DNA of 64,000 nt, taken from an uncultured Mucilaginibacter sp. GTDB lineage: Bacteria > Bacteroidota > Bacteroidia > Sphingobacteriales > Sphingobacteriaceae. Position 1 is the stretch's first letter; every line of letters begins with the position of its first letter. A program made the position numbers and the translations under genes. This document shows positions 1 to 64,000 of the stretch, in pieces. The stretch is from positions 1 through 64,000 of the forward strand of contig NZ_CAJYGQ010000009.1 in assembly GCF_913773635.1 (NCBI RefSeq). Reading direction: 5' to 3'. Under the pieces are notes generated by a model that ran no database searches, was not told the origin of the DNA, and saw nothing but the letters and a program-made list of their open reading frames with translations.

Positions 1-118
1 CTGTGTTGGCTTTAGCGTACTTTGAGGTAAAGCGTGAGGCAACATTCTGGGTTTGGCAGCTGGTTAGGAAAGCAGCAGCGAAAAGGATGATGGCGGCGAA
101 GGTAAAGTTAGTTTTCAT
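1..118 (-). CDS. N-terminus of a lipoprotein, truncated by the window edge
   Basis: An open frame starts with ATG at 118 on the minus strand and runs off the left end (39 codons visible). It reads as a short positively charged start, a hydrophobic stretch AAIILFAAAFL and then a lipobox-like LTSC, so the product is probably a lipoprotein attached through that Cys. The visible mature part (QTQNVASRFTSKYAKANT) is not diagnostic of any family and I give no function. The frame is too short for the ORF track. Confidence 0.6.
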   Translation of the reverse strand, partial: MKTNFTFAAIILFAAAFLTSCQTQNVASRFTSKYAKANT

Positions 119-431
119 ATCAATCAGTCAGGGGAAAGGGTGTGTTCTTATTTTGTTGTTGTTGTTTGATAAGTAATAGGCAACTGCTGTACCAGCAGCC
201 GCTCAAAAACAGCAAACGAAGCAAAAACGGCCTTGGCACCTATAAAAACGCATGTTTCACATCGTGCCAAAAGCATTAAGCAAGACAAACAGCGATTAAC
301 CTGTGGTTAAGTTTTCCCCAACTTTACTCAACCATTGGGGAATTGCGCCTTTACAGTTTATGATGCGAATGTGATGACCCCATTTGAAACGACAATGCCT
401 CCTGTTTAGGAGGCATTACTTTGGTTATCAC
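119..431. other. Intergenic region with small inverted repeats upstream of the lipoprotein gene
   Basis: No convincing ORF lies here. It holds the upstream region of the minus-strand lipoprotein gene and, at its right end, the terminator of the GH43 gene. Three short inverted repeats are visible: CTGCTG-tac-CAGCAG (184-198), TTAACC-tgt-GGTTAA (296-310), and CCCCAA/TTGGGG arms around 316-341. None has a T-tract that would make it a terminator. I found no clear TAnnTTTG promoter for the minus strand. Confidence 0.4.
394..417 (-). terminator. Hairpin terminator of the GH43 gene
   Basis: Perfect 9-bp arms AATGCCTCC / GGAGGCATT around a 6-nt loop lie just past the stop codon of the minus-strand GH43 gene. 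The T-tract is weak, so termination efficiency is uncertain. Confidence 0.65.
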
Positions 432-1487
432 TTAAAACTTCATATCCATCTTCCAATAATTGGCAAGTTTTTGCGCTTCTTTTTTTGTGATTTGTATAAC
501 AGCAGGATGCTTAGGAACGGAGAAGTTAGTGGACTTCATAATACCATCATTAAAACGGCCTAAATTCTTGAAGTTTACAAAATCAGTTGTTTCGCTAAAG
601 CCAAAATTGTGAGGGTTGATACGATATATATCATAAATTAAAATCCACTTATTTTTCCCTATTAGCTTATACACAGTTGGTGCCTCACATCCAACCGGTT
701 CAGGGTCGTACCATTTTGGGTCATATACATAGCCCGTATGTACCGAGTCAGATACCGCCTGCTTAACGCCCGAAGCACCATCATGCGAAGCATAAAACAT
801 ATGAAACTTGTTTCCAACTTTTGTAATGTCGGCATCAATATACGCAACCCCGTTTGGATACTCAAACAAAGGCATGGGAAGGGTTTCCATGCGGTCGAAG
901 CTCTGATTCATGTACGTGTAGTAAACTTTTTCCTTACCACTGCCAAAACGCATGGTAAAGTAAAGCATCGGCTTTTTCTTCACCTCATCATAAATCATTT
1001 CGGGTGCCCACGCACAGCCAATGTCAGCCAACTCGGGGAATGCCTTATCAACGCGCAAAACCTGGTGCGACCAATGAAGTAAATCTGCCGATTTCATCAG
1101 TACCAATCCCCTGTTATTCCCCCATCCATACTGCTTTCCATCGCGTTCCCACTGCGTGTTTCGGTAGCCTTCTTTTTGTGCGTAAATATGCAAGTCGGTC
1201 AAAGCCATATAAAACATATTATCGGCTCCACGGTAAATGTATGGGTCGCGTATACCTTTTTGTTCGGCAATCGTATCGCCGGCTATAACCGGCTTGCCTT
1301 GGTTCACATCAGTAAAACTATAGCCATCTTTACTTAAGGCCATATAAAGCCCATGCGTATCATCTTTAAAGTAAACCATAAGGTAAGCACCCATTGCTTT
1401 TTCTTTGGGCACTTTGCTTTTTTGAGCTAATACACCACAGCAAGATAATAGCACAAGCGCTATGCTAAGAAAACTGGTCTTTGTCAT
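432..1487 (-). CDS. Secreted glycoside hydrolase, family 43-like (five-bladed propeller)
   Basis: Predicted exported glycosidase acting on arabinose- or xylose-containing polysaccharide; the substrate cannot be read from sequence. The track starts the ORF at 1574, but ATG 1487 (MTKTSFLSIALVLLS) begins a proper signal peptide and is chosen, giving 351 aa. Cleavage could be after VLA or at a lipobox-like LLSC. GH43 landmarks occur in order: GIRDPYIY with a likely catalytic Asp near residue 81, WAPEMIYD with Glu 163, YIDADIT with Asp 218/220 (pKa modulator region), and CEAPTVYK with Glu 268, the probable general acid. Length suits a single-domain GH43/GH117-clan enzyme without a carbohydrate-binding module. 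It appears to be a single-gene unit with its own terminator. Family call is firm, specificity unknown. Confidence 0.85.
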   Translation of the reverse strand: MTKTSFLSIALVLLSCCGVLAQKSKVPKEKAMGAYLMVYFKDDTHGLYMALSKDGYSFTDVNQGKPVIAGDTIAEQKGIRDPYIYRGADNMFYMALTDLHIYAQKEGYRNTQWERDGKQYGWGNNRGLVLMKSADLLHWSHQVLRVDKAFPELADIGCAWAPEMIYDEVKKKPMLYFTMRFGSGKEKVYYTYMNQSFDRMETLPMPLFEYPNGVAYIDADITKVGNKFHMFYASHDGASGVKQAVSDSVHTGYVYDPKWYDPEPVGCEAPTVYKLIGKNKWILIYDIYRINPHNFGFSETTDFVNFKNLGRFNDGIMKSTNFSVPKHPAVIQITKKEAQKLANYWKMDMKF

Positions 1488-1580
1488 TACGGAGAATAAT
1501 TGGTTGAGAAAGCTAAAATAAAGATTAATTGTCATAAGCACACTTGTAACGCAATAACTTTTGTTATACAACAATGCACA

Positions 1581-1620
1581 TAAGCAAAAGGCTGCCCTTG
1601 TTAAGGCAGCCTCTTGCTTA
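1581..1620 (-). terminator. Hairpin terminator of katG
   Basis: Arms TAAGCAAAAGGCTGCC and GGCAGCCTCTTGCTTA (16 bp with one mismatch) flank an 8-nt loop 19 bp past the katG stop codon on the minus strand. The lower stem on that strand ends CCTTTTGC. Confidence 0.7.
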
Positions 1621-1638
1621 TAAATAATTAATTAATAA

Positions 1639-3951
<2,313 letters not shown>

Positions 3952-4058
3952 TTAAGTTTTATCGGCTGATAAACAATGTAAAAGTATGAGTTAACACAAC
4001 ATCTTCACAATCGATTAGTTCTATTGATTATAGCCAGAAACTATATTTGTGCGTTTGT

Positions 4059-4096
4059 AACAACAAAGGCCCTCCATATTGAGGGCCTTTGTTGTT
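4059..4096 (-). terminator. Hairpin terminator of the TonB-domain gene
   Basis: Perfect 16-bp arms AACAACAAAGGCCCTC / GAGGGCCTTTGTTGTT with a 6-nt loop lie 38 bp past the stop of the minus-strand TonB-domain gene. The stem is nearly symmetric, so it could act on both strands. Confidence 0.8.
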
Positions 4097-4133
4097 GAAA
4101 CTATTATCTAACTCTGAAAGTTAACTGTAATGG

Positions 4134-4571
4134 TTAACTTTTCAAGGCAAAAACTACAGGTACTGTGTACCTTACGCGTACTTTTTTGCCATCCTGACTT
4201 CCGGCGGTCCAACGGGGTGATGCTTTTATTACACGTACGGCTTCGTCAACTAATAACGGCTCTATGCGGCCTACAGAATGTACATCAGTTATGCTTCCGT
4301 CTTTTTCAACAATGAAAGTCACGTTAACTCTTCCCTCTTTTTTTACCTTCTTGGCCGCTTCAGGATATTTCAAATTTTCTTTTAAATACTGTATAAAGCC
4401 AGACATGTCACCCGGAAAGCGCGGTAGTTTTTCTACCGTGGTGTATACCGGTTCATCATCTGTTTTTGCCTGTGCAAATGAGGCCGAACAAACCGAAGTT
4501 GCCATCAGCGTTAATAGTGCGGTCTTAGCTAATTTTTGTGCCAACGCCTTAGTGATTTTTTTGTAATTCAT
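4134..4571 (-). CDS. Exported protein with a TonB C-terminal domain
   Basis: Small periplasmic protein made of a signal peptide and one TonB_C-type fold. The track begins at 4604; ATG 4571 (MNYKKITKALAQ) is preferred because it directly precedes a basic and hydrophobic signal region ending SASFAQ, giving 145 aa. The TonB-C signature follows: RFPGDMSGFIQYLKENLKYPEAA, then GRVNVTFIVEKDGSI, then an alternating tail ending RYTVPVVFALK. Classical TonB keeps its N-terminal helix as an anchor to ExbBD. Here the N-terminus looks cleavable and no proline-rich linker is present, so it is probably not a full energy transducer. Such stand-alone domains are common in Bacteroidota. It has its own terminator and no ExbB/ExbD neighbour. 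Confidence 0.8.
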   Translation of the reverse strand: MNYKKITKALAQKLAKTALLTLMATSVCSASFAQAKTDDEPVYTTVEKLPRFPGDMSGFIQYLKENLKYPEAAKKVKKEGRVNVTFIVEKDGSITDVHSVGRIEPLLVDEAVRVIKASPRWTAGSQDGKKVRVRYTVPVVFALKS

Positions 4572-4650
4572 GTTTCTAAAATTTAGTTTATAAGCTTTAC
4601 TCAAATATAACTAAATATTTAGTTATTGGTTCTTTTGAAAATTTTTTTAA

Positions 4651-4680
4651 AAAAAAGCCGCCGATGAATCACCGGCGGCA
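4651..4680 (-). terminator. Intrinsic terminator of the sigma/HEAT/DUF4097 operon
   Basis: Arms GCCGCCG / CGGCGGC (7 bp, GC only) with a 9-nt loop are followed on the minus strand by eight T residues. It lies about 20 bp past the last operon gene and is a textbook intrinsic terminator. Confidence 0.88.
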
Positions 4681-4698
4681 TCAAACATTTATTTTTAG

Positions 4699-5421
4699 TT
4701 ATTGCTTTCGCATATAAATTTTCCCGTAAGTTGATTTCAAATCATATGCCGGGCCCTTACCCGGCTGGGCAGTAATGGAAGTAAAGAAGTCACGCTTGGT
4801 ATTATCTGTCAAAACCAGGTCGAGGTTTGAATAAATATGTCCGTAACTTGTGGTAGCCTTAATTTGACCTACCTGGGCTTTATTCAATGTTGCGTCAATT
4901 CCGCCGTAAACAGCATCTACAATAACAGGTGTGTTACAATTTACCAGTTGAACCATTCCGTAGGTAGATTTAACAGTGGTTGGTGTATTTACCGGCACTT
5001 TCACTTCTATACTAACATCCATATCAACACCGTTGGAATATGAGCGTATAACGCCCATTTTACTTTTATAAGCTTTAAAGTCGGCCTCAGTTTTAAATAC
5101 AATCTTTTTACCGGCTTCCTGCACTGTATACCTATGCGGCAGTTTATCCAAATCGGTTAGCTTGTTGCTTATTTGTAATACACCGTTATTAATCCGGTCT
5201 GACAAGGTAAATGCGTCGTCGTTTTCGCCATCATTTATGTTTACTTTAGCATTTACTGATACTTCGTTTTTATCCCACGTGGTAATTTTCACTACCGGAT
5301 AATCAAACTTTAACTCCAATGGCTGACCTTTTTTGATTGGATAACTTTTGTTTATTACAGTTTGTGCGCCGACAACGTTGGCCACAACTAAACCCAACCA
5401 CAGCATTAATAAATGTTTCAT
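4699..5421 (-). CDS. Exported DUF4097-like beta-repeat protein, operon copy 2
   Basis: 240-aa exported protein of unknown function. The signal peptide is MKHLLMLWLGLVVANVVGAQ. The rest is rich in short alternating beta strands with recurring motifs of the type STYGMVQL, YGGIDATL, TSYGHIYSN and STYGKIYMRK, the pattern of DUF4097-type putative adhesins that fold as a right-handed beta helix. It is a paralogue of the upstream gene: both end in ST(Y/F)GK(I/V)Y(M/L)RK. It is the last gene of a four-gene minus-strand operon led by an ECF sigma factor, 23 bp from its paralogue and followed by a strong terminator. The role is probably at the envelope, either as effector or as sensed component; that is inference. 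Confidence 0.75.
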   Translation of the reverse strand: MKHLLMLWLGLVVANVVGAQTVINKSYPIKKGQPLELKFDYPVVKITTWDKNEVSVNAKVNINDGENDDAFTLSDRINNGVLQISNKLTDLDKLPHRYTVQEAGKKIVFKTEADFKAYKSKMGVIRSYSNGVDMDVSIEVKVPVNTPTTVKSTYGMVQLVNCNTPVIVDAVYGGIDATLNKAQVGQIKATTSYGHIYSNLDLVLTDNTKRDFFTSITAQPGKGPAYDLKSTYGKIYMRKQ

Positions 5422-5444
5422 GATTTTAAACTTAGGCTTGATAA

Positions 5445-6215
5445 CTAAATTGCTTTACGAAGGTATACTTTGCCAAAGGTTGAGGTTAAGTTAAACTCAG
5501 TACCTCCACCGTTTAGCGTTCCGGCTATATTGCCTGTATATTCTACCATTTCATCATCTTGAGCGCGCTTTTTAAGCTCAATGTTTAAATCAGAAGATGC
5601 AAACACATTACCATGTGTTGTATTGAGTTTTAGGTTAGCTTTTGTAGTACCCGGTACAGCAACATCAACTGTAGCGTACATCGAAGAAATGGTTATTGGA
5701 CCGGCAATTTTGTCTTTAAACTTTGCTTTTACGTTACCATATATACTGTTAACTGTAACCGGGCCAGTAATGTCTTCCAGTTCTACAGAGTTAGTACGTA
5801 CTGATATATCAATCTCTTTATTGATGTTTTTAAAAATAACCTTTCCGGCGTTGATCATGTTCTGCCAATTATAAGATACGCTCACGCCGCGTGGAACTTT
5901 AATTTTAACCTTACCTATGTTTGAGGCTACCTCATTTACTTCTATAGTTGTTCCTTTATCGGCAACGTTAATGCCTATGTTTGTATTATCAACAACACCG
6001 GTGCCACTAAGTAATCTTAAACCGGCCGCGCGCTCATCGGCATACTTCTTATCCTCTGAGGTAAAAATGATTTCCTTGCCATCATAGCCCTCTATGGTAA
6101 CCGATGGCAGTTTGATTAACAATCTTCCTGTTGCTTTGGCAACCTTATATTCCTGAGCAAAAGCATGGCTTATTGCCGTTAATAGAACCATTATAGTTAA
6201 TAACCTGATTTTCAT
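5445..6215 (-). CDS. Exported DUF4097-like beta-repeat protein, operon copy 1
   Basis: 256-aa protein with a clear signal peptide (MKIRLLTIMVLLTAISHAFAQ). The mature part is a beta-strand-rich repeat protein of the DUF4097 type, with segments such as SIYGNVKAKF, SMYATVDVAV, TTHGNVFAS and STFGKVYLRK spaced about 20-40 residues apart. It is paralogous to the next gene downstream, which points to a tandem duplication. No catalytic motif is visible. It sits third in the sigma factor / HEAT protein / DUF4097 / DUF4097 operon, 81 bp after the HEAT gene. Function unknown; location periplasmic or surface by signal peptide. Confidence 0.75.
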   Translation of the reverse strand: MKIRLLTIMVLLTAISHAFAQEYKVAKATGRLLIKLPSVTIEGYDGKEIIFTSEDKKYADERAAGLRLLSGTGVVDNTNIGINVADKGTTIEVNEVASNIGKVKIKVPRGVSVSYNWQNMINAGKVIFKNINKEIDISVRTNSVELEDITGPVTVNSIYGNVKAKFKDKIAGPITISSMYATVDVAVPGTTKANLKLNTTHGNVFASSDLNIELKKRAQDDEMVEYTGNIAGTLNGGGTEFNLTSTFGKVYLRKAI

Positions 6216-6296
6216 TTTAACAAAGTTTTTATAAGTTTATATTTTATAGTGATGGCATAGTCGACGTATACCTTCGATTTCAAAGTGAACAAATGA

Positions 6297-7130
6297 TCAT
6301 GATCCGCGTAGTTGAAAGGCACCGGAGTATGCGGTTTCGCGCACAGCATCCATTTTACTTTCATCCTTTACCATGCCTTCCAGTTCGGTTAATATTGCCG
6401 ATTCTTTCATGCGCGTTAGCAGTTCAATAAGTGCTATCTGAACCATAGGGTCCTGTTGTTTCTTTAGAGACTTTACCAGCTGTTTGCGCACGTAGCTTTC
6501 CTTGTAAAACTTAGCCAATCCATCTAGCGCCGCCATCCTTACATTGGTGTTAGGATCGTTATTCATGGTTTCTACCAAAACGTCAACCACATCGTTACTC
6601 AGGTTTTTAAATTCACCTGTTTGTGAAAGCGCCTTTAAACGGCTGGCAGGCGATGATTGGTCATTCAACTTATCAAACAAAACCTTTTTATATGAACTCT
6701 GCCCTGTTTCGGAAAAGCTTTTAGATAAACGGCTTTTACGTTGGGCTATATCCTGATCAACATCATCAAAACGATGCTGCTGAGGAGCCGGACCGGCTGC
6801 ATATTCTTGCTGCGGCTCAGTAGCGTTTGGCGCAATTGGCTGCTGAATTACCTGCGGTTTAGGCGATGTTTTCACTACGCTTTGCGCCACATTATTTGTT
6901 TGGTTATAAAGCCACAAAACGAAACTTAAACCTATAACCAGGCAAGCGGCAGCAACCCACCTCATGGCAGTGAAGCTTACTACAATGCCCGTTTTCTTTT
7001 CAACCGGTTTAATTTGATGAACCGGTTGCTGCATTTGTTCGAGAATACGGTTTAACACCGCCGGATTTGGCATACGTGTATCCAGTTCTTCGTTATGCTT
7101 GCTTATAAATTCTTCCAGTTTACCTTTCAT
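6297..7130 (-). CDS. Single-TM HEAT-repeat protein, candidate anti-sigma factor
   Basis: 277-aa protein overlapping the sigma-factor gene by 11 bp (the ATG sits in ATGAAAGGTAA, whose TAA stops the sigma gene), so translation is likely coupled. Residues 1-55 are charged and presumably cytoplasmic. One membrane helix (WVAAACLVIGLSFVLWLY) lies around residues 58-76. A Pro/Gln-rich linker follows, and the C-terminal half holds helical HEAT-type repeats (NVRMAALDGLAKFY, PMVQIALIELLTRM). The layout of cytoplasmic head, one TM and periplasmic sensor is that of transmembrane anti-sigma factors, but I do not see a zinc-binding ZAS motif, so that role is inferred from topology and gene position. Confidence 0.7.
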   Translation of the reverse strand: MKGKLEEFISKHNEELDTRMPNPAVLNRILEQMQQPVHQIKPVEKKTGIVVSFTAMRWVAAACLVIGLSFVLWLYNQTNNVAQSVVKTSPKPQVIQQPIAPNATEPQQEYAAGPAPQQHRFDDVDQDIAQRKSRLSKSFSETGQSSYKKVLFDKLNDQSSPASRLKALSQTGEFKNLSNDVVDVLVETMNNDPNTNVRMAALDGLAKFYKESYVRKQLVKSLKKQQDPMVQIALIELLTRMKESAILTELEGMVKDESKMDAVRETAYSGAFQLRGS

Positions 7131-7659
7131 AATGCCCCTCTTTTAACATTTCTAAAACCTTGGCCTTAGCCCTGAAGTACTGAACCCTAACTGTGCTATT
7201 TGACATTCCCAGCATTTGCGCAATTTCAACCTGCGGAATGTTTTCAACCGCGTACAACTGAAATATTGTGCGATAAGCCAAAGGCAGCTCTTCAATTGCC
7301 TGACTTATGCGGTTCATATTATATTCAAACTCCTCCTCATCTACAATTTCATCAACAATCACGGTTGTTTCCGGCTCAAGCTCGGTTAGTTCAAGTCGTT
7401 TTTTTCGCAGCCAGTTTATGGCTTTGTTTATAGCAATCCTTTTAATCCACGGCCTGAAACTATCAGCATTAGTAAGCTTGGCTATAGCATGATAAGCATC
7501 AACAAAAGCTTCCTGCATAATATCCTCTGCTTCGCCGGTGTGTTCTACATACCGGCATATAGCATTGTACACATACTTTGCATTATGCTCATATAACTTT
7601 GTGTAAGCGTACGGATCGCCGTTTTTACACATTGCTACGAGGTCTTGTTGTGATATCAT
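7120..7659 (-). CDS. ECF-family RNA polymerase sigma factor
   Basis: 179-aa alternative sigma factor directing RNA polymerase to a regulon that probably includes its own operon. Region 2 is seen in KYVYNAICRYVEHTGEAEDIMQEAFVDAYHAI, with DSFRPWIKRIAINKAINWLRKKR completing the core-binding and -10 recognition part. Region 4 is a helix-turn-helix in IPQVEIAQMLGMSNSTVRVQYFRAKAKV. Acidic residues link the two. Start ATG 7659 fits the family's usual N-terminus (DLVAMCKNGDPYAYTKLYE). It heads an operon with the HEAT protein and two DUF4097-like genes. It is not a FecI-type gene with a FecR partner, unlike the second sigma factor at 61742. Confidence 0.92.
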   Translation of the reverse strand: MISQQDLVAMCKNGDPYAYTKLYEHNAKYVYNAICRYVEHTGEAEDIMQEAFVDAYHAIAKLTNADSFRPWIKRIAINKAINWLRKKRLELTELEPETTVIVDEIVDEEEFEYNMNRISQAIEELPLAYRTIFQLYAVENIPQVEIAQMLGMSNSTVRVQYFRAKAKVLEMLKEGHYER

Positions 7660-7835
7660 TTACAGTTGTAATCCTAAAATTTCTGGTCAGCTACTTTAAT
7701 GTCGTAATGTTGATTGGAATGTTACAACAAATTAAAAGAATTTTAAAAATTGTCGGTTACGGTGGTAACAAGCTTTGCAATGTCACTTATAAGGATAGAT
7801 ATACGCTCTTAATTTATTGTAATAACCTACAAAAA

Positions 7836-7860
7836 AAAGGAATGCTACAAGCATTCCTTT
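7836..7860 (-). terminator. Intrinsic terminator of the phytochrome/CheBR-kinase operon
   Basis: Perfect 10-bp arms AAAGGAATGC / GCATTCCTTT with a 5-nt loop are followed on the minus strand by a T run (complement of A 7831-7838). It lies 33 bp past the kinase stop codon. The remainder of 7660-7893 holds no ORF and is the upstream region of the sigma-factor operon. Confidence 0.85.
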
Positions 7861-7893
7861 AACAATTATGATTTGATATAAATTTTATTCCAT

Positions 7894-10800
7894 TTAATCC
7901 ACCTGGCTTAACGGAATTTCAAACCAAAACACAGAACCTTCATTTTCGTGGCTTTCAACGCCAATCTCTCCACCATGACGGTGAATAATATCTGCCGTAA
8001 TGTATAGACCCAAACCTAAGCCCGAAAACTTTTGAGATGACTCTTGCACACGGAAGAAACGGTCAAATACCTGCTCTTTTTTATCATCAGGTATGCCTAT
8101 CCCAAAATCCTGTACAGATAGGTGAAGCGTGTTTTTATCTGTTATCTTTTGCGTAATTATGATCTCTTTGGCATCTGGGGAATATTTAACTGCGTTTGAT
8201 ACAAAATTGCTTAAGACCTGCTCTAATCTATGCTTGTCAGCTTCAATTTCTACATCGGCGTTGCCTTGCAATACTAGCCGGTGCGTACTAATGTGCGATT
8301 GACTATCGTCAATACATTCCTTGATAACCGCACCCGCGTTGAACCGCGTAAAGTTAAATTGCATTTTACCAGCATGTATCTTTGTAACATCAAGCAAATC
8401 ATCAACAATTGCGGTTAAACGACCTGTTTGTTTATTTGCACGTTCAATAAAAGGATATACTTTTTCATAAGCATCTGCCTCTCTGCCGGCAATACGCTGC
8501 ATTATCTGCAATGATCCTTTTAAACTTGTAATAGGTGTTTTAAGTTCATGACTTGCAATACTCATAAACTCATCCTTTTGCTGCATTAGCTCGCGGGTTG
8601 CATTTTGCGACTTAACAAGCTCAGTAACCTCAAAACCAAAAAAAGCTATACCATCAACCTGCTCGCGCTCGTTATAAATTGGAATAAACAAATAATCAAG
8701 CCAGGCATCAGTAAGTTGCCCTGTTTCAGGATTGATTTTTTTTACGTTGTAAGCTTTTCCCGATTTAGATTCTCCTGTGTGATAAAGTTTTTCATCATTC
8801 GCAAACAAGCGCGAGGTATTCAGCCCGCTATGTGCCTCTTTTGTCGGCAAGCCAATCATATTATCGCGCTGATAGAACGCATCAAAGGCTTTGTTTGTAA
8901 ATTCATAACGCAGCTCGGTCCCACGCCTTATACTGATTAGGGCGGGTGCATTTAAGAAGATACCGTAAAACTCTTCCTGTTGCTTACGTATAAACTCCTG
9001 TAATTCGCGCCTGTTTCGCTCAATTTCCTTTTGGTGGGATAGATCAATAATATAACAAACCGAATTTGCTTCTATATCATCCTCAAGCCTAGCTGCACCC
9101 ATTAATACAGGCACCCTGCTTCCATCACGACGAATGTATTCCTTTTCAAAAGGCGGGCAAAAACCGTTCTTATTTAGCTGCTCTACCGCTTTGCGACTAA
9201 TACCCATATATTCAACAGGCGTTAGCTTATCCCATCCTAATGCACCTTTGTTTAAATCTTCAATGGTGTAGCCCACCATGTTTAAAAATACATCGTTAGC
9301 TTCAATAATCTGACCATCGAACCGGGCAAATAACATCCCGATCATGTCTGATTCAAAAATTTTGCGGAAACGGCTTTCGCTTTTGTTCAAACGTTTTTCA
9401 GCCTCTACAATGCGGGTTATTTCAACAATCGATCCTACCATACGATAAGGCGTATCATAGGCATCATGTAGTATGTTACCCCTATCTAAAATAATAGCGT
9501 AACTGTCATCAGCTTTCTTAAACCTATACTCGGCCGACCAATTGTGCTTGCCTTTGTTTATGGCTTCATGTACGCTCTTTTCAACGCGTTTTCTATCATC
9601 GGGATGCACCTTATCAAACCAATAGCCAATGTTGCTGCTCTCGCTGTTATTTTCATAACCAAACATGGAAGTAAAATTGTCGCTTCTCCACATTTCATTG
9701 GTCACCAGGTTCCAATCCCATATGGTATCATTTGTTGCCTGCGATACTAAATTAAAGCGCTCCTCACTTTGAGTTAAGCTCATGGTGCGCTCTAAAATTT
9801 TATCTTCCAGTTCGGTATTAAGCTTCTTCAAATTTTCGCGGGCACTTACCAGCTCATTATAGTTTTTACGCAGCTTTTGTTCATTTTGCCTACGTTCAGT
9901 AATGTCTGTCAGTGTTACTGCAAAGCCATCAGCAACCTGGCTTGCCATAAGTATGTACCATCCTTTATCTTCATAGTACACCTCTTGTTGCAGCGTCCCT
10001 CCTTTTTGCGTTACCTGCTTCAAGCGCTCAAATACATTGTCCTGCAGCAAAAAATGCAAGTGCTTTTTAAGGAGCTGTCCTTTTAATTCGGTATCTGTTT
10101 TACTTAATAGCTGGGCAGCCATACGGTTGGCCATCAAGCATTTAAAATCGGACAGTTGCCCATTATTGTTACGAACGGCCCCAAATACCATTATAGCGCT
10201 TAAACTTGTGCTAAATACGCCCGAAACGATGCTGTTAAGTTCGGTAATAGTGCTTATGTCAACAAAGCTGATTACTACGCCATCACGTTCCTTGTCTTTT
10301 TTGATATAAGGTAGCACTCTGAGCAAGCAATGCTTTCCGTCTTTCAATTCAACTTCTTTTTCAACCAAATGTGCCGGGTTGTTAAGCACTTCCTGAATAT
10401 CGGCTAAAAAGTTTTCGTACTTTATATTGTTAGATATATGTTTGATAGGCCGGCCAATATCTGCCTCTATCAAGTTAACCATCATCACAGCAGCCGGATT
10501 AAATTTGCGGATTCGCATATCCTGATCCACAAATATCTGCCCTATATCAACGCTTTTAAAGTAGTTGTTCAAATCATCATTAAGATCAATCAATTCTTTG
10601 ATCTTAAGCTGATGCTCTGTATTTAACGTGTGTAATTCCTCATTGAGTGATTGCAGCTCTTCGTTACTTGATTGCAATTCTTCATTGGCCGAAAGCAACT
10701 CCTCATTACTTGATTGCAGCTCCTCGTTGGTGGTTTCCATCTCCTCCACGGCCATTTGCAGGTTACCACGCACCTCACTGAGTTCGTTCTCTAACTCGTT

Positions 10801-12741
10801 AACGTAAACCGCCTGCTGCTCATCAGAATTATGCGGAACAATAATATCATCGCTGTTGAGGCCAAACTCCAGCTCAACCTCATTAAAGACTACCAATACA
10901 TATGGAACAGTCGACTGTGTATCTGCCGGTTTTACATTTATGTTTACATAAACATCGTTATTACGGCGCTTTATGCGTATGCGCTTTAACCTTGTAGGCA
11001 GCTCCTCCTTCACAGCCTTACGCAAGGCTGTGTTAATGATAAAAGAAAGCTCGCTAGGCACCATTTTTAAGATATTGAGCTCCAGCTTTTTATCGGGCAA
11101 GGATAAGTATTTTTTAAAATCGCCTACGGTCTCCTTTATTTCACCGTTTTTATCAACGTACACGCCTACATAACCTAAATCATCAGTAAGAAATTCTTTG
11201 AAGCTATCCCTCGATACTTTTTCGGCTTTGATAAAGGGCTTGCGCAAATCGCTTGAAAAGTTGTGGCTATAGTAGCTGTTGTTATTTGACGGTTGCTGGC
11301 TGATAGGACCTATTTTGCGATAAAGCTTCCACTTACCGCTAACCTCATGTAACCCTTCCTTAATTGATGATACTGTTTCGCTGGAACCAAGGAACAAAAA
11401 TCCGCCCTGGTTAAGTGAAAAGTGGAATGTAGATAACACCTTTTGCTGCAACAAAACATTCATATAAATGAGCATGTTGCGGCATGCAATCAAGTCGTTT
11501 TTTATAAAAGGCGGAGCCTTTACAACATTATGCCTGGCAAAAACAATTTGCTTGCGAATTGACGGGATAACGGAGTAATATTTACCGTCTTTTACAAAAT
11601 AACGCTGCAAAATATCAGCATCAATGTCTTTCTCAATAGTTTCCGGATAACTATTGTGCGATGCTACATCTAAACTTGCTTCGTCAATATCGGTGGCAAA
11701 GATTTTTACATCTAGATCTTTGTTTACCTTTTTAAGATACTTATCTATTAATATAGCTATGGAGTACGCTTCCTCACCCGTGCTGCAGGCACACACCCAT
11801 ACTTTCAAAATTTCCTCGTGCGCCTTTTCGTCAACTATCTGTGGAATGACGTGGTTTTCCAGTTGTTCAAAAGCGGCTCTATCTCTGAAAAAACGCGTAA
11901 CTCCAATTAAAAAGTCTTTGCCTAGTAATTTAACTTCTTCTTCATTTTGTCGCAAAAACTCAATGTAGCTTTCAAGGTTGCTAATTTTATTATGCTCCAT
12001 GCGGCGCGTAATACGCCTTATAATGGTTGGTGTTTTATATAAATTAAAATCATGACCGCTTTGGTGGTGCACCAACTGAAAAAGCTCATTTAATAGGCCT
12101 TCATTGTCATACCCGCCTTCAAAAATTTTCACAGGTTGCTGGCGCATGTATCCAAACAACTCGTCGGGCATTTGCGACGGTGGTTGAACGCTATCGGCAT
12201 TACCTGATGTAATAGCACTTTTAGGCATGCCATCAAACTTTGCTGTTTCGGGCTCCTGTACCAGCACCATGCCACCATTCTCTTTTATAGCTTCAATACC
12301 GCGCGTGCCATCGGTGCCGGTTCCTGATAAAATAATGGCTACTGCTTTTTCCTTTTTATCGCTCGCAAGACTGAATAAAAAGGTATCGATGGCTGTATTC
12401 GGTGATTTATCCTGCTGTTTATCGGCCAATTTTAAACGGTTGTGGCTTACCGTCATTAATTTATTATTTGGTATGATATAAACACAATTAGGGTGAAGGC
12501 TCATATTTTCTTCGGCCTCAAACACCTTCATGTGCGTATGCTTTGATACTAACTCAACCAACAAGCTTTTATAATCGGGCGAGAGATGCTGTATTACAAT
12601 AAAAGAGAAATTGGAGTTGCCGGGCATATGGTCAAAAAACTCATGAATGGCCTCCAGGCCACCTGCCGATGCACCTATTGCAACAACATAATTATCGGCT
12701 ATGCCCATATTTCTCTTAATCTCGGGTGCTTTACTACTCAT
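7894..12741 (-). CDS. CheB-CheR-multi-PAS hybrid histidine kinase
   Basis: A 1615-aa cytoplasmic signalling protein. Residues about 17-200 are a CheB methylesterase domain with the catalytic triad Ser25 (GASAGG), His52 (QHLSPD) and Asp144 (GTGTDG) but no N-terminal receiver. Residues about 210-485 are a CheR methyltransferase with the SAM motif CACSTGEEAYS and the NxxxY-type RNMLIYM. Residues about 650-740 form a long coiled coil of repeated SSNEEL/SANEEL units. Then come about five PAS domains, including ATNDTIWDWN (PAS_3 type) and IFESDMIGMLFARFDG. HisKA has the phospho-acceptor His in FMSIASHELKTPITSL, and HATPase has N box NFVSNAVKYS and G boxes DFGIGIP and GLGLGLY. No receiver domain, no membrane helix. 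It lies 15 bp after the phytochrome gene and probably forms an operon with it. Domain calls are firm; partners are inferred. Confidence 0.93.
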   Translation of the reverse strand: MSSKAPEIKRNMGIADNYVVAIGASAGGLEAIHEFFDHMPGNSNFSFIVIQHLSPDYKSLLVELVSKHTHMKVFEAEENMSLHPNCVYIIPNNKLMTVSHNRLKLADKQQDKSPNTAIDTFLFSLASDKKEKAVAIILSGTGTDGTRGIEAIKENGGMVLVQEPETAKFDGMPKSAITSGNADSVQPPSQMPDELFGYMRQQPVKIFEGGYDNEGLLNELFQLVHHQSGHDFNLYKTPTIIRRITRRMEHNKISNLESYIEFLRQNEEEVKLLGKDFLIGVTRFFRDRAAFEQLENHVIPQIVDEKAHEEILKVWVCACSTGEEAYSIAILIDKYLKKVNKDLDVKIFATDIDEASLDVASHNSYPETIEKDIDADILQRYFVKDGKYYSVIPSIRKQIVFARHNVVKAPPFIKNDLIACRNMLIYMNVLLQQKVLSTFHFSLNQGGFLFLGSSETVSSIKEGLHEVSGKWKLYRKIGPISQQPSNNNSYYSHNFSSDLRKPFIKAEKVSRDSFKEFLTDDLGYVGVYVDKNGEIKETVGDFKKYLSLPDKKLELNILKMVPSELSFIINTALRKAVKEELPTRLKRIRIKRRNNDVYVNINVKPADTQSTVPYVLVVFNEVELEFGLNSDDIIVPHNSDEQQAVYVNELENELSEVRGNLQMAVEEMETTNEELQSSNEELLSANEELQSSNEELQSLNEELHTLNTEHQLKIKELIDLNDDLNNYFKSVDIGQIFVDQDMRIRKFNPAAVMMVNLIEADIGRPIKHISNNIKYENFLADIQEVLNNPAHLVEKEVELKDGKHCLLRVLPYIKKDKERDGVVISFVDISTITELNSIVSGVFSTSLSAIMVFGAVRNNNGQLSDFKCLMANRMAAQLLSKTDTELKGQLLKKHLHFLLQDNVFERLKQVTQKGGTLQQEVYYEDKGWYILMASQVADGFAVTLTDITERRQNEQKLRKNYNELVSARENLKKLNTELEDKILERTMSLTQSEERFNLVSQATNDTIWDWNLVTNEMWRSDNFTSMFGYENNSESSNIGYWFDKVHPDDRKRVEKSVHEAINKGKHNWSAEYRFKKADDSYAIILDRGNILHDAYDTPYRMVGSIVEITRIVEAEKRLNKSESRFRKIFESDMIGMLFARFDGQIIEANDVFLNMVGYTIEDLNKGALGWDKLTPVEYMGISRKAVEQLNKNGFCPPFEKEYIRRDGSRVPVLMGAARLEDDIEANSVCYIIDLSHQKEIERNRRELQEFIRKQQEEFYGIFLNAPALISIRRGTELRYEFTNKAFDAFYQRDNMIGLPTKEAHSGLNTSRLFANDEKLYHTGESKSGKAYNVKKINPETGQLTDAWLDYLFIPIYNEREQVDGIAFFGFEVTELVKSQNATRELMQQKDEFMSIASHELKTPITSLKGSLQIMQRIAGREADAYEKVYPFIERANKQTGRLTAIVDDLLDVTKIHAGKMQFNFTRFNAGAVIKECIDDSQSHISTHRLVLQGNADVEIEADKHRLEQVLSNFVSNAVKYSPDAKEIIITQKITDKNTLHLSVQDFGIGIPDDKKEQVFDRFFRVQESSQKFSGLGLGLYITADIIHRHGGEIGVESHENEGSVFWFEIPLSQVD

Positions 12742-12756
12742 TTAGCCTCTAAAAAA

Positions 12757-14262
12757 TTAAATAGCTTGTTTGGTTTTAAATTCGTAAACAAAACTGCGCA
12801 ATGTATCGGCTACCCCTAACTCATCCTTATGCCATGGCAATGACGTATTTTTAACGGTTTGGAGCCAGCTTTTGAATGAATTACGCGGATGATAGGTTTT
12901 ACCATCAGCAGCAAAATTTATAGTTTGGTTTGGATCTCCGCCCCAAGTAATGGTTTGGACAACCTCTGGCCTGAAACAAACAATGTAATTGCCGTTATGG
13001 CTATCCAAAGGTATAATCAGGGCACCGCTTGCAATTGGAGCTTCGCTGGCCGCTTCGTCAAAAATATCAGGCAGCGTGGTTGTTGAAAAAACTTTACCTA
13101 TTTCTTTAGCATGCAGCCACAGGTGCAAGTTTTCGAGCATGTCGTTATGCGGCACCTCGCCCGCAGTTGTTATTTTACTGTTATTGAATATAACGGCGCC
13201 CTTTGAGTTAAAGAGCTTTAATATATTTTCGTCGTGCTCAAGCAAACCTTGTTCAATGTTACGATCGCTGTAGATGTGATCAATAATGCTGTTGCGTTGT
13301 GATTGCAAATCGGCAACCCGGCCATATTCTTCTTTATTAATAATAGACGATATTTTGTTTGATACCACGCTTGATAACAACTCAAATATCGAACATAACT
13401 CAAAGCTTAGATAGTATGGCTTGGTATGGTGGCAGGCTATTAAGCCCCATAATTGCTCATTATGAATAACCCTTACCGACATTGAAGCCGTTACCCCCAT
13501 ATTTCCTAAATACTCAATATGCACGGCGGCAACACTACGCAGGTTACAGTCAGATAAATCAGTAAATGAGTTAGTGAGCGAGTTAAGTACCGGATAAAGC
13601 CTTACCGGCGTATATTCGCGATTGGGAATAAGACGGTACGGGTTTCTGAGGTAAAGCTCACGCGCTTGTCGCGGCACATCAGATGCCGGAAACGTAACGC
13701 CCAGGTAAGGTTCAAGAGCATCCGATTTATCTTCGGCAATAACGGTTCCGTTCCAGTTTTCATCAAAACGGTACATCATTATACCATCAAAACCTGATAT
13801 ACGTTTAAGCTCCCTGATAGCAATTTCGCATGCATCCTGCACCGAAGTAGCTACATCTACAGCAGCCATTACATATTTAATTTCCTGAAAAACGTTTATA
13901 AACGTACGCTCATCCTCAGCCTGCACTCGTTCAAGCTCCAACAAAAAATACTCTTGCCTGGCATGCACCAACGCAAGCAACTCAATGTTGTTAAGCGTTA
14001 AGCTAACAGGTATTTTATCTTTAATTCCGGTTTCAATTTTTGCCTTCAGTTCTTCTATTTGCTTCTGCGGAACGTAATCTGAAAAGTTGGACGAGATAAT
14101 CTCCACCGCACTAATTCCCAATACATCGCTTAAGTTCTCACTGATCTGAATAATATTTAAAGATTCTTTTTCTAACACAACCAAATAGCCATGGGGCTGG
14201 ATCATGTTAACGTTATGCAAAGGCAAATTGCCGCAAAATTCTGAATCGTAGTTAGATGCCAT
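12757..14262 (-). CDS. Bacteriophytochrome photosensory core (PAS-GAF-PHY) without output domain
   Basis: A 501-aa red/far-red photoreceptor core. ATG 14262 (MASNYDSEFC) is preferred over the track start at 14289. Residues about 10-115 are the PAS_2 domain with the biliverdin-attachment Cys10 followed by MIQPHG. The GAF domain (about 135-320) keeps Tyr164 (MMYRFD), PASDVP with Asp195, Arg242, His248 and Tyr251 (VHIEYLGNMGV) and His278/279 (IACHHTKPY). These match the chromophore-pocket residues of Deinococcus BphP. The PHY domain has tongue motifs WGGDPNQ and HPRNSFKSW. The protein ends soon after, so it carries no kinase or other output. The next gene, 15 bp on, is the CheB/CheR/PAS kinase and the probable partner. 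No haem oxygenase gene is in the window, so biliverdin must come from elsewhere. Confidence 0.93.
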   Translation of the reverse strand: MASNYDSEFCGNLPLHNVNMIQPHGYLVVLEKESLNIIQISENLSDVLGISAVEIISSNFSDYVPQKQIEELKAKIETGIKDKIPVSLTLNNIELLALVHARQEYFLLELERVQAEDERTFINVFQEIKYVMAAVDVATSVQDACEIAIRELKRISGFDGIMMYRFDENWNGTVIAEDKSDALEPYLGVTFPASDVPRQARELYLRNPYRLIPNREYTPVRLYPVLNSLTNSFTDLSDCNLRSVAAVHIEYLGNMGVTASMSVRVIHNEQLWGLIACHHTKPYYLSFELCSIFELLSSVVSNKISSIINKEEYGRVADLQSQRNSIIDHIYSDRNIEQGLLEHDENILKLFNSKGAVIFNNSKITTAGEVPHNDMLENLHLWLHAKEIGKVFSTTTLPDIFDEAASEAPIASGALIIPLDSHNGNYIVCFRPEVVQTITWGGDPNQTINFAADGKTYHPRNSFKSWLQTVKNTSLPWHKDELGVADTLRSFVYEFKTKQAI

Positions 14263-14548
14263 CAAAATAAAATTATATAACACTTGCAATGTGCAAAAGG
14301 CATAGCCTTTCTTAGTTAAGTATTATAACCGATAGTACTTTAGGGAATGCTAAAGTAAAGAAATTATCAGCAATTAAAGACTGTACAACTTTACGTGCTA
14401 GTTATGGACCTTTATAGGCGAAATTGCATTAGTTAAATACTATAAATTCTATTAAGCAAATATTCAAAGCCAAACATAAATTTTGTGACTGATTTAGAAG
14501 CTAATAGCACGTTATCCTTACACAAAAAGGATTTTGATGAATTTTTGA

Positions 14549-14579
14549 TTTGGAATTAAATATACAGCACCTATATTTG
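14549..14579 (+). promoter_or_regulatory. Distal Bacteroidota-type promoter upstream of tRNA-Pro
   Basis: TTTG at 14549-14552 and TATATTTG at 14572-14579, separated by 19 bp, match the Bacteroidota consensus TTTG-N19-TAnnTTTG exactly. Transcription would start near 14585, about 128 bp before the tRNA. Confidence 0.55.
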
Positions 14580-14671
14580 CGCCACGTTAAAGCGCAGATG
14601 TATGCAACAACATAGCGCGCTTGGCAAGGGTAACGATTGCAGAAAAGAGAATTAAAATTCTTAAAAATAAA

Positions 14672-14702
14672 TTTGCAAACAAATAATAAAAACTTACCTT
14701 TG
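14672..14702 (+). promoter_or_regulatory. Proximal promoter of tRNA-Pro
   Basis: TTTG at 14672-14675 and TACCTTTG at 14695-14702 with 19-bp spacing match the Bacteroidota housekeeping promoter. The predicted start lies only a few bases before the tRNA acceptor stem at 14713. Confidence 0.7.
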
Positions 14703-14712
14703 CAAACCCAAA

Positions 14713-14786
14713 CGGGATGTAGCGTAGCCCGGTATCGCGCCACATTTGGGATGTGGAGGCCGCAGGTTCGAATCCTGCCATCCCGA
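14713..14786 (+). tRNA. tRNA-Pro (anticodon UGG)
   Basis: Cloverleaf parts are all readable. Acceptor arms are CGGGATG / CATCCCG with discriminator A. The D stem is GCG/CGC. The anticodon stem CCACA/TGTGG closes loop TTTGGGA with anticodon TGG at 14747-14749. The T arm is GCAGG-TTCGAAT-CCTGC. A first base C is characteristic of tRNA-Pro. The 3' CCA is not encoded. The reverse-strand ORF reading GMAGFEPAAS is the usual antisense artefact of a tRNA. Confidence 0.96.
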
Positions 14787-14810
14787 CAACAAGCGATACC
14801 ACAAAGTATT

Positions 14811-14839
14811 AAACCCTGTATATAACCTATACAGGGTTT
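14811..14839 (+). terminator. Terminator of tRNA-Pro
   Basis: Perfect 12-bp arms AAACCCTGTATA / TATACAGGGTTT with a 5-nt loop, followed by a T-rich tract, 25 bp after the tRNA. Confidence 0.88.
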
Positions 14840-15023
14840 TTTCGTTTTATAAATAATTCCTTTCGATACATATTATACCAGCAGCAACTTTAGCCTCAAG
14901 TATCAGCTAACCCCAAGCCATAGTTGAGCATTCATTTCTTTCATGACTTTACTGCAACGCCTATCTGTTGCAAACCAACCCTCGTACACTTTTGTATTGG
15001 TATGTTAACAAGCTATTACACTT

Positions 15024-15725
15024 ATGAATATAAAGGAAGCTAAAGTGATTGTGACCGGCGCAACCGGTGGCATAGGTTACGAAATTGCAAGAGCATTACG
15101 CAAGGCGGGCGCACAAGTAGTTATTTGTGGTCGTGATGCGGGTAAGCTAAAAAATGCTACTGGTGAGCTTGATGTATTTGGCATTGAAGCAGACGTAAGT
15201 AAACAGACCGACGTAATTGAACTGTTTAGATTTGCTATTGAACAAATGGGCGGTATTAACGTCTTGGTCAATAATGCAGGAATTGGTGTTTTTGGCTCTT
15301 TAGCCGATACATCGGCGGAGGATTTTCAAAAAGCATGGGAAGTTAACGTAAAAGGCCTGTTCCTGGCGGGCAAGGAAGCGGCAAAGCATTTTATAGCGCA
15401 AAAGCATGGCAACATCATTAACATTGGTTCAACTGCAGCGCTTCGGGGTTATGCAAATGGATCAGCATACGTTGCCAGCAAGTTTGCCGTATCGGGCCTT
15501 ACCGAATGCTGGCGTGCAGAACTGCGCCCGCACAATGTAAGGGTAATGCAGATAAATCCTAGTGAAGTAATAACCGATTTTATTGCCAAGGCCGGCATGG
15601 AAATAAAGAATGAAGACAATAAGCTCAAACCAGAGCAGATTGCTCATTTAGCAGTAAGCATGCTAAGTATGGATGATGTAGGGTTTATACCTGATGCCTC
15701 GGTTTGGGCTACCAATCCATGGTAA
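15024..15725 (+). CDS. SDR-family NAD(P)-dependent oxidoreductase
   Basis: 233-aa classical short-chain dehydrogenase. The Rossmann nucleotide-binding motif TGATGGIG is near residues 12-19, NNAG follows in VLVNNAGIGVFG, and the catalytic Ser and YxxxK are in NIGSTAALRG and YVASK. Asp after the third strand (EADVSKQ) and Arg in CGRDAGK suggest possible NADP preference, weakly. It resembles FabG/3-ketoacyl reductase-type SDRs, but neighbours do not reveal a substrate. It is separated by 290 bp from the next SDR, so it is probably its own unit. It is one of six SDR genes in the window. Confidence 0.88.
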   Translation: MNIKEAKVIVTGATGGIGYEIARALRKAGAQVVICGRDAGKLKNATGELDVFGIEADVSKQTDVIELFRFAIEQMGGINVLVNNAGIGVFGSLADTSAEDFQKAWEVNVKGLFLAGKEAAKHFIAQKHGNIINIGSTAALRGYANGSAYVASKFAVSGLTECWRAELRPHNVRVMQINPSEVITDFIAKAGMEIKNEDNKLKPEQIAHLAVSMLSMDDVGFIPDASVWATNPW

Positions 15726-15994
15726 GCTATATATTGAATTTCGATAAGCGCAGAAAATTCACTTTTTAATACATGAGAAACCCTCGCATATAGTTGTATA
15801 GGTTCCCTTAGTTATTGAGACGTTTAGTCAAAATATTGATTAAACTTTTAAAAAAACTTTAGGTTAGGTTACGCGGATGTATGGGTATAGAGCTGGCCAG
15901 TTGGCTAATACGTAGAAAATTGTTATAAACGAAGATGTTTGATTTTTGTAGTTATTGGTTTGTTTTTAGCAGCCTGTGTCCCATTATTGAGCAC

Positions 15995-16002
15995 TAATTT
16001 TG
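15995..16002 (+). promoter_or_regulatory. Possible -7 element for the second SDR gene
   Basis: TAATTTTG fits TAnnTTTG and lies 14 bp before the ATG at 16016. No good TTTG -33 element is found at the expected distance, so this is a weak call. Confidence 0.35.
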
Positions 16003-16015
16003 ACAAAAAAACAAT

Positions 16016-16765
16016 ATGGAACAAATTAAGATCGAAGGAAAAGTTGTAGCCATAACCGGTGCAAGCAGCGGTATTGGCGAGGCAATTGCCAAGCATTTAG
16101 CTAAAAGTGGCGCAAAGGTTGTTTTAGGTGCCAGACGTACTGATAATCTTAAAACTATTACTGAATTTATAACCAACCAGGGCGGACAAGCGGCTTATAA
16201 AACTCTTGATGTAACCAATCCAGATGATGTAGCCGACTTTGCAAAATTTGCAGTTGATGAATTTGGGACACTTGATGTTTTTGTAAACAACGCCGGCCTT
16301 ATGCCGCTTTCAATGATAAACAGCTACAAGGTGAATGAATGGCATCAAATGATTGATGTAAACATTAAAGGTGTATTACATGGTATAGCAGCAGCACTAC
16401 CTATTTTTGAAAAGAAAGACAGTGGTCAGTTTGTAAACATCACCTCTGTGGGCGACCGCTGGGTTGGTCCGACATCTACCGTTTACAGCGCAACCAAATT
16501 TGCCGTTCGGGCCATATCAGATGGTTTGCGTCAGGAAGTTAGCAACAACATCAGGGTAACCCTGGTTGCACCGGGCGCTACCGAATCCGAACTTCCTAAT
16601 ACCATATCAGATCCTGCATTGAAAGATCAGTTGGTGGAGCGCTTCCGTACAAACTTGTTACCGGCAAATGCCATAGCAAGAGCCGTTGCCTACGCTATTG
16701 AACAACCATCAGACGTTGATGTGAACGAAATTGTGGTAAGGCCAACTGCTCAAAAGTCGTTTTAA
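16016..16765 (+). CDS. SDR-family oxidoreductase
   Basis: 249-aa classical SDR. Motifs are TGASSGIG (cofactor), NNAG in FVNNAGLMPLS, catalytic Ser in NITSVGDRW and YSATK as the active-site Tyr-x-x-x-Lys. GARRTDNL after strand 2 suggests NADP(H). The C-terminus VDVNEIVVRPTAQ is shared in style with the SDR at 60818 (VDVGDIVIRPTVQ), so the two are probably close paralogues of the YdfG-like group. The Atu4866-type gene follows 61 bp downstream and is likely cotranscribed. Substrate unknown. Confidence 0.9.
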   Translation: MEQIKIEGKVVAITGASSGIGEAIAKHLAKSGAKVVLGARRTDNLKTITEFITNQGGQAAYKTLDVTNPDDVADFAKFAVDEFGTLDVFVNNAGLMPLSMINSYKVNEWHQMIDVNIKGVLHGIAAALPIFEKKDSGQFVNITSVGDRWVGPTSTVYSATKFAVRAISDGLRQEVSNNIRVTLVAPGATESELPNTISDPALKDQLVERFRTNLLPANAIARAVAYAIEQPSDVDVNEIVVRPTAQKSF

Positions 16766-16826
16766 AAAAGCAGGCACTTATTTATTTACCAGTGGGTAAC
16801 AAACCCTCTGGTTTAAAATCAATTTT

Positions 16827-17069
16827 ATGAGTAATAATAAATATGTTGGCATGTGGGTAACCGCCGATGGCTACATCAGGCAAGAGCTTTTACCCAATGG
16901 CAGATATGATGAAGCAAGAGGGCAACGACAAAGCGCCTATACCGGCCGGTATGAAATAACCGGGGATTATATTGAATACTGGGACGATACAGGCTTTACT
17001 GCCGACGGTAATTTTACAGATAACGACACCCTTCAACACGGTGGTTATGTATTTTATCGCGAGAGCTAG
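16827..17069 (+). CDS. Atu4866-family small protein
   Basis: 80-aa protein recognised by the features of the Atu4866 family: KYVGMWVTADGYIRQELLPN, GRYDEARG, YTGRYEITGDYIEYWDD and TGFTADG. The family is a small lipocalin-like beta barrel of unknown function often found near SDR or redox genes. Full length for the family. Downstream of the SDR with a 61-bp gap and before a terminator, so probably the last gene of that two-gene unit. No signal peptide. Confidence 0.85.
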   Translation: MSNNKYVGMWVTADGYIRQELLPNGRYDEARGQRQSAYTGRYEITGDYIEYWDDTGFTADGNFTDNDTLQHGGYVFYRES

Positions 17070-17130
17070 ATTTTAGCAATTTAACGAATTTAAGCCCGCA
17101 AAAAACCTTTTTTCACTTTTAGTTTATATA

Positions 17131-17155
17131 GCCTGTAATCAATAATTACAGGCTT
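17131..17155 (+). terminator. Terminator of the SDR/Atu4866 unit
   Basis: Perfect 10-bp arms AGCCTGTAAT / ATTACAGGCT with a 5-nt loop followed by TTTCTGTT, 61 bp past the Atu4866 stop. Confidence 0.8.
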
Positions 17156-17228
17156 TTCTGTTAAGGAAATATCTTGTTTAAAGCGCATTTATGCTCTTAA
17201 AATACAGTATATTCACAACAGAATCCCC

Positions 17229-18560
17229 TTGAAACCCCTAACTAAATTTAAACTTTTTTTGCGGCTTAGAACGTGGCGCTGGCTGGTTGGGCCCGAGACG
17301 CGGTTTGACCTTACTTCGCGTGTTTTTCATTCCATATGCATTTTTATACTTGCAGCACTGGGTTACAATGTTCCGTTTAATTATATTGTTGGTTTACATG
17401 ATATAGCCCTTTTAAGCGCTGTTAGCTTTCTACTGTTTGCAATTGTATACTACCTATCAAGGGTTGCACAAAAAAAGGCGATAGCTGTATTGCTCTTTTG
17501 CATTACAGGTAACGTATTGTTTATTGTCAACTTCTTTCTTAATTCGGGCATTGACGGGCCAACAGACTTGTTTTTCATCTTGACCATGGTGGTAATGATT
17601 GCTGTAATACCGGTAAAATACTACTGGATACTTATAGCTATACATTTTACTATAGTATTATCATTACATGGCATTCAATATATAAATGCTGACTGGGTGC
17701 CATACACTTATAACAGTACAGAGTTTAGGTATAGTGATATCACATCAGCTTACGTGGTAGTTGTATCGCTCATTTTGCTTTGCTTTTATTTCATCAGGTA
17801 TAATTATGACCTGGAGAAAAAATCAGCTGAGCAAAAGGCAGCAATGATGAAGTTGCTTAATGAAGAGAAAAACAAGCTTTTCTCCATCATATCACATGAT
17901 TTGCGCGCCCCGTTAACTAACGTTCAAAACTACCTGGAGCTGCTGAGCGAGGTTGACTTAAGTGCCGATGAACAACAGAACATTAAGGCGAAACTGCTTG
18001 ATTCTACACGCAACACGCTTGATATGCTCAATAATGTACTGTCATGGTCAAAATCACAAATGAGCGGTTTAAAGTTCAGTTCAACAGAACTTTACTTGCA
18101 TGAATTGCTTTTACCTCAATTGCTATTGTTTACCAACATTGCGCAAAACAAAAACATCAAAATTGAAATATCAATAGATCATGAGCTAAAGATTATTGGC
18201 AACGGCGACATGGTACAACTAATTATGCGTAACCTAATTAATAACGCTATAAAATTTACAGCTCCCGGCGGACGTATAATTGTAAGTGCACAGAGCCAAA
18301 ACAATTACGCCCTGCTGCTGGTAAAAGACAGCGGAGCGGGCAAACCTATAAAGCTTTCCAATAATATCTTTTATCTCAATAACGAATCATCCAAGGGCAC
18401 TGCCAACGAAAAAGGCGTAGGCCTGGGCCTTGTACTTTGCAAGGAGTTTACAGAAGTACAAAACGGCAACATATGGTTTGAATGCGACTCCGTAAGCGGC
18501 ACTACGTTTTTTGTTGAGTTACCACAATACGATGGCAATGTGGTTGCCATGCACGCATGA
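17229..18560 (+). CDS. Membrane sensor histidine kinase (orphan)
   Basis: 443-aa kinase. The start is TTG at 17229; no in-frame ATG exists just upstream and the first membrane helix begins near residue 35. About six hydrophobic helices (FHSICIFILAALGY, ALLSAVSFLLFAIVYYL, AIAVLLFCITGNVLFIVNFFL and others) span residues 35-195. A short coiled region leads to HisKA with His in LFSIISHDLRAPLTN, then HATPase with N box NLINNAIKFT and G2 box GVGLGLVLC. The G1 box reads DSGAGKP instead of the usual DxGxGI, a mild departure. No response regulator gene is adjacent; the nearest is 34.7 kb away. Convergent with the OmpA gene, leaving 19 bp between stops. Confidence 0.88.
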   Translation: MKPLTKFKLFLRLRTWRWLVGPETRFDLTSRVFHSICIFILAALGYNVPFNYIVGLHDIALLSAVSFLLFAIVYYLSRVAQKKAIAVLLFCITGNVLFIVNFFLNSGIDGPTDLFFILTMVVMIAVIPVKYYWILIAIHFTIVLSLHGIQYINADWVPYTYNSTEFRYSDITSAYVVVVSLILLCFYFIRYNYDLEKKSAEQKAAMMKLLNEEKNKLFSIISHDLRAPLTNVQNYLELLSEVDLSADEQQNIKAKLLDSTRNTLDMLNNVLSWSKSQMSGLKFSSTELYLHELLLPQLLLFTNIAQNKNIKIEISIDHELKIIGNGDMVQLIMRNLINNAIKFTAPGGRIIVSAQSQNNYALLLVKDSGAGKPIKLSNNIFYLNNESSKGTANEKGVGLGLVLCKEFTEVQNGNIWFECDSVSGTTFFVELPQYDGNVVAMHA

Positions 18561-18579
18561 GATCACTCATTAGTAACTC

Positions 18580-20541
18580 TTAAAACTTCAAAATAGCAAA
18601 CTCTGTACGGCGATTTAGCTGATGCTCAGCCTCGCTGCATTTTACGCCATTACTGCATTTATTAAGCAGGCGGGTTTCACCGTAGCCACGTGCAATAAGC
18701 CGGTCTTCATCAATATCTCCTACAGTGATGATATACTCAACCGCGGCATTTGCTCGTTTGCGCGATAAATTCATATTATAATCATCATCGGCACGGCTAT
18801 CAGTATGTGATGATAGCTGAATTACTATGGTGGGATTATCTTTCATAATCTTGATGAGCTTGTTCAGTTCAACCTCTGCATCGGGCCTGATGTCCCATTT
18901 ATCCAGGTCATAATAAATATTTTCCAGGCGGATAGGCTTCTGCAATTCAATTTTATCCAGATACAAGTTGCGCTTAAGCACCTCATTAGGGCCTATGCCC
19001 GCGGTGGAAAACGGCTTTTGACTATCGGTGAGGTAGCCGTTCTTCTCCCCTTTTAACTGGTAACCGGCATTGGCGTAAACTGTGAATGCGTATGCTCCGT
19101 TGCTACCTGTGCGCACCTTAATGGGTGATCCCTTTGCAGGTGTTAGGGTAATATAAGTATCAGCAAGAGGCCTGCGGGTGTTTTTGTCGTAAGCAACACC
19201 CTCGAGCCTGTAAGCAACAGGTATATTGTATGCAAAGCTATAAACATCGTCACTGCCCACACCACCTGTACGGTTTGATGAAAGATAGCCCGAAGCATTA
19301 TCATATATTACATATGCAAAATCATCTTGCGCCGAATTAACCGGATAGCCTAAATTAAGCTTGCTGCCAAAGCCACTGGCTGTATGTATAGCCTTGAAAA
19401 TATCAAGGCCGCCCATCCCCTTATCACCATCAGTTGAAAAATACATATTGCCTTGCACATCAATAAATGGCGTACGCTCATTGGCTGTAGTGTTGATACT
19501 TTTCACATTGATGGGCTGGCTCCAAACACCGGCATCTTTGGTACAGTAATAAATATCAGTTCCCCCAACGCCACCAGGCATGTTTGATACAAAATATAGT
19601 GTTCTGCCATCGGGCATTATAAACGGATCGCCAACTGAATATTCTTCTTCTTTATTATAAGTAAACGGCTCGGGCTTGCTCCATTTACCGTTTACGAGTT
19701 TGCTGGAATATACACCTAAATTAATAGTGGCTATTTTGGCCGTATCCTTAACCTTCTCTTTAGGAAGGCGGGTGAGAGTAAAATACATCTCGTTCCCATC
19801 GGCGGTGTAGCTGGCGGCTCCAATATGGTAATCGGTACCGGCAATAAATGTAAACGGCTTTACAGCATCAGTTGAGGCATTAGCGGCAGGCTGCTCGTAC
19901 AGGTTCAGGTATTTATTACCTGTCCACCCGTAAACATTTTTATCAAGACTTACATTGCTGTCAAACCAAATAAGTGGGCGTTTTTTACGCAATTCAGCCT
20001 GATCTTTTTTTTCAGTACGGTCTGAAGTAAAAACAATGTTAGAATTGTACTTAACAGCCCCCCAGTCTGATTCCTGTGAGTTTAATGTAGTAAGGTTGCG
20101 TATATCCACATCAACCGGCTTCTTCATCCACTTAATTGCCGAATCGCAGGACGACACCCAGTAATTCAACTGCTTTAAATCGGCATTAGGCGTAAGGGTG
20201 TAGTATTTGGTGTATTGTTCTTTTGCTTCGTTATACTTCAGGTTATTTTTTAACACTTCGGCGTAAGTAAACATATTCTGGGGCTTGCTATTTTCCAGAG
20301 TAACTACTGTAGCATACCACTTTTCGGCTTCCTTATAATCACGCATCATGCGGTACGAATTAGCTAAACGCTCGGCAGTATAAAGTGCAGGTTTCTTTTT
20401 ATAAGCCTGCAAGTAAAGTTCTGCCGCCTTACTATAGTTGTATAATGCGTACTGCTCATCAGCCAGTTTATGAACGTATTGCGCGCTGGCTGTATATGCA
20501 ACAGCCAATACGATAGAAATGGAAAATAATATCTTTTTCAT
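18580..20541 (-). CDS. PorE-like OmpA-family lipoprotein-type T9SS component (TPR-PD40-CRD-OmpA)
   Basis: 653-aa envelope protein. After a signal peptide (MKKILFSISIVLAVAYTASAQ) come TPR-like helices (about 25-130), WD40/PD40 beta-propeller segments (about 160-440; e.g. IVFTSDRTEK, MYFTLTR, PDGRTLYFVSNMPGG), a carboxypeptidase-regulatory-like beta domain (about 450-530) and a C-terminal OmpA peptidoglycan-binding domain with SSHTDSRADDDYNMNLSRKRA. This order is the one described for PorE (PG1058) of the type IX secretion system, so it probably ties a PorP/SprF-like partner to peptidoglycan. It is third in the adhesin / PorP / PorE-like operon, 21 bp after PorP. Many paralogues of this set exist per genome, so it need not be the core T9SS copy. 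Confidence 0.88.
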   Translation of the reverse strand: MKKILFSISIVLAVAYTASAQYVHKLADEQYALYNYSKAAELYLQAYKKKPALYTAERLANSYRMMRDYKEAEKWYATVVTLENSKPQNMFTYAEVLKNNLKYNEAKEQYTKYYTLTPNADLKQLNYWVSSCDSAIKWMKKPVDVDIRNLTTLNSQESDWGAVKYNSNIVFTSDRTEKKDQAELRKKRPLIWFDSNVSLDKNVYGWTGNKYLNLYEQPAANASTDAVKPFTFIAGTDYHIGAASYTADGNEMYFTLTRLPKEKVKDTAKIATINLGVYSSKLVNGKWSKPEPFTYNKEEEYSVGDPFIMPDGRTLYFVSNMPGGVGGTDIYYCTKDAGVWSQPINVKSINTTANERTPFIDVQGNMYFSTDGDKGMGGLDIFKAIHTASGFGSKLNLGYPVNSAQDDFAYVIYDNASGYLSSNRTGGVGSDDVYSFAYNIPVAYRLEGVAYDKNTRRPLADTYITLTPAKGSPIKVRTGSNGAYAFTVYANAGYQLKGEKNGYLTDSQKPFSTAGIGPNEVLKRNLYLDKIELQKPIRLENIYYDLDKWDIRPDAEVELNKLIKIMKDNPTIVIQLSSHTDSRADDDYNMNLSRKRANAAVEYIITVGDIDEDRLIARGYGETRLLNKCSNGVKCSEAEHQLNRRTEFAILKF

Positions 20542-20562
20542 GCCGGTTCTGGTAGATGGTAA

Positions 20563-21525
20563 TTAAAAGAACCTAGGGGTTAACATCCTTGCTTTCTGTG
20601 TTTTGATGTAGAAACCAATTGAAATTTCGTGTGTGCCACTGCTGTAGCCTTTAAGCGGACCAATGGATACATCATATGCATAACCAATGCGCAGATTTTC
20701 AAGTGCAAAAACCTCAACGGCCCCAACAAATGAGTTAAGATAACTTAAATCATTTTGCAGGTGATTTTTATTATATAGTTTGACAGCAGTACGGTACGAA
20801 CCACCTATCCAAAAACGCTCGCCAAAGGCAACAAATGCATTCAAATCTAAACTTGTAGGGCCGGCGGCATCATCCTTCAACAAGATGCTTGGCTTAAGCA
20901 ACACATCTTCAGATACAGGTAACAATGCGCCGCCCGTTAAATAATAATGTGGTTTGGGCTGTGCTATGTAACCCCGGTTGCGTACGTTGATGTACTGCGA
21001 TATTAAGTTATCTGCTGAAACACCGGCGTAGTATTTATTATCCGAGTAAAATATACCTATACGTCCGTCGGGCACTATGGTGCTTTGCATACCAACGGGC
21101 ATGTAAGGTTCTGGGTCATTGGGGCTAAGCAAACTGCCATCAATACCCAATTGCTGCACACCTAAACCCAGGCCAAAAGCCAACCTCGAGCTGCCATCAT
21201 TGTTCATGCGTAACCTGTATGCATAATTGGCATACGCAGAAAGGTTGCTTTGTGCGCCCAGTTTATCATGTGATACCTGCAGCGCCAGGCCCACGTTACC
21301 GTTATTGGCAATAGCATCAACAGCCAGTGACATACTTTTGGGCGAACCCTCAATACCTGTCCACTGCGAACGGAAGTAGCTGTGCACGTTTAAATTTTCT
21401 TTATAACCCGCATAGGCCGGATTAATGTATATGCCGTTAAACATATACTGGCTTTGCTGGGCATCCTGCTGGGCGTATAGGTGCCCGGCAGTAAGTAATA
21501 ATATCAGTGTTAGAATTTTTTTCAT
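20563..21525 (-). CDS. PorP/SprF-family outer-membrane protein
   Basis: 320-aa outer-membrane beta-barrel-type protein of the PorP/SprF family. The signal peptide is MKKILTLILLLTAGHLYAQ. The family hallmark near the mature N-terminus is QSQYMFNGIYINPAYAGYKE, followed by SYFRSQWTGIEGSPKS. The C-terminal half alternates strands typical of a barrel. SprF-type proteins are needed to secrete or anchor a specific large T9SS type-B substrate encoded next to them, here the 1381-aa adhesin immediately upstream (28-bp gap). The role in handling that adhesin is established for the family, inferred for this pair. Confidence 0.92.
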   Translation of the reverse strand: MKKILTLILLLTAGHLYAQQDAQQSQYMFNGIYINPAYAGYKENLNVHSYFRSQWTGIEGSPKSMSLAVDAIANNGNVGLALQVSHDKLGAQSNLSAYANYAYRLRMNNDGSSRLAFGLGLGVQQLGIDGSLLSPNDPEPYMPVGMQSTIVPDGRIGIFYSDNKYYAGVSADNLISQYINVRNRGYIAQPKPHYYLTGGALLPVSEDVLLKPSILLKDDAAGPTSLDLNAFVAFGERFWIGGSYRTAVKLYNKNHLQNDLSYLNSFVGAVEVFALENLRIGYAYDVSIGPLKGYSSGTHEISIGFYIKTQKARMLTPRFF

Positions 21526-21553
21526 ATCAGCCTGTTTATTGCATCCGCAATGC

Positions 21554-24500
21554 TTAATTGTTTTTTAGCGTACGCATTAAAGTGATATAACCTTTTAGTA
21601 CCTGCCAATCGGTAGTTTTAACTTTAAGTATGTAGTAATACGTTCCCTCGTTGAGCCCCTCTCCTGTCCAGGTATTTTTATAGCCGCTTTGGTGAAAAAC
21701 CTCGTTACCCCAGCGGTTTACAATAATCAATTCGTTTTGTGAAAACTTCTCCAATCCGCGTATTTCAAATACGTCGTTTATACCATCGCCATTTGGCGTA
21801 AACAAATTTGGTATTTTAAGTAATGATGTTGCGCTTATGTTGATGGTAACTGTTGCCACATTGGTGTAGTAGCCATTTAAATCGCGCACGCGGTAAGTGA
21901 ATACATCGGTACCGGCGTAGCCCGTGTTAGGTGTATAAGTAACGGTTCCGTTTCCACCAATTACTACCCTGCCGTTGGCAGGCTGCGATACGATTTCAAT
22001 TGACTGCTGGTTAAAGGTGCTGTTTCCGCTATTATCATTACCTAAAACATTTACGGTAACCGGTGTATTAACGCCTGTAAAGTCGGCATCGTTAGTAGCC
22101 ACCGGCGATTTAGGGAACGACGTTTCAACAGAGGCAGGTGATGTAAGCGGGTTACCGCCGGCATCAACCGCGTTTACAATTGCATTATTACGTACTACTC
22201 CTGCATCTTTATCAGCTTGTGTAAGCGTATAATTAAGTGAGTAATTAACTACTCCTCCAGGCTGTAGTCCGCCAACAGGAAGTGTTATGGTTGAGTTGTT
22301 TAATCCAAGTTTTATATCAGTTAGGTTTACGCTATTGATAACCGAACTGCCTGTATTCCTGATTTCAAATGTATAAGTGATGAAATAGGAATTGAACACA
22401 CCGGTTTTTGTTAAGCTGATTGCTCCTGTTGGCGGAGCTGCAGTTATTGCAACAACTGTTGGATCTTCAGCAGGACCGGTTGCCGGGTTATCTGAACGTT
22501 TACTTACGGCTATTCCGTTAGCATCGGTTCCGCTGGCTGTGGCCTGGTTGCTGTAAAAGCGGGCTGCAACGTCGGCCTGAACTACCGTGTGCCTTGCTGT
22601 TACCGTTGCCGAGGCATTTGGTGCCAGGGTGGCAATAGTTGCAGGTGAAATTGAACCAGCATCGGCACCGGCATCTGTTACTGTTACGTTGCTAAGCGTT
22701 GTGCTACCGGTGTTGGTAACTACGAGCGTATAATTAATTACGTCTCCAACTTTACTATAACCATTAGTTGCCACCTTGGTAAGATTTATTGACGACGCAT
22801 ATATAGTTACGTCAACGGTTATAGGGTCTGACACAACCCCATCAGGCGTGGTAAGTGTATAGGTAAAAGTATCATTACCTACATACCCCGCAATTGGTGA
22901 ATAAGTTACCCGTCCGTTTGCATCCACTGTTGTAATACCACGTGCTCCGTTTGTAGGCGTTACTGTTGTTCCGTTTGCACTTGGTCCGTCATTATTTTTA
23001 ACAGTGATGTTGACAGGCGTATTTAACGGCGTAGTAGCTGCATCATTTACCCCAACCGGCTTTATGTTTATAGTAACCGTTATAGGGTCAGATACAATAC
23101 CGTCAGGCGTTGTTAACGTGTAAGTATAAGTGTCTTTACCTATGTAATTATTTACCGGGGTGTAAACTACCCTGCCCGTAGCATCAACTGCCGTTGTACC
23201 ATGCAAACCATTGGTAGGCGTTACCGTGGTGCCAATACCACTTGAGCCATCATTGCTTTTTACTATGGTGGTAACGGGCGTATTTATCGGGGTAACGTCG
23301 GCATCGTTTACGCCGACCGGCTTAATGTTAATAGTAACTGTAATAGGGTCTGATACAATACCGTCCGGAGTTGTTAAGGTGTAAGTATAAGTATCAATAC
23401 CGGCGTAGCCTGTGTTAGGTGTGTAAATTACCTGCCCGTTTGCATTAACCGTAGTAGTGCCATGCGCCCCATTAGTTGCGGCTACCGTTGTACCGGTAGC
23501 ACTCGGCCCGTCATTTGCTTTTACTGTTGTGGTAACAGGCGTATTTATAGGCGCAACATCGGTATCAGCGGCGCCAATTGGTTTTATACTGATGCTGATA
23601 AGGGCGCTAACACTTTCGGTTCCATAATTGTCACGCACGGTATAAGCTACAGGTGTTGCTTTACCTGTGAAGGTTGCCAATGGCGTAAAAGTTACTCTGC
23701 CGTTTGTAGCGTTTACGGTATATGTACCTTGATTTGGTATGGTTACACTGGCTTTCTTTAAGTTATCGGCCGGATCAATAAGTTGTACCGTAGCAAGGTT
23801 TATGGTACCATCGGCATCCGTATCGTTACTGGTTATATTGAGGGTAATGGGCTGACCAATACCTGTTGTGCCAGCATCTGCAACTGTAACGGGAGCCTGG
23901 TTTATTCCAAAGTTTACGTTGGTTACATCTAAACTGGTGCCCGGTGTTGATACTGCAATTTGCAGGTTGGGCGTACCCGGCTTTATACCCGAATTGCCGG
24001 CATTATTATTACCGTAAAATGCGCCCGAAGCTTCAAAGCCCGCAGGAAGATTAGCAGCCACAGCTGCCAGATTTCCACCCACAGCAACGTCATTGGTTGA
24101 TATAGCTACGGTATAATTTCCGTTATTGTTATTTGCGAGTGCATAGGTTCCGTTTGCAGCAACTGTTGCCTTGTTTACAATCACACCCGCAGCATCAACC
24201 AGGTAAGCAAATAGCTGCTTACCTCCTACGCTCTGTAAGCCATTGCCTGTTATTGCATTATCGGCTGCACCGTTTCCATCATTTACAACCGATCCTGATA
24301 TTGTTACCCCTACAATGTCTTTTAAGCGATAATCTTCGGCCTCGCCATCGGCTGCAAACGATATGCTGCGGTCATCGGCCGGAGTACTGGCATCATCTAA
24401 CAAATTAGTAGTGGTGATGCGCAAACGGGCATAAAGTGGCCCCACTTTAACCTTACCGGCAAACATGGCGTTTGGAAAAGTTAAGGTAAAAGGCTGATTT

Positions 24501-25699
24501 ATGGTATTTGCCGGAACGGTAACCCGTATCAACTCGTCTATTCCAAAAATTCCATCACCGTTAAAGTCAATCCAACCGTACAAAATTGCAGGTACTGCTT
24601 TTTCATTAGTGGCCGTCAAATTTAAAACCACATCACCCTGCTGGTTAACCTTTACAGTTGGCAGGCTGGCAGGGCTCAGTGTACTTTCATCCGGGTTGTC
24701 AATTAAATCGTCACTATCGGCATTAACACCACCTTTAGGTTGTCCATCAGGGTCGAGGTTATTAGCGCCAATGTACACATGCGCTTTAGGTGTTAAAGGC
24801 GATGTGTTATAATTGACAACTTCATAGGTACCATCGCCCGGGTAATAAGTGGTTTGCTCAAAGTCATCAATATAGTGCCCGGTTACACCATAGGATAACG
24901 GCACGTCACCCAAATCAAACGGTAGTACGAAACCAATGGCCATAGCCGTAATGCCCGACCCTTTCATTGACACATTGTTGAGGCTACTTGCACCACGGGC
25001 AAACATAACCGCCTGGACTCCAAAGTTGCCGGGTGGCAAATCGGCATAAAGCTTGAAAGATTTTCCACCGTTGCTCAAATCCATTTTGTAATGAATATCG
25101 GCCACGTTGCCTTGCGTGCGCTTATTTAACAATTGCCAGGCAACAGTATTAGGCGTATTACCCGATATGTACTCACCTCCCGAATCAATTGACTCTGCAT
25201 CGGCAATGATCATACCCGGGTACGAAATATTTGTCCATACGTTATTGATGAGTATGGCAACCTTTATATCAATATCAAAAGTAACTGTTCCGCCATTAGT
25301 AGTAGCTATACCTGAATTTGGCACACCGCGCGAATCGGGCTTAGGTAGATTGTTGCCTGAATAAATCAAATCTAACCCATCGCCAAAGTAGCTGCCCGGT
25401 GTATATGAGGTCATGCCTGCCCCTGCCGAAAATGTTTGATTGTTGATTACTGCAGTGATACGCACCGTTGGCGAAAACTGCCAAACGTAAGTACCACTTA
25501 TAATGTTTGAAGAGCTATAGCCAACCGGCGTTTCGATCAATGTTGAACCGGGCGCGCTACGATCCCAGGTAAGCCAGTAAACAGAATTGGCCAGCTTTAC
25601 CCCGGCACTGCCTCCAATGGCATATTGGGCTGATGCACTAAAGGCACCGCATATAAAAATAAATAACAGGGCAACCCTGAGTAAGTATTTATTGAGCAT
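21554..25699 (-). CDS. Large T9SS type-B cell-surface adhesin (CshA-like, 87-aa repeats)
   Basis: 1381-aa secreted protein. After a signal peptide (MLNKYLLRVALLFIFICGAFSASAQ), residues about 30-260 resemble the CshA non-repetitive domain 2 of streptococcal fibrillar adhesins. A GEVED-type domain with Ca-binding-like DFNGDGIFG follows (about 260-460). Then come an SdrD-like B segment, several cadherin/Ig-like repeats including three 87-aa tandem copies (TPDGIVSDPITVTINIKPVG), two DUF11-type repeats (INYTLVVTNTGSTTLSNVTVTD) and a further Ig-like unit. The last 85 residues are the gliding-motility-associated C-terminal domain (IPNLFTPNGDGINDVFEIRGL, NRWGNEVF, GTYYYILKV), the T9SS type-B sorting signal. 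It leads an operon with PorP/SprF and PorE-like genes. Probably a surface attachment protein; ligand unknown. Confidence 0.9.
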   Translation of the reverse strand: MLNKYLLRVALLFIFICGAFSASAQYAIGGSAGVKLANSVYWLTWDRSAPGSTLIETPVGYSSSNIISGTYVWQFSPTVRITAVINNQTFSAGAGMTSYTPGSYFGDGLDLIYSGNNLPKPDSRGVPNSGIATTNGGTVTFDIDIKVAILINNVWTNISYPGMIIADAESIDSGGEYISGNTPNTVAWQLLNKRTQGNVADIHYKMDLSNGGKSFKLYADLPPGNFGVQAVMFARGASSLNNVSMKGSGITAMAIGFVLPFDLGDVPLSYGVTGHYIDDFEQTTYYPGDGTYEVVNYNTSPLTPKAHVYIGANNLDPDGQPKGGVNADSDDLIDNPDESTLSPASLPTVKVNQQGDVVLNLTATNEKAVPAILYGWIDFNGDGIFGIDELIRVTVPANTINQPFTLTFPNAMFAGKVKVGPLYARLRITTTNLLDDASTPADDRSISFAADGEAEDYRLKDIVGVTISGSVVNDGNGAADNAITGNGLQSVGGKQLFAYLVDAAGVIVNKATVAANGTYALANNNNGNYTVAISTNDVAVGGNLAAVAANLPAGFEASGAFYGNNNAGNSGIKPGTPNLQIAVSTPGTSLDVTNVNFGINQAPVTVADAGTTGIGQPITLNITSNDTDADGTINLATVQLIDPADNLKKASVTIPNQGTYTVNATNGRVTFTPLATFTGKATPVAYTVRDNYGTESVSALISISIKPIGAADTDVAPINTPVTTTVKANDGPSATGTTVAATNGAHGTTTVNANGQVIYTPNTGYAGIDTYTYTLTTPDGIVSDPITVTINIKPVGVNDADVTPINTPVTTIVKSNDGSSGIGTTVTPTNGLHGTTAVDATGRVVYTPVNNYIGKDTYTYTLTTPDGIVSDPITVTINIKPVGVNDAATTPLNTPVNITVKNNDGPSANGTTVTPTNGARGITTVDANGRVTYSPIAGYVGNDTFTYTLTTPDGVVSDPITVDVTIYASSINLTKVATNGYSKVGDVINYTLVVTNTGSTTLSNVTVTDAGADAGSISPATIATLAPNASATVTARHTVVQADVAARFYSNQATASGTDANGIAVSKRSDNPATGPAEDPTVVAITAAPPTGAISLTKTGVFNSYFITYTFEIRNTGSSVINSVNLTDIKLGLNNSTITLPVGGLQPGGVVNYSLNYTLTQADKDAGVVRNNAIVNAVDAGGNPLTSPASVETSFPKSPVATNDADFTGVNTPVTVNVLGNDNSGNSTFNQQSIEIVSQPANGRVVIGGNGTVTYTPNTGYAGTDVFTYRVRDLNGYYTNVATVTINISATSLLKIPNLFTPNGDGINDVFEIRGLEKFSQNELIIVNRWGNEVFHQSGYKNTWTGEGLNEGTYYYILKVKTTDWQVLKGYITLMRTLKNN
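22797..23579 (-). repeat. Three tandem 261-bp repeats inside the adhesin gene
   Basis: The segment coding ITVTINIKPVG recurs with the DNA marker GTTATAGGGTC or GTAATAGGGTC at 22818, 23079 and 23340, an exact 261-bp period (87 codons). Units encode near-identical Ig/CshA-type modules (INTPVTT, TYTYTLTTPDGIVSDPITV). Boundaries are approximate. Such arrays can expand or contract by recombination. Confidence 0.85.
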
Positions 25700-26087
25700 T
25701 AGGTATAATGTTTAGGCGTAACAAAAGTCTGTTTCAGCTATAAGAAGCAATAACCGGCTATTATCTTTTGCTAAAATTTATACTATGCGCTCTTTTAAAT
25801 AAGTCTCGTAAAGTTATTATCATATTAGTTATTATAATTTATTTCAGAATTAAAGACAGCCAATTTCTGCCTTTTACGTATAATCACCTTAAAGGTTACC
25901 GAAGATATAAGTTATTAAAAGGAATTTTAATATTTATTTTTTCACAATTAGCAGCAACATTAATTGATAGTTAACAGGCCAAAAATCATCAGTTTATTTT
26001 GAAACAAAAGTCTACTTAATTAATAGGGTTGACTATTTTAGCAATCTTAATCACAATACCGGCTGTATTTACAGTCTGCAATATTTT
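25700..26087. other. AT-rich divergent intergenic region (adhesin operon / proBA)
   Basis: 388 bp between divergent units, strongly AT-rich, with no convincing ORF (the 68-aa frame at 25768 has no family features). It must hold the promoters of both units, but I could not pick a good TTTG/TAnnTTTG pair on either strand. The 10-mer ACAAAAGTCT occurs at 25721 and again at 26004. Confidence 0.4.
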
Positions 26088-27170
26088 ATGAGCTCATTAT
26101 ACCAGCGTATAGTTATTAAAGTAGGATCGAATGTGTTAACGAAGGCAAACGGCCTGCCCGACGCGCACCGCATTGCTAACCTGGTTGATCAGATTGCTGC
26201 GATACAGGCATCAGGCAAGGAAGTTATACTTGTATCATCGGGGGCGGTAGCATCGGGCCGGAGTTTAATTTCACTACCCGAAAAGGTTGATGCCATAGCA
26301 ACGCGCCAGCTACTGGCATCGGTTGGGCAGGTTAAACTTATTAATACTTATGCACAGCTGCTTGAAAAATATAATATGGTATGCTCGCAGGTTTTGGTAA
26401 CGCGTGAAGATTTCAGAGACAAAACGCACTACCAGAACATGAAAAATTGCCTTGATATTTTATTAAAGCATAAGGTTTTGCCCATTGTTAATGAAAACGA
26501 TGTAGTATCCGTAACCGAACTAATGTTTACTGATAATGATGAACTGGCCGGACTTATTGCATCGATGCTAAATGCACAGGCTTTAATTATACTGAGCAAT
26601 GTTGACGGCATTTACGATGGTGACCCCAAATTGTCCGGTTCAAAACTCATTGAAGAGATAACCCACGACGGGTTGGACTTTTCTTCATTCATCAGCAGTA
26701 CTGTAAAGTCGCAGTTTGGGCGGGGTGGTATGATCACAAAATCCAATATGGCCCAAAAGGTGTCCCGCTTAGGTATAAATGTGCATATAGCCAACGGAAC
26801 TAAAGATGGAATTTTAAACCTTATATTAAGTGGAAATGCAAAGCATACACGCTTTATTCCAAAAAAATCAGCATCAAGCAAGAAGAAATGGATAGCTCAC
26901 TCGGGCAATTTTGCCACGGGTATGGTTACCATTAATGATGGCGCTAAACAAGCGCTAACATCTGCCCGCGCCACTAGTTTGCTGCCCGTAGGTTTAATTA
27001 CCATAAACACTGAATTTAAAAAGGGGGATATTATACGCATTGTTGATGAACAACAAAACCTGATTGGTCAGGGCATAGCAGAATACGGAGCTGATAAGGC
27101 CCGGGAGCGACTTGGCAAAAAGAACGAAAAAGCCCTCGTACATTATGATTACCTCTATTTACAAGCTTAA
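26088..27170 (+). CDS. proB: Glutamate 5-kinase
   Basis: First enzyme of proline synthesis: phosphorylates L-glutamate with ATP to gamma-glutamyl phosphate. 360 aa. The amino-acid kinase domain (about 1-255) starts RIVIKVGSNVL, has SSGAVASG, NENDVVSV and FTDNDELAGLIA for glutamate and phosphate binding, and FGRGGMITKSNMA. The C-terminal PUA domain (about 275-355) is present, as in E. coli ProB. Three bases separate it from proA, so the two are one operon. No ATP-independent fusion or truncation. In this family activity is normally feedback-inhibited by proline at the kinase domain. Confidence 0.97.
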   Translation: MSSLYQRIVIKVGSNVLTKANGLPDAHRIANLVDQIAAIQASGKEVILVSSGAVASGRSLISLPEKVDAIATRQLLASVGQVKLINTYAQLLEKYNMVCSQVLVTREDFRDKTHYQNMKNCLDILLKHKVLPIVNENDVVSVTELMFTDNDELAGLIASMLNAQALIILSNVDGIYDGDPKLSGSKLIEEITHDGLDFSSFISSTVKSQFGRGGMITKSNMAQKVSRLGINVHIANGTKDGILNLILSGNAKHTRFIPKKSASSKKKWIAHSGNFATGMVTINDGAKQALTSARATSLLPVGLITINTEFKKGDIIRIVDEQQNLIGQGIAEYGADKARERLGKKNEKALVHYDYLYLQA

Positions 27171-27173
27171 GTT

Positions 27174-28421
27174 ATGAGCTACAAAGCATATTTTGAAAAT
27201 GCCGTTGCGGCTGGTTATAACATTGCAGGTTTAAATGCCGACACTATAAATAAGGTATTATATTATCTGGCCGATATTGCCGTTGAACAGTCTGAAGCTT
27301 TACTGGCCGAAAACCAAAAAGATTTGGACCGCATGGATTCAACCGATCCGAAGTACGACCGCCTTATGCTCACTCACGAGCGTATTGAGGGTATTGCTGC
27401 TGATATAAGGAATGTTGCACAGCTGGATAGCCCGCTGGGCGAGGTACTTTCACAAACTGAACGACCCAATGGTTTACATATAAGCAAGGTACGCGTTCCG
27501 CTGGGTGTGGTTGGTGTAATTTATGAAGCCCGTCCCAACGTTACTTTTGATGTATTTGCGCTATGCTTTAAAACTGGTAACGTTAGCTTACTGAAGGGCG
27601 GCAGCGATGCTGATTTTTCGAATCAAGCCATAATCAGCCTTATCCATCAAGCGTTGCAAAAATTTTACGTTGATGTAAATGCTGCCATATTGTTACCTGC
27701 CGAAAGAAGTGCTACAGAAGCACTTTTCAACGCTGTTGGTTATGTTGATGTACTTATTCCGCGCGGTAGTCAGGCTCTTATTAACGCCGTACGTGAAAAC
27801 AGCAAAGTGCCTGTTATTGAAACAGGAGCCGGAATTGTACATACTTACTTTGATGAATTTGGCGATGTGGAGATTGCAGCTCCTGTTATATACAATGCCA
27901 AAACCAGGCGCGTAAGCGTGTGCAACGCGTTGGATTGTCTTATTATTCATGCAAGCCGTTTAACGCAGCTTCCTTACCTGCTAAGCAAGTGTGGTGATGC
28001 AGGGGTTGAGCTATTTGCTGATGATGCAGCACTTGAACAATTAAAGCACTACTATCCACAACACCTGTTAAAAGCGGCAAATGAAACACACTTTGGTACC
28101 GAATTTTTAGCCATGAAGATGGCGGTAAAAACAGTGAATAGCCTACAGGAAGCACTAGACCACATTGCAAATCACAGCTCAAAACATAGTGAAGCCATTA
28201 TATCGGAAGATGCCGACATCATAGAACGCTTTTTGAATAAGGTTGATGCAGCTGCGGTTTATGTAAACGCCTCAACGGCATTTACTGACGGGGCACAATT
28301 TGGCCTGGGCGCCGAAATTGGCATAAGCACACAAAAGTTGCACGCACGTGGGCCAATGGGTTTAGCCGAATTAACAAGCTACAAGTGGATTGTAAAAGGA
28401 CACGGCCAAACAAGATCTTAG
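27174..28421 (+). CDS. proA: Gamma-glutamyl phosphate reductase
   Basis: Second proline-synthesis enzyme, reducing gamma-glutamyl phosphate with NADPH to glutamate semialdehyde. 415 aa, aldehyde-dehydrogenase superfamily. Landmarks include [35 protein letters not shown] and the catalytic Cys in [12 protein letters not shown]. The C-terminus [19 protein letters not shown] is typical. ATG lies 3 bp after the proB stop. No proC is adjacent, so the last step must be encoded elsewhere. No clear terminator was found downstream. Confidence 0.97.
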
Positions 28422-28663
28422 TGTTTCAGATGTAATAGGCAGTTCAATTACACAAACAAACGTTAGGTCAGCGGGTTGTATATATAAATTTGTTTCGTGA
28501 TTAACGGTGAAACAAACCTTGAAGCATTTACTAGCTTAACATCAACCACTCTTTTCCGTTCAAACTAAACTTTTTGCTGTTTCAGAAGCCTTAAAAAGGT
28601 TTTACGAGTAAAGTACTGCAAATTAATGCTTCAAAATTTCAATTTAAAAAGAACGTATAAAAG

Positions 28664-29170
28664 ATGATAGACGCACAGCAAACAGCCATTACACAAGACC
28701 CTTCGGGAAAAAAGCTAATAGTTACCCGGGAGTTTAATGCAAGCTTACAACAGGTATGGGATGCCTGGACCAAAACAGATTTGCTTGACAAATGGTGGGC
28801 ACCCAAACCGTGGAAAGCCGAAACTAAGCAATTAAACTTTATTGATGGTGGTTCCTGGCTTTACGCCATGCGCGGACCCAAAGGTGAATGCAGTTGGTGT
28901 AAGGTTGATTTTAAATCAATTGAAGAACCTAACCGGTTTACCGCAACAGCTTACTTTTGTGATGAAGCCGGTAATGTAGATTCCAGCTTTCCGCCTATGC
29001 ATTGGGACAACAACTTTTCGGCAAACGGTGAAAGCATGAGTCTATTAACAGAGATTACCTTTGAAAATGAAGCCGCGCTCAATAAAATTGTTGGCATGGG
29101 TTTTAAAGAAGGTTTTACCATGGGCCTGAATAACCTTGATGATTTACTGGCTGGTATGCAAAACGCATAA
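28664..29170 (+). CDS. SRPBCC/AHSA1-domain protein
   Basis: 168-aa protein with the START-like fold of the activator-of-Hsp90 (AHSA1) family. It has LIVTREFNASLQQVWDAWTKTDLLDKWWAPKPW near the N-terminus, and a C-terminal helix KEGFTMGLNNLDDLLAGM. The fold makes a hydrophobic cavity for ligands, and most bacterial members have no known ligand. Transcribed alone; the upstream 240 bp after proA holds no ORF. It converges on the SDR gene at 29225 and shares the strong hairpin between them. Confidence 0.85.
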   Translation: MIDAQQTAITQDPSGKKLIVTREFNASLQQVWDAWTKTDLLDKWWAPKPWKAETKQLNFIDGGSWLYAMRGPKGECSWCKVDFKSIEEPNRFTATAYFCDEAGNVDSSFPPMHWDNNFSANGESMSLLTEITFENEAALNKIVGMGFKEGFTMGLNNLDDLLAGMQNA

Positions 29171-29171
29171 T

Positions 29172-29212
29172 AAACAACAAAGCCCAATCTAATTGATTGG
29201 GCTTTGTTGTTT
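29172..29212. terminator. Bidirectional terminator between SRPBCC and SDR genes
   Basis: Perfect 18-bp arms AAACAACAAAGCCCAATC / GATTGGGCTTTGTTGTTT with a 5-nt loop between convergent genes. T-rich arms on both strands suit bidirectional termination. Confidence 0.88.
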
Positions 29213-29224
29213 TACATCACCTGC

Positions 29225-30016
29225 TTATTCGTTAGCCGGCTTTTGTTGCTCATTCATCATATGAGCAACAGTACTGTCAGGTGTTAAATTGCTCATTGCA
29301 ATTTGCACCTTATTTTTAAAGCCCGATATAACTTTATCTTTATCATCCTGCATTGCTTCGTAACCATCTTTGGCTACATCGGCAGCGTTGCTCAATGAAC
29401 TTTTATCTTGAACTATGCGGCTTTCCTGCATATTTGCTTTGTTAAAGAAGTCAGTATCGGTTGCACCCGGCATTAATGCTGTTACCGTTATGCCTGTATC
29501 TTTTAACTCTTCGCGTATAGCTTCGGTAAATGATAATACAAATGCCTTGGTACCATGGTAAACCGACTGCCACGGACCCGGAACCTTACTGGCAATAGAC
29601 GCCAGATTTAAAATTTTACCCTCATTTCGGGCCACCATATCTTTCAAAAAGCATTTGGTTAAAATGACCAATGATGCAACGTTGAGGTCAATAATGCTCA
29701 ACTCGCGATTGATATCCGTATCCTTAAATTCACCATATAGTCCCTGGCCTGCATCATTTACCAATACATCAACCTGCATGCCCTTGGCCTTCACCTCGTC
29801 ATACAAATCAAACGCAGCCTGGCGGCTAAATAAGTCTTTGGCAATAGTGCTAACTTCAATGCCACTTTGGCGAAGATGTGCCGCACAATTATCAAGCTTT
29901 TGCTCATTACGGGCTACCAAAATAAGGTTGTAACCATCGGCAGCAAATAACTTAGCCAATTCAAAACCAATACCTTCTGAGGCACCGGTTATTAATGCAC
30001 ATGGTCTGTTATTCAT
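29225..30016 (-). CDS. SDR-family oxidoreductase (DltE-like)
   Basis: 263-aa short-chain dehydrogenase. TGASEGIG binds the cofactor, NDAG replaces NNAG in VLVNDAGQGLYGEF, and the active site is NLASIASKVPGP plus YHGTKAF. VARNEQKL after strand 2 suggests NADP. The DltE-type tail (PGATDTDFF, then QDKSSLSNAADVAKDGYEAM) is present. It lies 59 bp downstream of the zinc alcohol dehydrogenase on the same strand, so the two are probably cotranscribed. Substrate unknown. Confidence 0.88.
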   Translation of the reverse strand: MNNRPCALITGASEGIGFELAKLFAADGYNLILVARNEQKLDNCAAHLRQSGIEVSTIAKDLFSRQAAFDLYDEVKAKGMQVDVLVNDAGQGLYGEFKDTDINRELSIIDLNVASLVILTKCFLKDMVARNEGKILNLASIASKVPGPWQSVYHGTKAFVLSFTEAIREELKDTGITVTALMPGATDTDFFNKANMQESRIVQDKSSLSNAADVAKDGYEAMQDDKDKVISGFKNKVQIAMSNLTPDSTVAHMMNEQQKPANE

Positions 30017-30075
30017 AATTATTGAGTTTGCCCGGTTTTAAAACCGGATTAAAAATTTGGTTTATACTTTTTAAA

Positions 30076-31239
30076 TTAACTCCATGGTTTTAACACCACT
30101 TTGGTACAATCATCCTGCTTTTTCTGGAACATCTCGTAGCCTTTCGCCGCTTCACTTAATGGAAGCGTATGGCTAATAATGTCATCAAGCACTACCTTCT
30201 CTTCTTTTACCAAGTCAATAAGATGGTCAATGTAATTAAGTACGGGAGCCTGACCTTGTTTAATGGTAATACCCTTGTCAAATATTCTGAACATTGGGAA
30301 GTTATCATACGGAGAGCCATATACACCTACAATGCTAACCGTACCGCTGCGGCGTACCGACTCAAAACACAGATCGAGTATTTTCATACTGCCTACTTCA
30401 AAGTTTACGGCCGATTTAATTTTATCCATCACGCCGCGCTCCGGCTCAAAGCCTACAGCATCAACGCATACATCGGCGCCACGCCCACCTGTCATTTGCC
30501 TAATGGCTTCAACAACATCAACCTTATGCGGATTCAAGGTTTCAACATGGTTTACGGCTTTTGCCTTCTCCAGGCGATAGTCAAGTACATCAATGGCAAT
30601 CACACGTCCGGCGCCATTAAGCCAGGCTGCTTTTTGTGCCATCATTCCAACAGGACCAGAGCCAAATATGGCTACTGTTTCGCCACCTTTAAGCTGCGCC
30701 CAATCAATGGCCGACCATCCTGTAGGAAAAATATCTGTTAAAAACAGCACCTGCTCGTCCGTTAAATTATCAGGCACAATACGCGGACTTATATCTGCAT
30801 ACGGCACACGTACGTACTCGGCCTGACCACCCGAGTAACCTCCATATAAATCGGTATAACCATATAGGGCGCCACCTTTTTTATCGGTTAAGTCGCCGTC
30901 AGGCCCGTAGTGTTCGTAATTTGAATTTTCGCAATGAGGTGAAGCTCCGTGCGTACAAAAGAAACAATGGCCGCAAGATATTGGGAAAGGAACCACAACG
31001 CGATCACCCTTTTTTAGTTTGGTAACGCCTGCGCCAACCTCTTCAACAATACCCATAAACTCGTGCCCTAATACAAGGTCTTTAGGTTGTGGTACGCCGC
31101 CACTTAGTATGTGTAAGTCAGAACCGCATATAGCTGTTGATGTAACTTTTAAAATTACATCATTTGGATGCTGAATTTTTGGATCTTCAACGGTATCTAC
31201 GCTGATGTCTCCGGGTTTGTGAAATACTGCTGCTTTCAT
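30076..31239 (-). CDS. Zinc-dependent alcohol dehydrogenase (FdhA/threonine-dehydrogenase-like)
   Basis: 387-aa medium-chain dehydrogenase. Catalytic zinc ligands are Cys in STAICGSDLH, His-Glu in LGHEFMG and a later Asp. The structural zinc loop CGHCFFCTHGASPHC has all four Cys. The Rossmann motif GSGPVGMMAQ and the acidic end of strand 2 (IAIDVLDYR) point to NAD. The long insert and DVCVDAVGFEPERG resemble glutathione-independent formaldehyde dehydrogenase-like proteins, but the real substrate is not decidable here. It heads a unit with the DltE-like SDR. Cytoplasmic. Confidence 0.9.
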   Translation of the reverse strand: MKAAVFHKPGDISVDTVEDPKIQHPNDVILKVTSTAICGSDLHILSGGVPQPKDLVLGHEFMGIVEEVGAGVTKLKKGDRVVVPFPISCGHCFFCTHGASPHCENSNYEHYGPDGDLTDKKGGALYGYTDLYGGYSGGQAEYVRVPYADISPRIVPDNLTDEQVLFLTDIFPTGWSAIDWAQLKGGETVAIFGSGPVGMMAQKAAWLNGAGRVIAIDVLDYRLEKAKAVNHVETLNPHKVDVVEAIRQMTGGRGADVCVDAVGFEPERGVMDKIKSAVNFEVGSMKILDLCFESVRRSGTVSIVGVYGSPYDNFPMFRIFDKGITIKQGQAPVLNYIDHLIDLVKEEKVVLDDIISHTLPLSEAAKGYEMFQKKQDDCTKVVLKPWS

Positions 31240-31389
31240 AGGTAGTGTTAAGTAACTTTAATTTATAATTAAATCACATAACACTAACAGAAATACCAAA
31301 GACAGGTTTTTTCTAAATACTAAAAACCGACAACTACAGATTTTGAATTTGTCTATATTTCAGTGTATTAAATTAAAACAAGATGATAT

Positions 31390-32280
31390 TTACCTGATGA
31401 GCATCTGCTCAAACTGCAGGCTATCACCCTTAAATGCATTGAAATCAACCGTGTGGTTTATACCAGTTATATGAGCAGTTTCTGAGTGCTGCCAAAACCA
31501 CCAATTGGTATTTTTACCGGCTTTAAGTTCGGGCTTGTTATAGTGTGCAATCCATAGCGGGTAGTCATCAAAGTCGCCTTCCAGGTAATCTTTATAAAAG
31601 CTGAGCCCGGTGTAAATAATGGGTTTGGTTTTCAACTTACTTACAACGTGCTTTAAAAACGTTTTTAATTGCTTTCGCATTTCCTCCGGTGTTACGTTAT
31701 CCAGCCGTTCTATGTCAACTACGGGCGGTAAATCACCACTTTCAATATTTACATTTTGCAGAAAAAAGCGGGCCTGCCATAAACCATCCTTATATGGCCT
31801 GAAGAAATGGTAGGCCCCGCACCGTATACCGTTTTTGGCGGCTTCGCGCCAGTTACGTTTAAAATACGGATCAACCGTAAGCAAACCCTCCGTAGCTTTT
31901 ATAAAGGCAAAGCTTATGCGTACGCTATCTTCTTCCATTGCCCGTACCTTTGGCCAGTCAATCTTCCCTTGTGCGTAAGAAACATCAATTCCATGAATTT
32001 TGTAACGCGTAGGAATATCTATACCAAAACTTTTATAATTGCGATAATGCGGATTCTGTCCTATGTTTTTCACCCACTGCCAGCTTGCCGAAAAAAAGCT
32101 TACAACGTACCCATAGTAAAACGGCGAAAGCAATACCAGTAACGATCCGATAACCAAGGGCTTCCATGAAAATGTTTGGGTTTTCTTTTTAACGGGGGGC
32201 TTTCTGGCTGTTTTAGCACGCGGTTTTGCCGCTGGTACCTTTCGGGGCTTAATAGGTTTTAACTCTTTAGGCGTAGTCAC
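31390..32280 (-). CDS. Membrane-anchored GH25 lysozyme-type muramidase
   Basis: 296-aa protein with a basic Lys/Pro/Ala-rich cytoplasmic start (about 40 residues), one membrane helix (LVIGSLLVLLSPFYYGYVVSFF) and a GH25 catalytic domain (about 95-290). Family motifs are KIHGIDVSYAQGKIDW with the catalytic Asp, FAFIKATEG, GAYHFF, and PPVVDIE with the catalytic Glu. The family cuts the beta-1,4 bond between MurNAc and GlcNAc in peptidoglycan. The signal anchor rather than cleavable peptide suggests the enzyme acts while tethered in the periplasm, in remodelling or turnover. The upstream neighbour is the GH31 gene with its own terminator. Confidence 0.92.
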   Translation of the reverse strand: MTTPKELKPIKPRKVPAAKPRAKTARKPPVKKKTQTFSWKPLVIGSLLVLLSPFYYGYVVSFFSASWQWVKNIGQNPHYRNYKSFGIDIPTRYKIHGIDVSYAQGKIDWPKVRAMEEDSVRISFAFIKATEGLLTVDPYFKRNWREAAKNGIRCGAYHFFRPYKDGLWQARFFLQNVNIESGDLPPVVDIERLDNVTPEEMRKQLKTFLKHVVSKLKTKPIIYTGLSFYKDYLEGDFDDYPLWIAHYNKPELKAGKNTNWWFWQHSETAHITGINHTVDFNAFKGDSLQFEQMLIR

Positions 32281-32357
32281 GCTGCAAAGTTACGCACTAT
32301 ATAAACAGGTAAATAAATTTTACTTAACAAATAATATAAACACTTAAATGCATAAAA

Positions 32358-32382
32358 AAAGCAACCATTTACAGGTTGCTTT
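32358..32382 (-). terminator. Intrinsic terminator of the GH31 gene
   Basis: Arms AAAGCAACC / GGTTGCTTT (9 bp, 7-nt loop) followed on the minus strand by a T run, 16 bp past the GH31 stop. Confidence 0.85.
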
Positions 32383-32398
32383 CTTATTCTATAACTAA

Positions 32399-34870
32399 TT
32401 AAGCTATTTCAATTTGCTTAAAGTTTTTAGTGAACTTAAAGTCCAGTATCAGCTTTTCGGCATCAAAAACAAAGTCGGTAACCTCTTTACCATCAGCAAT
32501 AATTTTTGATGGTTTAAAAGGCAAGCCAACCACATTGAAGTGGTAATTTTCATAACGAGGTGTATATAAACCTTCCATGCTTTGCTGTAGCGTGAAACTT
32601 GTTGGCTTACCGCTTGCAACAAATTTTTTCTCGGAGTATATGTCCTGCTCGTAGGCAAATGTTTCGCCATAATCTTCAAAAAAGAACGAGTTTGCAGGTG
32701 CTTCGCTGTAATAAACGTTAAGCTTAACCTCTTCAATTTCCTTTTCGCCCACGTATTGCATTACTGGGTATTCGGGTATTACCGAACCTGCTTTTACAAA
32801 CAGCGGAATGGTTTCAAGTGGTGTTGCAACTTCAACCTCGCGGCCACCTTCTATTAATTGGTTGTCCCAGTAGCCAAACCAATTACCCTTAGGCAGGTAA
32901 ACCTTCCGGCTTGTTTGGCCGGGCTCCATAACAGGGCAAACTAGTATTTTGTCACCGTAGGTAAACTCATCCTGGCGGGCCTGGTTATTTATCTCGCCTT
33001 GCTCCTGCATTACAACCGGGCGCAGTATAGGGAAACCATAACGGTGATGTTCCCAAAATGTTGAATACAAATATGGTATAAGCTTGTAGCGAAGCTCAAT
33101 AAATTTACGGTTAATGGCAGTATATGGCTCGCCAAAACTCCAGGGCTCGCGTTCTTTAGTGTCACCGGCCGAGTGTGCGCGCATAAAGGGTGAAAATGTT
33201 CCCATTTGAATCCAGCGTGTAAACAATTCGCCATCAGGCTCGCCGCTAAAGCCACCAATATCGGTACCGCAAAACGGTATGCCCGACATTGACAAACGCT
33301 GGCACTGTACGTTACCAAGGCGCAAATGCTCCCATGACGCTACGTTATCGCCGGTCCAAACAGAGGTAAAGCGTTGCACGCCTGAATACCCCGCGCGGGT
33401 AATGGTAAAAGGACGCTTATTTTTCATAAGCTTACGCATGCCTTCATATGTAGCTCTTACCATTTGCATGCCGTACACGTTATGTGCCTTACGGTGCGAT
33501 CCGCGGTAACCATCATACTGGTGGCGTACATCATCAGGGAAGGTACCGGCGCCAAATACAGCAGGTTCGTTCATATCGTTCCAAACGCCCGCTACGCCTA
33601 ATTGTACCAACTCGTCAAACAAAGTTCCCCACCATTCACGCACCTCTGGATTGGTGAAATCAGGAAACTGGCAACGGCCCGGCCATACGTGGCCTTCCAT
33701 AAAGTAATCATCGCATCTGCGACAGAAATAACGCTTCTCCTTGCCTTCTTTAAAAACCCAGTAATTATCATCAACCCTTATACCCGGATCAATAATCACT
33801 ACTGTTTTAAATCCATCTGCCGCCAATTCCTTAATCATTTTTTTAGGATCAGGGAAATATTTACGGTTCCAGGTAAAGCAGCGGTACCCGTCCATATAAT
33901 CTATGTCAAGGTAAATGCCGTCGCACGGAATTTTATTTTCGCGGAAACCGTTAGCTACCTTTTTAACCTTTGACTCAGGGTAATAACTCCAACGGCACTG
34001 ATGATAGCCAAGCGCCCACAATGGCGGCATTGGGTGAGTACCCGTTAATAAATGGTAACGTTTAACAACGTCCATCATATTTGGGCCATGTATGTAATAG
34101 TATTGCAGCTCTCCCCCATCGGCCCAAAAACTCGTTTTGTTACGATCTTCAGAACCAAAATCAAAGTGAGCTTTAAAGGTATTATCGAAAAATATACCGT
34201 GTGCAATACCTTCGTTAAGGCTTATATAAAACGGTATACTGCGATATATTGGGTCTTGGTTCCAGGCAAATGAGTAAGCGTCGGTATTCCAGTTTACAAA
34301 GCGTTTACCGCGCAAGTTTAAGTCGGTAGGTTTATCGCCCAAGCCATAAAAGGCTTCTTCGGGATGACAAACCTTTGTACCAAATACGTAGTAACCACCA
34401 AACTGAACGTTTTCTTCCCAGTGCATTGGGGTTGCATCAGCACTGGTTACATGATTTTGGCTATCAGAAAAAGAAACCAGGAAGTCTTTTTTCTTGATAT
34501 GGCAGTTTACTGTACTTGTTGAAATACGGTATTCGTCTTCGTTTTCATGTAAATGAAATACCGATACTTTAACTTCAAGCTTTGGTACAGCGTATGAAAA
34601 CTCTTCTAAAAAAACGCTGTGAGGCGCCATGCGCACCCTTATTATTTCGTCGGTTACAATGGTTACTTCAACAGTAGCCTCAGTGTCGCGAAAGAAAAAC
34701 TTGTTACCCTTCTGCTCAACGCTTTCGGGTGCGGTAAGATACTTTTTTACAATTGGCTTTAAACCAAGAACCGGGTTATTAACGTGCTGAAAAACTTCTT
34801 CTTCCTGTTCAATAAGTTTAACCGCTGGCGATTCAGGTATCGGATCGTTTGATGGATTGTTTTGTTCCAT
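32399..34870 (-). CDS. GH31 alpha-glucosidase
   Basis: 823-aa family 31 retaining glycosidase. An N-terminal beta-sandwich (about 50-230) precedes the catalytic barrel with DGIYLDIDYMDGYRCFTWN, the nucleophile Asp in GVWNDMNEP, the acid/base Asp in WTGDNVASWEHL and FCGTDIGGFSG. The proximal and distal C-terminal beta domains end in a DUF5110-like segment (VYYSEAPANSFFFEDYGE). A Cys-rich loop RRCDDYFMEG is in the barrel. No signal peptide, so it is probably a cytoplasmic alpha-glucosidase acting on maltooligosaccharides or related alpha-glucosides. It is divergent from glgB across a 487-bp gap, consistent with alpha-glucan metabolism. Confidence 0.94.
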   Translation of the reverse strand: MEQNNPSNDPIPESPAVKLIEQEEEVFQHVNNPVLGLKPIVKKYLTAPESVEQKGNKFFFRDTEATVEVTIVTDEIIRVRMAPHSVFLEEFSYAVPKLEVKVSVFHLHENEDEYRISTSTVNCHIKKKDFLVSFSDSQNHVTSADATPMHWEENVQFGGYYVFGTKVCHPEEAFYGLGDKPTDLNLRGKRFVNWNTDAYSFAWNQDPIYRSIPFYISLNEGIAHGIFFDNTFKAHFDFGSEDRNKTSFWADGGELQYYYIHGPNMMDVVKRYHLLTGTHPMPPLWALGYHQCRWSYYPESKVKKVANGFRENKIPCDGIYLDIDYMDGYRCFTWNRKYFPDPKKMIKELAADGFKTVVIIDPGIRVDDNYWVFKEGKEKRYFCRRCDDYFMEGHVWPGRCQFPDFTNPEVREWWGTLFDELVQLGVAGVWNDMNEPAVFGAGTFPDDVRHQYDGYRGSHRKAHNVYGMQMVRATYEGMRKLMKNKRPFTITRAGYSGVQRFTSVWTGDNVASWEHLRLGNVQCQRLSMSGIPFCGTDIGGFSGEPDGELFTRWIQMGTFSPFMRAHSAGDTKEREPWSFGEPYTAINRKFIELRYKLIPYLYSTFWEHHRYGFPILRPVVMQEQGEINNQARQDEFTYGDKILVCPVMEPGQTSRKVYLPKGNWFGYWDNQLIEGGREVEVATPLETIPLFVKAGSVIPEYPVMQYVGEKEIEEVKLNVYYSEAPANSFFFEDYGETFAYEQDIYSEKKFVASGKPTSFTLQQSMEGLYTPRYENYHFNVVGLPFKPSKIIADGKEVTDFVFDAEKLILDFKFTKNFKQIEIA

Positions 34871-35357
34871 TGAGTTAGTTAGTTCTGATTAATTAAGTAT
34901 TGCTTTTTAAGGCTGGTATTAAACAAATAGTTTCAATAACCAAGCCATGTTACACCATAAATGCAACCTGCGTTTACTTATACGTAATTACCGACCGAAA
35001 AGTAAAAAGAAATTTACCATTAGCCTAACTTAATTTGCTATTGAATGATTTGAATACGGTTTTCGGGGAAATATTAACCCAACTTGACCAGGCATTGGGT
35101 GCATCATACATGAGTTTGGTTTCTACAGCATTTTTATAAAGAAAACGCTGGCAACTCATAAGTCTCACCGTTAATATCTTATGCTATAAATAGCAGCTTA
35201 TGTTAAATAAATTTTACTAGTATTGTGCGCACAGGTAAAACAAGCAACAGGTAGCATATGTTGGACATCTAAGGCATAATTTGCTTTCAACAAAATCTTT
35301 ACCGATTGCTTAACGCATTCATCTTGATTTACCGTCGTTCTGAACAGACTATCTACC
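34871..35357. other. Divergent intergenic region between GH31 and glgB
   Basis: 487 bp, AT-rich, separating divergent alpha-glucan genes. It should contain both promoters, but no exact TAnnTTTG with a paired TTTG is seen. The closest is TTAATTTG near 35031. The ORF reported on the minus strand (35198-35836) reads antisense through the low-complexity start of glgB and is not believed. Confidence 0.4.
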
Positions 35358-37796
35358 ATGGCAAAAAAAACCGAGAAAACTAAACCTTTGAACATTGCAG
35401 AAGGTAATGAGGCTAACAACCCCTTATCTGCTGATATCCCCACTACCAATGATGCATTGTTATTGAATGACAAGGCTAAAACAAAAGCAGATAAGGATAA
35501 AAAACCAAAATCAACAAAAAAAGCCACTAATACCGATGAACCTGTTAAAGGTACAAAGGCAAAAAAAAGCAAGGCTGAAGATGCCGCCTCATTAACTTCA
35601 TCTTCTGCAGAAACATTTCCTGAGTCGCAACCGGTGAAGGCAAAAAGAACGTCGCGCAAAACAGAAGGTATTGCAGATGGCCAAACCTTTCCGGAGTCGC
35701 TTCCTGTTAAGGCGGTGAAAAAATCTGCCGCAAAGGTTGCAAAAAAACAACCTGCCGTGGCAATTGAGGCTGGCGTAGCCAATGAGCAGTATGCCGCTAC
35801 TGAACAATCATCGTTAGCGCATAACAAAGATGCCAAGGCGTTACCTGTAATACATAGCTCTCCTGAAACTAATTTGCTAAGTGAGGGTTTTGAAGCAGTT
35901 GAAGCTTATAGCCGCTTTACCGATTTTGATATTGATCTTTTTAAAGGTGGCAAGCATTACAAGCTTTACGAAAAGTTAGGCTCGCATGTGGTTACTCATA
36001 AAAATGTAGTAGGCACTTACTTTGCCGTATGGGCACCAAATGCTCAATACGTATCGGTTATCGGTAATTTTAATGGTTGGAACAGGGGCAGTCATGCGTT
36101 ATATCACCGCTGGGATGCCTCAGGCATATGGGAAGGTTTTGTGCCTCACGTTGGGCATGGCGAAATTTACAAGTACTTTATACACTCACACAGTGGCGAA
36201 AAGCTTGAAAAAAGTGACCCGTATGCACTACAAAGTGAGCAGCCACCGCAAACGGCTTCGATTGTAAGCCACACTTATTATGAATGGAAGGATGAAAACT
36301 GGATGCGTAACAGGTACGAGCACAATGCTTTAGACCGTCCGTATTCAGTTTATGAGGTTCACCTGGGCTCGTGGGCACGTAGCCCCGAGAGTCCGGACAG
36401 CTTCCTGACTTATAGCGAACTTGCAGATAAGCTGGTACCTTATGTAAAAGAGATGGGCTTTACGCATGTGGAGTTTATGCCTGTTATGGAGCACCCATTT
36501 TATCCAAGCTGGGGTTACCAGTTAACGGGTTACTTTGCAGCTACCTCAAGATACGGCTCGCCTCAACAGCTTATGGAGCTTATTGAACGATTTCACCTCG
36601 AGGGTATTGGCGTTATATTAGATTGGGTACCATCGCACTTTCCGGGAGACGGACATGCGCTGTACCGCTTTGATGGCACACACCTTTATGAGCATGAAGA
36701 TGTACGCAAAGGCTACCACCCCGACTGGACATCATACATTTTTAATTACGGGCGTAACGAAGTTAAAGCGTTTTTAATAAGCAGCGCCATGTTTTGGCTT
36801 GAGCGTTACCACGCCGACGGTATACGCGTAGATGGAGTAGCCTCAATGCTTTACCTTGATTATTCACGCAAGCAAGGCGAATGGGAACCCAATATGTTTG
36901 GCAATAACTTTAACTTAGAAGCTATTGACTTTTTAAAGGAGTTTAACATGGCTGTTTACAGCCACTTCCCCGACGTTCAAACCATTGCCGAAGAATCTAC
37001 CTCTTTTAACGGCGTAACCAAACCGGTTTACCTTGGCGGACTTGGCTTTGGCATGAAGTGGATGATGGGTTGGATGCACGACAGTTTAAATTACTTTAAG
37101 CTCGACCCTATTCACCGCCAGTACCATCATAATGAGATTACGTTTAGTCTTATTTATGCCTTTACAGAAAACTTTATGCTGCCGTTTTCGCATGATGAGG
37201 TGGTGTACGGCAAGCACTCCATGCTATGCAAAATGCCTGGAGACGAGTGGCAGCGCTACGCCAACCTGCGCTTACTATACAGCTACATGTTTACCCATCC
37301 CGGAGCAAAACTCTTGTTTATGGGTGCTGAATTTGGGCAAAATGCCGAATGGGATTTTGGAAAGTCGTTAGACTGGTGGATTTCTCAATATGATTGCCAC
37401 CTGGGTATGAAAGAAACGGTAAAAGCTCTGAATAAGCTGTACAAAAGTTACCCGGCTTTATATGAAAAAGCATTTGGCAAAGACGGCTTTGAATGGATAG
37501 ACGGCGGTAACAGCAAAGACTCTATTATAGTATATGCACGTAAAGGACATGATGCCGAAAATGATGTGGTAGTTGTGCTTAACATGACACCGCTGGTTCA
37601 TTATGACTTCCGTATAGGTGTAACCCAGCACGGCGAGTGGCGCGAAGTGTTCAATTCGGATGATAAGAACTTTTGGGGGACAGGTGTAAATAATCCGTAC
37701 CCGCTTAAATCACAAAACAATAAGTGGCACGGGCAGGAGAACTCTATTGAAATTACAATACCGCCGTTAAGCGCAGTGGTGTTTGCCCAAAAATAA
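35358..37796 (+). CDS. glgB: 1,4-alpha-glucan branching enzyme with a long basic N-terminal extension
   Basis: 812-aa GH13 branching enzyme that makes alpha-1,6 branches in glycogen. After an unusual N-terminal stretch of about 170 residues comes CBM48 (YFAVWAPNAQYVSVIGNFNGWN), then the GH13 barrel with EVHLGSW, nucleophile Asp near 491 (IRVDGVASMLYLDY), acid/base Glu near 545 (TIAEEST) and LPFSHDEVVYGK, and the C-terminal all-beta domain. The extension is Lys/Ala/Thr-rich and low complexity, with a duplicated motif TFPESQPVKA / TFPESLPVKA. There is no later in-frame Met before the CBM48, so the extension is part of the protein. No glgA, glgC or glgP is nearby. Role of the extension unknown. 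Confidence 0.95.
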   Translation: MAKKTEKTKPLNIAEGNEANNPLSADIPTTNDALLLNDKAKTKADKDKKPKSTKKATNTDEPVKGTKAKKSKAEDAASLTSSSAETFPESQPVKAKRTSRKTEGIADGQTFPESLPVKAVKKSAAKVAKKQPAVAIEAGVANEQYAATEQSSLAHNKDAKALPVIHSSPETNLLSEGFEAVEAYSRFTDFDIDLFKGGKHYKLYEKLGSHVVTHKNVVGTYFAVWAPNAQYVSVIGNFNGWNRGSHALYHRWDASGIWEGFVPHVGHGEIYKYFIHSHSGEKLEKSDPYALQSEQPPQTASIVSHTYYEWKDENWMRNRYEHNALDRPYSVYEVHLGSWARSPESPDSFLTYSELADKLVPYVKEMGFTHVEFMPVMEHPFYPSWGYQLTGYFAATSRYGSPQQLMELIERFHLEGIGVILDWVPSHFPGDGHALYRFDGTHLYEHEDVRKGYHPDWTSYIFNYGRNEVKAFLISSAMFWLERYHADGIRVDGVASMLYLDYSRKQGEWEPNMFGNNFNLEAIDFLKEFNMAVYSHFPDVQTIAEESTSFNGVTKPVYLGGLGFGMKWMMGWMHDSLNYFKLDPIHRQYHHNEITFSLIYAFTENFMLPFSHDEVVYGKHSMLCKMPGDEWQRYANLRLLYSYMFTHPGAKLLFMGAEFGQNAEWDFGKSLDWWISQYDCHLGMKETVKALNKLYKSYPALYEKAFGKDGFEWIDGGNSKDSIIVYARKGHDAENDVVVVLNMTPLVHYDFRIGVTQHGEWREVFNSDDKNFWGTGVNNPYPLKSQNNKWHGQENSIEITIPPLSAVVFAQK

Positions 37797-37818
37797 CCTT
37801 AAATCTAATTAAAGTTTT

Positions 37819-37872
37819 AAGCCGGAGAATCAGATGCATGTTTGGCAATGCCTGCATCTGATTCTCCGGCTT
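37819..37872. terminator. Long perfect hairpin terminator after glgB
   Basis: Perfect 20-bp arms beginning AAGCCGGAGAATC and ending GATTCTCCGGCTT, with a 14-nt loop, then TTTT on the plus strand. It serves glgB and, being symmetric, possibly the convergent TPR gene. Confidence 0.9.
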
Positions 37873-37877
37873 TTTGT

Positions 37878-38360
37878 TTATAACGTTGCCTTGTATTCGC
37901 AATTGCTAATTGCTCTTTTATAATCTTCAATTGAATCAAAATTGAGGCAAAGTTTAATAGCTTTTTTATAAAATATTATTGCCTCATCAAAGTTTTGATT
38001 GTACTCCTCAAGTATACCTAAGCGATAATTGATCAATGCTTTATCAACCAGTGGCCTGTGCAATGCAGTTGCGGCAATATCACGTGCTTTATCCCATTGT
38101 TCCAAGTTGGTATATAAAACTATTAGATTTATATAAGCGTGCGGGTACTGTGCATTACTTTTAATGGCAGCCTTATAATGGTTTTCGGCACGGGAATAAT
38201 CATCAAATTGTGTACGGTATAACCAGCCCAATGAATTATGAGCCTGCGCTGTTGAAGGTTCTTCTAAAATTATATTTTCAAGCAGTTGTTTAGCCTGCAG
38301 GTAATTAGCGTTCCTAATTGCTTCTTCAGCCTCAAGATATATATCTTCCCAGTTATGCAT
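37878..38360 (-). CDS. TPR-repeat protein
   Basis: About 160 aa from ATG 38360 (MHNWEDIYLEAEEA), preferred over the track start at 38483 because the extra 41 residues are not TPR-like and overlap the upstream terminator. Four or so tetratricopeptide helix pairs are seen: NYLQAKQLLENIILEEPS, AHNSLGWLYRTQFDDYSRAENHYKAAI, AYINLIVLYTNLEQWDKARDIA and NYRLGILEEYNQNFDEAIIFYKKAI. No signal peptide. TPRs mediate protein-protein contact, and no specific partner is indicated by the neighbours. Confidence 0.78.
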   Translation of the reverse strand: MHNWEDIYLEAEEAIRNANYLQAKQLLENIILEEPSTAQAHNSLGWLYRTQFDDYSRAENHYKAAIKSNAQYPHAYINLIVLYTNLEQWDKARDIAATALHRPLVDKALINYRLGILEEYNQNFDEAIIFYKKAIKLCLNFDSIEDYKRAISNCEYKATL

Positions 38361-38489
38361 AGTAAAATTAATTGGGTAAAACTGCAAGATACGCAATAAA
38401 TTCAACTCATATTGGCATGCTAACGTCAAATAATAATGATTGATGTTAGCTACTATGTTAAATTCACGCTTAAAGCCTGGCAATGAAAA

Positions 38490-38508
38490 AGGTCCTGAGT
38501 AAGGGCCT
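38490..38508 (-). terminator. Probable terminator of the GH97 gene
   Basis: On the minus strand the DNA reads AGGCCC, a 7-nt loop, GGACCT and then TTTT, 9 bp past the GH97 stop. The stem is only 6 bp with one G-U pair, so confidence is moderate. Confidence 0.55.
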
Positions 38509-38516
38509 CTTCTAGT

Positions 38517-40472
38517 TTAATTAGTTATGATAATTCCGCCGTCCGGCTGCATCTCTACAAGCATTTCTCCGGCTTTGCCCGCTTTTACTTTATTTAGCTG
38601 AGGCTTTCTTTCTTTCGAATCTGAATAGTAGTTAAGGTTTTGGTTAGCAAGCATAGGCAGTTTCAACTTTAGCTTCTTTGCTTCCTTAGTGGCATTTATG
38701 CCGGTTACATACCAGCGGCTACCGTTACGGCGTGCCAGCACACAATATTTACCTGGATAACCATCTATAAATACCGTCTCATCCCATGTGGTAGGAACAG
38801 TTTTTATAAAGTCTATCACAAAGTTTGGAAACTCGTTTAAGTTGTTAGGGGTAATTCCAAAATTTTGAACAGATGTTTGAAACAACACTGTAGTAGCTAA
38901 TTGAAATATATCTGATGTTTTGCGGGTAGTTCCGCCGTTATTATTGCGGTTATGGCGCTTATTTAACAGCAGCGGACCAAAATCCATTGAACCCACGCTA
39001 TTACGGATAAACGGGTGCAAGCTGGCGTTATAAGCTTCCATATCATTTGCCCGCTGTCCAAATATGAGGTTTTCTGACGCAAGCACAGCCTCGCTGCTCA
39101 CAAAATTAGGGTACATGCGCTCCCACCCACGCGGCAGTGTACAGCCATGAAATATAACCAATAGCCCATAGTCATTAGCGTCAGAAAGTATGTCTTCGTA
39201 AAGTTTCATGGTCTCCTGCTTGTCGCTGCCGAAAAAGTCCACCTTAATACCCTTTACGCCCAGGCTCTTCATCCACGCCATTTCCTTTTTGCGCTCTACG
39301 GAAGTACTCATTTTGTTTTTAGGACCTTGCGGTGCATCATTCCAATAACCATTAGAGTTATACCATAAAAAAGCACCTACGTTTTTAGATTGTGCATACT
39401 TTACAAGCTCCTCAATTTTAGCGTAGCCGATTGTAGTATCCCACCAACCATCAATAAGTGTAAACTCGTAACCCAACTGTGCCGATAAATCAATGAATGT
39501 TTTTTGATCGTTATAGTTTATACTGTTATCCTGCCACAACAACCAGCTCCAGGTTGAGCGGCCAAACTGGTAATCTTTAGAGGGCTTGTATAAAGGTTTA
39601 ACCACATCAAAAGCAATAGTGCTTTCAACAACAGGCTTCAGGTTATCGCCTATAGTTATGGTTCTCCACGGCGTTTCACCCGGAAGACTTATAGCTGGTT
39701 TAGCGCTTCCCAAATCATTATTTTCCCCTGCCTCCGGAAAAGCTACTGTATATAAACCGCCGTTTGATGCTTCGCTTAACTTGCTTGCACAATACAAACT
39801 ACTTACCCCAGTTTCAGACACTAAAGCCCAATTGTTACCAATATGAAATAAAGAAGGGAAGGTATAACCAATACCATATTTTGATTTCGTGCCTATGGCT
39901 TCATTGGCAACATACTCTTCCTCGTAGCTTGGTTTGGTACGTTTCCATCCGCTCATTGGTGTAGCCTGTGGAGTTAAAAAGGTAGTGGTACCTGCCGGAA
40001 AGTCGAAGCCTGTTAATTCTTTTTCAATTGTGCAGCGTGCCGCTTCACCTGTTTGAGCAAGCTGGTATTTAAATGCAATGTTATTGTTGCTTACACGCAT
40101 AACCAAACTTATTCTTCCTTTCTTAGCTGTTTCATAAGTAAAAACTACTTCATTAGCAGTATAGTTGACTTTGCTTTTTTTAATACGCTTCTCTTCATAG
40201 TTTTCATTAATTACAGCGGCTTTCTGTTCAATAAAACGCAAATCTTTACTAAAGTCACTCACGTCGGTTACCAAACCTAAGGGTGAACTCTCTACAACAG
40301 TTTTACCGTTATATGCAGCAGTATACTGCAAACCTTTTGTAGAGTTGAGCGATATTGTTACCACAAGCTTTTTATCGGGGCTGGTAACTACGCCATTGCC
40401 AGCACCAACCTGTGCGCAAACAGCTAAAGCAACAACTGTAAATAAGGTGATGAAAAGTATGAGCTTTCTCAT
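38517..40472 (-). CDS. Secreted GH97 glycoside hydrolase
   Basis: 651-aa enzyme with a signal peptide (MRKLILFITLFTVVALAVCAQ). An N-terminal beta-sandwich (about 25-290; SPDKKLVVTISLN, DFPAGTTTFLTPQATPMSGW) precedes a barrel with FTLIDGWWDT, GAFLWYNSNGYW, GIKVDFFGSDKQ and VIFHGCTLPRGWERMYPN, and a C-terminal beta domain. All are features of family 97, which contains inverting alpha-glucosidases (SusB) and retaining alpha-galactosidases. The Asp in KVDFF occupies the place I associate with the retaining nucleophile, suggesting alpha-galactosidase-type chemistry, but this needs an alignment. Single gene with its own terminator, not in a SusCD locus. Confidence 0.9.
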   Translation of the reverse strand: MRKLILFITLFTVVALAVCAQVGAGNGVVTSPDKKLVVTISLNSTKGLQYTAAYNGKTVVESSPLGLVTDVSDFSKDLRFIEQKAAVINENYEEKRIKKSKVNYTANEVVFTYETAKKGRISLVMRVSNNNIAFKYQLAQTGEAARCTIEKELTGFDFPAGTTTFLTPQATPMSGWKRTKPSYEEEYVANEAIGTKSKYGIGYTFPSLFHIGNNWALVSETGVSSLYCASKLSEASNGGLYTVAFPEAGENNDLGSAKPAISLPGETPWRTITIGDNLKPVVESTIAFDVVKPLYKPSKDYQFGRSTWSWLLWQDNSINYNDQKTFIDLSAQLGYEFTLIDGWWDTTIGYAKIEELVKYAQSKNVGAFLWYNSNGYWNDAPQGPKNKMSTSVERKKEMAWMKSLGVKGIKVDFFGSDKQETMKLYEDILSDANDYGLLVIFHGCTLPRGWERMYPNFVSSEAVLASENLIFGQRANDMEAYNASLHPFIRNSVGSMDFGPLLLNKRHNRNNNGGTTRKTSDIFQLATTVLFQTSVQNFGITPNNLNEFPNFVIDFIKTVPTTWDETVFIDGYPGKYCVLARRNGSRWYVTGINATKEAKKLKLKLPMLANQNLNYYSDSKERKPQLNKVKAGKAGEMLVEMQPDGGIIITN

Positions 40473-40570
40473 TATTATAGATTTATTGGTTCATTAACAT
40501 TTTTTGGCAATTTCATACAAGCCGGGGTTAATATGCTACAATAATAAGTGTTAATTATACATTTATAAAA

Positions 40571-40578
40571 TAATTTTG
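40571..40578 (+). promoter_or_regulatory. Possible -7 element upstream of ruvB
   Basis: TAATTTTG matches TAnnTTTG and would start a transcript near 40585, leaving a leader of about 77 nt to the ruvB ATG. No clear TTTG at the -33 position. A second match, TAAATTTG (40648-40655), lies only 6 bp before the ATG. Confidence 0.35.
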
Positions 40579-40661
40579 CAGTAATGCCGATTTACAAAAC
40601 ATCTCCATCAAAACAAGCTTGTTATTGCAGCCATTTAATATAAATGCTAAATTTGTTGGCA

Positions 40662-41684
40662 ATGAACGAAAACTTAGATCCAAGCGCTGAAAAATTGACA
40701 ACAACTGAACGTGATATTGAAAAAGTTTTGCGCCCGCAGGCTTTTGAAGATTTCACAGGCCAGGATAAAATCTTAGCCAATCTGCGGATTTTTGTTCAGG
40801 CTGCTCGACAGCGCGGCGAATCTTTGGACCATGTACTTCTTCACGGGCCTCCGGGATTGGGTAAAACTACGCTATCGCACATTATTGCCAATGAAATGGG
40901 TGTTGGCATTAAAATCACCTCCGGCCCTGTGCTTGATAAACCTGGTGATTTAGCCGGTTTGTTAACCAACCTTGAACCGGGGGATATTTTATTTATCGAT
41001 GAGATACATCGTTTAAGCCCGTTGGTTGAAGAGTATTTGTACTCTGCCATGGAAGATTTTAAAATTGATATCATGTTAGAGAGCGGACCTAATGCGCGCT
41101 CTGTACAGTTATCATTAAACCCGTTCACACTGGTGGGCGCTACAACCCGTTCAGGCCTCCTTACTGCCCCACTAAGAGCACGCTTTGGAATAAATTCACG
41201 ACTTGAATATTACGACGCCAAATTGCTAACCACTATTGTTTTACGTTCATCAGCCATTTTAAATACGCCTATTACTGATGAAGGTGCTTATGAAATTGCG
41301 CGCCGCAGCCGTGGTACGCCACGTATTGCTAATGCATTGCTACGCCGCACACGCGATTTTGCCCAAATAAAAGGAAACGGCAGTATTGATACCGCCATTG
41401 CAAAGTATGCCTTAAATGCACTTAATGTTGATGAGCATGGCCTTGATGAAATGGACAACAAAATACTGCTTACCATTATTGAGAAATTTAAGGGTGGCCC
41501 TGTTGGCGTTAAAACTATAGCTACAGCAGTTGGCGAAGATGAGGGCACTATAGAGGAGGTTTATGAACCGTTCCTTATACAGGAAGGCTATCTCATGCGC
41601 ACATCCCGCGGACGCGAAGCCACCGAAAATGCATACAAACACCTGGGCATTCACCGGCCGGGGCAACTACCAACCTTATTTTAA
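40662..41684 (+). CDS. ruvB: Holliday junction branch-migration ATPase RuvB
   Basis: AAA+ motor that, with RuvA, drives branch migration of Holliday junctions. The start ATG 40662 ([12 protein letters not shown]) gives 340 aa, the family's usual length; the track start at 40644 adds only six residues. Walker A is GPPGLGKTT, Walker B is [10 protein letters not shown], sensor 1 is VGATTRSG, and the arginine finger region is APLRARFG. The C-terminal winged-helix domain contains [15 protein letters not shown] and [12 protein letters not shown]. Isolated from ruvA and ruvC, as is common in Bacteroidota. Convergent with the SGNH gene, 31 bp between stops. Confidence 0.97.
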
Positions 41685-41715
41685 TACCAAGTAGAGCAAC
41701 AAACCTAAAAGATAA

Positions 41716-42480
41716 TTAATTTTTAAGTGCTTTTAATATGGCAGTGCTCCACAATTTGGCCAGCACCTGTTCTCCCTGTGTATTAGGATGAAGGTAAAAC
41801 GTACCCTGCGTTCCATTTTCAGGTTTCAGATAAGTAAGGTAATTTTTCTCGAAGGATTTAAACGATTTCCTGTCACCTTCAAATACATGATGCGGATTGC
41901 TTTTTTTATACTGCTTAACCAGCGCATGAATTTGCGGATGGTATGACAGTACGCGTTGTTGACCCTCCTTTAAGTACGATGAACGATTGTGCGTGTTATC
42001 GCTGTACCACAAAGGATAGTTTAAAACAATTTTGGCCTTTGGATAGGCGGCTAACAGACTATCTGCTATGGTCTTTAAGTTTGCCTGGTAGTTTTCGGGC
42101 GAAACGGGTGAACCATTAGGACCCTTTATAGCACTATCATTAGTACCCAGCATTATTGAAAATACAAGCTGTGCCGTGCTGTCTGCATAAAAATTGTTGG
42201 CAGCAGCCTTTACTTTTGGAAACATTTTCTTGGTTGCGGGCAAGAAATCTACCGTTGTAAAACCACTTACTCCCTGATTTGATACCTGCACATGAGGTCC
42301 AAGCTTCTCTCTTAAAAAATTACCGGTAAAAACAGGTGGCGATTGATCTTTGGCTACAGTGCCGTGCGTTATACTGTCGCCAATAAAAACTACGTTAACT
42401 TTTTGATCATCTTTATAAATAAAGGCACTGCAAGCAACAAAAAGCAGCAGTAAGTAATAAGGCAGCTTGTTAAACTTCAT
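41716..42480 (-). CDS. Exported SGNH/GDSL-family hydrolase
   Basis: 254 aa from ATG 42480 (MKFNKLPYYLLLLFVACSAF), chosen because it starts a signal peptide directly; the track start at 42528 is less likely. The SGNH blocks are visible: block I NVVFIGDSITHG with catalytic Ser, Gly in GVSGFTT, block III LGTNDSA with Asn, and the catalytic Asp-x-x-His equivalent near LHPNTQGEQVL. Such enzymes are esterases or acetylesterases, often acting on acetylated sugars. It is divergent from the GH92 gene with an 86-bp gap, which suggests a glycan-related role but does not prove it. Confidence 0.85.
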   Translation of the reverse strand: MKFNKLPYYLLLLFVACSAFIYKDDQKVNVVFIGDSITHGTVAKDQSPPVFTGNFLREKLGPHVQVSNQGVSGFTTVDFLPATKKMFPKVKAAANNFYADSTAQLVFSIMLGTNDSAIKGPNGSPVSPENYQANLKTIADSLLAAYPKAKIVLNYPLWYSDNTHNRSSYLKEGQQRVLSYHPQIHALVKQYKKSNPHHVFEGDRKSFKSFEKNYLTYLKPENGTQGTFYLHPNTQGEQVLAKLWSTAILKALKN

Positions 42481-42540
42481 AATTGTGCTGGTAAACATAA
42501 GCATTTTGTGATTTATAGTACAACGCAAAAGGCAATGCTA

Positions 42541-42548
42541 TATATTTG
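42541..42548 (+). promoter_or_regulatory. -7 element of the GH92 gene
   Basis: TATATTTG matches TAnnTTTG, 18 bp before the GH92 ATG, predicting a short leader of about 12 nt. A TTTG lies at 42505 but 32 bp away, too far for the usual spacing. Confidence 0.4.
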
Positions 42549-42566
42549 TTTAACTAACTACTGCAG

Positions 42567-44861
42567 ATGAACAAAAATATCTGGCTCTCGCTTGTGGCTC
42601 TGTTATTTGGAGCTGCCGCTTGTGCTCAACAAGTAACCAGGGTAACCGACCCTGCCGAATGGGTTAACCCCTTGATGGGTACCGATTCAAAACCCGATTT
42701 ATCTAACGGCAACACTTACCCGGCCATAGGCCTGCCATGGGGCATGAACTATTGGTCGCCGCAAACAGGCAACATGGGTAATGGGTGGATGTATACTTAC
42801 GCTGCTGATAAAATCAGGGGATTTAAGCAAACGCATCAACCATCGCCCTGGATGAATGATTACGGCCAGTTTGCCATTATGCCGGTAACCGGTAAAATGA
42901 AATTTGATCAGGACGCCCGCGCAAGCTGGTTTAGCCACAAAGCCGAAGTATCAAAACCTTATTATTACAGCGTTTACCTGGCCGACCATGATGTAACGGC
43001 CGAACTGACTACTACGGAACGTGCAGCTCAATTTCAATTTAGTTACCCTAAAAGCGATAGCTCGTTTATAGTTATTGATGCGCTGGACAAAGGTTCATAC
43101 ATTAAGGTAATTCCTGCCGAAAATAAGATCATAGGCTATACCACCCGTGCAGCGCGCAGTAAGCCTGTAAACTTTAAAAACTATTTTGTAATTTATACAG
43201 ATAAGGCCTTTTCAATTGCCAAAACGTGGCACGGCAAAACCTTAGCCGGCGGCGACTCATTAGAGCTCACCAATAATCATGCAGGTGCTATTATTGGTTT
43301 TAAGACTACACGTGGCGAAAAGGTACACTTACGCGTTGCTTCATCCCTTATTAGTTTTGAGCAGGCCGAGTTAAATCTTAAACGAGAACTAGGTAGTGAT
43401 GATTTTGAAGCTACAAAACAAAAAGCACACACTGCGTGGAACAAAGTATTAAGCCGCCTGCAGGTGGAAGGTGGAACGGTAGACCAAACCCGTACATTTT
43501 ACTCATGCCTTTACCGTACCGTTATGTTCCCAAATAAGCTATACGAGGTTGATGCCCAAAACAAAGTAGTGCATTACAGCCCCTACACAGGTAAAACCAT
43601 GCCAGGCTATAAATTTGCAGGTACCGGTTTTTGGGACACATTCCGTGCGCTATATCCATTTTTAAACCTGATGTATCCATCTATAAACAAAGAGATGCAG
43701 CAAGGCCTTATCAGTGATTATGTAGAGGGCGGCTGGCTGCCCGAGTGGAGCAGCCCGGGTTACGCGGATATAATGGTAGGAAACAACTCCGCATCTGTAG
43801 TTGCCGAAGCTTATCTGAAAGGGGCGCGTGGCTACGATATTAACAAACTTTACGAGGCGTTGTTGCATGGCGCAAATAACGAAGGTCCGGTTTCAGCCAC
43901 TGGACGTTATGGGGTTAAATACTATAACGAGTTGGGTTACGTACCTTACGATGTTAAGATCAATGAAAACGCTGCACGAACACTGGAGTATGCCTATGAC
44001 GACTTTGCCATTTACCAGTTGGCAAAAGAATTGAATCGCCCCCAGGCTGAAGTTGATTTATATAAAAAGCGTAGCCAAAACTATCGTAACCTGTTTGACA
44101 AGTCAACAGGATTTATGCGGGGCAAAAACAAGGATGGCAGTTTTCAATCACCCTTTAGCCCGTTTAAATGGGGAGATGCATTTACAGAAGGTAACAGCTG
44201 GCATTACTCATGGTCGGTTTTTCATGACGTGCAGGGACTGATTAACCTTATGGGCGGCGAAAATAAGTTTGTAACCAAGTTAGACTCCGTGTTTAGTGTA
44301 CCGCCGATATTTGATGATAGCTACTATGGCGGTGTGATTCATGAAATACGCGAAATGCAGATTATGAACATGGGCCAGTACGCTCACGGAAACCAGCCCA
44401 TACAGCACATGATTTACTTGTATAACTACGCCGGCCAACCCTGGAAAACACAATACTGGGCGCGCGAGGTTATGAACCGCCTGTATAAAGCTACTCCTGA
44501 TGGCTATTGCGGCGACGAGGATAATGGCCAAACATCGGCGTGGTATGTATTTAGTGCATTGGGCTTTTACCCCGTTTGCCCCGCAAGTGATCAGTATGTT
44601 TTAGGTGCTCCTTTATTCAAAAAGGTTACTTTAAACCTTGAGAATGGAAAAACTGTAAATATAAATGCACCTGCCAACAGCGCATCTAATAAATACGTTA
44701 GCAAATTAATGTACAACGGCAAGCCGCATAGCTACAATTGGCTAAGTCATAAAGCATTGTTAAACGGTGCAAAGCTTGATTTTAGCATGCAGGCCACACC
44801 CAATAAAACCAAAGGAACTAAGGATACCGATTATCCGTTTTCTATGTCGGCCCGCCAATAG
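42567..44861 (+). CDS. Secreted GH92 alpha-mannosidase
   Basis: 764-aa calcium-dependent exo-alpha-mannosidase family enzyme. The signal peptide is MNKNIWLSLVALLFGAAACAQ (LFGAAAC could also be a lipobox). The N-terminal beta domain has VNPLMGTDS and GNTYPAIGLPWGMN. The alpha/alpha barrel carries FWDTFRALYPFLNLMYP, NSWHYSWSVFHDVQGLI, and the acid-bearing GDEDNGQTSAWYVFSALGFYPV. Family 92 acts on alpha-1,2/1,3/1,4/1,6 mannosides, and linkage cannot be told here. Possible targets are fungal or host-type mannans. It is divergent from the SGNH hydrolase and closed by a strong terminator. Confidence 0.94.
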   Translation: MNKNIWLSLVALLFGAAACAQQVTRVTDPAEWVNPLMGTDSKPDLSNGNTYPAIGLPWGMNYWSPQTGNMGNGWMYTYAADKIRGFKQTHQPSPWMNDYGQFAIMPVTGKMKFDQDARASWFSHKAEVSKPYYYSVYLADHDVTAELTTTERAAQFQFSYPKSDSSFIVIDALDKGSYIKVIPAENKIIGYTTRAARSKPVNFKNYFVIYTDKAFSIAKTWHGKTLAGGDSLELTNNHAGAIIGFKTTRGEKVHLRVASSLISFEQAELNLKRELGSDDFEATKQKAHTAWNKVLSRLQVEGGTVDQTRTFYSCLYRTVMFPNKLYEVDAQNKVVHYSPYTGKTMPGYKFAGTGFWDTFRALYPFLNLMYPSINKEMQQGLISDYVEGGWLPEWSSPGYADIMVGNNSASVVAEAYLKGARGYDINKLYEALLHGANNEGPVSATGRYGVKYYNELGYVPYDVKINENAARTLEYAYDDFAIYQLAKELNRPQAEVDLYKKRSQNYRNLFDKSTGFMRGKNKDGSFQSPFSPFKWGDAFTEGNSWHYSWSVFHDVQGLINLMGGENKFVTKLDSVFSVPPIFDDSYYGGVIHEIREMQIMNMGQYAHGNQPIQHMIYLYNYAGQPWKTQYWAREVMNRLYKATPDGYCGDEDNGQTSAWYVFSALGFYPVCPASDQYVLGAPLFKKVTLNLENGKTVNINAPANSASNKYVSKLMYNGKPHSYNWLSHKALLNGAKLDFSMQATPNKTKGTKDTDYPFSMSARQ

Positions 44862-44876
44862 TTAAAACTTACTGTT

Positions 44877-44917
44877 AAAAAGTGTGGTTTATTGGTTCAC
44901 ATCAAACCACACTTTTT
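44877..44917 (+). terminator. Terminator of the GH92 gene
   Basis: Arms AAAAAGTGTGGTTT / AAACCACACTTTTT (14 bp, 13-nt loop) with a T run, 16 bp past the stop codon. Confidence 0.88.
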
Positions 44918-44949
44918 TTGTTTAAGTCCTCTTATTTATTTTATTTTCG
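44917..44949 (+). promoter_or_regulatory. Possible promoter of the polysaccharide deacetylase gene
   Basis: TTTG at 44917-44920 and TATTTTCG at 44942-44949 (one mismatch to TAnnTTTG) with 21-bp spacing. The -33 element overlaps the T-tract of the preceding terminator. Confidence 0.35.
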
Positions 44950-44980
44950 CTCGCTTTAACATTTTACCATTTTAAACCCC

Positions 44981-45841
44981 ATGCTTAAATCATACACGGC
45001 AGTTGCAGCCGCATTAGCCCTAAGTGTTATCTCATGCCAATCGGGCAAAACCAGCACGGTAACCGATAGTACTTCGACAAAAACGGTGACTACAAGCACC
45101 AGTACTGAGGTTGTAGCCAATGAGAAGCCTGGAAAGAAAGCTTCGAATGCTGAGATTATTGCACGCAAGCAGGTGCCGATTTTATGCTACCACCAAATAC
45201 GCGATTGGCGACCAAAAGATTCTAAAACGGCTAAAGATTACATAGTTCCGATTGCCAGCTTCAAAGAAAAAATTAAAATGCTGGCTGATAGCGGTTATCA
45301 TACTATACTGCCCGATCAGCTATACGCTTACCTTACAACAGGCGCAGCTTTACCCAGCAAGCCTATTATGCTAACGTTTGATGATACCGACCTTGACCAG
45401 TTTACCATTGCAAACCCTGAGCTAAAAAAGTATGGTTTTAAGGCCGTATACTTTATAATGACGGTATCAATTGGCAGACCTAATTACATGAATAAGGAGC
45501 AAGTTAAACAGCTGGCTGATGAAGGCAACGTAATTGGCAGCCACACCTGGGATCACCATAACTTCAAGAAATTTGCCGGCGACGACTGGAAGACACAAAT
45601 AGATAAACCAACCAAAAAATTAGAGGAAATTACCGGTAAAAAAATTGAATATTTTGCCTATCCTTTTGGTTTATGGAACGCGCAGGGATTACCTGAACTC
45701 CATAGCCGCGGATTTAAAATGGCCTTCCAACTGGCTGAAAAGCGCGATGCGAACGACCCATTGATGACCGTGCGCCGTATATTAGACAGCGGTTACTGGA
45801 GCGCCAAAACGCTACACAATAGTATCAAGAACAGCTTTTAA
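44981..45841 (+). CDS. Polysaccharide deacetylase lipoprotein (CE4/NodB domain)
   Basis: 286 aa. The N-terminus MLKSYTAVAAALALSVISCQ ends in a lipobox, so it is probably a lipoprotein. A Ser/Thr-rich linker (about 20-50) follows. The NodB domain has motif 1 TFDDTD (catalytic Asp and metal Asp), motif 2 GSHTWDHH (metal-binding His pair) and motif 3 YFAYPFG. Enzymes of this family remove N- or O-acetyl groups from chitin-like, xylan or peptidoglycan sugars; the target here is unknown. Single gene with its own terminator. Confidence 0.9.
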   Translation: MLKSYTAVAAALALSVISCQSGKTSTVTDSTSTKTVTTSTSTEVVANEKPGKKASNAEIIARKQVPILCYHQIRDWRPKDSKTAKDYIVPIASFKEKIKMLADSGYHTILPDQLYAYLTTGAALPSKPIMLTFDDTDLDQFTIANPELKKYGFKAVYFIMTVSIGRPNYMNKEQVKQLADEGNVIGSHTWDHHNFKKFAGDDWKTQIDKPTKKLEEITGKKIEYFAYPFGLWNAQGLPELHSRGFKMAFQLAEKRDANDPLMTVRRILDSGYWSAKTLHNSIKNSF

Positions 45842-45843
45842 TA

Positions 45844-45879
45844 AAAAAAGCCTTTCTCAATTAAGAGAAAGGCTTTTTT
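45844..45879. terminator. Bidirectional terminator between deacetylase and acidic-protein genes
   Basis: Perfect 15-bp arms AAAAAAGCCTTTCTC / GAGAAAGGCTTTTTT with a 6-nt loop between convergent stops, with T runs on both strands. Confidence 0.9.
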
Positions 45880-45880
45880 G

Positions 45881-46105
45881 TTATAAATCTTCGTTGGCCG
45901 GACCTTCATTTTTGTTTGATGACTCCTCATCGCTTGGTGGTCCTGGTACGCCGCTATCGTTATCGGGCACAACGGTATCCACACGATGCTCATCATCTTT
46001 AGTATGCTCGGTAGGTGTATTACCTTTTTCAAGTGACGAATCACCTGTGTTTTCTCCTAATTGATCCTCATGCGGATCGATATTTTTGTTTTCTTCGGTA
46101 GACAT
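45881..46105 (-). CDS. Small acidic, disordered hypothetical protein
   Basis: 74-aa protein (MSTEENKNIDPHEDQLGENT...) made almost wholly of Asp, Glu, Asn, Ser, Pro and Lys, with no hydrophobic core, so probably intrinsically disordered. The frame is bounded by a terminator and by the SpoIIAA-like gene 29 bp upstream on the same strand, which supports it as a real gene. The overlapping frame 45838-46044 looks like a shadow. No family is recognised. Confidence 0.6.
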   Translation of the reverse strand: MSTEENKNIDPHEDQLGENTGDSSLEKGNTPTEHTKDDEHRVDTVVPDNDSGVPGPPSDEESSNKNEGPANEDL

Positions 46106-46134
46106 AGGTATTGTATTTATAAATTGATATTTGA

Positions 46135-46503
46135 TTATTCTTCAGTCACCCACTTAACGGCTTCGTCTAACTGACCCAGTGGAAATCCTTTTGACTGTCC
46201 AGGAGCCATAAACCTGAATACGTTACTGGTAAACCATTCAACGGCTTTTTGATCTGTTACAATGGCAATTTTTTTCCATTTGGTAAAATGTTTAAGGCCA
46301 ACCTTGATATCATCCCACCACGCTCCTGCTGTAAAGTTCTGCACCTCAGTTTCAAGCACGAGTATATAATGGATTTCACCCTGACGCTTAACCAGGTCGT
46401 CAAGCTTAGGGATAAGCACTTTTTCGAGGTCATCTTTTGTAACCTCGCCAACGGCATGGATGCCTACAACATTGTCTGGTAAATCGTTTATGAATTGAAG
46501 CAT
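46135..46503 (-). CDS. SpoIIAA-like (STAS-related) protein
   Basis: 122 aa from ATG 46503; a second ATG at 46512 adds three residues and cannot be excluded. The start MLQFINDLPDNVVGIHAVGEVTKDDLEKVLIPKLDD and the middle WWDDIKVGLKHFTKWKKIAIVTDQKAVEW are typical of the SpoIIAA-like family (CRAL-TRIO/STAS-like alpha-beta fold). Members bind lipids or act as small regulators; the function is largely unknown. Probably cotranscribed with the acidic protein 29 bp downstream. Confidence 0.8.
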   Translation of the reverse strand: MLQFINDLPDNVVGIHAVGEVTKDDLEKVLIPKLDDLVKRQGEIHYILVLETEVQNFTAGAWWDDIKVGLKHFTKWKKIAIVTDQKAVEWFTSNVFRFMAPGQSKGFPLGQLDEAVKWVTEE

Positions 46504-46754
46504 AAGAGGCAAATTTTAGTTGTTAATACAACGGTTATTGCCTTATACTGTTTTCCTTAAAGCATACAAATTTAGCCAGCAAGAAAAATAGCGGCTTTTA
46601 TTTCGCACCCGATATTCCCTAATTTATACCGATTAATTCCGGATGATACCCAATAATGCTTGACTGCTATTGCTCAGCAAACAGGCTCACTTTTCAATAA
46701 GGGAGCGAAGAAATTGACAGGTGAAGTTCCTGCTTTCCCAAATGATAAGACTGC

Positions 46755-47489
46755 TCAATCGCCTTCCGGGTACTTTCTGAAAATGCTGTTGATGCGCATT
46801 TGTATAACGCCAAAAAAAGCCTCGCGGAAAATACGGGTAGACATTTTTGAAACACCTTCAGTACGATCAGTAAATATGATGGGAATTTCAATTACCTTAA
46901 AGCCGTGTTTAATGGTGGTGTATTTCATTTCGATCTGAAAGGCGTAGCCAACAAACTTAATTTTATCAAGCCTTATGGTTTCAAGCACTTTACGTTTGTA
47001 GCATACAAAACCCGCGGTAGCATCATGCAGGTTTATTCCTGTAATAATACGCACGTACATGGAGGCATAGTAGCTCATCAATACCCGGCTCATAGGCCAG
47101 TTTACAACGTTTACCCCTCTAACATACCTAGAGCCAACCGACATATCTGCCCCCTCAACACAGGCTTCGCGCAGGCGCAGCAAATCATTTGGATTGTGAG
47201 AGAAGTCAGCATCCATTTCAAAAATGTAATCGTACTTGTGCGCTATACACCATTTAAAACCATGTATATAAGCGGTACCTAAGCCCAACTTGCCTTTTCG
47301 CTCTTCGATGAACAACCTGCCTGAAAACTCCGCTTGCAGGCTTTTAACTATGTTACCGGTACCATCGGGCGAGCCATCGTCTATAATCAGTAAATGAAAA
47401 TCATGCGGCAGCGAAAACACTTTGCGTATCATACGCTCAATATTTTCCTTTTCGTTGTAGGTTGGTATAATGACTATGCTATCGGGCAC
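46755..47489 (-). CDS. GT2 polyprenol-phosphate mannosyltransferase-like glycosyltransferase
   Basis: 244-aa family 2 glycosyltransferase of the dolichol-phosphate mannose synthase (DPM1) type. It has VIIPTYNEKENIERMI, the nucleotide-binding DDGSPDGTG, FEMDADFSHNP with the metal-binding DxD, and a C-terminal amphipathic part (RIFREAFFGVIQMRINSIF) without membrane helices, as in single-domain DPM1-like enzymes. It would transfer a sugar from a nucleotide donor to polyprenyl phosphate for later glycosylation of lipids or proteins. The 250 bp downstream has no gene. Confidence 0.92.
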   Translation of the reverse strand: MPDSIVIIPTYNEKENIERMIRKVFSLPHDFHLLIIDDGSPDGTGNIVKSLQAEFSGRLFIEERKGKLGLGTAYIHGFKWCIAHKYDYIFEMDADFSHNPNDLLRLREACVEGADMSVGSRYVRGVNVVNWPMSRVLMSYYASMYVRIITGINLHDATAGFVCYKRKVLETIRLDKIKFVGYAFQIEMKYTTIKHGFKVIEIPIIFTDRTEGVSKMSTRIFREAFFGVIQMRINSIFRKYPEGD

Positions 47490-47550
47490 GTAGTTACTGT
47501 TTCAATAATGTATGAGCGGGCAAAAGTACGCAATTCGGCCCTTAAAAAAC

Positions 47551-47582
47551 AAAAGCAGGGTGATAACTACCACCCTGCTTTT
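47551..47582 (-). terminator. Intrinsic terminator of the POT transporter gene
   Basis: Perfect 12-bp arms AAAAGCAGGGTG / CACCCTGCTTTT with an 8-nt loop, 22 bp past the transporter stop, with a T run on the minus strand (A 47544-47549). Confidence 0.88.
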
Positions 47583-47603
47583 AGTTAAAAGTTGTTAAAT
47601 AGG

Positions 47604-49322
47604 TTATCTTACGCCGTGCATCATCTTTTTAAGCAGGCCCGATATTAAGAAAAGTAATATGGAAGCAACGCCAGACAGCGTTACAAACACCATAAAAAAC
47701 TCATAGAGGTTATGAATGGTAAAGCCAACAAACGTAGGGTAATGCACATCAATCTTCTCTTGCGCTAAAATTGCAAGCTGTGATGCACTTGCCTGTATTT
47801 TACCATCAAGAACGGCTTGCAAATCAATACCCTTGGAAGCAGCAAACTCAAACTTATCACCCGTGGGCGGAATAATGGCACCCAGCGTACCGGCAAGAGC
47901 GTACCCTGCAGCGTTACCTATAAACCAAACTCCCATTAATAACGATGAAAAACGCTTTGGAGCTAGTTTAGAAACCAAAGATAAACCAATTGGCGACAGG
48001 CAAAGCTCACCCAAGGTATGGAACAGGTACATGATGATTAACCATATAACCCCAATTTTACCTGATGTACCTATACCCTTAACCTGCATGGCAATGATAT
48101 AGTAGCCGGTAGCCAGCAACAATAAGCCAATAGCTTGCTTAACCGGCGAAATTGGCTCAAGGTTACGTTTTTGCAACTTTAACCAAAGCCAGCTAAACGG
48201 AAATGCAAATATAATAATGAACAGGGAGTTGGCATTTTGTACAAAACTTGGAGGCAGTTGAAAGCCAAACAAGTTTAAGTCGGTTTGCTTATCGGCAACA
48301 AAAGTTAAAGATGACCCGGCCTGCTCGAATGCCGACCAAAAGAATATTACGAAAAATGCTACGGTATACAACGCTAAAATACGCTCACGCTCTATTTTAG
48401 TAATAGACTTATCGGTTAAAATAAGTACAGCTAAACTAATACCTGATGCATATATAAACGGATATACCCAGCTTTTAATGGGATTAGGATCTACAGATAT
48501 GTAGTGAATACCGAAAAACAATACTACCATTAACACAGCCACACCAATAATTGAGGCAGTAGAAAAGTTTGCCTTTTCGGCCTCACCGGTAGGGCTGAGT
48601 GTAGCTTTAGAAAAGTCGGGCTTTGATCCTACGGCGTTACCATCAGGGTCGGTTACGTATTTGTTTTTAAGGAAGATAAACAGAAGCACGCCTAACATCA
48701 TGCCTATACCTGCTGCAAGGAAACCCCACTTAAATGCCTCAACAACGCGCACCTCTCCTACTTTAACATCGCCCAAAAACGGACAAATGCTCATACCCAA
48801 AAAGGCACCAACGTTTATACCCATGTAAAATATGGTGAATGCAGCATCTAACCGCGAATCTCCCTTTTTATACAACTGGCCTACCATTGATGAAATATTG
48901 GGCTTGAAGAAGCCGTTACCGAAAATGATAACCGCTAATGCCAGCCACATTATTCCTTTTGCAAGGTCAAGATTAGCAGCATAAGTGTAACCACTGGCAA
49001 AAAGCAAAAATTGCCCCAAGGCCATTACCGAACCACCTAAAATAATACAGTTACGATTACCCAGATAACGGTCAGATATGTAACCGCCAAGCATTGGCGT
49101 TAAATACGACAAGCCTAAAAAGCCACCGTAAACTAGAGACGCATCCTTATCAGAAAAAGCAAGGGCATTTACCAGGAACAATGTAAGCAGGGCACGCATA
49201 CCATAAAAGTTAAAGCGCTCCCACATTTCAGTAGAAAATAAAACATATAAACCTTTTGGATGACCTTTACTCTGCTGTGCGGCAAGAGACGAGTCTAAAG
49301 AAATTTCAGGTTCAGTACTCAT
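47604..49322 (-). CDS. POT/PTR2-family proton-coupled peptide transporter
   Basis: 572-aa inner-membrane transporter for di- and tripeptides driven by protons. The POT signature ExxER is in STEMWERFNFYGMRALL on helix 1. GGYISDRYLGNRNCIILGG and GNGFFKPNISSMVGQLY are the PTR2 motifs. About 14 hydrophobic helices span the sequence, with SAFEQAGSSLTF and FHTLGELCLSPIGLSLVSKLAPKR later on. Length matches family members with the long loop after helix 12. Single gene between a terminator and an empty region. Confidence 0.93.
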   Translation of the reverse strand: MSTEPEISLDSSLAAQQSKGHPKGLYVLFSTEMWERFNFYGMRALLTLFLVNALAFSDKDASLVYGGFLGLSYLTPMLGGYISDRYLGNRNCIILGGSVMALGQFLLFASGYTYAANLDLAKGIMWLALAVIIFGNGFFKPNISSMVGQLYKKGDSRLDAAFTIFYMGINVGAFLGMSICPFLGDVKVGEVRVVEAFKWGFLAAGIGMMLGVLLFIFLKNKYVTDPDGNAVGSKPDFSKATLSPTGEAEKANFSTASIIGVAVLMVVLFFGIHYISVDPNPIKSWVYPFIYASGISLAVLILTDKSITKIERERILALYTVAFFVIFFWSAFEQAGSSLTFVADKQTDLNLFGFQLPPSFVQNANSLFIIIFAFPFSWLWLKLQKRNLEPISPVKQAIGLLLLATGYYIIAMQVKGIGTSGKIGVIWLIIMYLFHTLGELCLSPIGLSLVSKLAPKRFSSLLMGVWFIGNAAGYALAGTLGAIIPPTGDKFEFAASKGIDLQAVLDGKIQASASQLAILAQEKIDVHYPTFVGFTIHNLYEFFMVFVTLSGVASILLFLISGLLKKMMHGVR

Positions 49323-49678
49323 AGTTTAAATTAAAATTATCTAAAAATAGGCATTCTCCATTAATGCCAAATGTTGTGTTGAAATCTTTTAGGGCTGCAA
49401 CATTAAAAGCGGCTAAGATACATATAACTCGCACTTGCCAAATAAATTTTGGCATAATATGAAAATACTATGTTGATTTACAACCTCATGAGCTTACTCA
49501 CAATATAAACTTATTCTTTGTTGTAGAATTAAATTTGCATCAATGAACAGTCTTTTGCAATCATCAAGGTGTAGCCTTTAATTGAAGAAGACACGCTTAT
49601 TTAAATCAATCACCTTAGCTTATGCACTGTAACTGCACATATGCTAACCGCTTTTAAAGCGCTTCAAAGCTTGAGTAT
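49323..49678. other. Intergenic region between POT transporter and exported unknown
   Basis: 356 bp, AT-rich. It includes the upstream region of the transporter and the downstream side of the minus-strand gene at 49679. A short inverted repeat CGCTTTTAAAGCG (about 49650) could be a weak terminator for that gene. No ORF or clear promoter seen. Confidence 0.4.
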
Positions 49679-50596
49679 TTAGTTCCTTTTTAAAGGCACA
49701 AGACTTCTATCTTTAAGGGCTTGTTTTTTGGGGTCAATAATATCAACATCGTCTGGCGCGGGAATGTTGCGCATGTCAAGATTGTCTTTGTACATCCATT
49801 TTCCGTTGCTTAATTTATAGCCATCATACGTTAAATCGGGCCCGTACGTGTCGCGCTGGTCTTTTAGCTTATCATCGGGCGGTGCCAGGTGATCAAACAC
49901 AATCAAATCCTGGTCAGGCACATAACGCAGCAACATGGAGGCTTGCCTGTTATACTCAAATACTACCCTGCTTCGTGTTTTTTTGTTGCCTTGAAAAACG
50001 GGCATACCAAATACAGGTTCACCCTTTTTAAACGATAGTACGTCGATAACTTTTTTGGTTGATTTAACGGTGTTGCCTTTCCAACCAAGCAACACATAGT
50101 AAGGATTGACCGTACCAACAGTTATAATTTTATAATACTGCGCACCAAACCATTTATGGTTGTTCATCACAGAGTCTTCGGGGTTTTTAAGCAATGGCGA
50201 GTAATCTTCAAGCGGATGAAGCAATAATTTACCACCTGTGTTTACCTGAATGGTGCCAAAGAAACGATAACTGCCATCCTCATTCATTATAAACCAGCTC
50301 AGTAATCTGAACTTATTATCGGGCGAGCGCAGTATGCTGATGGTTTTAAGCGAATCGAAATTAAAGGCGTATGAGTTTGGCACCTTAAGTGCCTTAACAA
50401 GCGTACGTATAAAAGAGTAGTTAGCGTTTTTGCGTTCTAAGTCGTTTTCGTTATTAAACATCTGGCGGCCAATCTTCACCAAACTATCTTGCAAGGGGCG
50501 CAACTGGTTAAGCTGATCGGGGGTGTTAAAGCGTTGTGCGTTAACCCTGCCAACCATAAAGGCAATAAGCAATAAAATAATGCTTAAATGTTTCAT
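49679..50596 (-). CDS. Exported protein of unknown function
   Basis: 305-aa protein with a clear signal peptide (MKHLSIILLLIAFMVGRVNAQ). The mature part is mixed alpha/beta with recognisable but family-neutral motifs such as SPDNKFRLLSWFIMNEDGSYRFFG, YYVLLGWKGN and IVFDHLAPP, and a basic tail. I do not recognise a Pfam family. The look is that of conserved exported proteins of Sphingobacteriales. It is divergent from the 7TM-HD gene (144 bp apart), which may or may not be meaningful. Confidence 0.7.
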   Translation of the reverse strand: MKHLSIILLLIAFMVGRVNAQRFNTPDQLNQLRPLQDSLVKIGRQMFNNENDLERKNANYSFIRTLVKALKVPNSYAFNFDSLKTISILRSPDNKFRLLSWFIMNEDGSYRFFGTIQVNTGGKLLLHPLEDYSPLLKNPEDSVMNNHKWFGAQYYKIITVGTVNPYYVLLGWKGNTVKSTKKVIDVLSFKKGEPVFGMPVFQGNKKTRSRVVFEYNRQASMLLRYVPDQDLIVFDHLAPPDDKLKDQRDTYGPDLTYDGYKLSNGKWMYKDNLDMRNIPAPDDVDIIDPKKQALKDRSLVPLKRN

Positions 50597-50740
50597 AATA
50601 TTTAAAAAAGCAAATTAAAGTGCCGCGCCAAATTATTTAAACAAACGCTAAGCCTGTATAATTGTTGCAATTTACAGTATTATTGCAGCTATTAGCCGTT
50701 AGCGATTCAAAATACGGTTATATTGATTTAAAGTGTTTTA

Positions 50741-52804
50741 ATGGCAAAATTTAGTATATCGCGTCAAAAAGCTTTATTGCGTAAATACGCTGTTTGGGTA
50801 AAGTTTATTATGATAGTGGGCAGTGTATTCCTCATTATACTGGCCCTTCCCAAGCAAACCAAATTCAGGTATGAATTTGAAAAAGGCAGAGTATGGAACC
50901 AAAAAGAACTAATTGCTCCGCACAGCTTTGCTATACTTAAAACACCTGCCGAGCTTGAACGCGATCAGGCTGATGCACTTAAAAATGTTTCGCCTGTTTA
51001 CCAGCTTAAAGCCGATGTGCAAAACCAGCAGGTTTTGGGCTTTGTTGATGATTTAAATTTAAAATGGACCACCGCCGGAATACCCGAAAAATTCAAGGCA
51101 CGATACATTGAAACCGGCAAGGTTTTACTTAATAAGGTTTATAGCGTTGGTCTGCTTACCCCGGGTATAAAAGACCAGCCTGCCGACGAAAACTATAACA
51201 TTACAGTAGTCAACAATAATGTAGCTACCAACAAAAACACGTCAGGCCTGTACACCAAAGAAAAAGCAATAAGCTTTTTTGAAAAGGAGCTTGCATTGTA
51301 TAATCTCGACAGGGCCTTTTTGCTTGATTTACTGCAAAACCGGCTGTTGAATAATTTGGTATATGACGATAAGTTAACCAGCCGCCTAAAGCACGATGCG
51401 CTTGATAACATATCACTTACGTTGGGTATGGTGCAAAAGGATGAGGTAATTATCACTAAAGGGGCGGTTATAAACGATGAGGTATATCAAAAGCTCTTAT
51501 CATACAAAAAGTACTTTGAAGACAGCGCCCGTTTAAACGGTGATCGTAAGCTGGTGTCATTAGGTCAGTTTTTACTAGTGGGGTTAACGCTCACATTACT
51601 CATTGTATTTCTTTACCTCTTCCGTAAAGACATCTATTATGACAACCGCTTGGTAGGCCTTATTCTACTGGTAATTACGGCTATGCTGGCTACGCTATCG
51701 TGGGCTATAAAAATACAGCTGCCAAACCTTTACTACATTCCGTACTGTATTGTTCCTATCATTATACGCATACTGTTTGATACCAGGCTGGCTTTAAACA
51801 TACACCTGTTGGTGATAATGATAGCAGGCTTTTACGTGCCAAACAGCTTTGAATTTGCTTTTTATGAGATAACGGCTGGTATGGTTTCTATTTACAGCAT
51901 TAAAAACCTGCTGCGCCGTGGCCAGTTCCTAACATCGGCCTTAATCATAACGCTTACCTACCTTGCAACCTTCTTAGGTATATCGTTTATACGCGAGGGT
52001 GATATCAATACCATTGAATGGGCTGAATTTTTCCCGTTTGTTGTAAGTGTATTGCTAACCCTGCTGGCCTACCCATTAATTTATGCATTTGAAAAGGCTT
52101 TCCGTATAACGTCTGATTTAACACTTATTGAGCTTACCAACACCAATGCTGCTTTGTTACGCGAAATGGCCTTCAAGGCTCCCGGAACGTTTCAGCACTC
52201 ATTACAAGTAGCCAACCTTGCCGAAAACGCCATTTACAGCATTGGTGGCAATGCTTTGCTGGTAAGGGCAGGTGCATTGTATCATGACATTGGCAAGATG
52301 GAAAACCCGCTATACTTTATTGAGAACCAAACGGCAGGTTTTAATCCGCATGATAAGCTTTCATATGAAGAGAGTGCTCAAATAATTATAAGTCATGTGC
52401 GCAAGGGGGTTGATATGGCCCAAAAAGCTAATCTTCCCGAAACAATCATCAATTTCATTCGCACACATCATGGCAACACCAGGGTTGATTATTTTTATCA
52501 GTCGTTTTTGAAAAATTTTCCTGAAAAATTCATCGACGAAAACATTTTTCGCTACCCCGGACCTATTCCATTTTCAAAAGAAACCGGCGTTTTGATGCTT
52601 GCTGACTCAGTTGAAGCTGCTTCGCGCTCACTAAAAGAACCCGACGCACAATCAATAAGTGACTTGGTTGACCGTATAGTAAATTATAAGCTTAACCAAA
52701 ACCAACTGAAAGACAGCGATATAACGCTCAAAGATTTGGAAACTATAAAAAGCATATTTAAACGAATGCTGATGAGCATTTACCATGTAAGAATAGATTA
52801 TTAA
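50741..52804 (+). CDS. 7TM receptor with HD hydrolase domain (PgpH-type)
   Basis: 687-aa membrane protein. One N-terminal helix (FIMIVGSVFLIILAL) is followed by a large extracytoplasmic 7TMR-HDED-type domain (about 45-265), then seven membrane helices (about 275-455) and a C-terminal HD domain. The HD motifs are FQHSLQVANLAENA (His near 486), LYHDIGKM (His-Asp near 515), ISHVRKG and RTHHGN. In Listeria, PgpH of this architecture degrades cyclic di-AMP to pApA. In Bacteroidota the same is likely. The HD is the HDIG variant. No cyclase gene is in the window. The stop is followed by the tRNA-Ser promoter. Confidence 0.93.
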   Translation: MAKFSISRQKALLRKYAVWVKFIMIVGSVFLIILALPKQTKFRYEFEKGRVWNQKELIAPHSFAILKTPAELERDQADALKNVSPVYQLKADVQNQQVLGFVDDLNLKWTTAGIPEKFKARYIETGKVLLNKVYSVGLLTPGIKDQPADENYNITVVNNNVATNKNTSGLYTKEKAISFFEKELALYNLDRAFLLDLLQNRLLNNLVYDDKLTSRLKHDALDNISLTLGMVQKDEVIITKGAVINDEVYQKLLSYKKYFEDSARLNGDRKLVSLGQFLLVGLTLTLLIVFLYLFRKDIYYDNRLVGLILLVITAMLATLSWAIKIQLPNLYYIPYCIVPIIIRILFDTRLALNIHLLVIMIAGFYVPNSFEFAFYEITAGMVSIYSIKNLLRRGQFLTSALIITLTYLATFLGISFIREGDINTIEWAEFFPFVVSVLLTLLAYPLIYAFEKAFRITSDLTLIELTNTNAALLREMAFKAPGTFQHSLQVANLAENAIYSIGGNALLVRAGALYHDIGKMENPLYFIENQTAGFNPHDKLSYEESAQIIISHVRKGVDMAQKANLPETIINFIRTHHGNTRVDYFYQSFLKNFPEKFIDENIFRYPGPIPFSKETGVLMLADSVEAASRSLKEPDAQSISDLVDRIVNYKLNQNQLKDSDITLKDLETIKSIFKRMLMSIYHVRIDY

Positions 52805-52821
52805 AATACCTGAAATATTTT

Positions 52822-52851
52822 TTTGACGAGATAGTTGAATTACTATATTTG
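52822..52851 (+). promoter_or_regulatory. Promoter of tRNA-Ser
   Basis: TTTG at 52822-52825 and TATATTTG at 52844-52851 with 18-bp spacing match the Bacteroidota housekeeping promoter, 34 bp before the tRNA. Confidence 0.7.
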
Positions 52852-52885
52852 CAGTCCCAAACGGGGACATATATTGTAAACAACC

Positions 52886-52972
52886 GGTGAGGTGCCTGAG
52901 AGGCCGAAAGGATCAGTTTGCTAAACTGACGTACGGGAAACTGTACCGAGGGTTCGAATCCCTCCCTCACCG
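52886..52972 (+). tRNA. tRNA-Ser (anticodon GCU)
   Basis: 87-nt class II tRNA. Acceptor arms are GGTGAGG / CCTCACC with discriminator G. The D arm is CCTGAGAGGC-CGAAAGG. The anticodon stem TCAGT/ACTGA closes loop TTGCTAA with anticodon GCT at 52920-52922. The long variable arm GTACGGGAAACTGTACC is typical of Ser. The T arm is GAGGG-TTCGAAT-CCCTC. CCA is not encoded. The reverse ORF reading REGFEPSVQ is the usual artefact. Confidence 0.97.
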
Positions 52973-52983
52973 CAAATAACTTC

Positions 52984-53011
52984 AAAGCCTGGAACAATAG
53001 TTTCAGGCTTT
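52984..53011 (+). terminator. Terminator of tRNA-Ser
   Basis: Arms AAAGCCTGGAAC / GTTTCAGGCTTT (12 bp with one G-U pair, 4-nt loop) followed by a T-rich tract, 11 bp after the tRNA. Confidence 0.85.
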
Positions 53012-53096
53012 TTTATTTTATCCAATATCACCGGCTTTAAATTCACCTCCTAAAATATACTTCACACTTAAAAGCATTTTTTATCATTTGGATGAC

Positions 53097-53124
53097 CTGT
53101 AAGTTAAATCTTGTAATATATTTG
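53097..53124 (+). promoter_or_regulatory. Possible promoter of the LuxR-type response regulator
   Basis: TTTG (53097-53100) and TATATTTG (53117-53124) are separated by 16 bp, slightly short for the consensus. The predicted leader is about 175 nt. The rest of the 330-bp region between the tRNA-Ser and the regulator holds no ORF. Confidence 0.4.
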
Positions 53125-53303
53125 CGCTTTTTCTGATCTATCACAACCTGAAGCTATACCAATCAGGTTGACCAATGTTGCCGAGTCAATCACAATAGTA
53201 CATTTGTTGTATTAAATTGAACAAAGCAACTTTTGGGCGGTCTTTTTAATAGCCGATACTCTTTGACCGAAAATCATTTGAAATTGGGTTAAGATTAAGA
53301 ACA

Positions 53304-53954
53304 ATGGTTGATATCATAATTGCGGAAGATCACAGCATCGTTAGACACGGACTTAGGTCACTATTACAAATTGTGCCTGATCTTAACGTGGTAGCTGAAG
53401 CAAGAAACGGTGCCGAGACTGTTTCGCTACTAGAGGAGGGAGTACAAGCAAACCTACTGTTAACAGACATAAACATGCCGGTTTTGAACGGCATTGAGCT
53501 AACCAAACAGGTAAGCGTTCAATTTCCACATTTAAAATCAATTGTATTAAGTGCACTCGACGATGAGCGTTACGTAGTACAAAGCTTTAAAGCGGGTGCT
53601 CACGGCTTTATTTTGAAAAACACAAGTGCCGATGAGCTTGTGTTTGCAATAAAGCATGTATCGGCAGGTAATCAATACATTTGTTCTGAGCTAACTATAA
53701 AGTTTTTAAATCGGATGATGACGTCATCAGAGCCCCTAAAAAGTGATGACGTCAACGAAATCAAATTTTCGGCGAGGGAAACTGAAGTGTTGAACTATTT
53801 AGCCGACGGCCTGACAAATCAAGAAATTGCAGACAAACTTTTCACCAGCAAACGCACCGTTGAAGGCTATCGAGAAAGTATGATAACCCGTACCGGTGTA
53901 CGCAATACAGTGGCTCTTATACGTTTTGCCATGAGATTTGGAGTGATAAATTAA
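53304..53954 (+). CDS. NarL/LuxR-family response regulator
   Basis: 216-aa two-component regulator. The receiver domain (about 1-120) has acidic pair Glu8-Asp9, phospho-acceptor Asp55 in LLTDINMP, and Lys in FILKNTSAD. The linker (about 130-152) is followed by a LuxR-type HTH with SARETEVLNYLADGLTNQEIADKLFTSKRTVEGYR. No kinase gene is adjacent, so it is an orphan; kinases elsewhere in the window (7894, 17229) are possible partners only by speculation. The DNA coding the linker holds two TGATGACGTCA repeats (see findings). Confidence 0.93.
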   Translation: MVDIIIAEDHSIVRHGLRSLLQIVPDLNVVAEARNGAETVSLLEEGVQANLLLTDINMPVLNGIELTKQVSVQFPHLKSIVLSALDDERYVVQSFKAGAHGFILKNTSADELVFAIKHVSAGNQYICSELTIKFLNRMMTSSEPLKSDDVNEIKFSARETEVLNYLADGLTNQEIADKLFTSKRTVEGYRESMITRTGVRNTVALIRFAMRFGVIN

Positions 53955-54002
53955 TCAATTATTGTTAATAAATAATTAAGGGGATTAATCTTAGCGACAA
54001 AA

Positions 54003-54041
54003 AGCGTATTAATACGAGATATGATTACGTATTAATACGCT
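54003..54041. repeat. Twin 12-bp palindromes CGTATTAATACG
   Basis: The perfect palindrome CGTATTAATACG occurs at 54005-54016 and 54028-54039, 23 bp apart start to start, with matching outer bases (AG...CT) that also let the pair form one large hairpin. No T run follows, so it is not a standard terminator. It lies in the 246-bp gap between the response regulator and the SSB-like gene and may be an operator for a dimeric regulator. Confidence 0.7.
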
Positions 54042-54200
54042 GATTTGAACTTATCCATTACCTTAATTTTACCCTTAATAAAGGGCGATGCAAAAGAAGT
54101 AACGCGTTCACTATGATATGCTCTAACCTTTTGTTAGATAATAATTTAATATAAAATTATTAGTCAACAACACTCAACATTACATTGATTATTTCTTTAC

Positions 54201-54533
54201 ATGCATAACAACTCAGGCGTTAACAAGGTATTTTTAGTAGGACATATTAAATCTGAACCCCGACGGCATAAACATCAAAACAAACCCGATACAATTTGCT
54301 TCAACCTTGTTACTAGCGAACATTTCCGTAAAGGCGATCAAACTTCAGCTCATGAAGAGCATCATTCAATAGTTGTTTGTCCGGAAACAACTGACGTTAA
54401 AGAAACAGACCTGTACGTAGGAAGGCTCATACACGTTACCGGTAAACTGCAAACCAAAAGCTGGATTGACGAAAATCGTGTAAAAAGGTATAAAACCGAG
54501 ATTATGGTACTTCAATTAGAACCGTTGACTTAG
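54201..54533 (+). CDS. Single-stranded DNA-binding protein paralogue without C-terminal tail
   Basis: 110-aa OB-fold protein. NKVFLVGHIKSEP, ICFNLVTSEHFRK, EEHHSIVV and LYVGRLIHVTGKLQTKSWID with RYKTEIMVLQLEPL follow the SSB pattern (VxLxGxL..DPE, F.LAT, W..., V.G.L..R.W.D, T.I....). It ends right after the OB fold, without the linker and acidic DDxPF tip that binds partner proteins in housekeeping SSB, so it is probably a secondary paralogue. The usual Trp of the SSB W-H motif reads HHSIVV. Its own terminator follows. Confidence 0.85.
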   Translation: MHNNSGVNKVFLVGHIKSEPRRHKHQNKPDTICFNLVTSEHFRKGDQTSAHEEHHSIVVCPETTDVKETDLYVGRLIHVTGKLQTKSWIDENRVKRYKTEIMVLQLEPLT

Positions 54534-54569
54534 TAAATGTTCTATTCACATACTTGAATTTACTTATAT

Positions 54570-54608
54570 AAAACCATCAACAGTTTTCTATAAGCTGTTG
54601 ATGGTTTT
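54570..54608. terminator. Terminator between ssb-like and SDR genes
   Basis: Perfect 14-bp arms AAAACCATCAACAG / CTGTTGATGGTTTT with an 11-nt loop between convergent genes; usable on both strands. Confidence 0.85.
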
Positions 54609-54627
54609 GTAGCCGCCATTGAGCCTG

Positions 54628-55383
54628 CTATATAATTTGTAAGTGAGGACGTATTTTAATCTCCACTACATCACTGCGCTGCGGCTGAGTAATTGCATAA
54701 ATTACAGCTTGGGCAATGTCTTCGGCCTTAAGCATTTCTAAATTTTCAATATTTTTTTGCTGATCAGGAACTGAAACCGGTTGCATATCGGTACCTACCG
54801 CACCAGGTTCAATTAATGTAACCTTTATGCCCAATTCGTTTACCTCCTTACGTAAGCTTTCTGAAAAAGCTTGCACCGCTCCTTTTGTGGCCACATACAC
54901 CGAACTATCTTTTTCCCTCACATCAGCACTCATCGAACCGATGTTCACAATATGTCCACCTTTTGCCTCTTTCATGCGTTTTACAGCGTAATTTGACAGC
55001 GCAAGGTAAGCCAGCACATTGGTATTCACTACCCTTGCCCACTCAGCATAATTACCATCACTTATACCCTGATATGCCAATGCAGCGCAATTTATTAAAA
55101 CATGCAACGTATCAAGTTCTGCATTGCCAGCGTCTGTAACTGCCTTAATACCATCCTCAACGGATAGATCGGCAATTAAGCTTTTAATTTTATTTGATAC
55201 ACCAGCCTTTTCAGCATCGCTTAAAACATCCTGCAGATGCTGCGGGTCTTGCCCCACGATTAAAACATTTGCACCAGCAGCGGCCAAGGCCAAAGCTGTG
55301 GCCCGGCCTATGCCGGTTGTACCTCCGGTAATAAGAATATTTTTACCTTCCAGTGATTGAATTTCAGTTTGAAAATTAGCCAT
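54628..55383 (-). CDS. SDR-family oxidoreductase with NCAA in place of NNAG
   Basis: 251-aa short-chain dehydrogenase: TGGTTGIG binds the cofactor, catalytic Ser is in NIGSMSADVRE and YVATK carries Tyr and Lys. The normally conserved NNAG reads NCAA (LHVLINCAALAYQG), keeping only the first Asn and losing the second Asn and the Gly. The tail VVEIKIRPHLQII resembles the SDRs at 16016 and 60818. Single gene, convergent with the SSB-like gene and divergent from mnmE. Substrate unknown. Confidence 0.87.
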   Translation of the reverse strand: MANFQTEIQSLEGKNILITGGTTGIGRATALALAAAGANVLIVGQDPQHLQDVLSDAEKAGVSNKIKSLIADLSVEDGIKAVTDAGNAELDTLHVLINCAALAYQGISDGNYAEWARVVNTNVLAYLALSNYAVKRMKEAKGGHIVNIGSMSADVREKDSSVYVATKGAVQAFSESLRKEVNELGIKVTLIEPGAVGTDMQPVSVPDQQKNIENLEMLKAEDIAQAVIYAITQPQRSDVVEIKIRPHLQII

Positions 55384-55585
55384 TTAAGTGTTGATTAATA
55401 ATGATTATGTTTTGGCAAGCTTAAGTTTACCACCGGTTATTAAACACTCAGGTTGTGAAGATGGTTTTAATTATAAATTAATTAATGTAATTTAAACATA
55501 GGATTCAGCGGTCATTTTCACGCTCAATATTATTGCGATGCATCAACATAAATGATGATAATTATAAGCACTTTTGCATTTTAAA

Positions 55586-56965
55586 ATGAATCATTTAACG
55601 CACGATACTATAGTAGCTCTTGCCACGCCAAATGGTACTGGAGCAATTGGCGTAATCAGGCTTTCTGGTCCTGATGCTATTGTAATTGCAAACAGTGTAT
55701 TTAAGGGAAAAAACTTAACTAAGCAAGCATCCCACACTATCCACTTTGGTACCATTACCGACGGTGACCTGGTACTTGACGAAGTTTTGATTTCAATATT
55801 CATAGGTCCGCGCTCATACACCCGCGAAAATGTGGTGGAGATATCCTGCCATGGTTCAAATTATATTATTCAAAGCATCATAAAATTACTTATCAGGCAG
55901 GGTGCACGATCGGCTAAACCCGGAGAGTTCACACTCAGGGCATTTCTTAACGGACAGTTTGACCTTTCGCAGGCCGAGGCTGTGGCTGATTTGATTGCTT
56001 CAGATTCTAAAGCTTCACAACAGGTGGCTTTACAGCAATTAAGAGGTGGCTACAGTTCTGAATTAAAAGATTTGCGTGAGCAATTAGTGCACTTTGCATC
56101 AATGGTTGAGCTTGAACTTGATTTTTCGGAAGAAGATGTAGAATTTGCTAACCGTGCGCAATTGAAACAACTTATACATGATTTAACGCGTGTTATAGGC
56201 AAGCTTATACAGTCCTTTGAGTTAGGAAATGCTGTAAAGCAAGGCATTAACACTGTTATAGCTGGCCGCCCAAATGCTGGTAAATCAACACTACTTAATG
56301 CACTTTTAAATGAGGAACGGGCAATTGTAAGTCACATTGCCGGTACCACACGCGATACCATTGAGGAAACATTGAATATAAACGGCATAAATTTCCGTTT
56401 AATTGACACAGCGGGTATACGCGAAGCCACTGATGCTATTGAACAGATTGGCGTGCAAAAAACGATGGAAAAGATAAGCCAGTCAGCATTGCTTCTTTAT
56501 GTATTTGATGTGGAATCAATTACACCTGAGGAGTTAAGCCAGGATATTCAAAACCTTTATAAACCCGGACTCCCTACCCTCTTGGTTGCTAATAAAATAG
56601 ATATAGTACCTGATTATAAACAAAAGTATAACGCAGCTTTACCCGAAGATGTAACCCTTGTAGCTATATCAGCAAAGGAGAAACTACACATTTCGCAACT
56701 AAAGCAGTTGGTTTATGACACCACCATTCAAGGTCGCTTAAACGGCAATGAAACGCTAGTAACTAACATCCGACATCTTGAGGCACTGCAAAAAACTGAA
56801 CAGGCTCTCATCAAAACCTTAAGCGGTATTGACATGCAGGTAACGTCAGACTTTTTAGCCATGGACATAAAACAAGCCCTGCACTATTTAGGCGAAATTA
56901 CAGGCACCGTTACCACAGACGATTTACTGGATAATATTTTTTCTAAGTTCTGTATCGGAAAATAA
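55586..56965 (+). CDS. mnmE: tRNA modification GTPase MnmE
   Basis: GTPase that with MnmG installs the carboxymethylaminomethyl group at U34 of certain tRNAs. ATG 55586 (MNHLTHDTIVALATPNG) is chosen; the track's TTG start at 55574 is out of keeping with the family. 459 aa. The N-terminal THF-binding domain has TGAIGVIRLSGPDA and GPRSYTRENVVEISCHG. The helical domain follows. The G domain inserted around 215-375 has G1 GRPNAGKST, G3 DTAGIRE and G4 ANKID. The C-terminus ends FCIGK with the conserved Cys. Housekeeping gene, single. Confidence 0.97.
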   Translation: MNHLTHDTIVALATPNGTGAIGVIRLSGPDAIVIANSVFKGKNLTKQASHTIHFGTITDGDLVLDEVLISIFIGPRSYTRENVVEISCHGSNYIIQSIIKLLIRQGARSAKPGEFTLRAFLNGQFDLSQAEAVADLIASDSKASQQVALQQLRGGYSSELKDLREQLVHFASMVELELDFSEEDVEFANRAQLKQLIHDLTRVIGKLIQSFELGNAVKQGINTVIAGRPNAGKSTLLNALLNEERAIVSHIAGTTRDTIEETLNINGINFRLIDTAGIREATDAIEQIGVQKTMEKISQSALLLYVFDVESITPEELSQDIQNLYKPGLPTLLVANKIDIVPDYKQKYNAALPEDVTLVAISAKEKLHISQLKQLVYDTTIQGRLNGNETLVTNIRHLEALQKTEQALIKTLSGIDMQVTSDFLAMDIKQALHYLGEITGTVTTDDLLDNIFSKFCIGK

Positions 56966-57139
56966 TTTTTCACCCTCCATTCGAGATTATTGGCATTACC
57001 TTCCACAATTTGATGACAATTCTTAAGCAGTAGTCGTAATTACGCTAATTACCGACTTTCGGCTACAACGACGCGACTTTTGCATACATGTCGCTTGTGT
57101 GCATCCTGCAACTTTGCTGTATCAAATACAAAGGCAAGC

Positions 57140-57943
57140 ATGGATTTACAAAACAGCACTGTATTAATTACCGGTGGCAGCAGTGGCATTGGTTTAGAAC
57201 TGGTGAGACAGCTTACGACAATTGGTGCAACTATCATAGTTACCGGTCGCGACTTGGAGAAGCTGAACAAAACTCAGCGCCAATTTCCAAAAGTCCACAT
57301 CTTTCAAAGCGATGTAGGTGACCCCGAAAGCATCAAAACACTTTACGAAAAGGTTTCCCAACAATTTCCTGATTTAAATATCCTCATCAACAACGCAGGC
57401 GAAATGCGATTAATTGATTTGCAGGATGCTTCGCCAAGTTTAGAAAACATTGTACGCGAAATTAATATCAATCTTTCAGGTACCATACAAATGACACATC
57501 AATTCCTGCCCCAGTTAACCAAACAACGGTCGGCAGCGGTTGTGAATGTATCATCAGGTATAGCTTTTATGCCTTTCTCTGTTGCACCGGTTTACAGCGC
57601 TTCTAAAGCTGGGGTGCGTGCATATACTCAAGCCTTGCGATTGCAGCTAAAAGGAACCAGCGTAAAGGTTTTTGAAATGATTCCTCCGGGTGTTAAAACT
57701 AACCTGCAAAAAAATTGGGTGCTACCAACAGATTCAAACTCGTCGTTAACCATGGAAGTTGATAAGATGGTTAAAATAGCCATTAAAGGGATGCAACAGG
57801 ATAAGCCGGAGCTAAACCCAGTACTTATTGGTGTAATTAAATGGGCAAGCAGGATTGTACCAGGTGCCCTAATCAACTTTGGTCACAAAGAGTTTGAGAG
57901 ATTCAGGCAATTGAACAACAACCTTAAGAACTCAACGATATGA
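57140..57943 (+). CDS. SDR-family oxidoreductase (DltE-like)
   Basis: 267 aa from ATG 57140 (MDLQNSTVLITGG); the track's upstream TTG extension is not SDR-like. TGGSSGIG is the cofactor loop, NNAG is in ILINNAGEMRLID, and the catalytic Ser and YxxxK are in NVSSGIAF and YSASK. TGRDLEKL suggests NADP. The extended C-terminus with a hydrophobic patch (ASRIVPGALINF) is DltE-like. It heads a run of plus-strand genes and overlaps the DUF2147 gene by 4 bp (ATGA), so translation is coupled. Confidence 0.9.
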   Translation: MDLQNSTVLITGGSSGIGLELVRQLTTIGATIIVTGRDLEKLNKTQRQFPKVHIFQSDVGDPESIKTLYEKVSQQFPDLNILINNAGEMRLIDLQDASPSLENIVREININLSGTIQMTHQFLPQLTKQRSAAVVNVSSGIAFMPFSVAPVYSASKAGVRAYTQALRLQLKGTSVKVFEMIPPGVKTNLQKNWVLPTDSNSSLTMEVDKMVKIAIKGMQQDKPELNPVLIGVIKWASRIVPGALINFGHKEFERFRQLNNNLKNSTI

Positions 57944-58374
57944 AAAGAACAATCCTAACAATCATATTGCTGTACGCAGCAATGATAACATTTGCTCAGA
58001 AACTTCCGGCCGATCAAATATTAGGAATTTGGCAATGCACTGATTACAAAATTGAGATCTATAAGTCTAGTAACACTTACTCAGCAAAGCTATTGTGGTC
58101 AAAAGATATGTTTGAAGCTGACGGAAAAACACCAAAGAAGGACGCCAAAAATCCTGACCCTAATCTTAAAGGCAGATCCGGACTAGGCCTCACCCATATT
58201 ACAGCGTTGATGTTTAAAGATGGTGAATACGTAGATGGCAAGTTATACAGTATACAGGACGGCAATACCTACAGTCTTAAAGGTAGATTGCATGGTATTA
58301 ATGAACTGGAAACGCGTGGCTACAAAGGCGTACCCATGCTGGGAAAGACTTTTATATGGAACCGTGTACAGTAA
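57940..58374 (+). CDS. Exported DUF2147-family protein
   Basis: 144 aa with signal peptide MKRTILTIILLYAAMITFAQ. The mature part is a DUF2147 domain: ADQILGIWQCTDYKIEIYKSSNTYSAKLLW, then GLTHITALMF, then DGKLYSIQDGNTYSLKGRLHG and GKTFIWNRV. The family is a small exported beta barrel of unknown function. It starts inside the SDR stop (ATGA overlap) and so is cotranscribed with it. Confidence 0.88.
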   Translation: MKRTILTIILLYAAMITFAQKLPADQILGIWQCTDYKIEIYKSSNTYSAKLLWSKDMFEADGKTPKKDAKNPDPNLKGRSGLGLTHITALMFKDGEYVDGKLYSIQDGNTYSLKGRLHGINELETRGYKGVPMLGKTFIWNRVQ

Positions 58375-58390
58375 ATAAATATTCACAACT

Positions 58391-58564
58391 ATGAGAAACA
58401 TTCAATACGACGAACGCTCAAGCTTTTGGTTAATGATCTTAAATGCAGTACGGCCAGCTGATTTATTGCTGTACTTAAGCACAGGTGAAGTGATCTTAAC
58501 GGAACAAAATCTCTTTGATCAGCCTAAGAGGCAACAAAGACTTTGCCCTTTGATATTTTTTTAA
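58391..58564 (+). CDS. Possible small ORF of 57 aa
   Basis: ATG 58391 to TAA 58564 encodes MRNIQYDERSSFWLMILNAV then RPADLLLYLSTGEVILTEQN and a basic tail. It is below the track's length cut. It sits in line between DUF2147 (16 bp before) and the DoxX-like gene (22 bp after), the spacing expected of an operon member. No family is recognised; composition is protein-like, without a signal peptide. It may be chance. Confidence 0.35.
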   Translation: MRNIQYDERSSFWLMILNAVRPADLLLYLSTGEVILTEQNLFDQPKRQQRLCPLIFF

Positions 58565-58586
58565 TTATACACACAACTACAACGCT

Positions 58587-58940
58587 ATGTTTAAAAATAT
58601 CGTCTCTCTATTATTACTCATTATATCTGTTTCGCTAAGCTTTAAACACGCCTGGGACACGGCGCATTACCAACGCAACCCCGAATCGTTTAAAATGATG
58701 GAAAGTTTGGGCGTAAGTGTATCCATGATTCCCGCCTTTGCAGCTTTGACACTATTAACCGGCATCCTTCTTTTGATACCTAAAACCTTTTTCGTGGGTA
58801 ACAAGATACATGCCATATCTATTGTAACTATCATGGGGCTGGCGCTTCGTAATGGCAACATCAAAATAGCTCTGATTGAGATCCCTTTTCTGGTTATGCC
58901 GTTATTAATGATATGGTTAAAATATCCGTTCAAAAATTAA
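58587..58940 (+). CDS. DoxX-like small integral membrane protein
   Basis: 117 aa with four hydrophobic helices (about 4-20, 48-66, 72-90 and 93-112). The first is followed by FKHAWDTAHYQRNPESFKMMESLG, and PAFAALTLLTGILLLIPKTFFVGN and ALIEIPFLVMPLLMIWLKYP follow. The pattern is that of small DoxX-like membrane proteins, though I cannot name a subfamily. Lies between the small ORF and the AraC gene in the same direction. Confidence 0.75.
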   Translation: MFKNIVSLLLLIISVSLSFKHAWDTAHYQRNPESFKMMESLGVSVSMIPAFAALTLLTGILLLIPKTFFVGNKIHAISIVTIMGLALRNGNIKIALIEIPFLVMPLLMIWLKYPFKN

Positions 58941-58953
58941 ACTATATTGTGAT

Positions 58954-59862
58954 ATGCAAATTGCTAAACCATACCGTATCAGTTCAATTACAGAAATACA
59001 TCGTTTGATGGGCATGCCCAAACCGCACCATCCGCTTATCAGCATTGTTGACCTGAAAGGTTTGAAGAACGATCATGATATTAATGCTGTGGTGTTCGAT
59101 CTATATGTGATTTCGATGAAAAGAGGCTGTAATAACCTGATTTACGGTCAGCAAAAATACGACTTTGACGAGGGGTTAATGGCTTTTTTATCACCCGGCC
59201 AAATATTGCGTGGAGACGAAAATGGTATACCTGCTGAATTGGAGGGCTGGATGTTGTTTATTCATCCTGATTTTCTGTGGAACACTTCGCTTTCGGCCAA
59301 AATCAAAAAGTATGAATACTTCAGCTATGCCACGCATGAGGCGCTATTTCTGTCTGATAAGGAAGAAGGTGTTATCAATGATATCATTCGAAACATCAGG
59401 AATGAATATCATTCAAACATTGATAAATTCAGCCAGGATATTATCATTGCAAATCTTGAAACACTACTAAATTATGCCGAGCGTTTTTATCAGCGCCAAT
59501 TCATTACCCGCAAAATTATTAACCATAAGATACTGGAGCGGTTAGAGCGTATACTAAATACATATCTTGAAAATGATGCATTGCTATCAAAAGGTGCACC
59601 AACCGTTCAATATCTTGCAGAAACGCTGAATATGTCATCAAAATACTTGAGCAGCCTTTTGAAGCAATTAACCGGTCAAACCACACAGCAGCTCATTCAT
59701 AATAAAATGATTGATAAGGCTAAAGAGCAACTATCAACCACAACGCTTTCCGTCAGTGAAATTGCCTATGGTCTTGGGTTTGAGCACTCACAGTCGTTCA
59801 GTAAGTTGTTTAAAAATAAAACCAAGCAATCTCCGCTTGAATTCAGAGCTTCATTCAACTAG
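58954..59862 (+). CDS. AraC-family transcriptional regulator (copy A)
   Basis: 302-aa regulator. The N-terminal part (about 1-160) resembles an AraC cupin-like sensor (VFDLYVISMKRGCNNLIYGQQKYDFDEGLMAFLSPGQ). The C-terminal HTH_18 (about 200-300) has TVQYLAETLNMSSKYLSSLLKQLTGQTTQQLI and VSEIAYGLGFEHSQSFSKLFKNKT. It is 13 bp after the DoxX-like gene, so probably the last gene of the SDR/DUF2147/DoxX operon and a candidate local regulator. It is a paralogue of the convergent AraC gene that follows after only 11 bp. Confidence 0.92.
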   Translation: MQIAKPYRISSITEIHRLMGMPKPHHPLISIVDLKGLKNDHDINAVVFDLYVISMKRGCNNLIYGQQKYDFDEGLMAFLSPGQILRGDENGIPAELEGWMLFIHPDFLWNTSLSAKIKKYEYFSYATHEALFLSDKEEGVINDIIRNIRNEYHSNIDKFSQDIIIANLETLLNYAERFYQRQFITRKIINHKILERLERILNTYLENDALLSKGAPTVQYLAETLNMSSKYLSSLLKQLTGQTTQQLIHNKMIDKAKEQLSTTTLSVSEIAYGLGFEHSQSFSKLFKNKTKQSPLEFRASFN

Positions 59863-59873
59863 TTAATAAGCAA

Positions 59874-60779
59874 TTAATTATCCTGAAGCTGCCCTCGCCG
59901 GTATTGTACCGGTGATACATTGGTACGTTGCTTAAAAAGTTTATTGAAGGATTGCGGGTGCTCAAAACCCAAATGATAAGCAATTTCAGCAGTAGTAAGG
60001 TTGGTTTGATTCAATAGCACTTTTGCTTTATCTATCAAGACCAAATGAATGTGCTGCTGCGTGGTTTTTCCGGTGAGAGACTTTAGCATATCAGAGAGGT
60101 AACGCTGGGAGATATTCAAATGAGTAGCTAAATCATGCGGTGATGGCAATCCGCTTATGATTGCCTTATTAAACTGCCCGGCCAGCCACTCGTCCATTTT
60201 CACAATCAGTTCATGGTGCATGTTCTTTCTGGTTTGGAACTGCCGGTTATAAAACCGGTTGCTATGATTGAGTAACAGTTCCAATTGTGATATCAGCACA
60301 TCTGTGCTGAACTGATCGATTGTGTTATTCAATTCAGTATCAATTGCCTGAAACAGCGCTTCCATGGTAAGCTTTTCTTTAGCTGATAAAAACAAAGCTT
60401 CGGCTACAGTATAATCAAAAAAGCCGTAGTGATGAATGCGCTGTGCAAGAGAATAATGGGACAGCAAATCAGGATGAAAGTATAAAGCATAACCTTGATA
60501 ATCCTCCCGATCGGGCGTCATTTTTACAGCCTGACCGGGAGCAAGAAACGCCATGCCGCCTTCCTTAAAATCATATGTGCCCGGCCCGTATTTAACGCTG
60601 CCTTTAAAATCTTCTTTAAAGGTTATCTTATAAAAGTCAAGCATAACCCAGCTGCCGGCATCACGCAAATCAATCTCTTCCTCATCATAATTTACCAGCG
60701 TAATCATAGGATGCGCAGGTGCTTTCGAATGGAGGCGGCGCATCAAATCACTTATTGTTTCAAATTTTAGCGTGCTCAC
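59874..60779 (-). CDS. AraC-family transcriptional regulator (copy B)
   Basis: 301-aa paralogue of the convergent copy A. The N-terminal sensor shows the same layout (KITFKEDFKGSVKYGPGTYDFKEGGMAFLAPGQ) and the HTH has HDLATHLNISQRYLSDMLKSLTGKTTQQHIHL and TAEIAYHLGFEHPQSFNKLFKQRTNVSP. It lies 38 bp downstream of the SDR at 60818 on the same strand, so the two are probably cotranscribed and it may control that SDR. Inducer unknown. Confidence 0.92.
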   Translation of the reverse strand: MSTLKFETISDLMRRLHSKAPAHPMITLVNYDEEEIDLRDAGSWVMLDFYKITFKEDFKGSVKYGPGTYDFKEGGMAFLAPGQAVKMTPDREDYQGYALYFHPDLLSHYSLAQRIHHYGFFDYTVAEALFLSAKEKLTMEALFQAIDTELNNTIDQFSTDVLISQLELLLNHSNRFYNRQFQTRKNMHHELIVKMDEWLAGQFNKAIISGLPSPHDLATHLNISQRYLSDMLKSLTGKTTQQHIHLVLIDKAKVLLNQTNLTTAEIAYHLGFEHPQSFNKLFKQRTNVSPVQYRRGQLQDN

Positions 60780-60817
60780 AGGTTGGTACTTTTAATATGC
60801 TAATTATAAATTGACTT

Positions 60818-61558
60818 TTAGCCCTGAACGGTTGGCCGTATAACAATATCACCTACGTCCACGTTATGCGGCTGATTAATAGCGTAGGCAACAGCTTGCG
60901 CAATGGACTCAGGAGGAATGGATATTCTATCGGCGGTATCCTGACTGGCCGAACGTATCGCGTCATTTTTAATATTGCTTACAAACTCCGTTGCTACATA
61001 ACCCGGTGAAATGCCTGTTACCCGCCAGCGCCCCTGAGACTCTTGACGTAGTGCTTCACTAATTGTGCGTACTGCATTTTTTGTACCTGCATAAACACCC
61101 ATTGTAGGCACAATTGCAATACCTGCGGTAGAAATGATGTTAACAAAGTGCCCTGATCCGTTTTTCAAAAACTCAGGCATTGCAGCTGCTATACCGTAAA
61201 GTGTACCTTTGATATTCACATCAATCATTTGTTCCCAGCCTGCTATATCTGTTTCTTCCATCGGGTATAACTGCGCTATACCAGCATTATTTACTATAAC
61301 ATCCAATTGGCCAAAATGCTTTACAGCCAATGCTACCAATAACTTTAAATCTTCAGATTTAGTTACATCCGTTGCTGAATATACAGCATCGCCTCCGTTA
61401 TCTCCAATTGATTGCACAATGCTTTCCAACTTTTCGACACGGCGAGCGCCTAAAATAACTTTCGCACCCTGAGCCGCTAATAATTCTGCTGTGGCTTTAC
61501 CAATACCACTGCTGGCACCGGTAATTACAACTACTTTTCCTGCTATTCCGTTTTCCAT
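60818..61558 (-). CDS. SDR-family oxidoreductase
   Basis: 246-aa classical SDR: TGASSGIG, NNAG in VIVNNAGIAQLYP, the active-site IISTAGIAIVP and YAGTK. LGARRVEKLE indicates probable NADP(H). It closely resembles the SDR at 16016 in the N-terminal GKVVxITGASSGIG block and the C-terminal VDVGDIVIRPTVQG. It precedes AraC copy B by 38 bp on the minus strand. Substrate unknown. Confidence 0.9.
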   Translation of the reverse strand: MENGIAGKVVVITGASSGIGKATAELLAAQGAKVILGARRVEKLESIVQSIGDNGGDAVYSATDVTKSEDLKLLVALAVKHFGQLDVIVNNAGIAQLYPMEETDIAGWEQMIDVNIKGTLYGIAAAMPEFLKNGSGHFVNIISTAGIAIVPTMGVYAGTKNAVRTISEALRQESQGRWRVTGISPGYVATEFVSNIKNDAIRSASQDTADRISIPPESIAQAVAYAINQPHNVDVGDIVIRPTVQG

Positions 61559-61741
61559 ATATTAACTTTTGATATACAAAGGTCATGATACCTGATGGCT
61601 GGCAAGTAGCCAAAACAGTTAGATGTGTAGCAATTTTGGTAAAGTTTTATTAGCTACCGTATCCTAAATAACTGCAAGGCTTGATATGTAATTTTATCTA
61701 TACGTAACAATCACTTAAAACGTCACATGTAGGTTTGGGGC

Positions 61742-62341
61742 GTGAAAAGCAACGAGCCTTCGGATAACAGATTGTTGAGCCAAATGCAGGACAACAACCA
61801 AAAGGCACTACTTTCTCTTATGAAAAAGTACGACCGAATGCTGTTCAGATATATTGATGCCCGAATCAACTCGCCTGAAAATGCACAGGAAGCCGTACAG
61901 GATATTTTCCTTACCTTATGGAATAACCGTTACGGTGTTAATATTACAGATACACTTTCCCCTTACCTGTATAAAGCGGCCAAAAACAAGGTGGTTGATT
62001 ACTACCTCGCTGCAAACCGTGAAATTGTAAACTACCAGGCTTTATTGCCTGAATATGATGCAGAAGTTGCACCTGCGGCAGATGAAAGCATTTTAGCAAC
62101 TGAATTACAAGATTGGTTAAGTAATGAGGTAGACAAAATGCCCGAAACCATAAAGAATGTTTTTACACTTAGCCGCAATGAGCAACTACCCGTACGGGAT
62201 ATTGCCGCCCGTCTTTCACTATCAGAGCAAACTGTAAAGAACAATTTAACTATTGCTCTTAAGCGCCTGCAGGTACGATTCAATCGTATGGAAAGTATTT
62301 CTTTACTATTGATAGTATTCAGAATATGCTTTTGCCGTTAG
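61742..62341 (+). CDS. FecI-type ECF sigma factor
   Basis: 199-aa sigma factor. The track start is GTG 61742. A promoter-like TAGGTTTG at 61730-61737 would place transcription start at or after this GTG, so the true start could be the Met 14 codons later (MQDNNQKALL), which still keeps region 2 intact. Region 2 has NAQEAVQDIFLTLW, and region 4 has LPVRDIAARLSLSEQTVKNNLTIALKRL. The hydrophobic tail SISLLLIVFRICFCR is common in Bacteroidota FecI-like sigmas. FecR and a TonB-dependent receptor follow downstream, the standard cell-surface signalling arrangement. Confidence 0.9.
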   Translation: MKSNEPSDNRLLSQMQDNNQKALLSLMKKYDRMLFRYIDARINSPENAQEAVQDIFLTLWNNRYGVNITDTLSPYLYKAAKNKVVDYYLAANREIVNYQALLPEYDAEVAPAADESILATELQDWLSNEVDKMPETIKNVFTLSRNEQLPVRDIAARLSLSEQTVKNNLTIALKRLQVRFNRMESISLLLIVFRICFCR

Positions 62342-62420
62342 CATTGCTGTTTTTAAGTTAACAGATTTTTGATAATTATTTAACGGTACCTTTTGGCGTA
62401 ACACCCGATTATAAGTGCAG

Positions 62421-63395
62421 ATGAACAACAAAAAGTCGGCACTGATTAACGTTTTATTACAGAAATACCGTGAAGGGAAAGGCACACTCCGGGAAACGCA
62501 ACAGGTAGAGAACTGGTTGCATAATCTTGGTAAAAACACTCCGGATGCTGTAAACACCAGTGAAGAAAAACTTGTTAAAGCGGCACGCAAAAACGTGTTA
62601 AAAAATATTGCTCCGCAACACAGTGTTTATAATATCATGCGACCTTATTTGCGCGTAGCAGCGGCTCTACTGCTCCTCCCCCTAGCATATTTAATATATA
62701 GCAACCAGCCAAAACCACTCATTGCAGCAAAGCAACAGTTCAGCACTTTAGCTGGGGAACGGAAAATCATCAGGTTACCTGACAGTACAGAGGTTGTCCT
62801 TAACGCATCATCGGTGCTAACTGTCGATGATAATTTCAACGAAAAGTTCCGCAACGTAAAGCTTTCTGGTGAGGCTTACTTTAGGGTTGCACATGATAGC
62901 ACAAGACCATTTATAGTAAGCACCGGTAAACTAAAAACCCGGGTATTAGGTACCGAATTTAACGTGCATGCCTACAAAAACGAAAGCAACATTAAGGTGG
63001 CAGTAGTTAAGGGCAGGGTGCGCGTAAGTGAGCATAAGCAAAATGGTAACAACAAACCGTTGGGCAATGTACTTACCCACAATCTGCTGCTTACCTACAA
63101 TGTAAGCAGCAAACGCTATAACACTGTTAATGCAGACGCAGAAAAGATTGCCTCATGGCAAAATGGCGGGTTATACTTTGAAGATGCAGATATACAGGAA
63201 ATAGTAATGGCTTTATCACGCCATTACAACCGTAACATTCAGTTTGCCGATACGCCTGTAGGAAAATGCAGCTATACCATTAGTTTTTTGCACGAGCCTC
63301 TGCCCAAAGTGCTTGGAGTACTTAGCCAGCTAACCGGCATCACTTACAAAACTGCCCAAAACAAAATCATCATACACTCAAAAAACTGCCATTAA
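62421..63395 (+). CDS. FecR-family anti-sigma factor
   Basis: 324 aa from ATG 62421; the track's GTG at 62415 adds two residues. An N-terminal DUF4880-like cytoplasmic region (KYREGKGTLRETQQVENWLHNLG) contacts sigma. One membrane helix lies near 78-95 (LRVAAALLLLPLAYLIY). The FecR domain (about 105-210) has SGEAYFRVAHDSTRPFIVSTGKLKTRVLGTEFNV. A C-terminal DUF4974 region (about 250-320; DADIQEIVMALSRHYNRNI, HEPLPKVLGVLSQLTGI) contacts the receptor STN domain. It sits 79 bp after the sigma gene. Confidence 0.94.
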   Translation: MNNKKSALINVLLQKYREGKGTLRETQQVENWLHNLGKNTPDAVNTSEEKLVKAARKNVLKNIAPQHSVYNIMRPYLRVAAALLLLPLAYLIYSNQPKPLIAAKQQFSTLAGERKIIRLPDSTEVVLNASSVLTVDDNFNEKFRNVKLSGEAYFRVAHDSTRPFIVSTGKLKTRVLGTEFNVHAYKNESNIKVAVVKGRVRVSEHKQNGNNKPLGNVLTHNLLLTYNVSSKRYNTVNADAEKIASWQNGGLYFEDADIQEIVMALSRHYNRNIQFADTPVGKCSYTISFLHEPLPKVLGVLSQLTGITYKTAQNKIIIHSKNCH

Positions 63396-63524
63396 ACATT
63401 ATGTAATACTCATTAAAACGAAAACAGGCTGATGCCTTGAGAACACCTGCCTGTTAATGGCTGCTGAAGCAGCAGGCCACGTCATTTCAACGATTCCTAA
63501 ATCATAGTAATAACAATAGTAAAA

Positions 63525-64000
63525 ATGAGAAATCTTTATCAATATTTTTCAATTAAAAGCAAGTTCAGGAAAATCCCTGCTTTCCTCGGAATATTGCTTA
63601 TTTTAATTACCTCCACAACACCGTCTTACTCGGCCGATGGTCAAACCATGAATACGTTGCGCATCAGCGTGTCGGTAAAAAATGAGCCTATTAAAAATGT
63701 TTTCAAATTAATTGAAGAGAGAACACCTTTCAAAATAGGTTATAATTCAAATGTTTTTGACTCCAATAAACCCATCAGCCTGAATGTCAATAACGAGCTG
63801 GTAGTTAACGTCCTTAAGCAACTGTTATCAGGTTACCAGGGATCAGTACAGCAGGTTGATGATGAGCATATTTTGTTAAAAGTAGAAAAACAAAAACCTG
63901 TGGCAATAGCGCCTGTAAAGCAAGTAAGTAATGCTGCCCCTACCCGTATTTCGGGTACCGTGAAAGATGAGCAGGGCGAAGCGCTGCCTGGTGCTACCAT
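63525..64000 (+). CDS. SusC/RagA-type TonB-dependent receptor, N-terminus (truncated at window end)
   Basis: 158 codons from ATG 63525 run off the right edge. A basic start and membrane segment (IPAFLGILLILITSTT) form the signal sequence. Residues about 45-130 are an STN (secretin/TonB short N-terminal) signalling domain (VSVKNEPIKNVFKLIEERTPFKIGYNSNVF, VLKQLLSGYQG). A CarboxypepD_reg-like domain begins at RISGTVKDEQGEALPGAT, as in SusC proteins. The STN domain plus the upstream FecI/FecR pair indicates substrate-responsive surface signalling. The ligand and any SusD partner lie outside the window. No function beyond outer-membrane uptake can be given. Confidence 0.92.
   Translation, partial: MRNLYQYFSIKSKFRKIPAFLGILLILITSTTPSYSADGQTMNTLRISVSVKNEPIKNVFKLIEERTPFKIGYNSNVFDSNKPISLNVNNELVVNVLKQLLSGYQGSVQQVDDEHILLKVEKQKPVAIAPVKQVSNAAPTRISGTVKDEQGEALPGAT

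Follow-up and report, generated by a model that had tools for sequence, protein, structure and literature searches.

An output-less bacteriophytochrome encoded beside a CheB-CheR-PAS histidine kinase in Mucilaginibacter: a probable split light-signalling system

In canonical bacteriophytochromes the histidine kinase lies on the same chain as the photosensor, and phytochrome signalling has mostly been studied in this single-chain form, in which the light signal reaches the kinase along an unbroken helical spine. The locus described here raises the question of how a phytochrome that ends at its photosensory core might signal, and to which partner. It was found in the window, the 64,000-nucleotide stretch of DNA that was analysed, which lies on contig C9 of a 4.05-Mb Mucilaginibacter genome.

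The phytochrome and kinase genes

The features of the locus, all on the minus strand, are as follows.

12757..14262 (-), output-less bacteriophytochrome, PAS-GAF-PHY, 501 aa (Pfam PAS_2/GAF/PHY)
12742..12756 (-), 15-bp gap between the phytochrome stop and the kinase start
7894..12741 (-), CheB-CheR-PAS-coil-PAS-HisKA-HATPase kinase, 1615 aa (Pfam; catalytic residues kept in 95 relatives)
12157..12684 (-), CheB methylesterase domain, kinase residues 20-195 (Pfam; matches to PDB entries 3sft and 1chd)
11329..11901 (-), CheR SAM-binding methyltransferase domain, kinase residues 281-471 (Pfam; matches to PDB entries 5ftw and 1bc5)
10552..10821 (-), 90-residue helix, kinase residues 641-730, proposed methylation target (single helix in AlphaFold2)
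7894..8580 (-), HisKA and HATPase_c kinase core, kinase residues about 1388-1612, with His1398 (Pfam)

The phytochrome reading frame runs from an ATG at 14262 to a stop at 12757. Its Pfam matches (PAS_2, residues 12-111; GAF, 141-302; PHY, 320-495, E = 6e-44) leave only six residues after PHY, and Pfam finds no histidine kinase domain in the 501 residues. The bilin-attachment residue Cys10 and the motifs PASDVP, VHIEYL, ACHH, WGGDP and HPRNSF are all present. The PAS-GAF-PHY order, the N-terminal bilin cysteine and the tongue are those of a bacteriophytochrome photosensory core; the sequence-only reading, which had described a complete core ending right after PHY, was exact in its coordinates and agrees with both Pfam and the motifs. 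Against NF041576, the NCBIfam model for BphP phytochrome histidine kinases, the protein scores 289 bits, below the cut-off of 1040. AlphaFold2 models the chain as a phytochrome core (pLDDT 88), the best PDB match of which is Cph1 (PDB entry 2vea; TM 0.89), with 34% identity to Cph1. The modelled C-terminus is a 22-residue helix (residues 479-500) just after PHY; in canonical phytochromes the helix at this position runs on into the kinase. The nearest named relative is a protein of Mucilaginibacter aquatilis HME9299 (98%). A tRNA-Pro gene (tgg) is located upstream of the phytochrome gene on the opposite strand (14713-14787, +).

The 15-bp spacing is consistent with a single transcript for both genes. 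In the kinase, Pfam identifies CheB_methylest, CheR_N, CheR, PAS_10, PAS_3, PAS_9, HisKA and HATPase_c, and no photosensor domain in the 1615 residues. The earlier description of a photosensor-free protein 15 bp downstream, with CheB, CheR, coiled-coil, PAS, HisKA and HATPase parts, is thereby borne out exactly by Pfam and the coordinates, the coil appearing as a helix in AlphaFold2. The model of residues 1-740 comprises CheB, CheR, a PAS-like region and one long helix; the PAS-like strand and helix order falls at residues about 520-622, where Pfam gives no match. The CheB triad consists of Ser25, His52 and Asp144, and the HisKA histidine, N box and G boxes of a two-component histidine kinase are present. 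The region 3' of the kinase on the same strand (4699-7659, -) encodes an RNA polymerase sigma-factor-like protein (179 aa), a protein of 277 aa and two others, of 256 and 240 aa, whose starts resemble signal peptides.

Conservation of the pair

We surveyed 301 genomes of the family using an alignment of output-less phytochromes and kinase residues 14-839 as queries. The phytochrome search returned 58 matches at 678-844 bits, followed at 382 bits by the first full-length phytochromes, and the kinase search returned 60 matches of at least 912 bits, followed by one at 694 bits. Each of the 58 output-less phytochromes has a kinase of this class directly downstream on the same strand, and 58 of the 60 kinases have an adjoining output-less phytochrome; by genome, 57 contain both, two the kinase only, none the phytochrome only and 242 neither. 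Adjacency in 58 of 58 cases indicates that the pairing is not due to chance. Conserved adjacency had been set beforehand as a test of the sequence-only reading, and it extends from the family to the named loci of Sphingobacteriales, Chitinophagales and Cytophagales (80 of 80) and to the short phytochromes of a 396-genome sample of the phylum (three of three). The two genes are closely spaced, with a median gap of 8 bp over 95 non-redundant pairs, 25 of which overlap. As a control, none of 20 full-length phytochromes of the family has a CheB or CheR neighbour; among the wider loci fetched, L184 is the only one in which a full-length phytochrome does. The carriers of the pair include many soil and water Bacteroidota. 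A survey of plasmids for the pair outside Bacteroidota yielded phytochrome matches at most about 33% identical, and no fusion of phytochrome, CheB and CheR in one protein was seen.

Both kinases without a phytochrome neighbour (L162 and L163) retain the regulator described below. At L162, phytochrome residues 3-22 remain just 5' of the kinase (L162:3792-3851; E 1e-6). At L163, residues 1-112 of a heme oxygenase remain (L163:5572-5935), together with a possible 15-residue phytochrome tail, which is a weak match. These scars suggest that the phytochrome was deleted at both loci. Since two genomes keep the kinase and regulator without it, the kinase does not need the phytochrome and probably has other inputs. 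In two metagenome-derived genomes the kinase is present as two reading frames broken between CheR and the coil (L134:2901-6419 and L144:8657-12784), which could be either a true split or a sequence error.

When 50 output-less phytochromes were placed in a tree with 45 full-length ones, they grouped as one clade with support 100. The tree comes from a quick search and includes long-branch rows; the unity of the clade is supported, and its placing among the full-length forms is unsure. One genome has two phytochrome kinases of 743 and 784 aa in tandem (L191:3650-8809, +), and the one of them included in the tree sits on a very long branch.

Over 95 pairs picked by homology, the bilin cysteine, the PASD aspartate, the His260-type residue and the tongue residues are invariant, at identities down to about 43%, and the His290-type residue is histidine in 88 and asparagine in seven. 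The CheB Ser/His/Asp triad is kept in all 95. The CheR SAM-site motif is conserved, with E323 replaced by glutamine in 23 of 95; glutamine also occupies this position in P. aeruginosa CheR1 (PDB entry 5y4r). The HisKA histidine, N box and G1 aspartate are kept in 92 of 92.

Heme oxygenase, response regulators and kinase types

Clustering of the neighbours shows a heme oxygenase gene directly 5' of the pair on the same strand in 33 of 95 loci, a single-domain response regulator directly 3' in 22 of 95, and both flanking the pair in 20 of 95. The window genome itself encodes a heme oxygenase (L221:4837-5415) beside a regulator of type RA (L221:4371-4751), both on contig C7, so that bphO, which was to be sought elsewhere in the genome, has been found there. 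A doublet of heme oxygenase and RA lying apart from the pair was seen in five of 12 further pair carriers examined, and one of eight genomes without the pair also has the doublet. RA is encoded in 239 of 301 genomes, also in ones without the pair, and was rejected as a regulator dedicated to the pair because it is too widespread.

The kinase ends fall into two types. Type A, found at 72 loci, is at least 47% identical to the kinase end of the window protein, while type B (20 of 92 loci, from Chitinophagales and Cytophagales) is 23-30% identical to it; the N-terminal halves (CheB-CheR-coil-PAS) at type B loci are still 44-56% identical. Where a regulator gene follows that of the kinase, type A kinases are accompanied by RA (14:0) and type B kinases by RB (8:0), a contrast between lineages for which the Fisher p value of 3e-6 overstates the independence of the loci. 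Such matching of kinase and regulator types is expected of phosphotransfer partners, and it may reflect one event. As the kinase domain type varies by lineage together with the regulator, the CheB-CheR-coil-PAS half appears to be the constant partner of the phytochrome. Distances between the phytochromes also track those of this half (Mantel 0.876) more closely than those of the HK end (0.637, a value lowered in part by the change of kinase type), which makes the constant half the best candidate for the interface with the phytochrome.

A distant member of the class (L184:4453-11499, -) encodes a CheB-CheR-PAS-HK protein, a full-length phytochrome, a regulator and a heme oxygenase in a single run on one strand, the same partners in another architecture. 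The window genome also carries a second phytochrome, a full-length kinase of 747 aa on contig C6 (L032:5771-8014, -), with a 141-aa regulator directly 3' of it and with no CheB or CheR nearby.

Proposed mechanism and relation to known systems

In our view the two genes encode a split phytochrome two-component system in which light acts in trans on the kinase, a reading to which we assign a probability of about 0.6. That the phytochrome and kinase form a functional unit is well supported, and the split light-signalling system put forward in the sequence-only reading is likewise well supported now that the adjacency test has been passed and bphO found. In this system heme oxygenase would supply biliverdin, which the output-less protein would bind in order to toggle between red- and far-red-absorbing states. 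The phytochrome would then influence the adjoining kinase through its CheB-CheR-coil-PAS half, most likely by touching it, and the HisKA/HATPase end of the kinase would hand phosphate to the separate single-domain regulator. Within the kinase, CheR would most likely methylate, and CheB demethylate, Glu-Glu pairs of the protein's own coil, and the kinase gain would be set by the methylation state of the coil, just as chemotaxis systems adjust their gain by methylating MCPs. That the phytochrome touches the kinase, that light governs phosphorylation and that the kinase methylates itself are predictions from sequence.

The prediction of self-methylation concerns the substrate of CheB and CheR. 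The remark that no MCP is coded near the pair holds and can be extended to the whole genome (95% complete), in which neither MCPsignal (PF00015) nor CheW (PF01584) domains were detected; the same profiles gave matches in seven of 14 control genomes. By these markers the genome lacks an MCP-based chemotaxis adaptation system, and CheB and CheR have the catalytic residues of one. MCP methylation sites are Glu/Gln pairs about seven residues apart. Kinase residues 670-711, within the helix 641-730, consist of NEELQSS heptads with a Glu-Glu pair every seven residues, and their conservation is the highest of any 42-residue window in residues 1-900 (mean entropy 0.13; next 0.55). The pattern EExx[AST][AST] occurs three to four times per coil in 93 of 95 kinases, and 92 of 95 depart from the strict decapeptide consensus of MCPs. 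Conservation of the exposed Glu, Gln, Ser and Asn residues would not be explained by heptad packing alone. With no MCP or CheW found in the genome, and by analogy with MCP sites, the kinase's own coil seems the likeliest substrate. CheB-CheR-PAS proteins without a phytochrome partner share the repeat, which is thus not specific to light; if self-methylation does take place, it would be a general property of such proteins. We tentatively suggest, as a possibility that we hold with less than even confidence, a chemotaxis-like adaptation to light level without chemoreceptors, in which the kinase methylates its own coil through the built-in CheR and CheB and the phytochrome tunes this cycle in trans.

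Several of these observations could also be read in another way. The phytochrome may act on the methylation half only, so that light controls CheR or CheB (or the phytochrome is their substrate) and the kinase responds only at second hand, via its methylation state. This account draws on the fact that CheB-CheR-coil-PAS10, and not the HK domain, is the constant partner in all loci, on the better Mantel correlation of that half (0.876 against 0.637) and on the lack of an MCP in the genome as an alternative substrate. However, the coil and first PAS domain belong to the same constant half, which makes a mechanical effect on the kinase inseparable from it by sequence, and the change of HK type would by itself lower the correlation of the HK end; we regard this account as unlikely, if worth keeping in mind.

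Less probable still is that the genes are merely co-transcribed for growth in the light and that the phytochrome signals to some other protein without ever touching the kinase. The retention of the kinase in two genomes that have lost the phytochrome would fit this, but it accords poorly with an exclusive one-to-one pairing over three orders in which no such phytochrome was found alone, and with a phytochrome that has no output domain of its own. The missing output domain might finally mark the phytochrome as a degenerate relic without a function in light. The invariance of the bilin cysteine and of the PASD, His260-type and tongue residues in 95 pairs, the long-lived single clade formed by the output-less proteins and the heme oxygenase retained directly upstream in a third of the loci make that very hard to accept.

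The split two-component system that we favour shares with phytochrome kinases of the BphP/Cph1 type (PGP-HK) the photosensory core, bilin residues and tongue and, in many loci, the heme oxygenase and regulator neighbours, but here the sensor and kinase are separate and the kinase adds CheB, CheR, a coil and several PAS domains. Short LOV proteins are photosensors that lack an effector domain and are presumed to act in trans on another protein (PMC6798134); in both respects they resemble the present phytochrome, but they are flavin/LOV rather than bilin/phytochrome sensors, and here there is a fixed, identifiable partner gene. In Bacillus cereus, RsbM methylates the signalling helix of the kinase RsbK (PMC4574943). 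The combination of a CheR-type enzyme with the signalling helix of a histidine kinase is common to both systems, being predicted here from the sequence pattern; in the Bacillus stress pathway the methyltransferase and kinase are separate, whereas here one protein combines CheR, CheB and the coil and has a phytochrome as its neighbour. Intact CheR and CheB active sites and Glu-Glu pairs every seven residues in a long helix recall MCP adaptation in chemotaxis, but the genome has no MCP or CheW, and the enzymes would here act on the kinase that carries them. CheB-CheR-PAS proteins of other bacteria, among them ones encoded on plasmids of Azospirillum, Deinococcus and Dyadobacter, have the same CheB-CheR-coil-PAS layout and, in most of those checked, NEELQSS-like heptads, but they are about 35-40% identical, and at the four plasmid loci read there is no annotated phytochrome neighbour. 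Our literature search, which left most subscription journals outside its reach, found no account of a pair of this kind.

With the helical spine cut between a separate photosensor and a fixed partner, the pair offers a direct test of phytochrome control in trans. The combination of another kinase type with a matching regulator type in some lineages suggests that the sensor-plus-CheB-CheR unit is modular, which would be of interest for red-light tools. The targets of CheB-CheR-PAS proteins in bacteria without chemoreceptors have been a standing puzzle, and for this too the pair supplies an answer that can be tested. A second MCP-less chemotaxis-like operon is present on contig C10 of the same genome (L220:2813-9651, +) and encodes a hybrid kinase (1146 aa), a stand-alone CheR (279 aa), a CheB (195 aa) and a hybrid kinase/regulator (655 aa). 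A third CheB of 196 aa is encoded on contig C9 outside the window (92670-93197, -), whereas the other CheR of the genome lies on a different contig.
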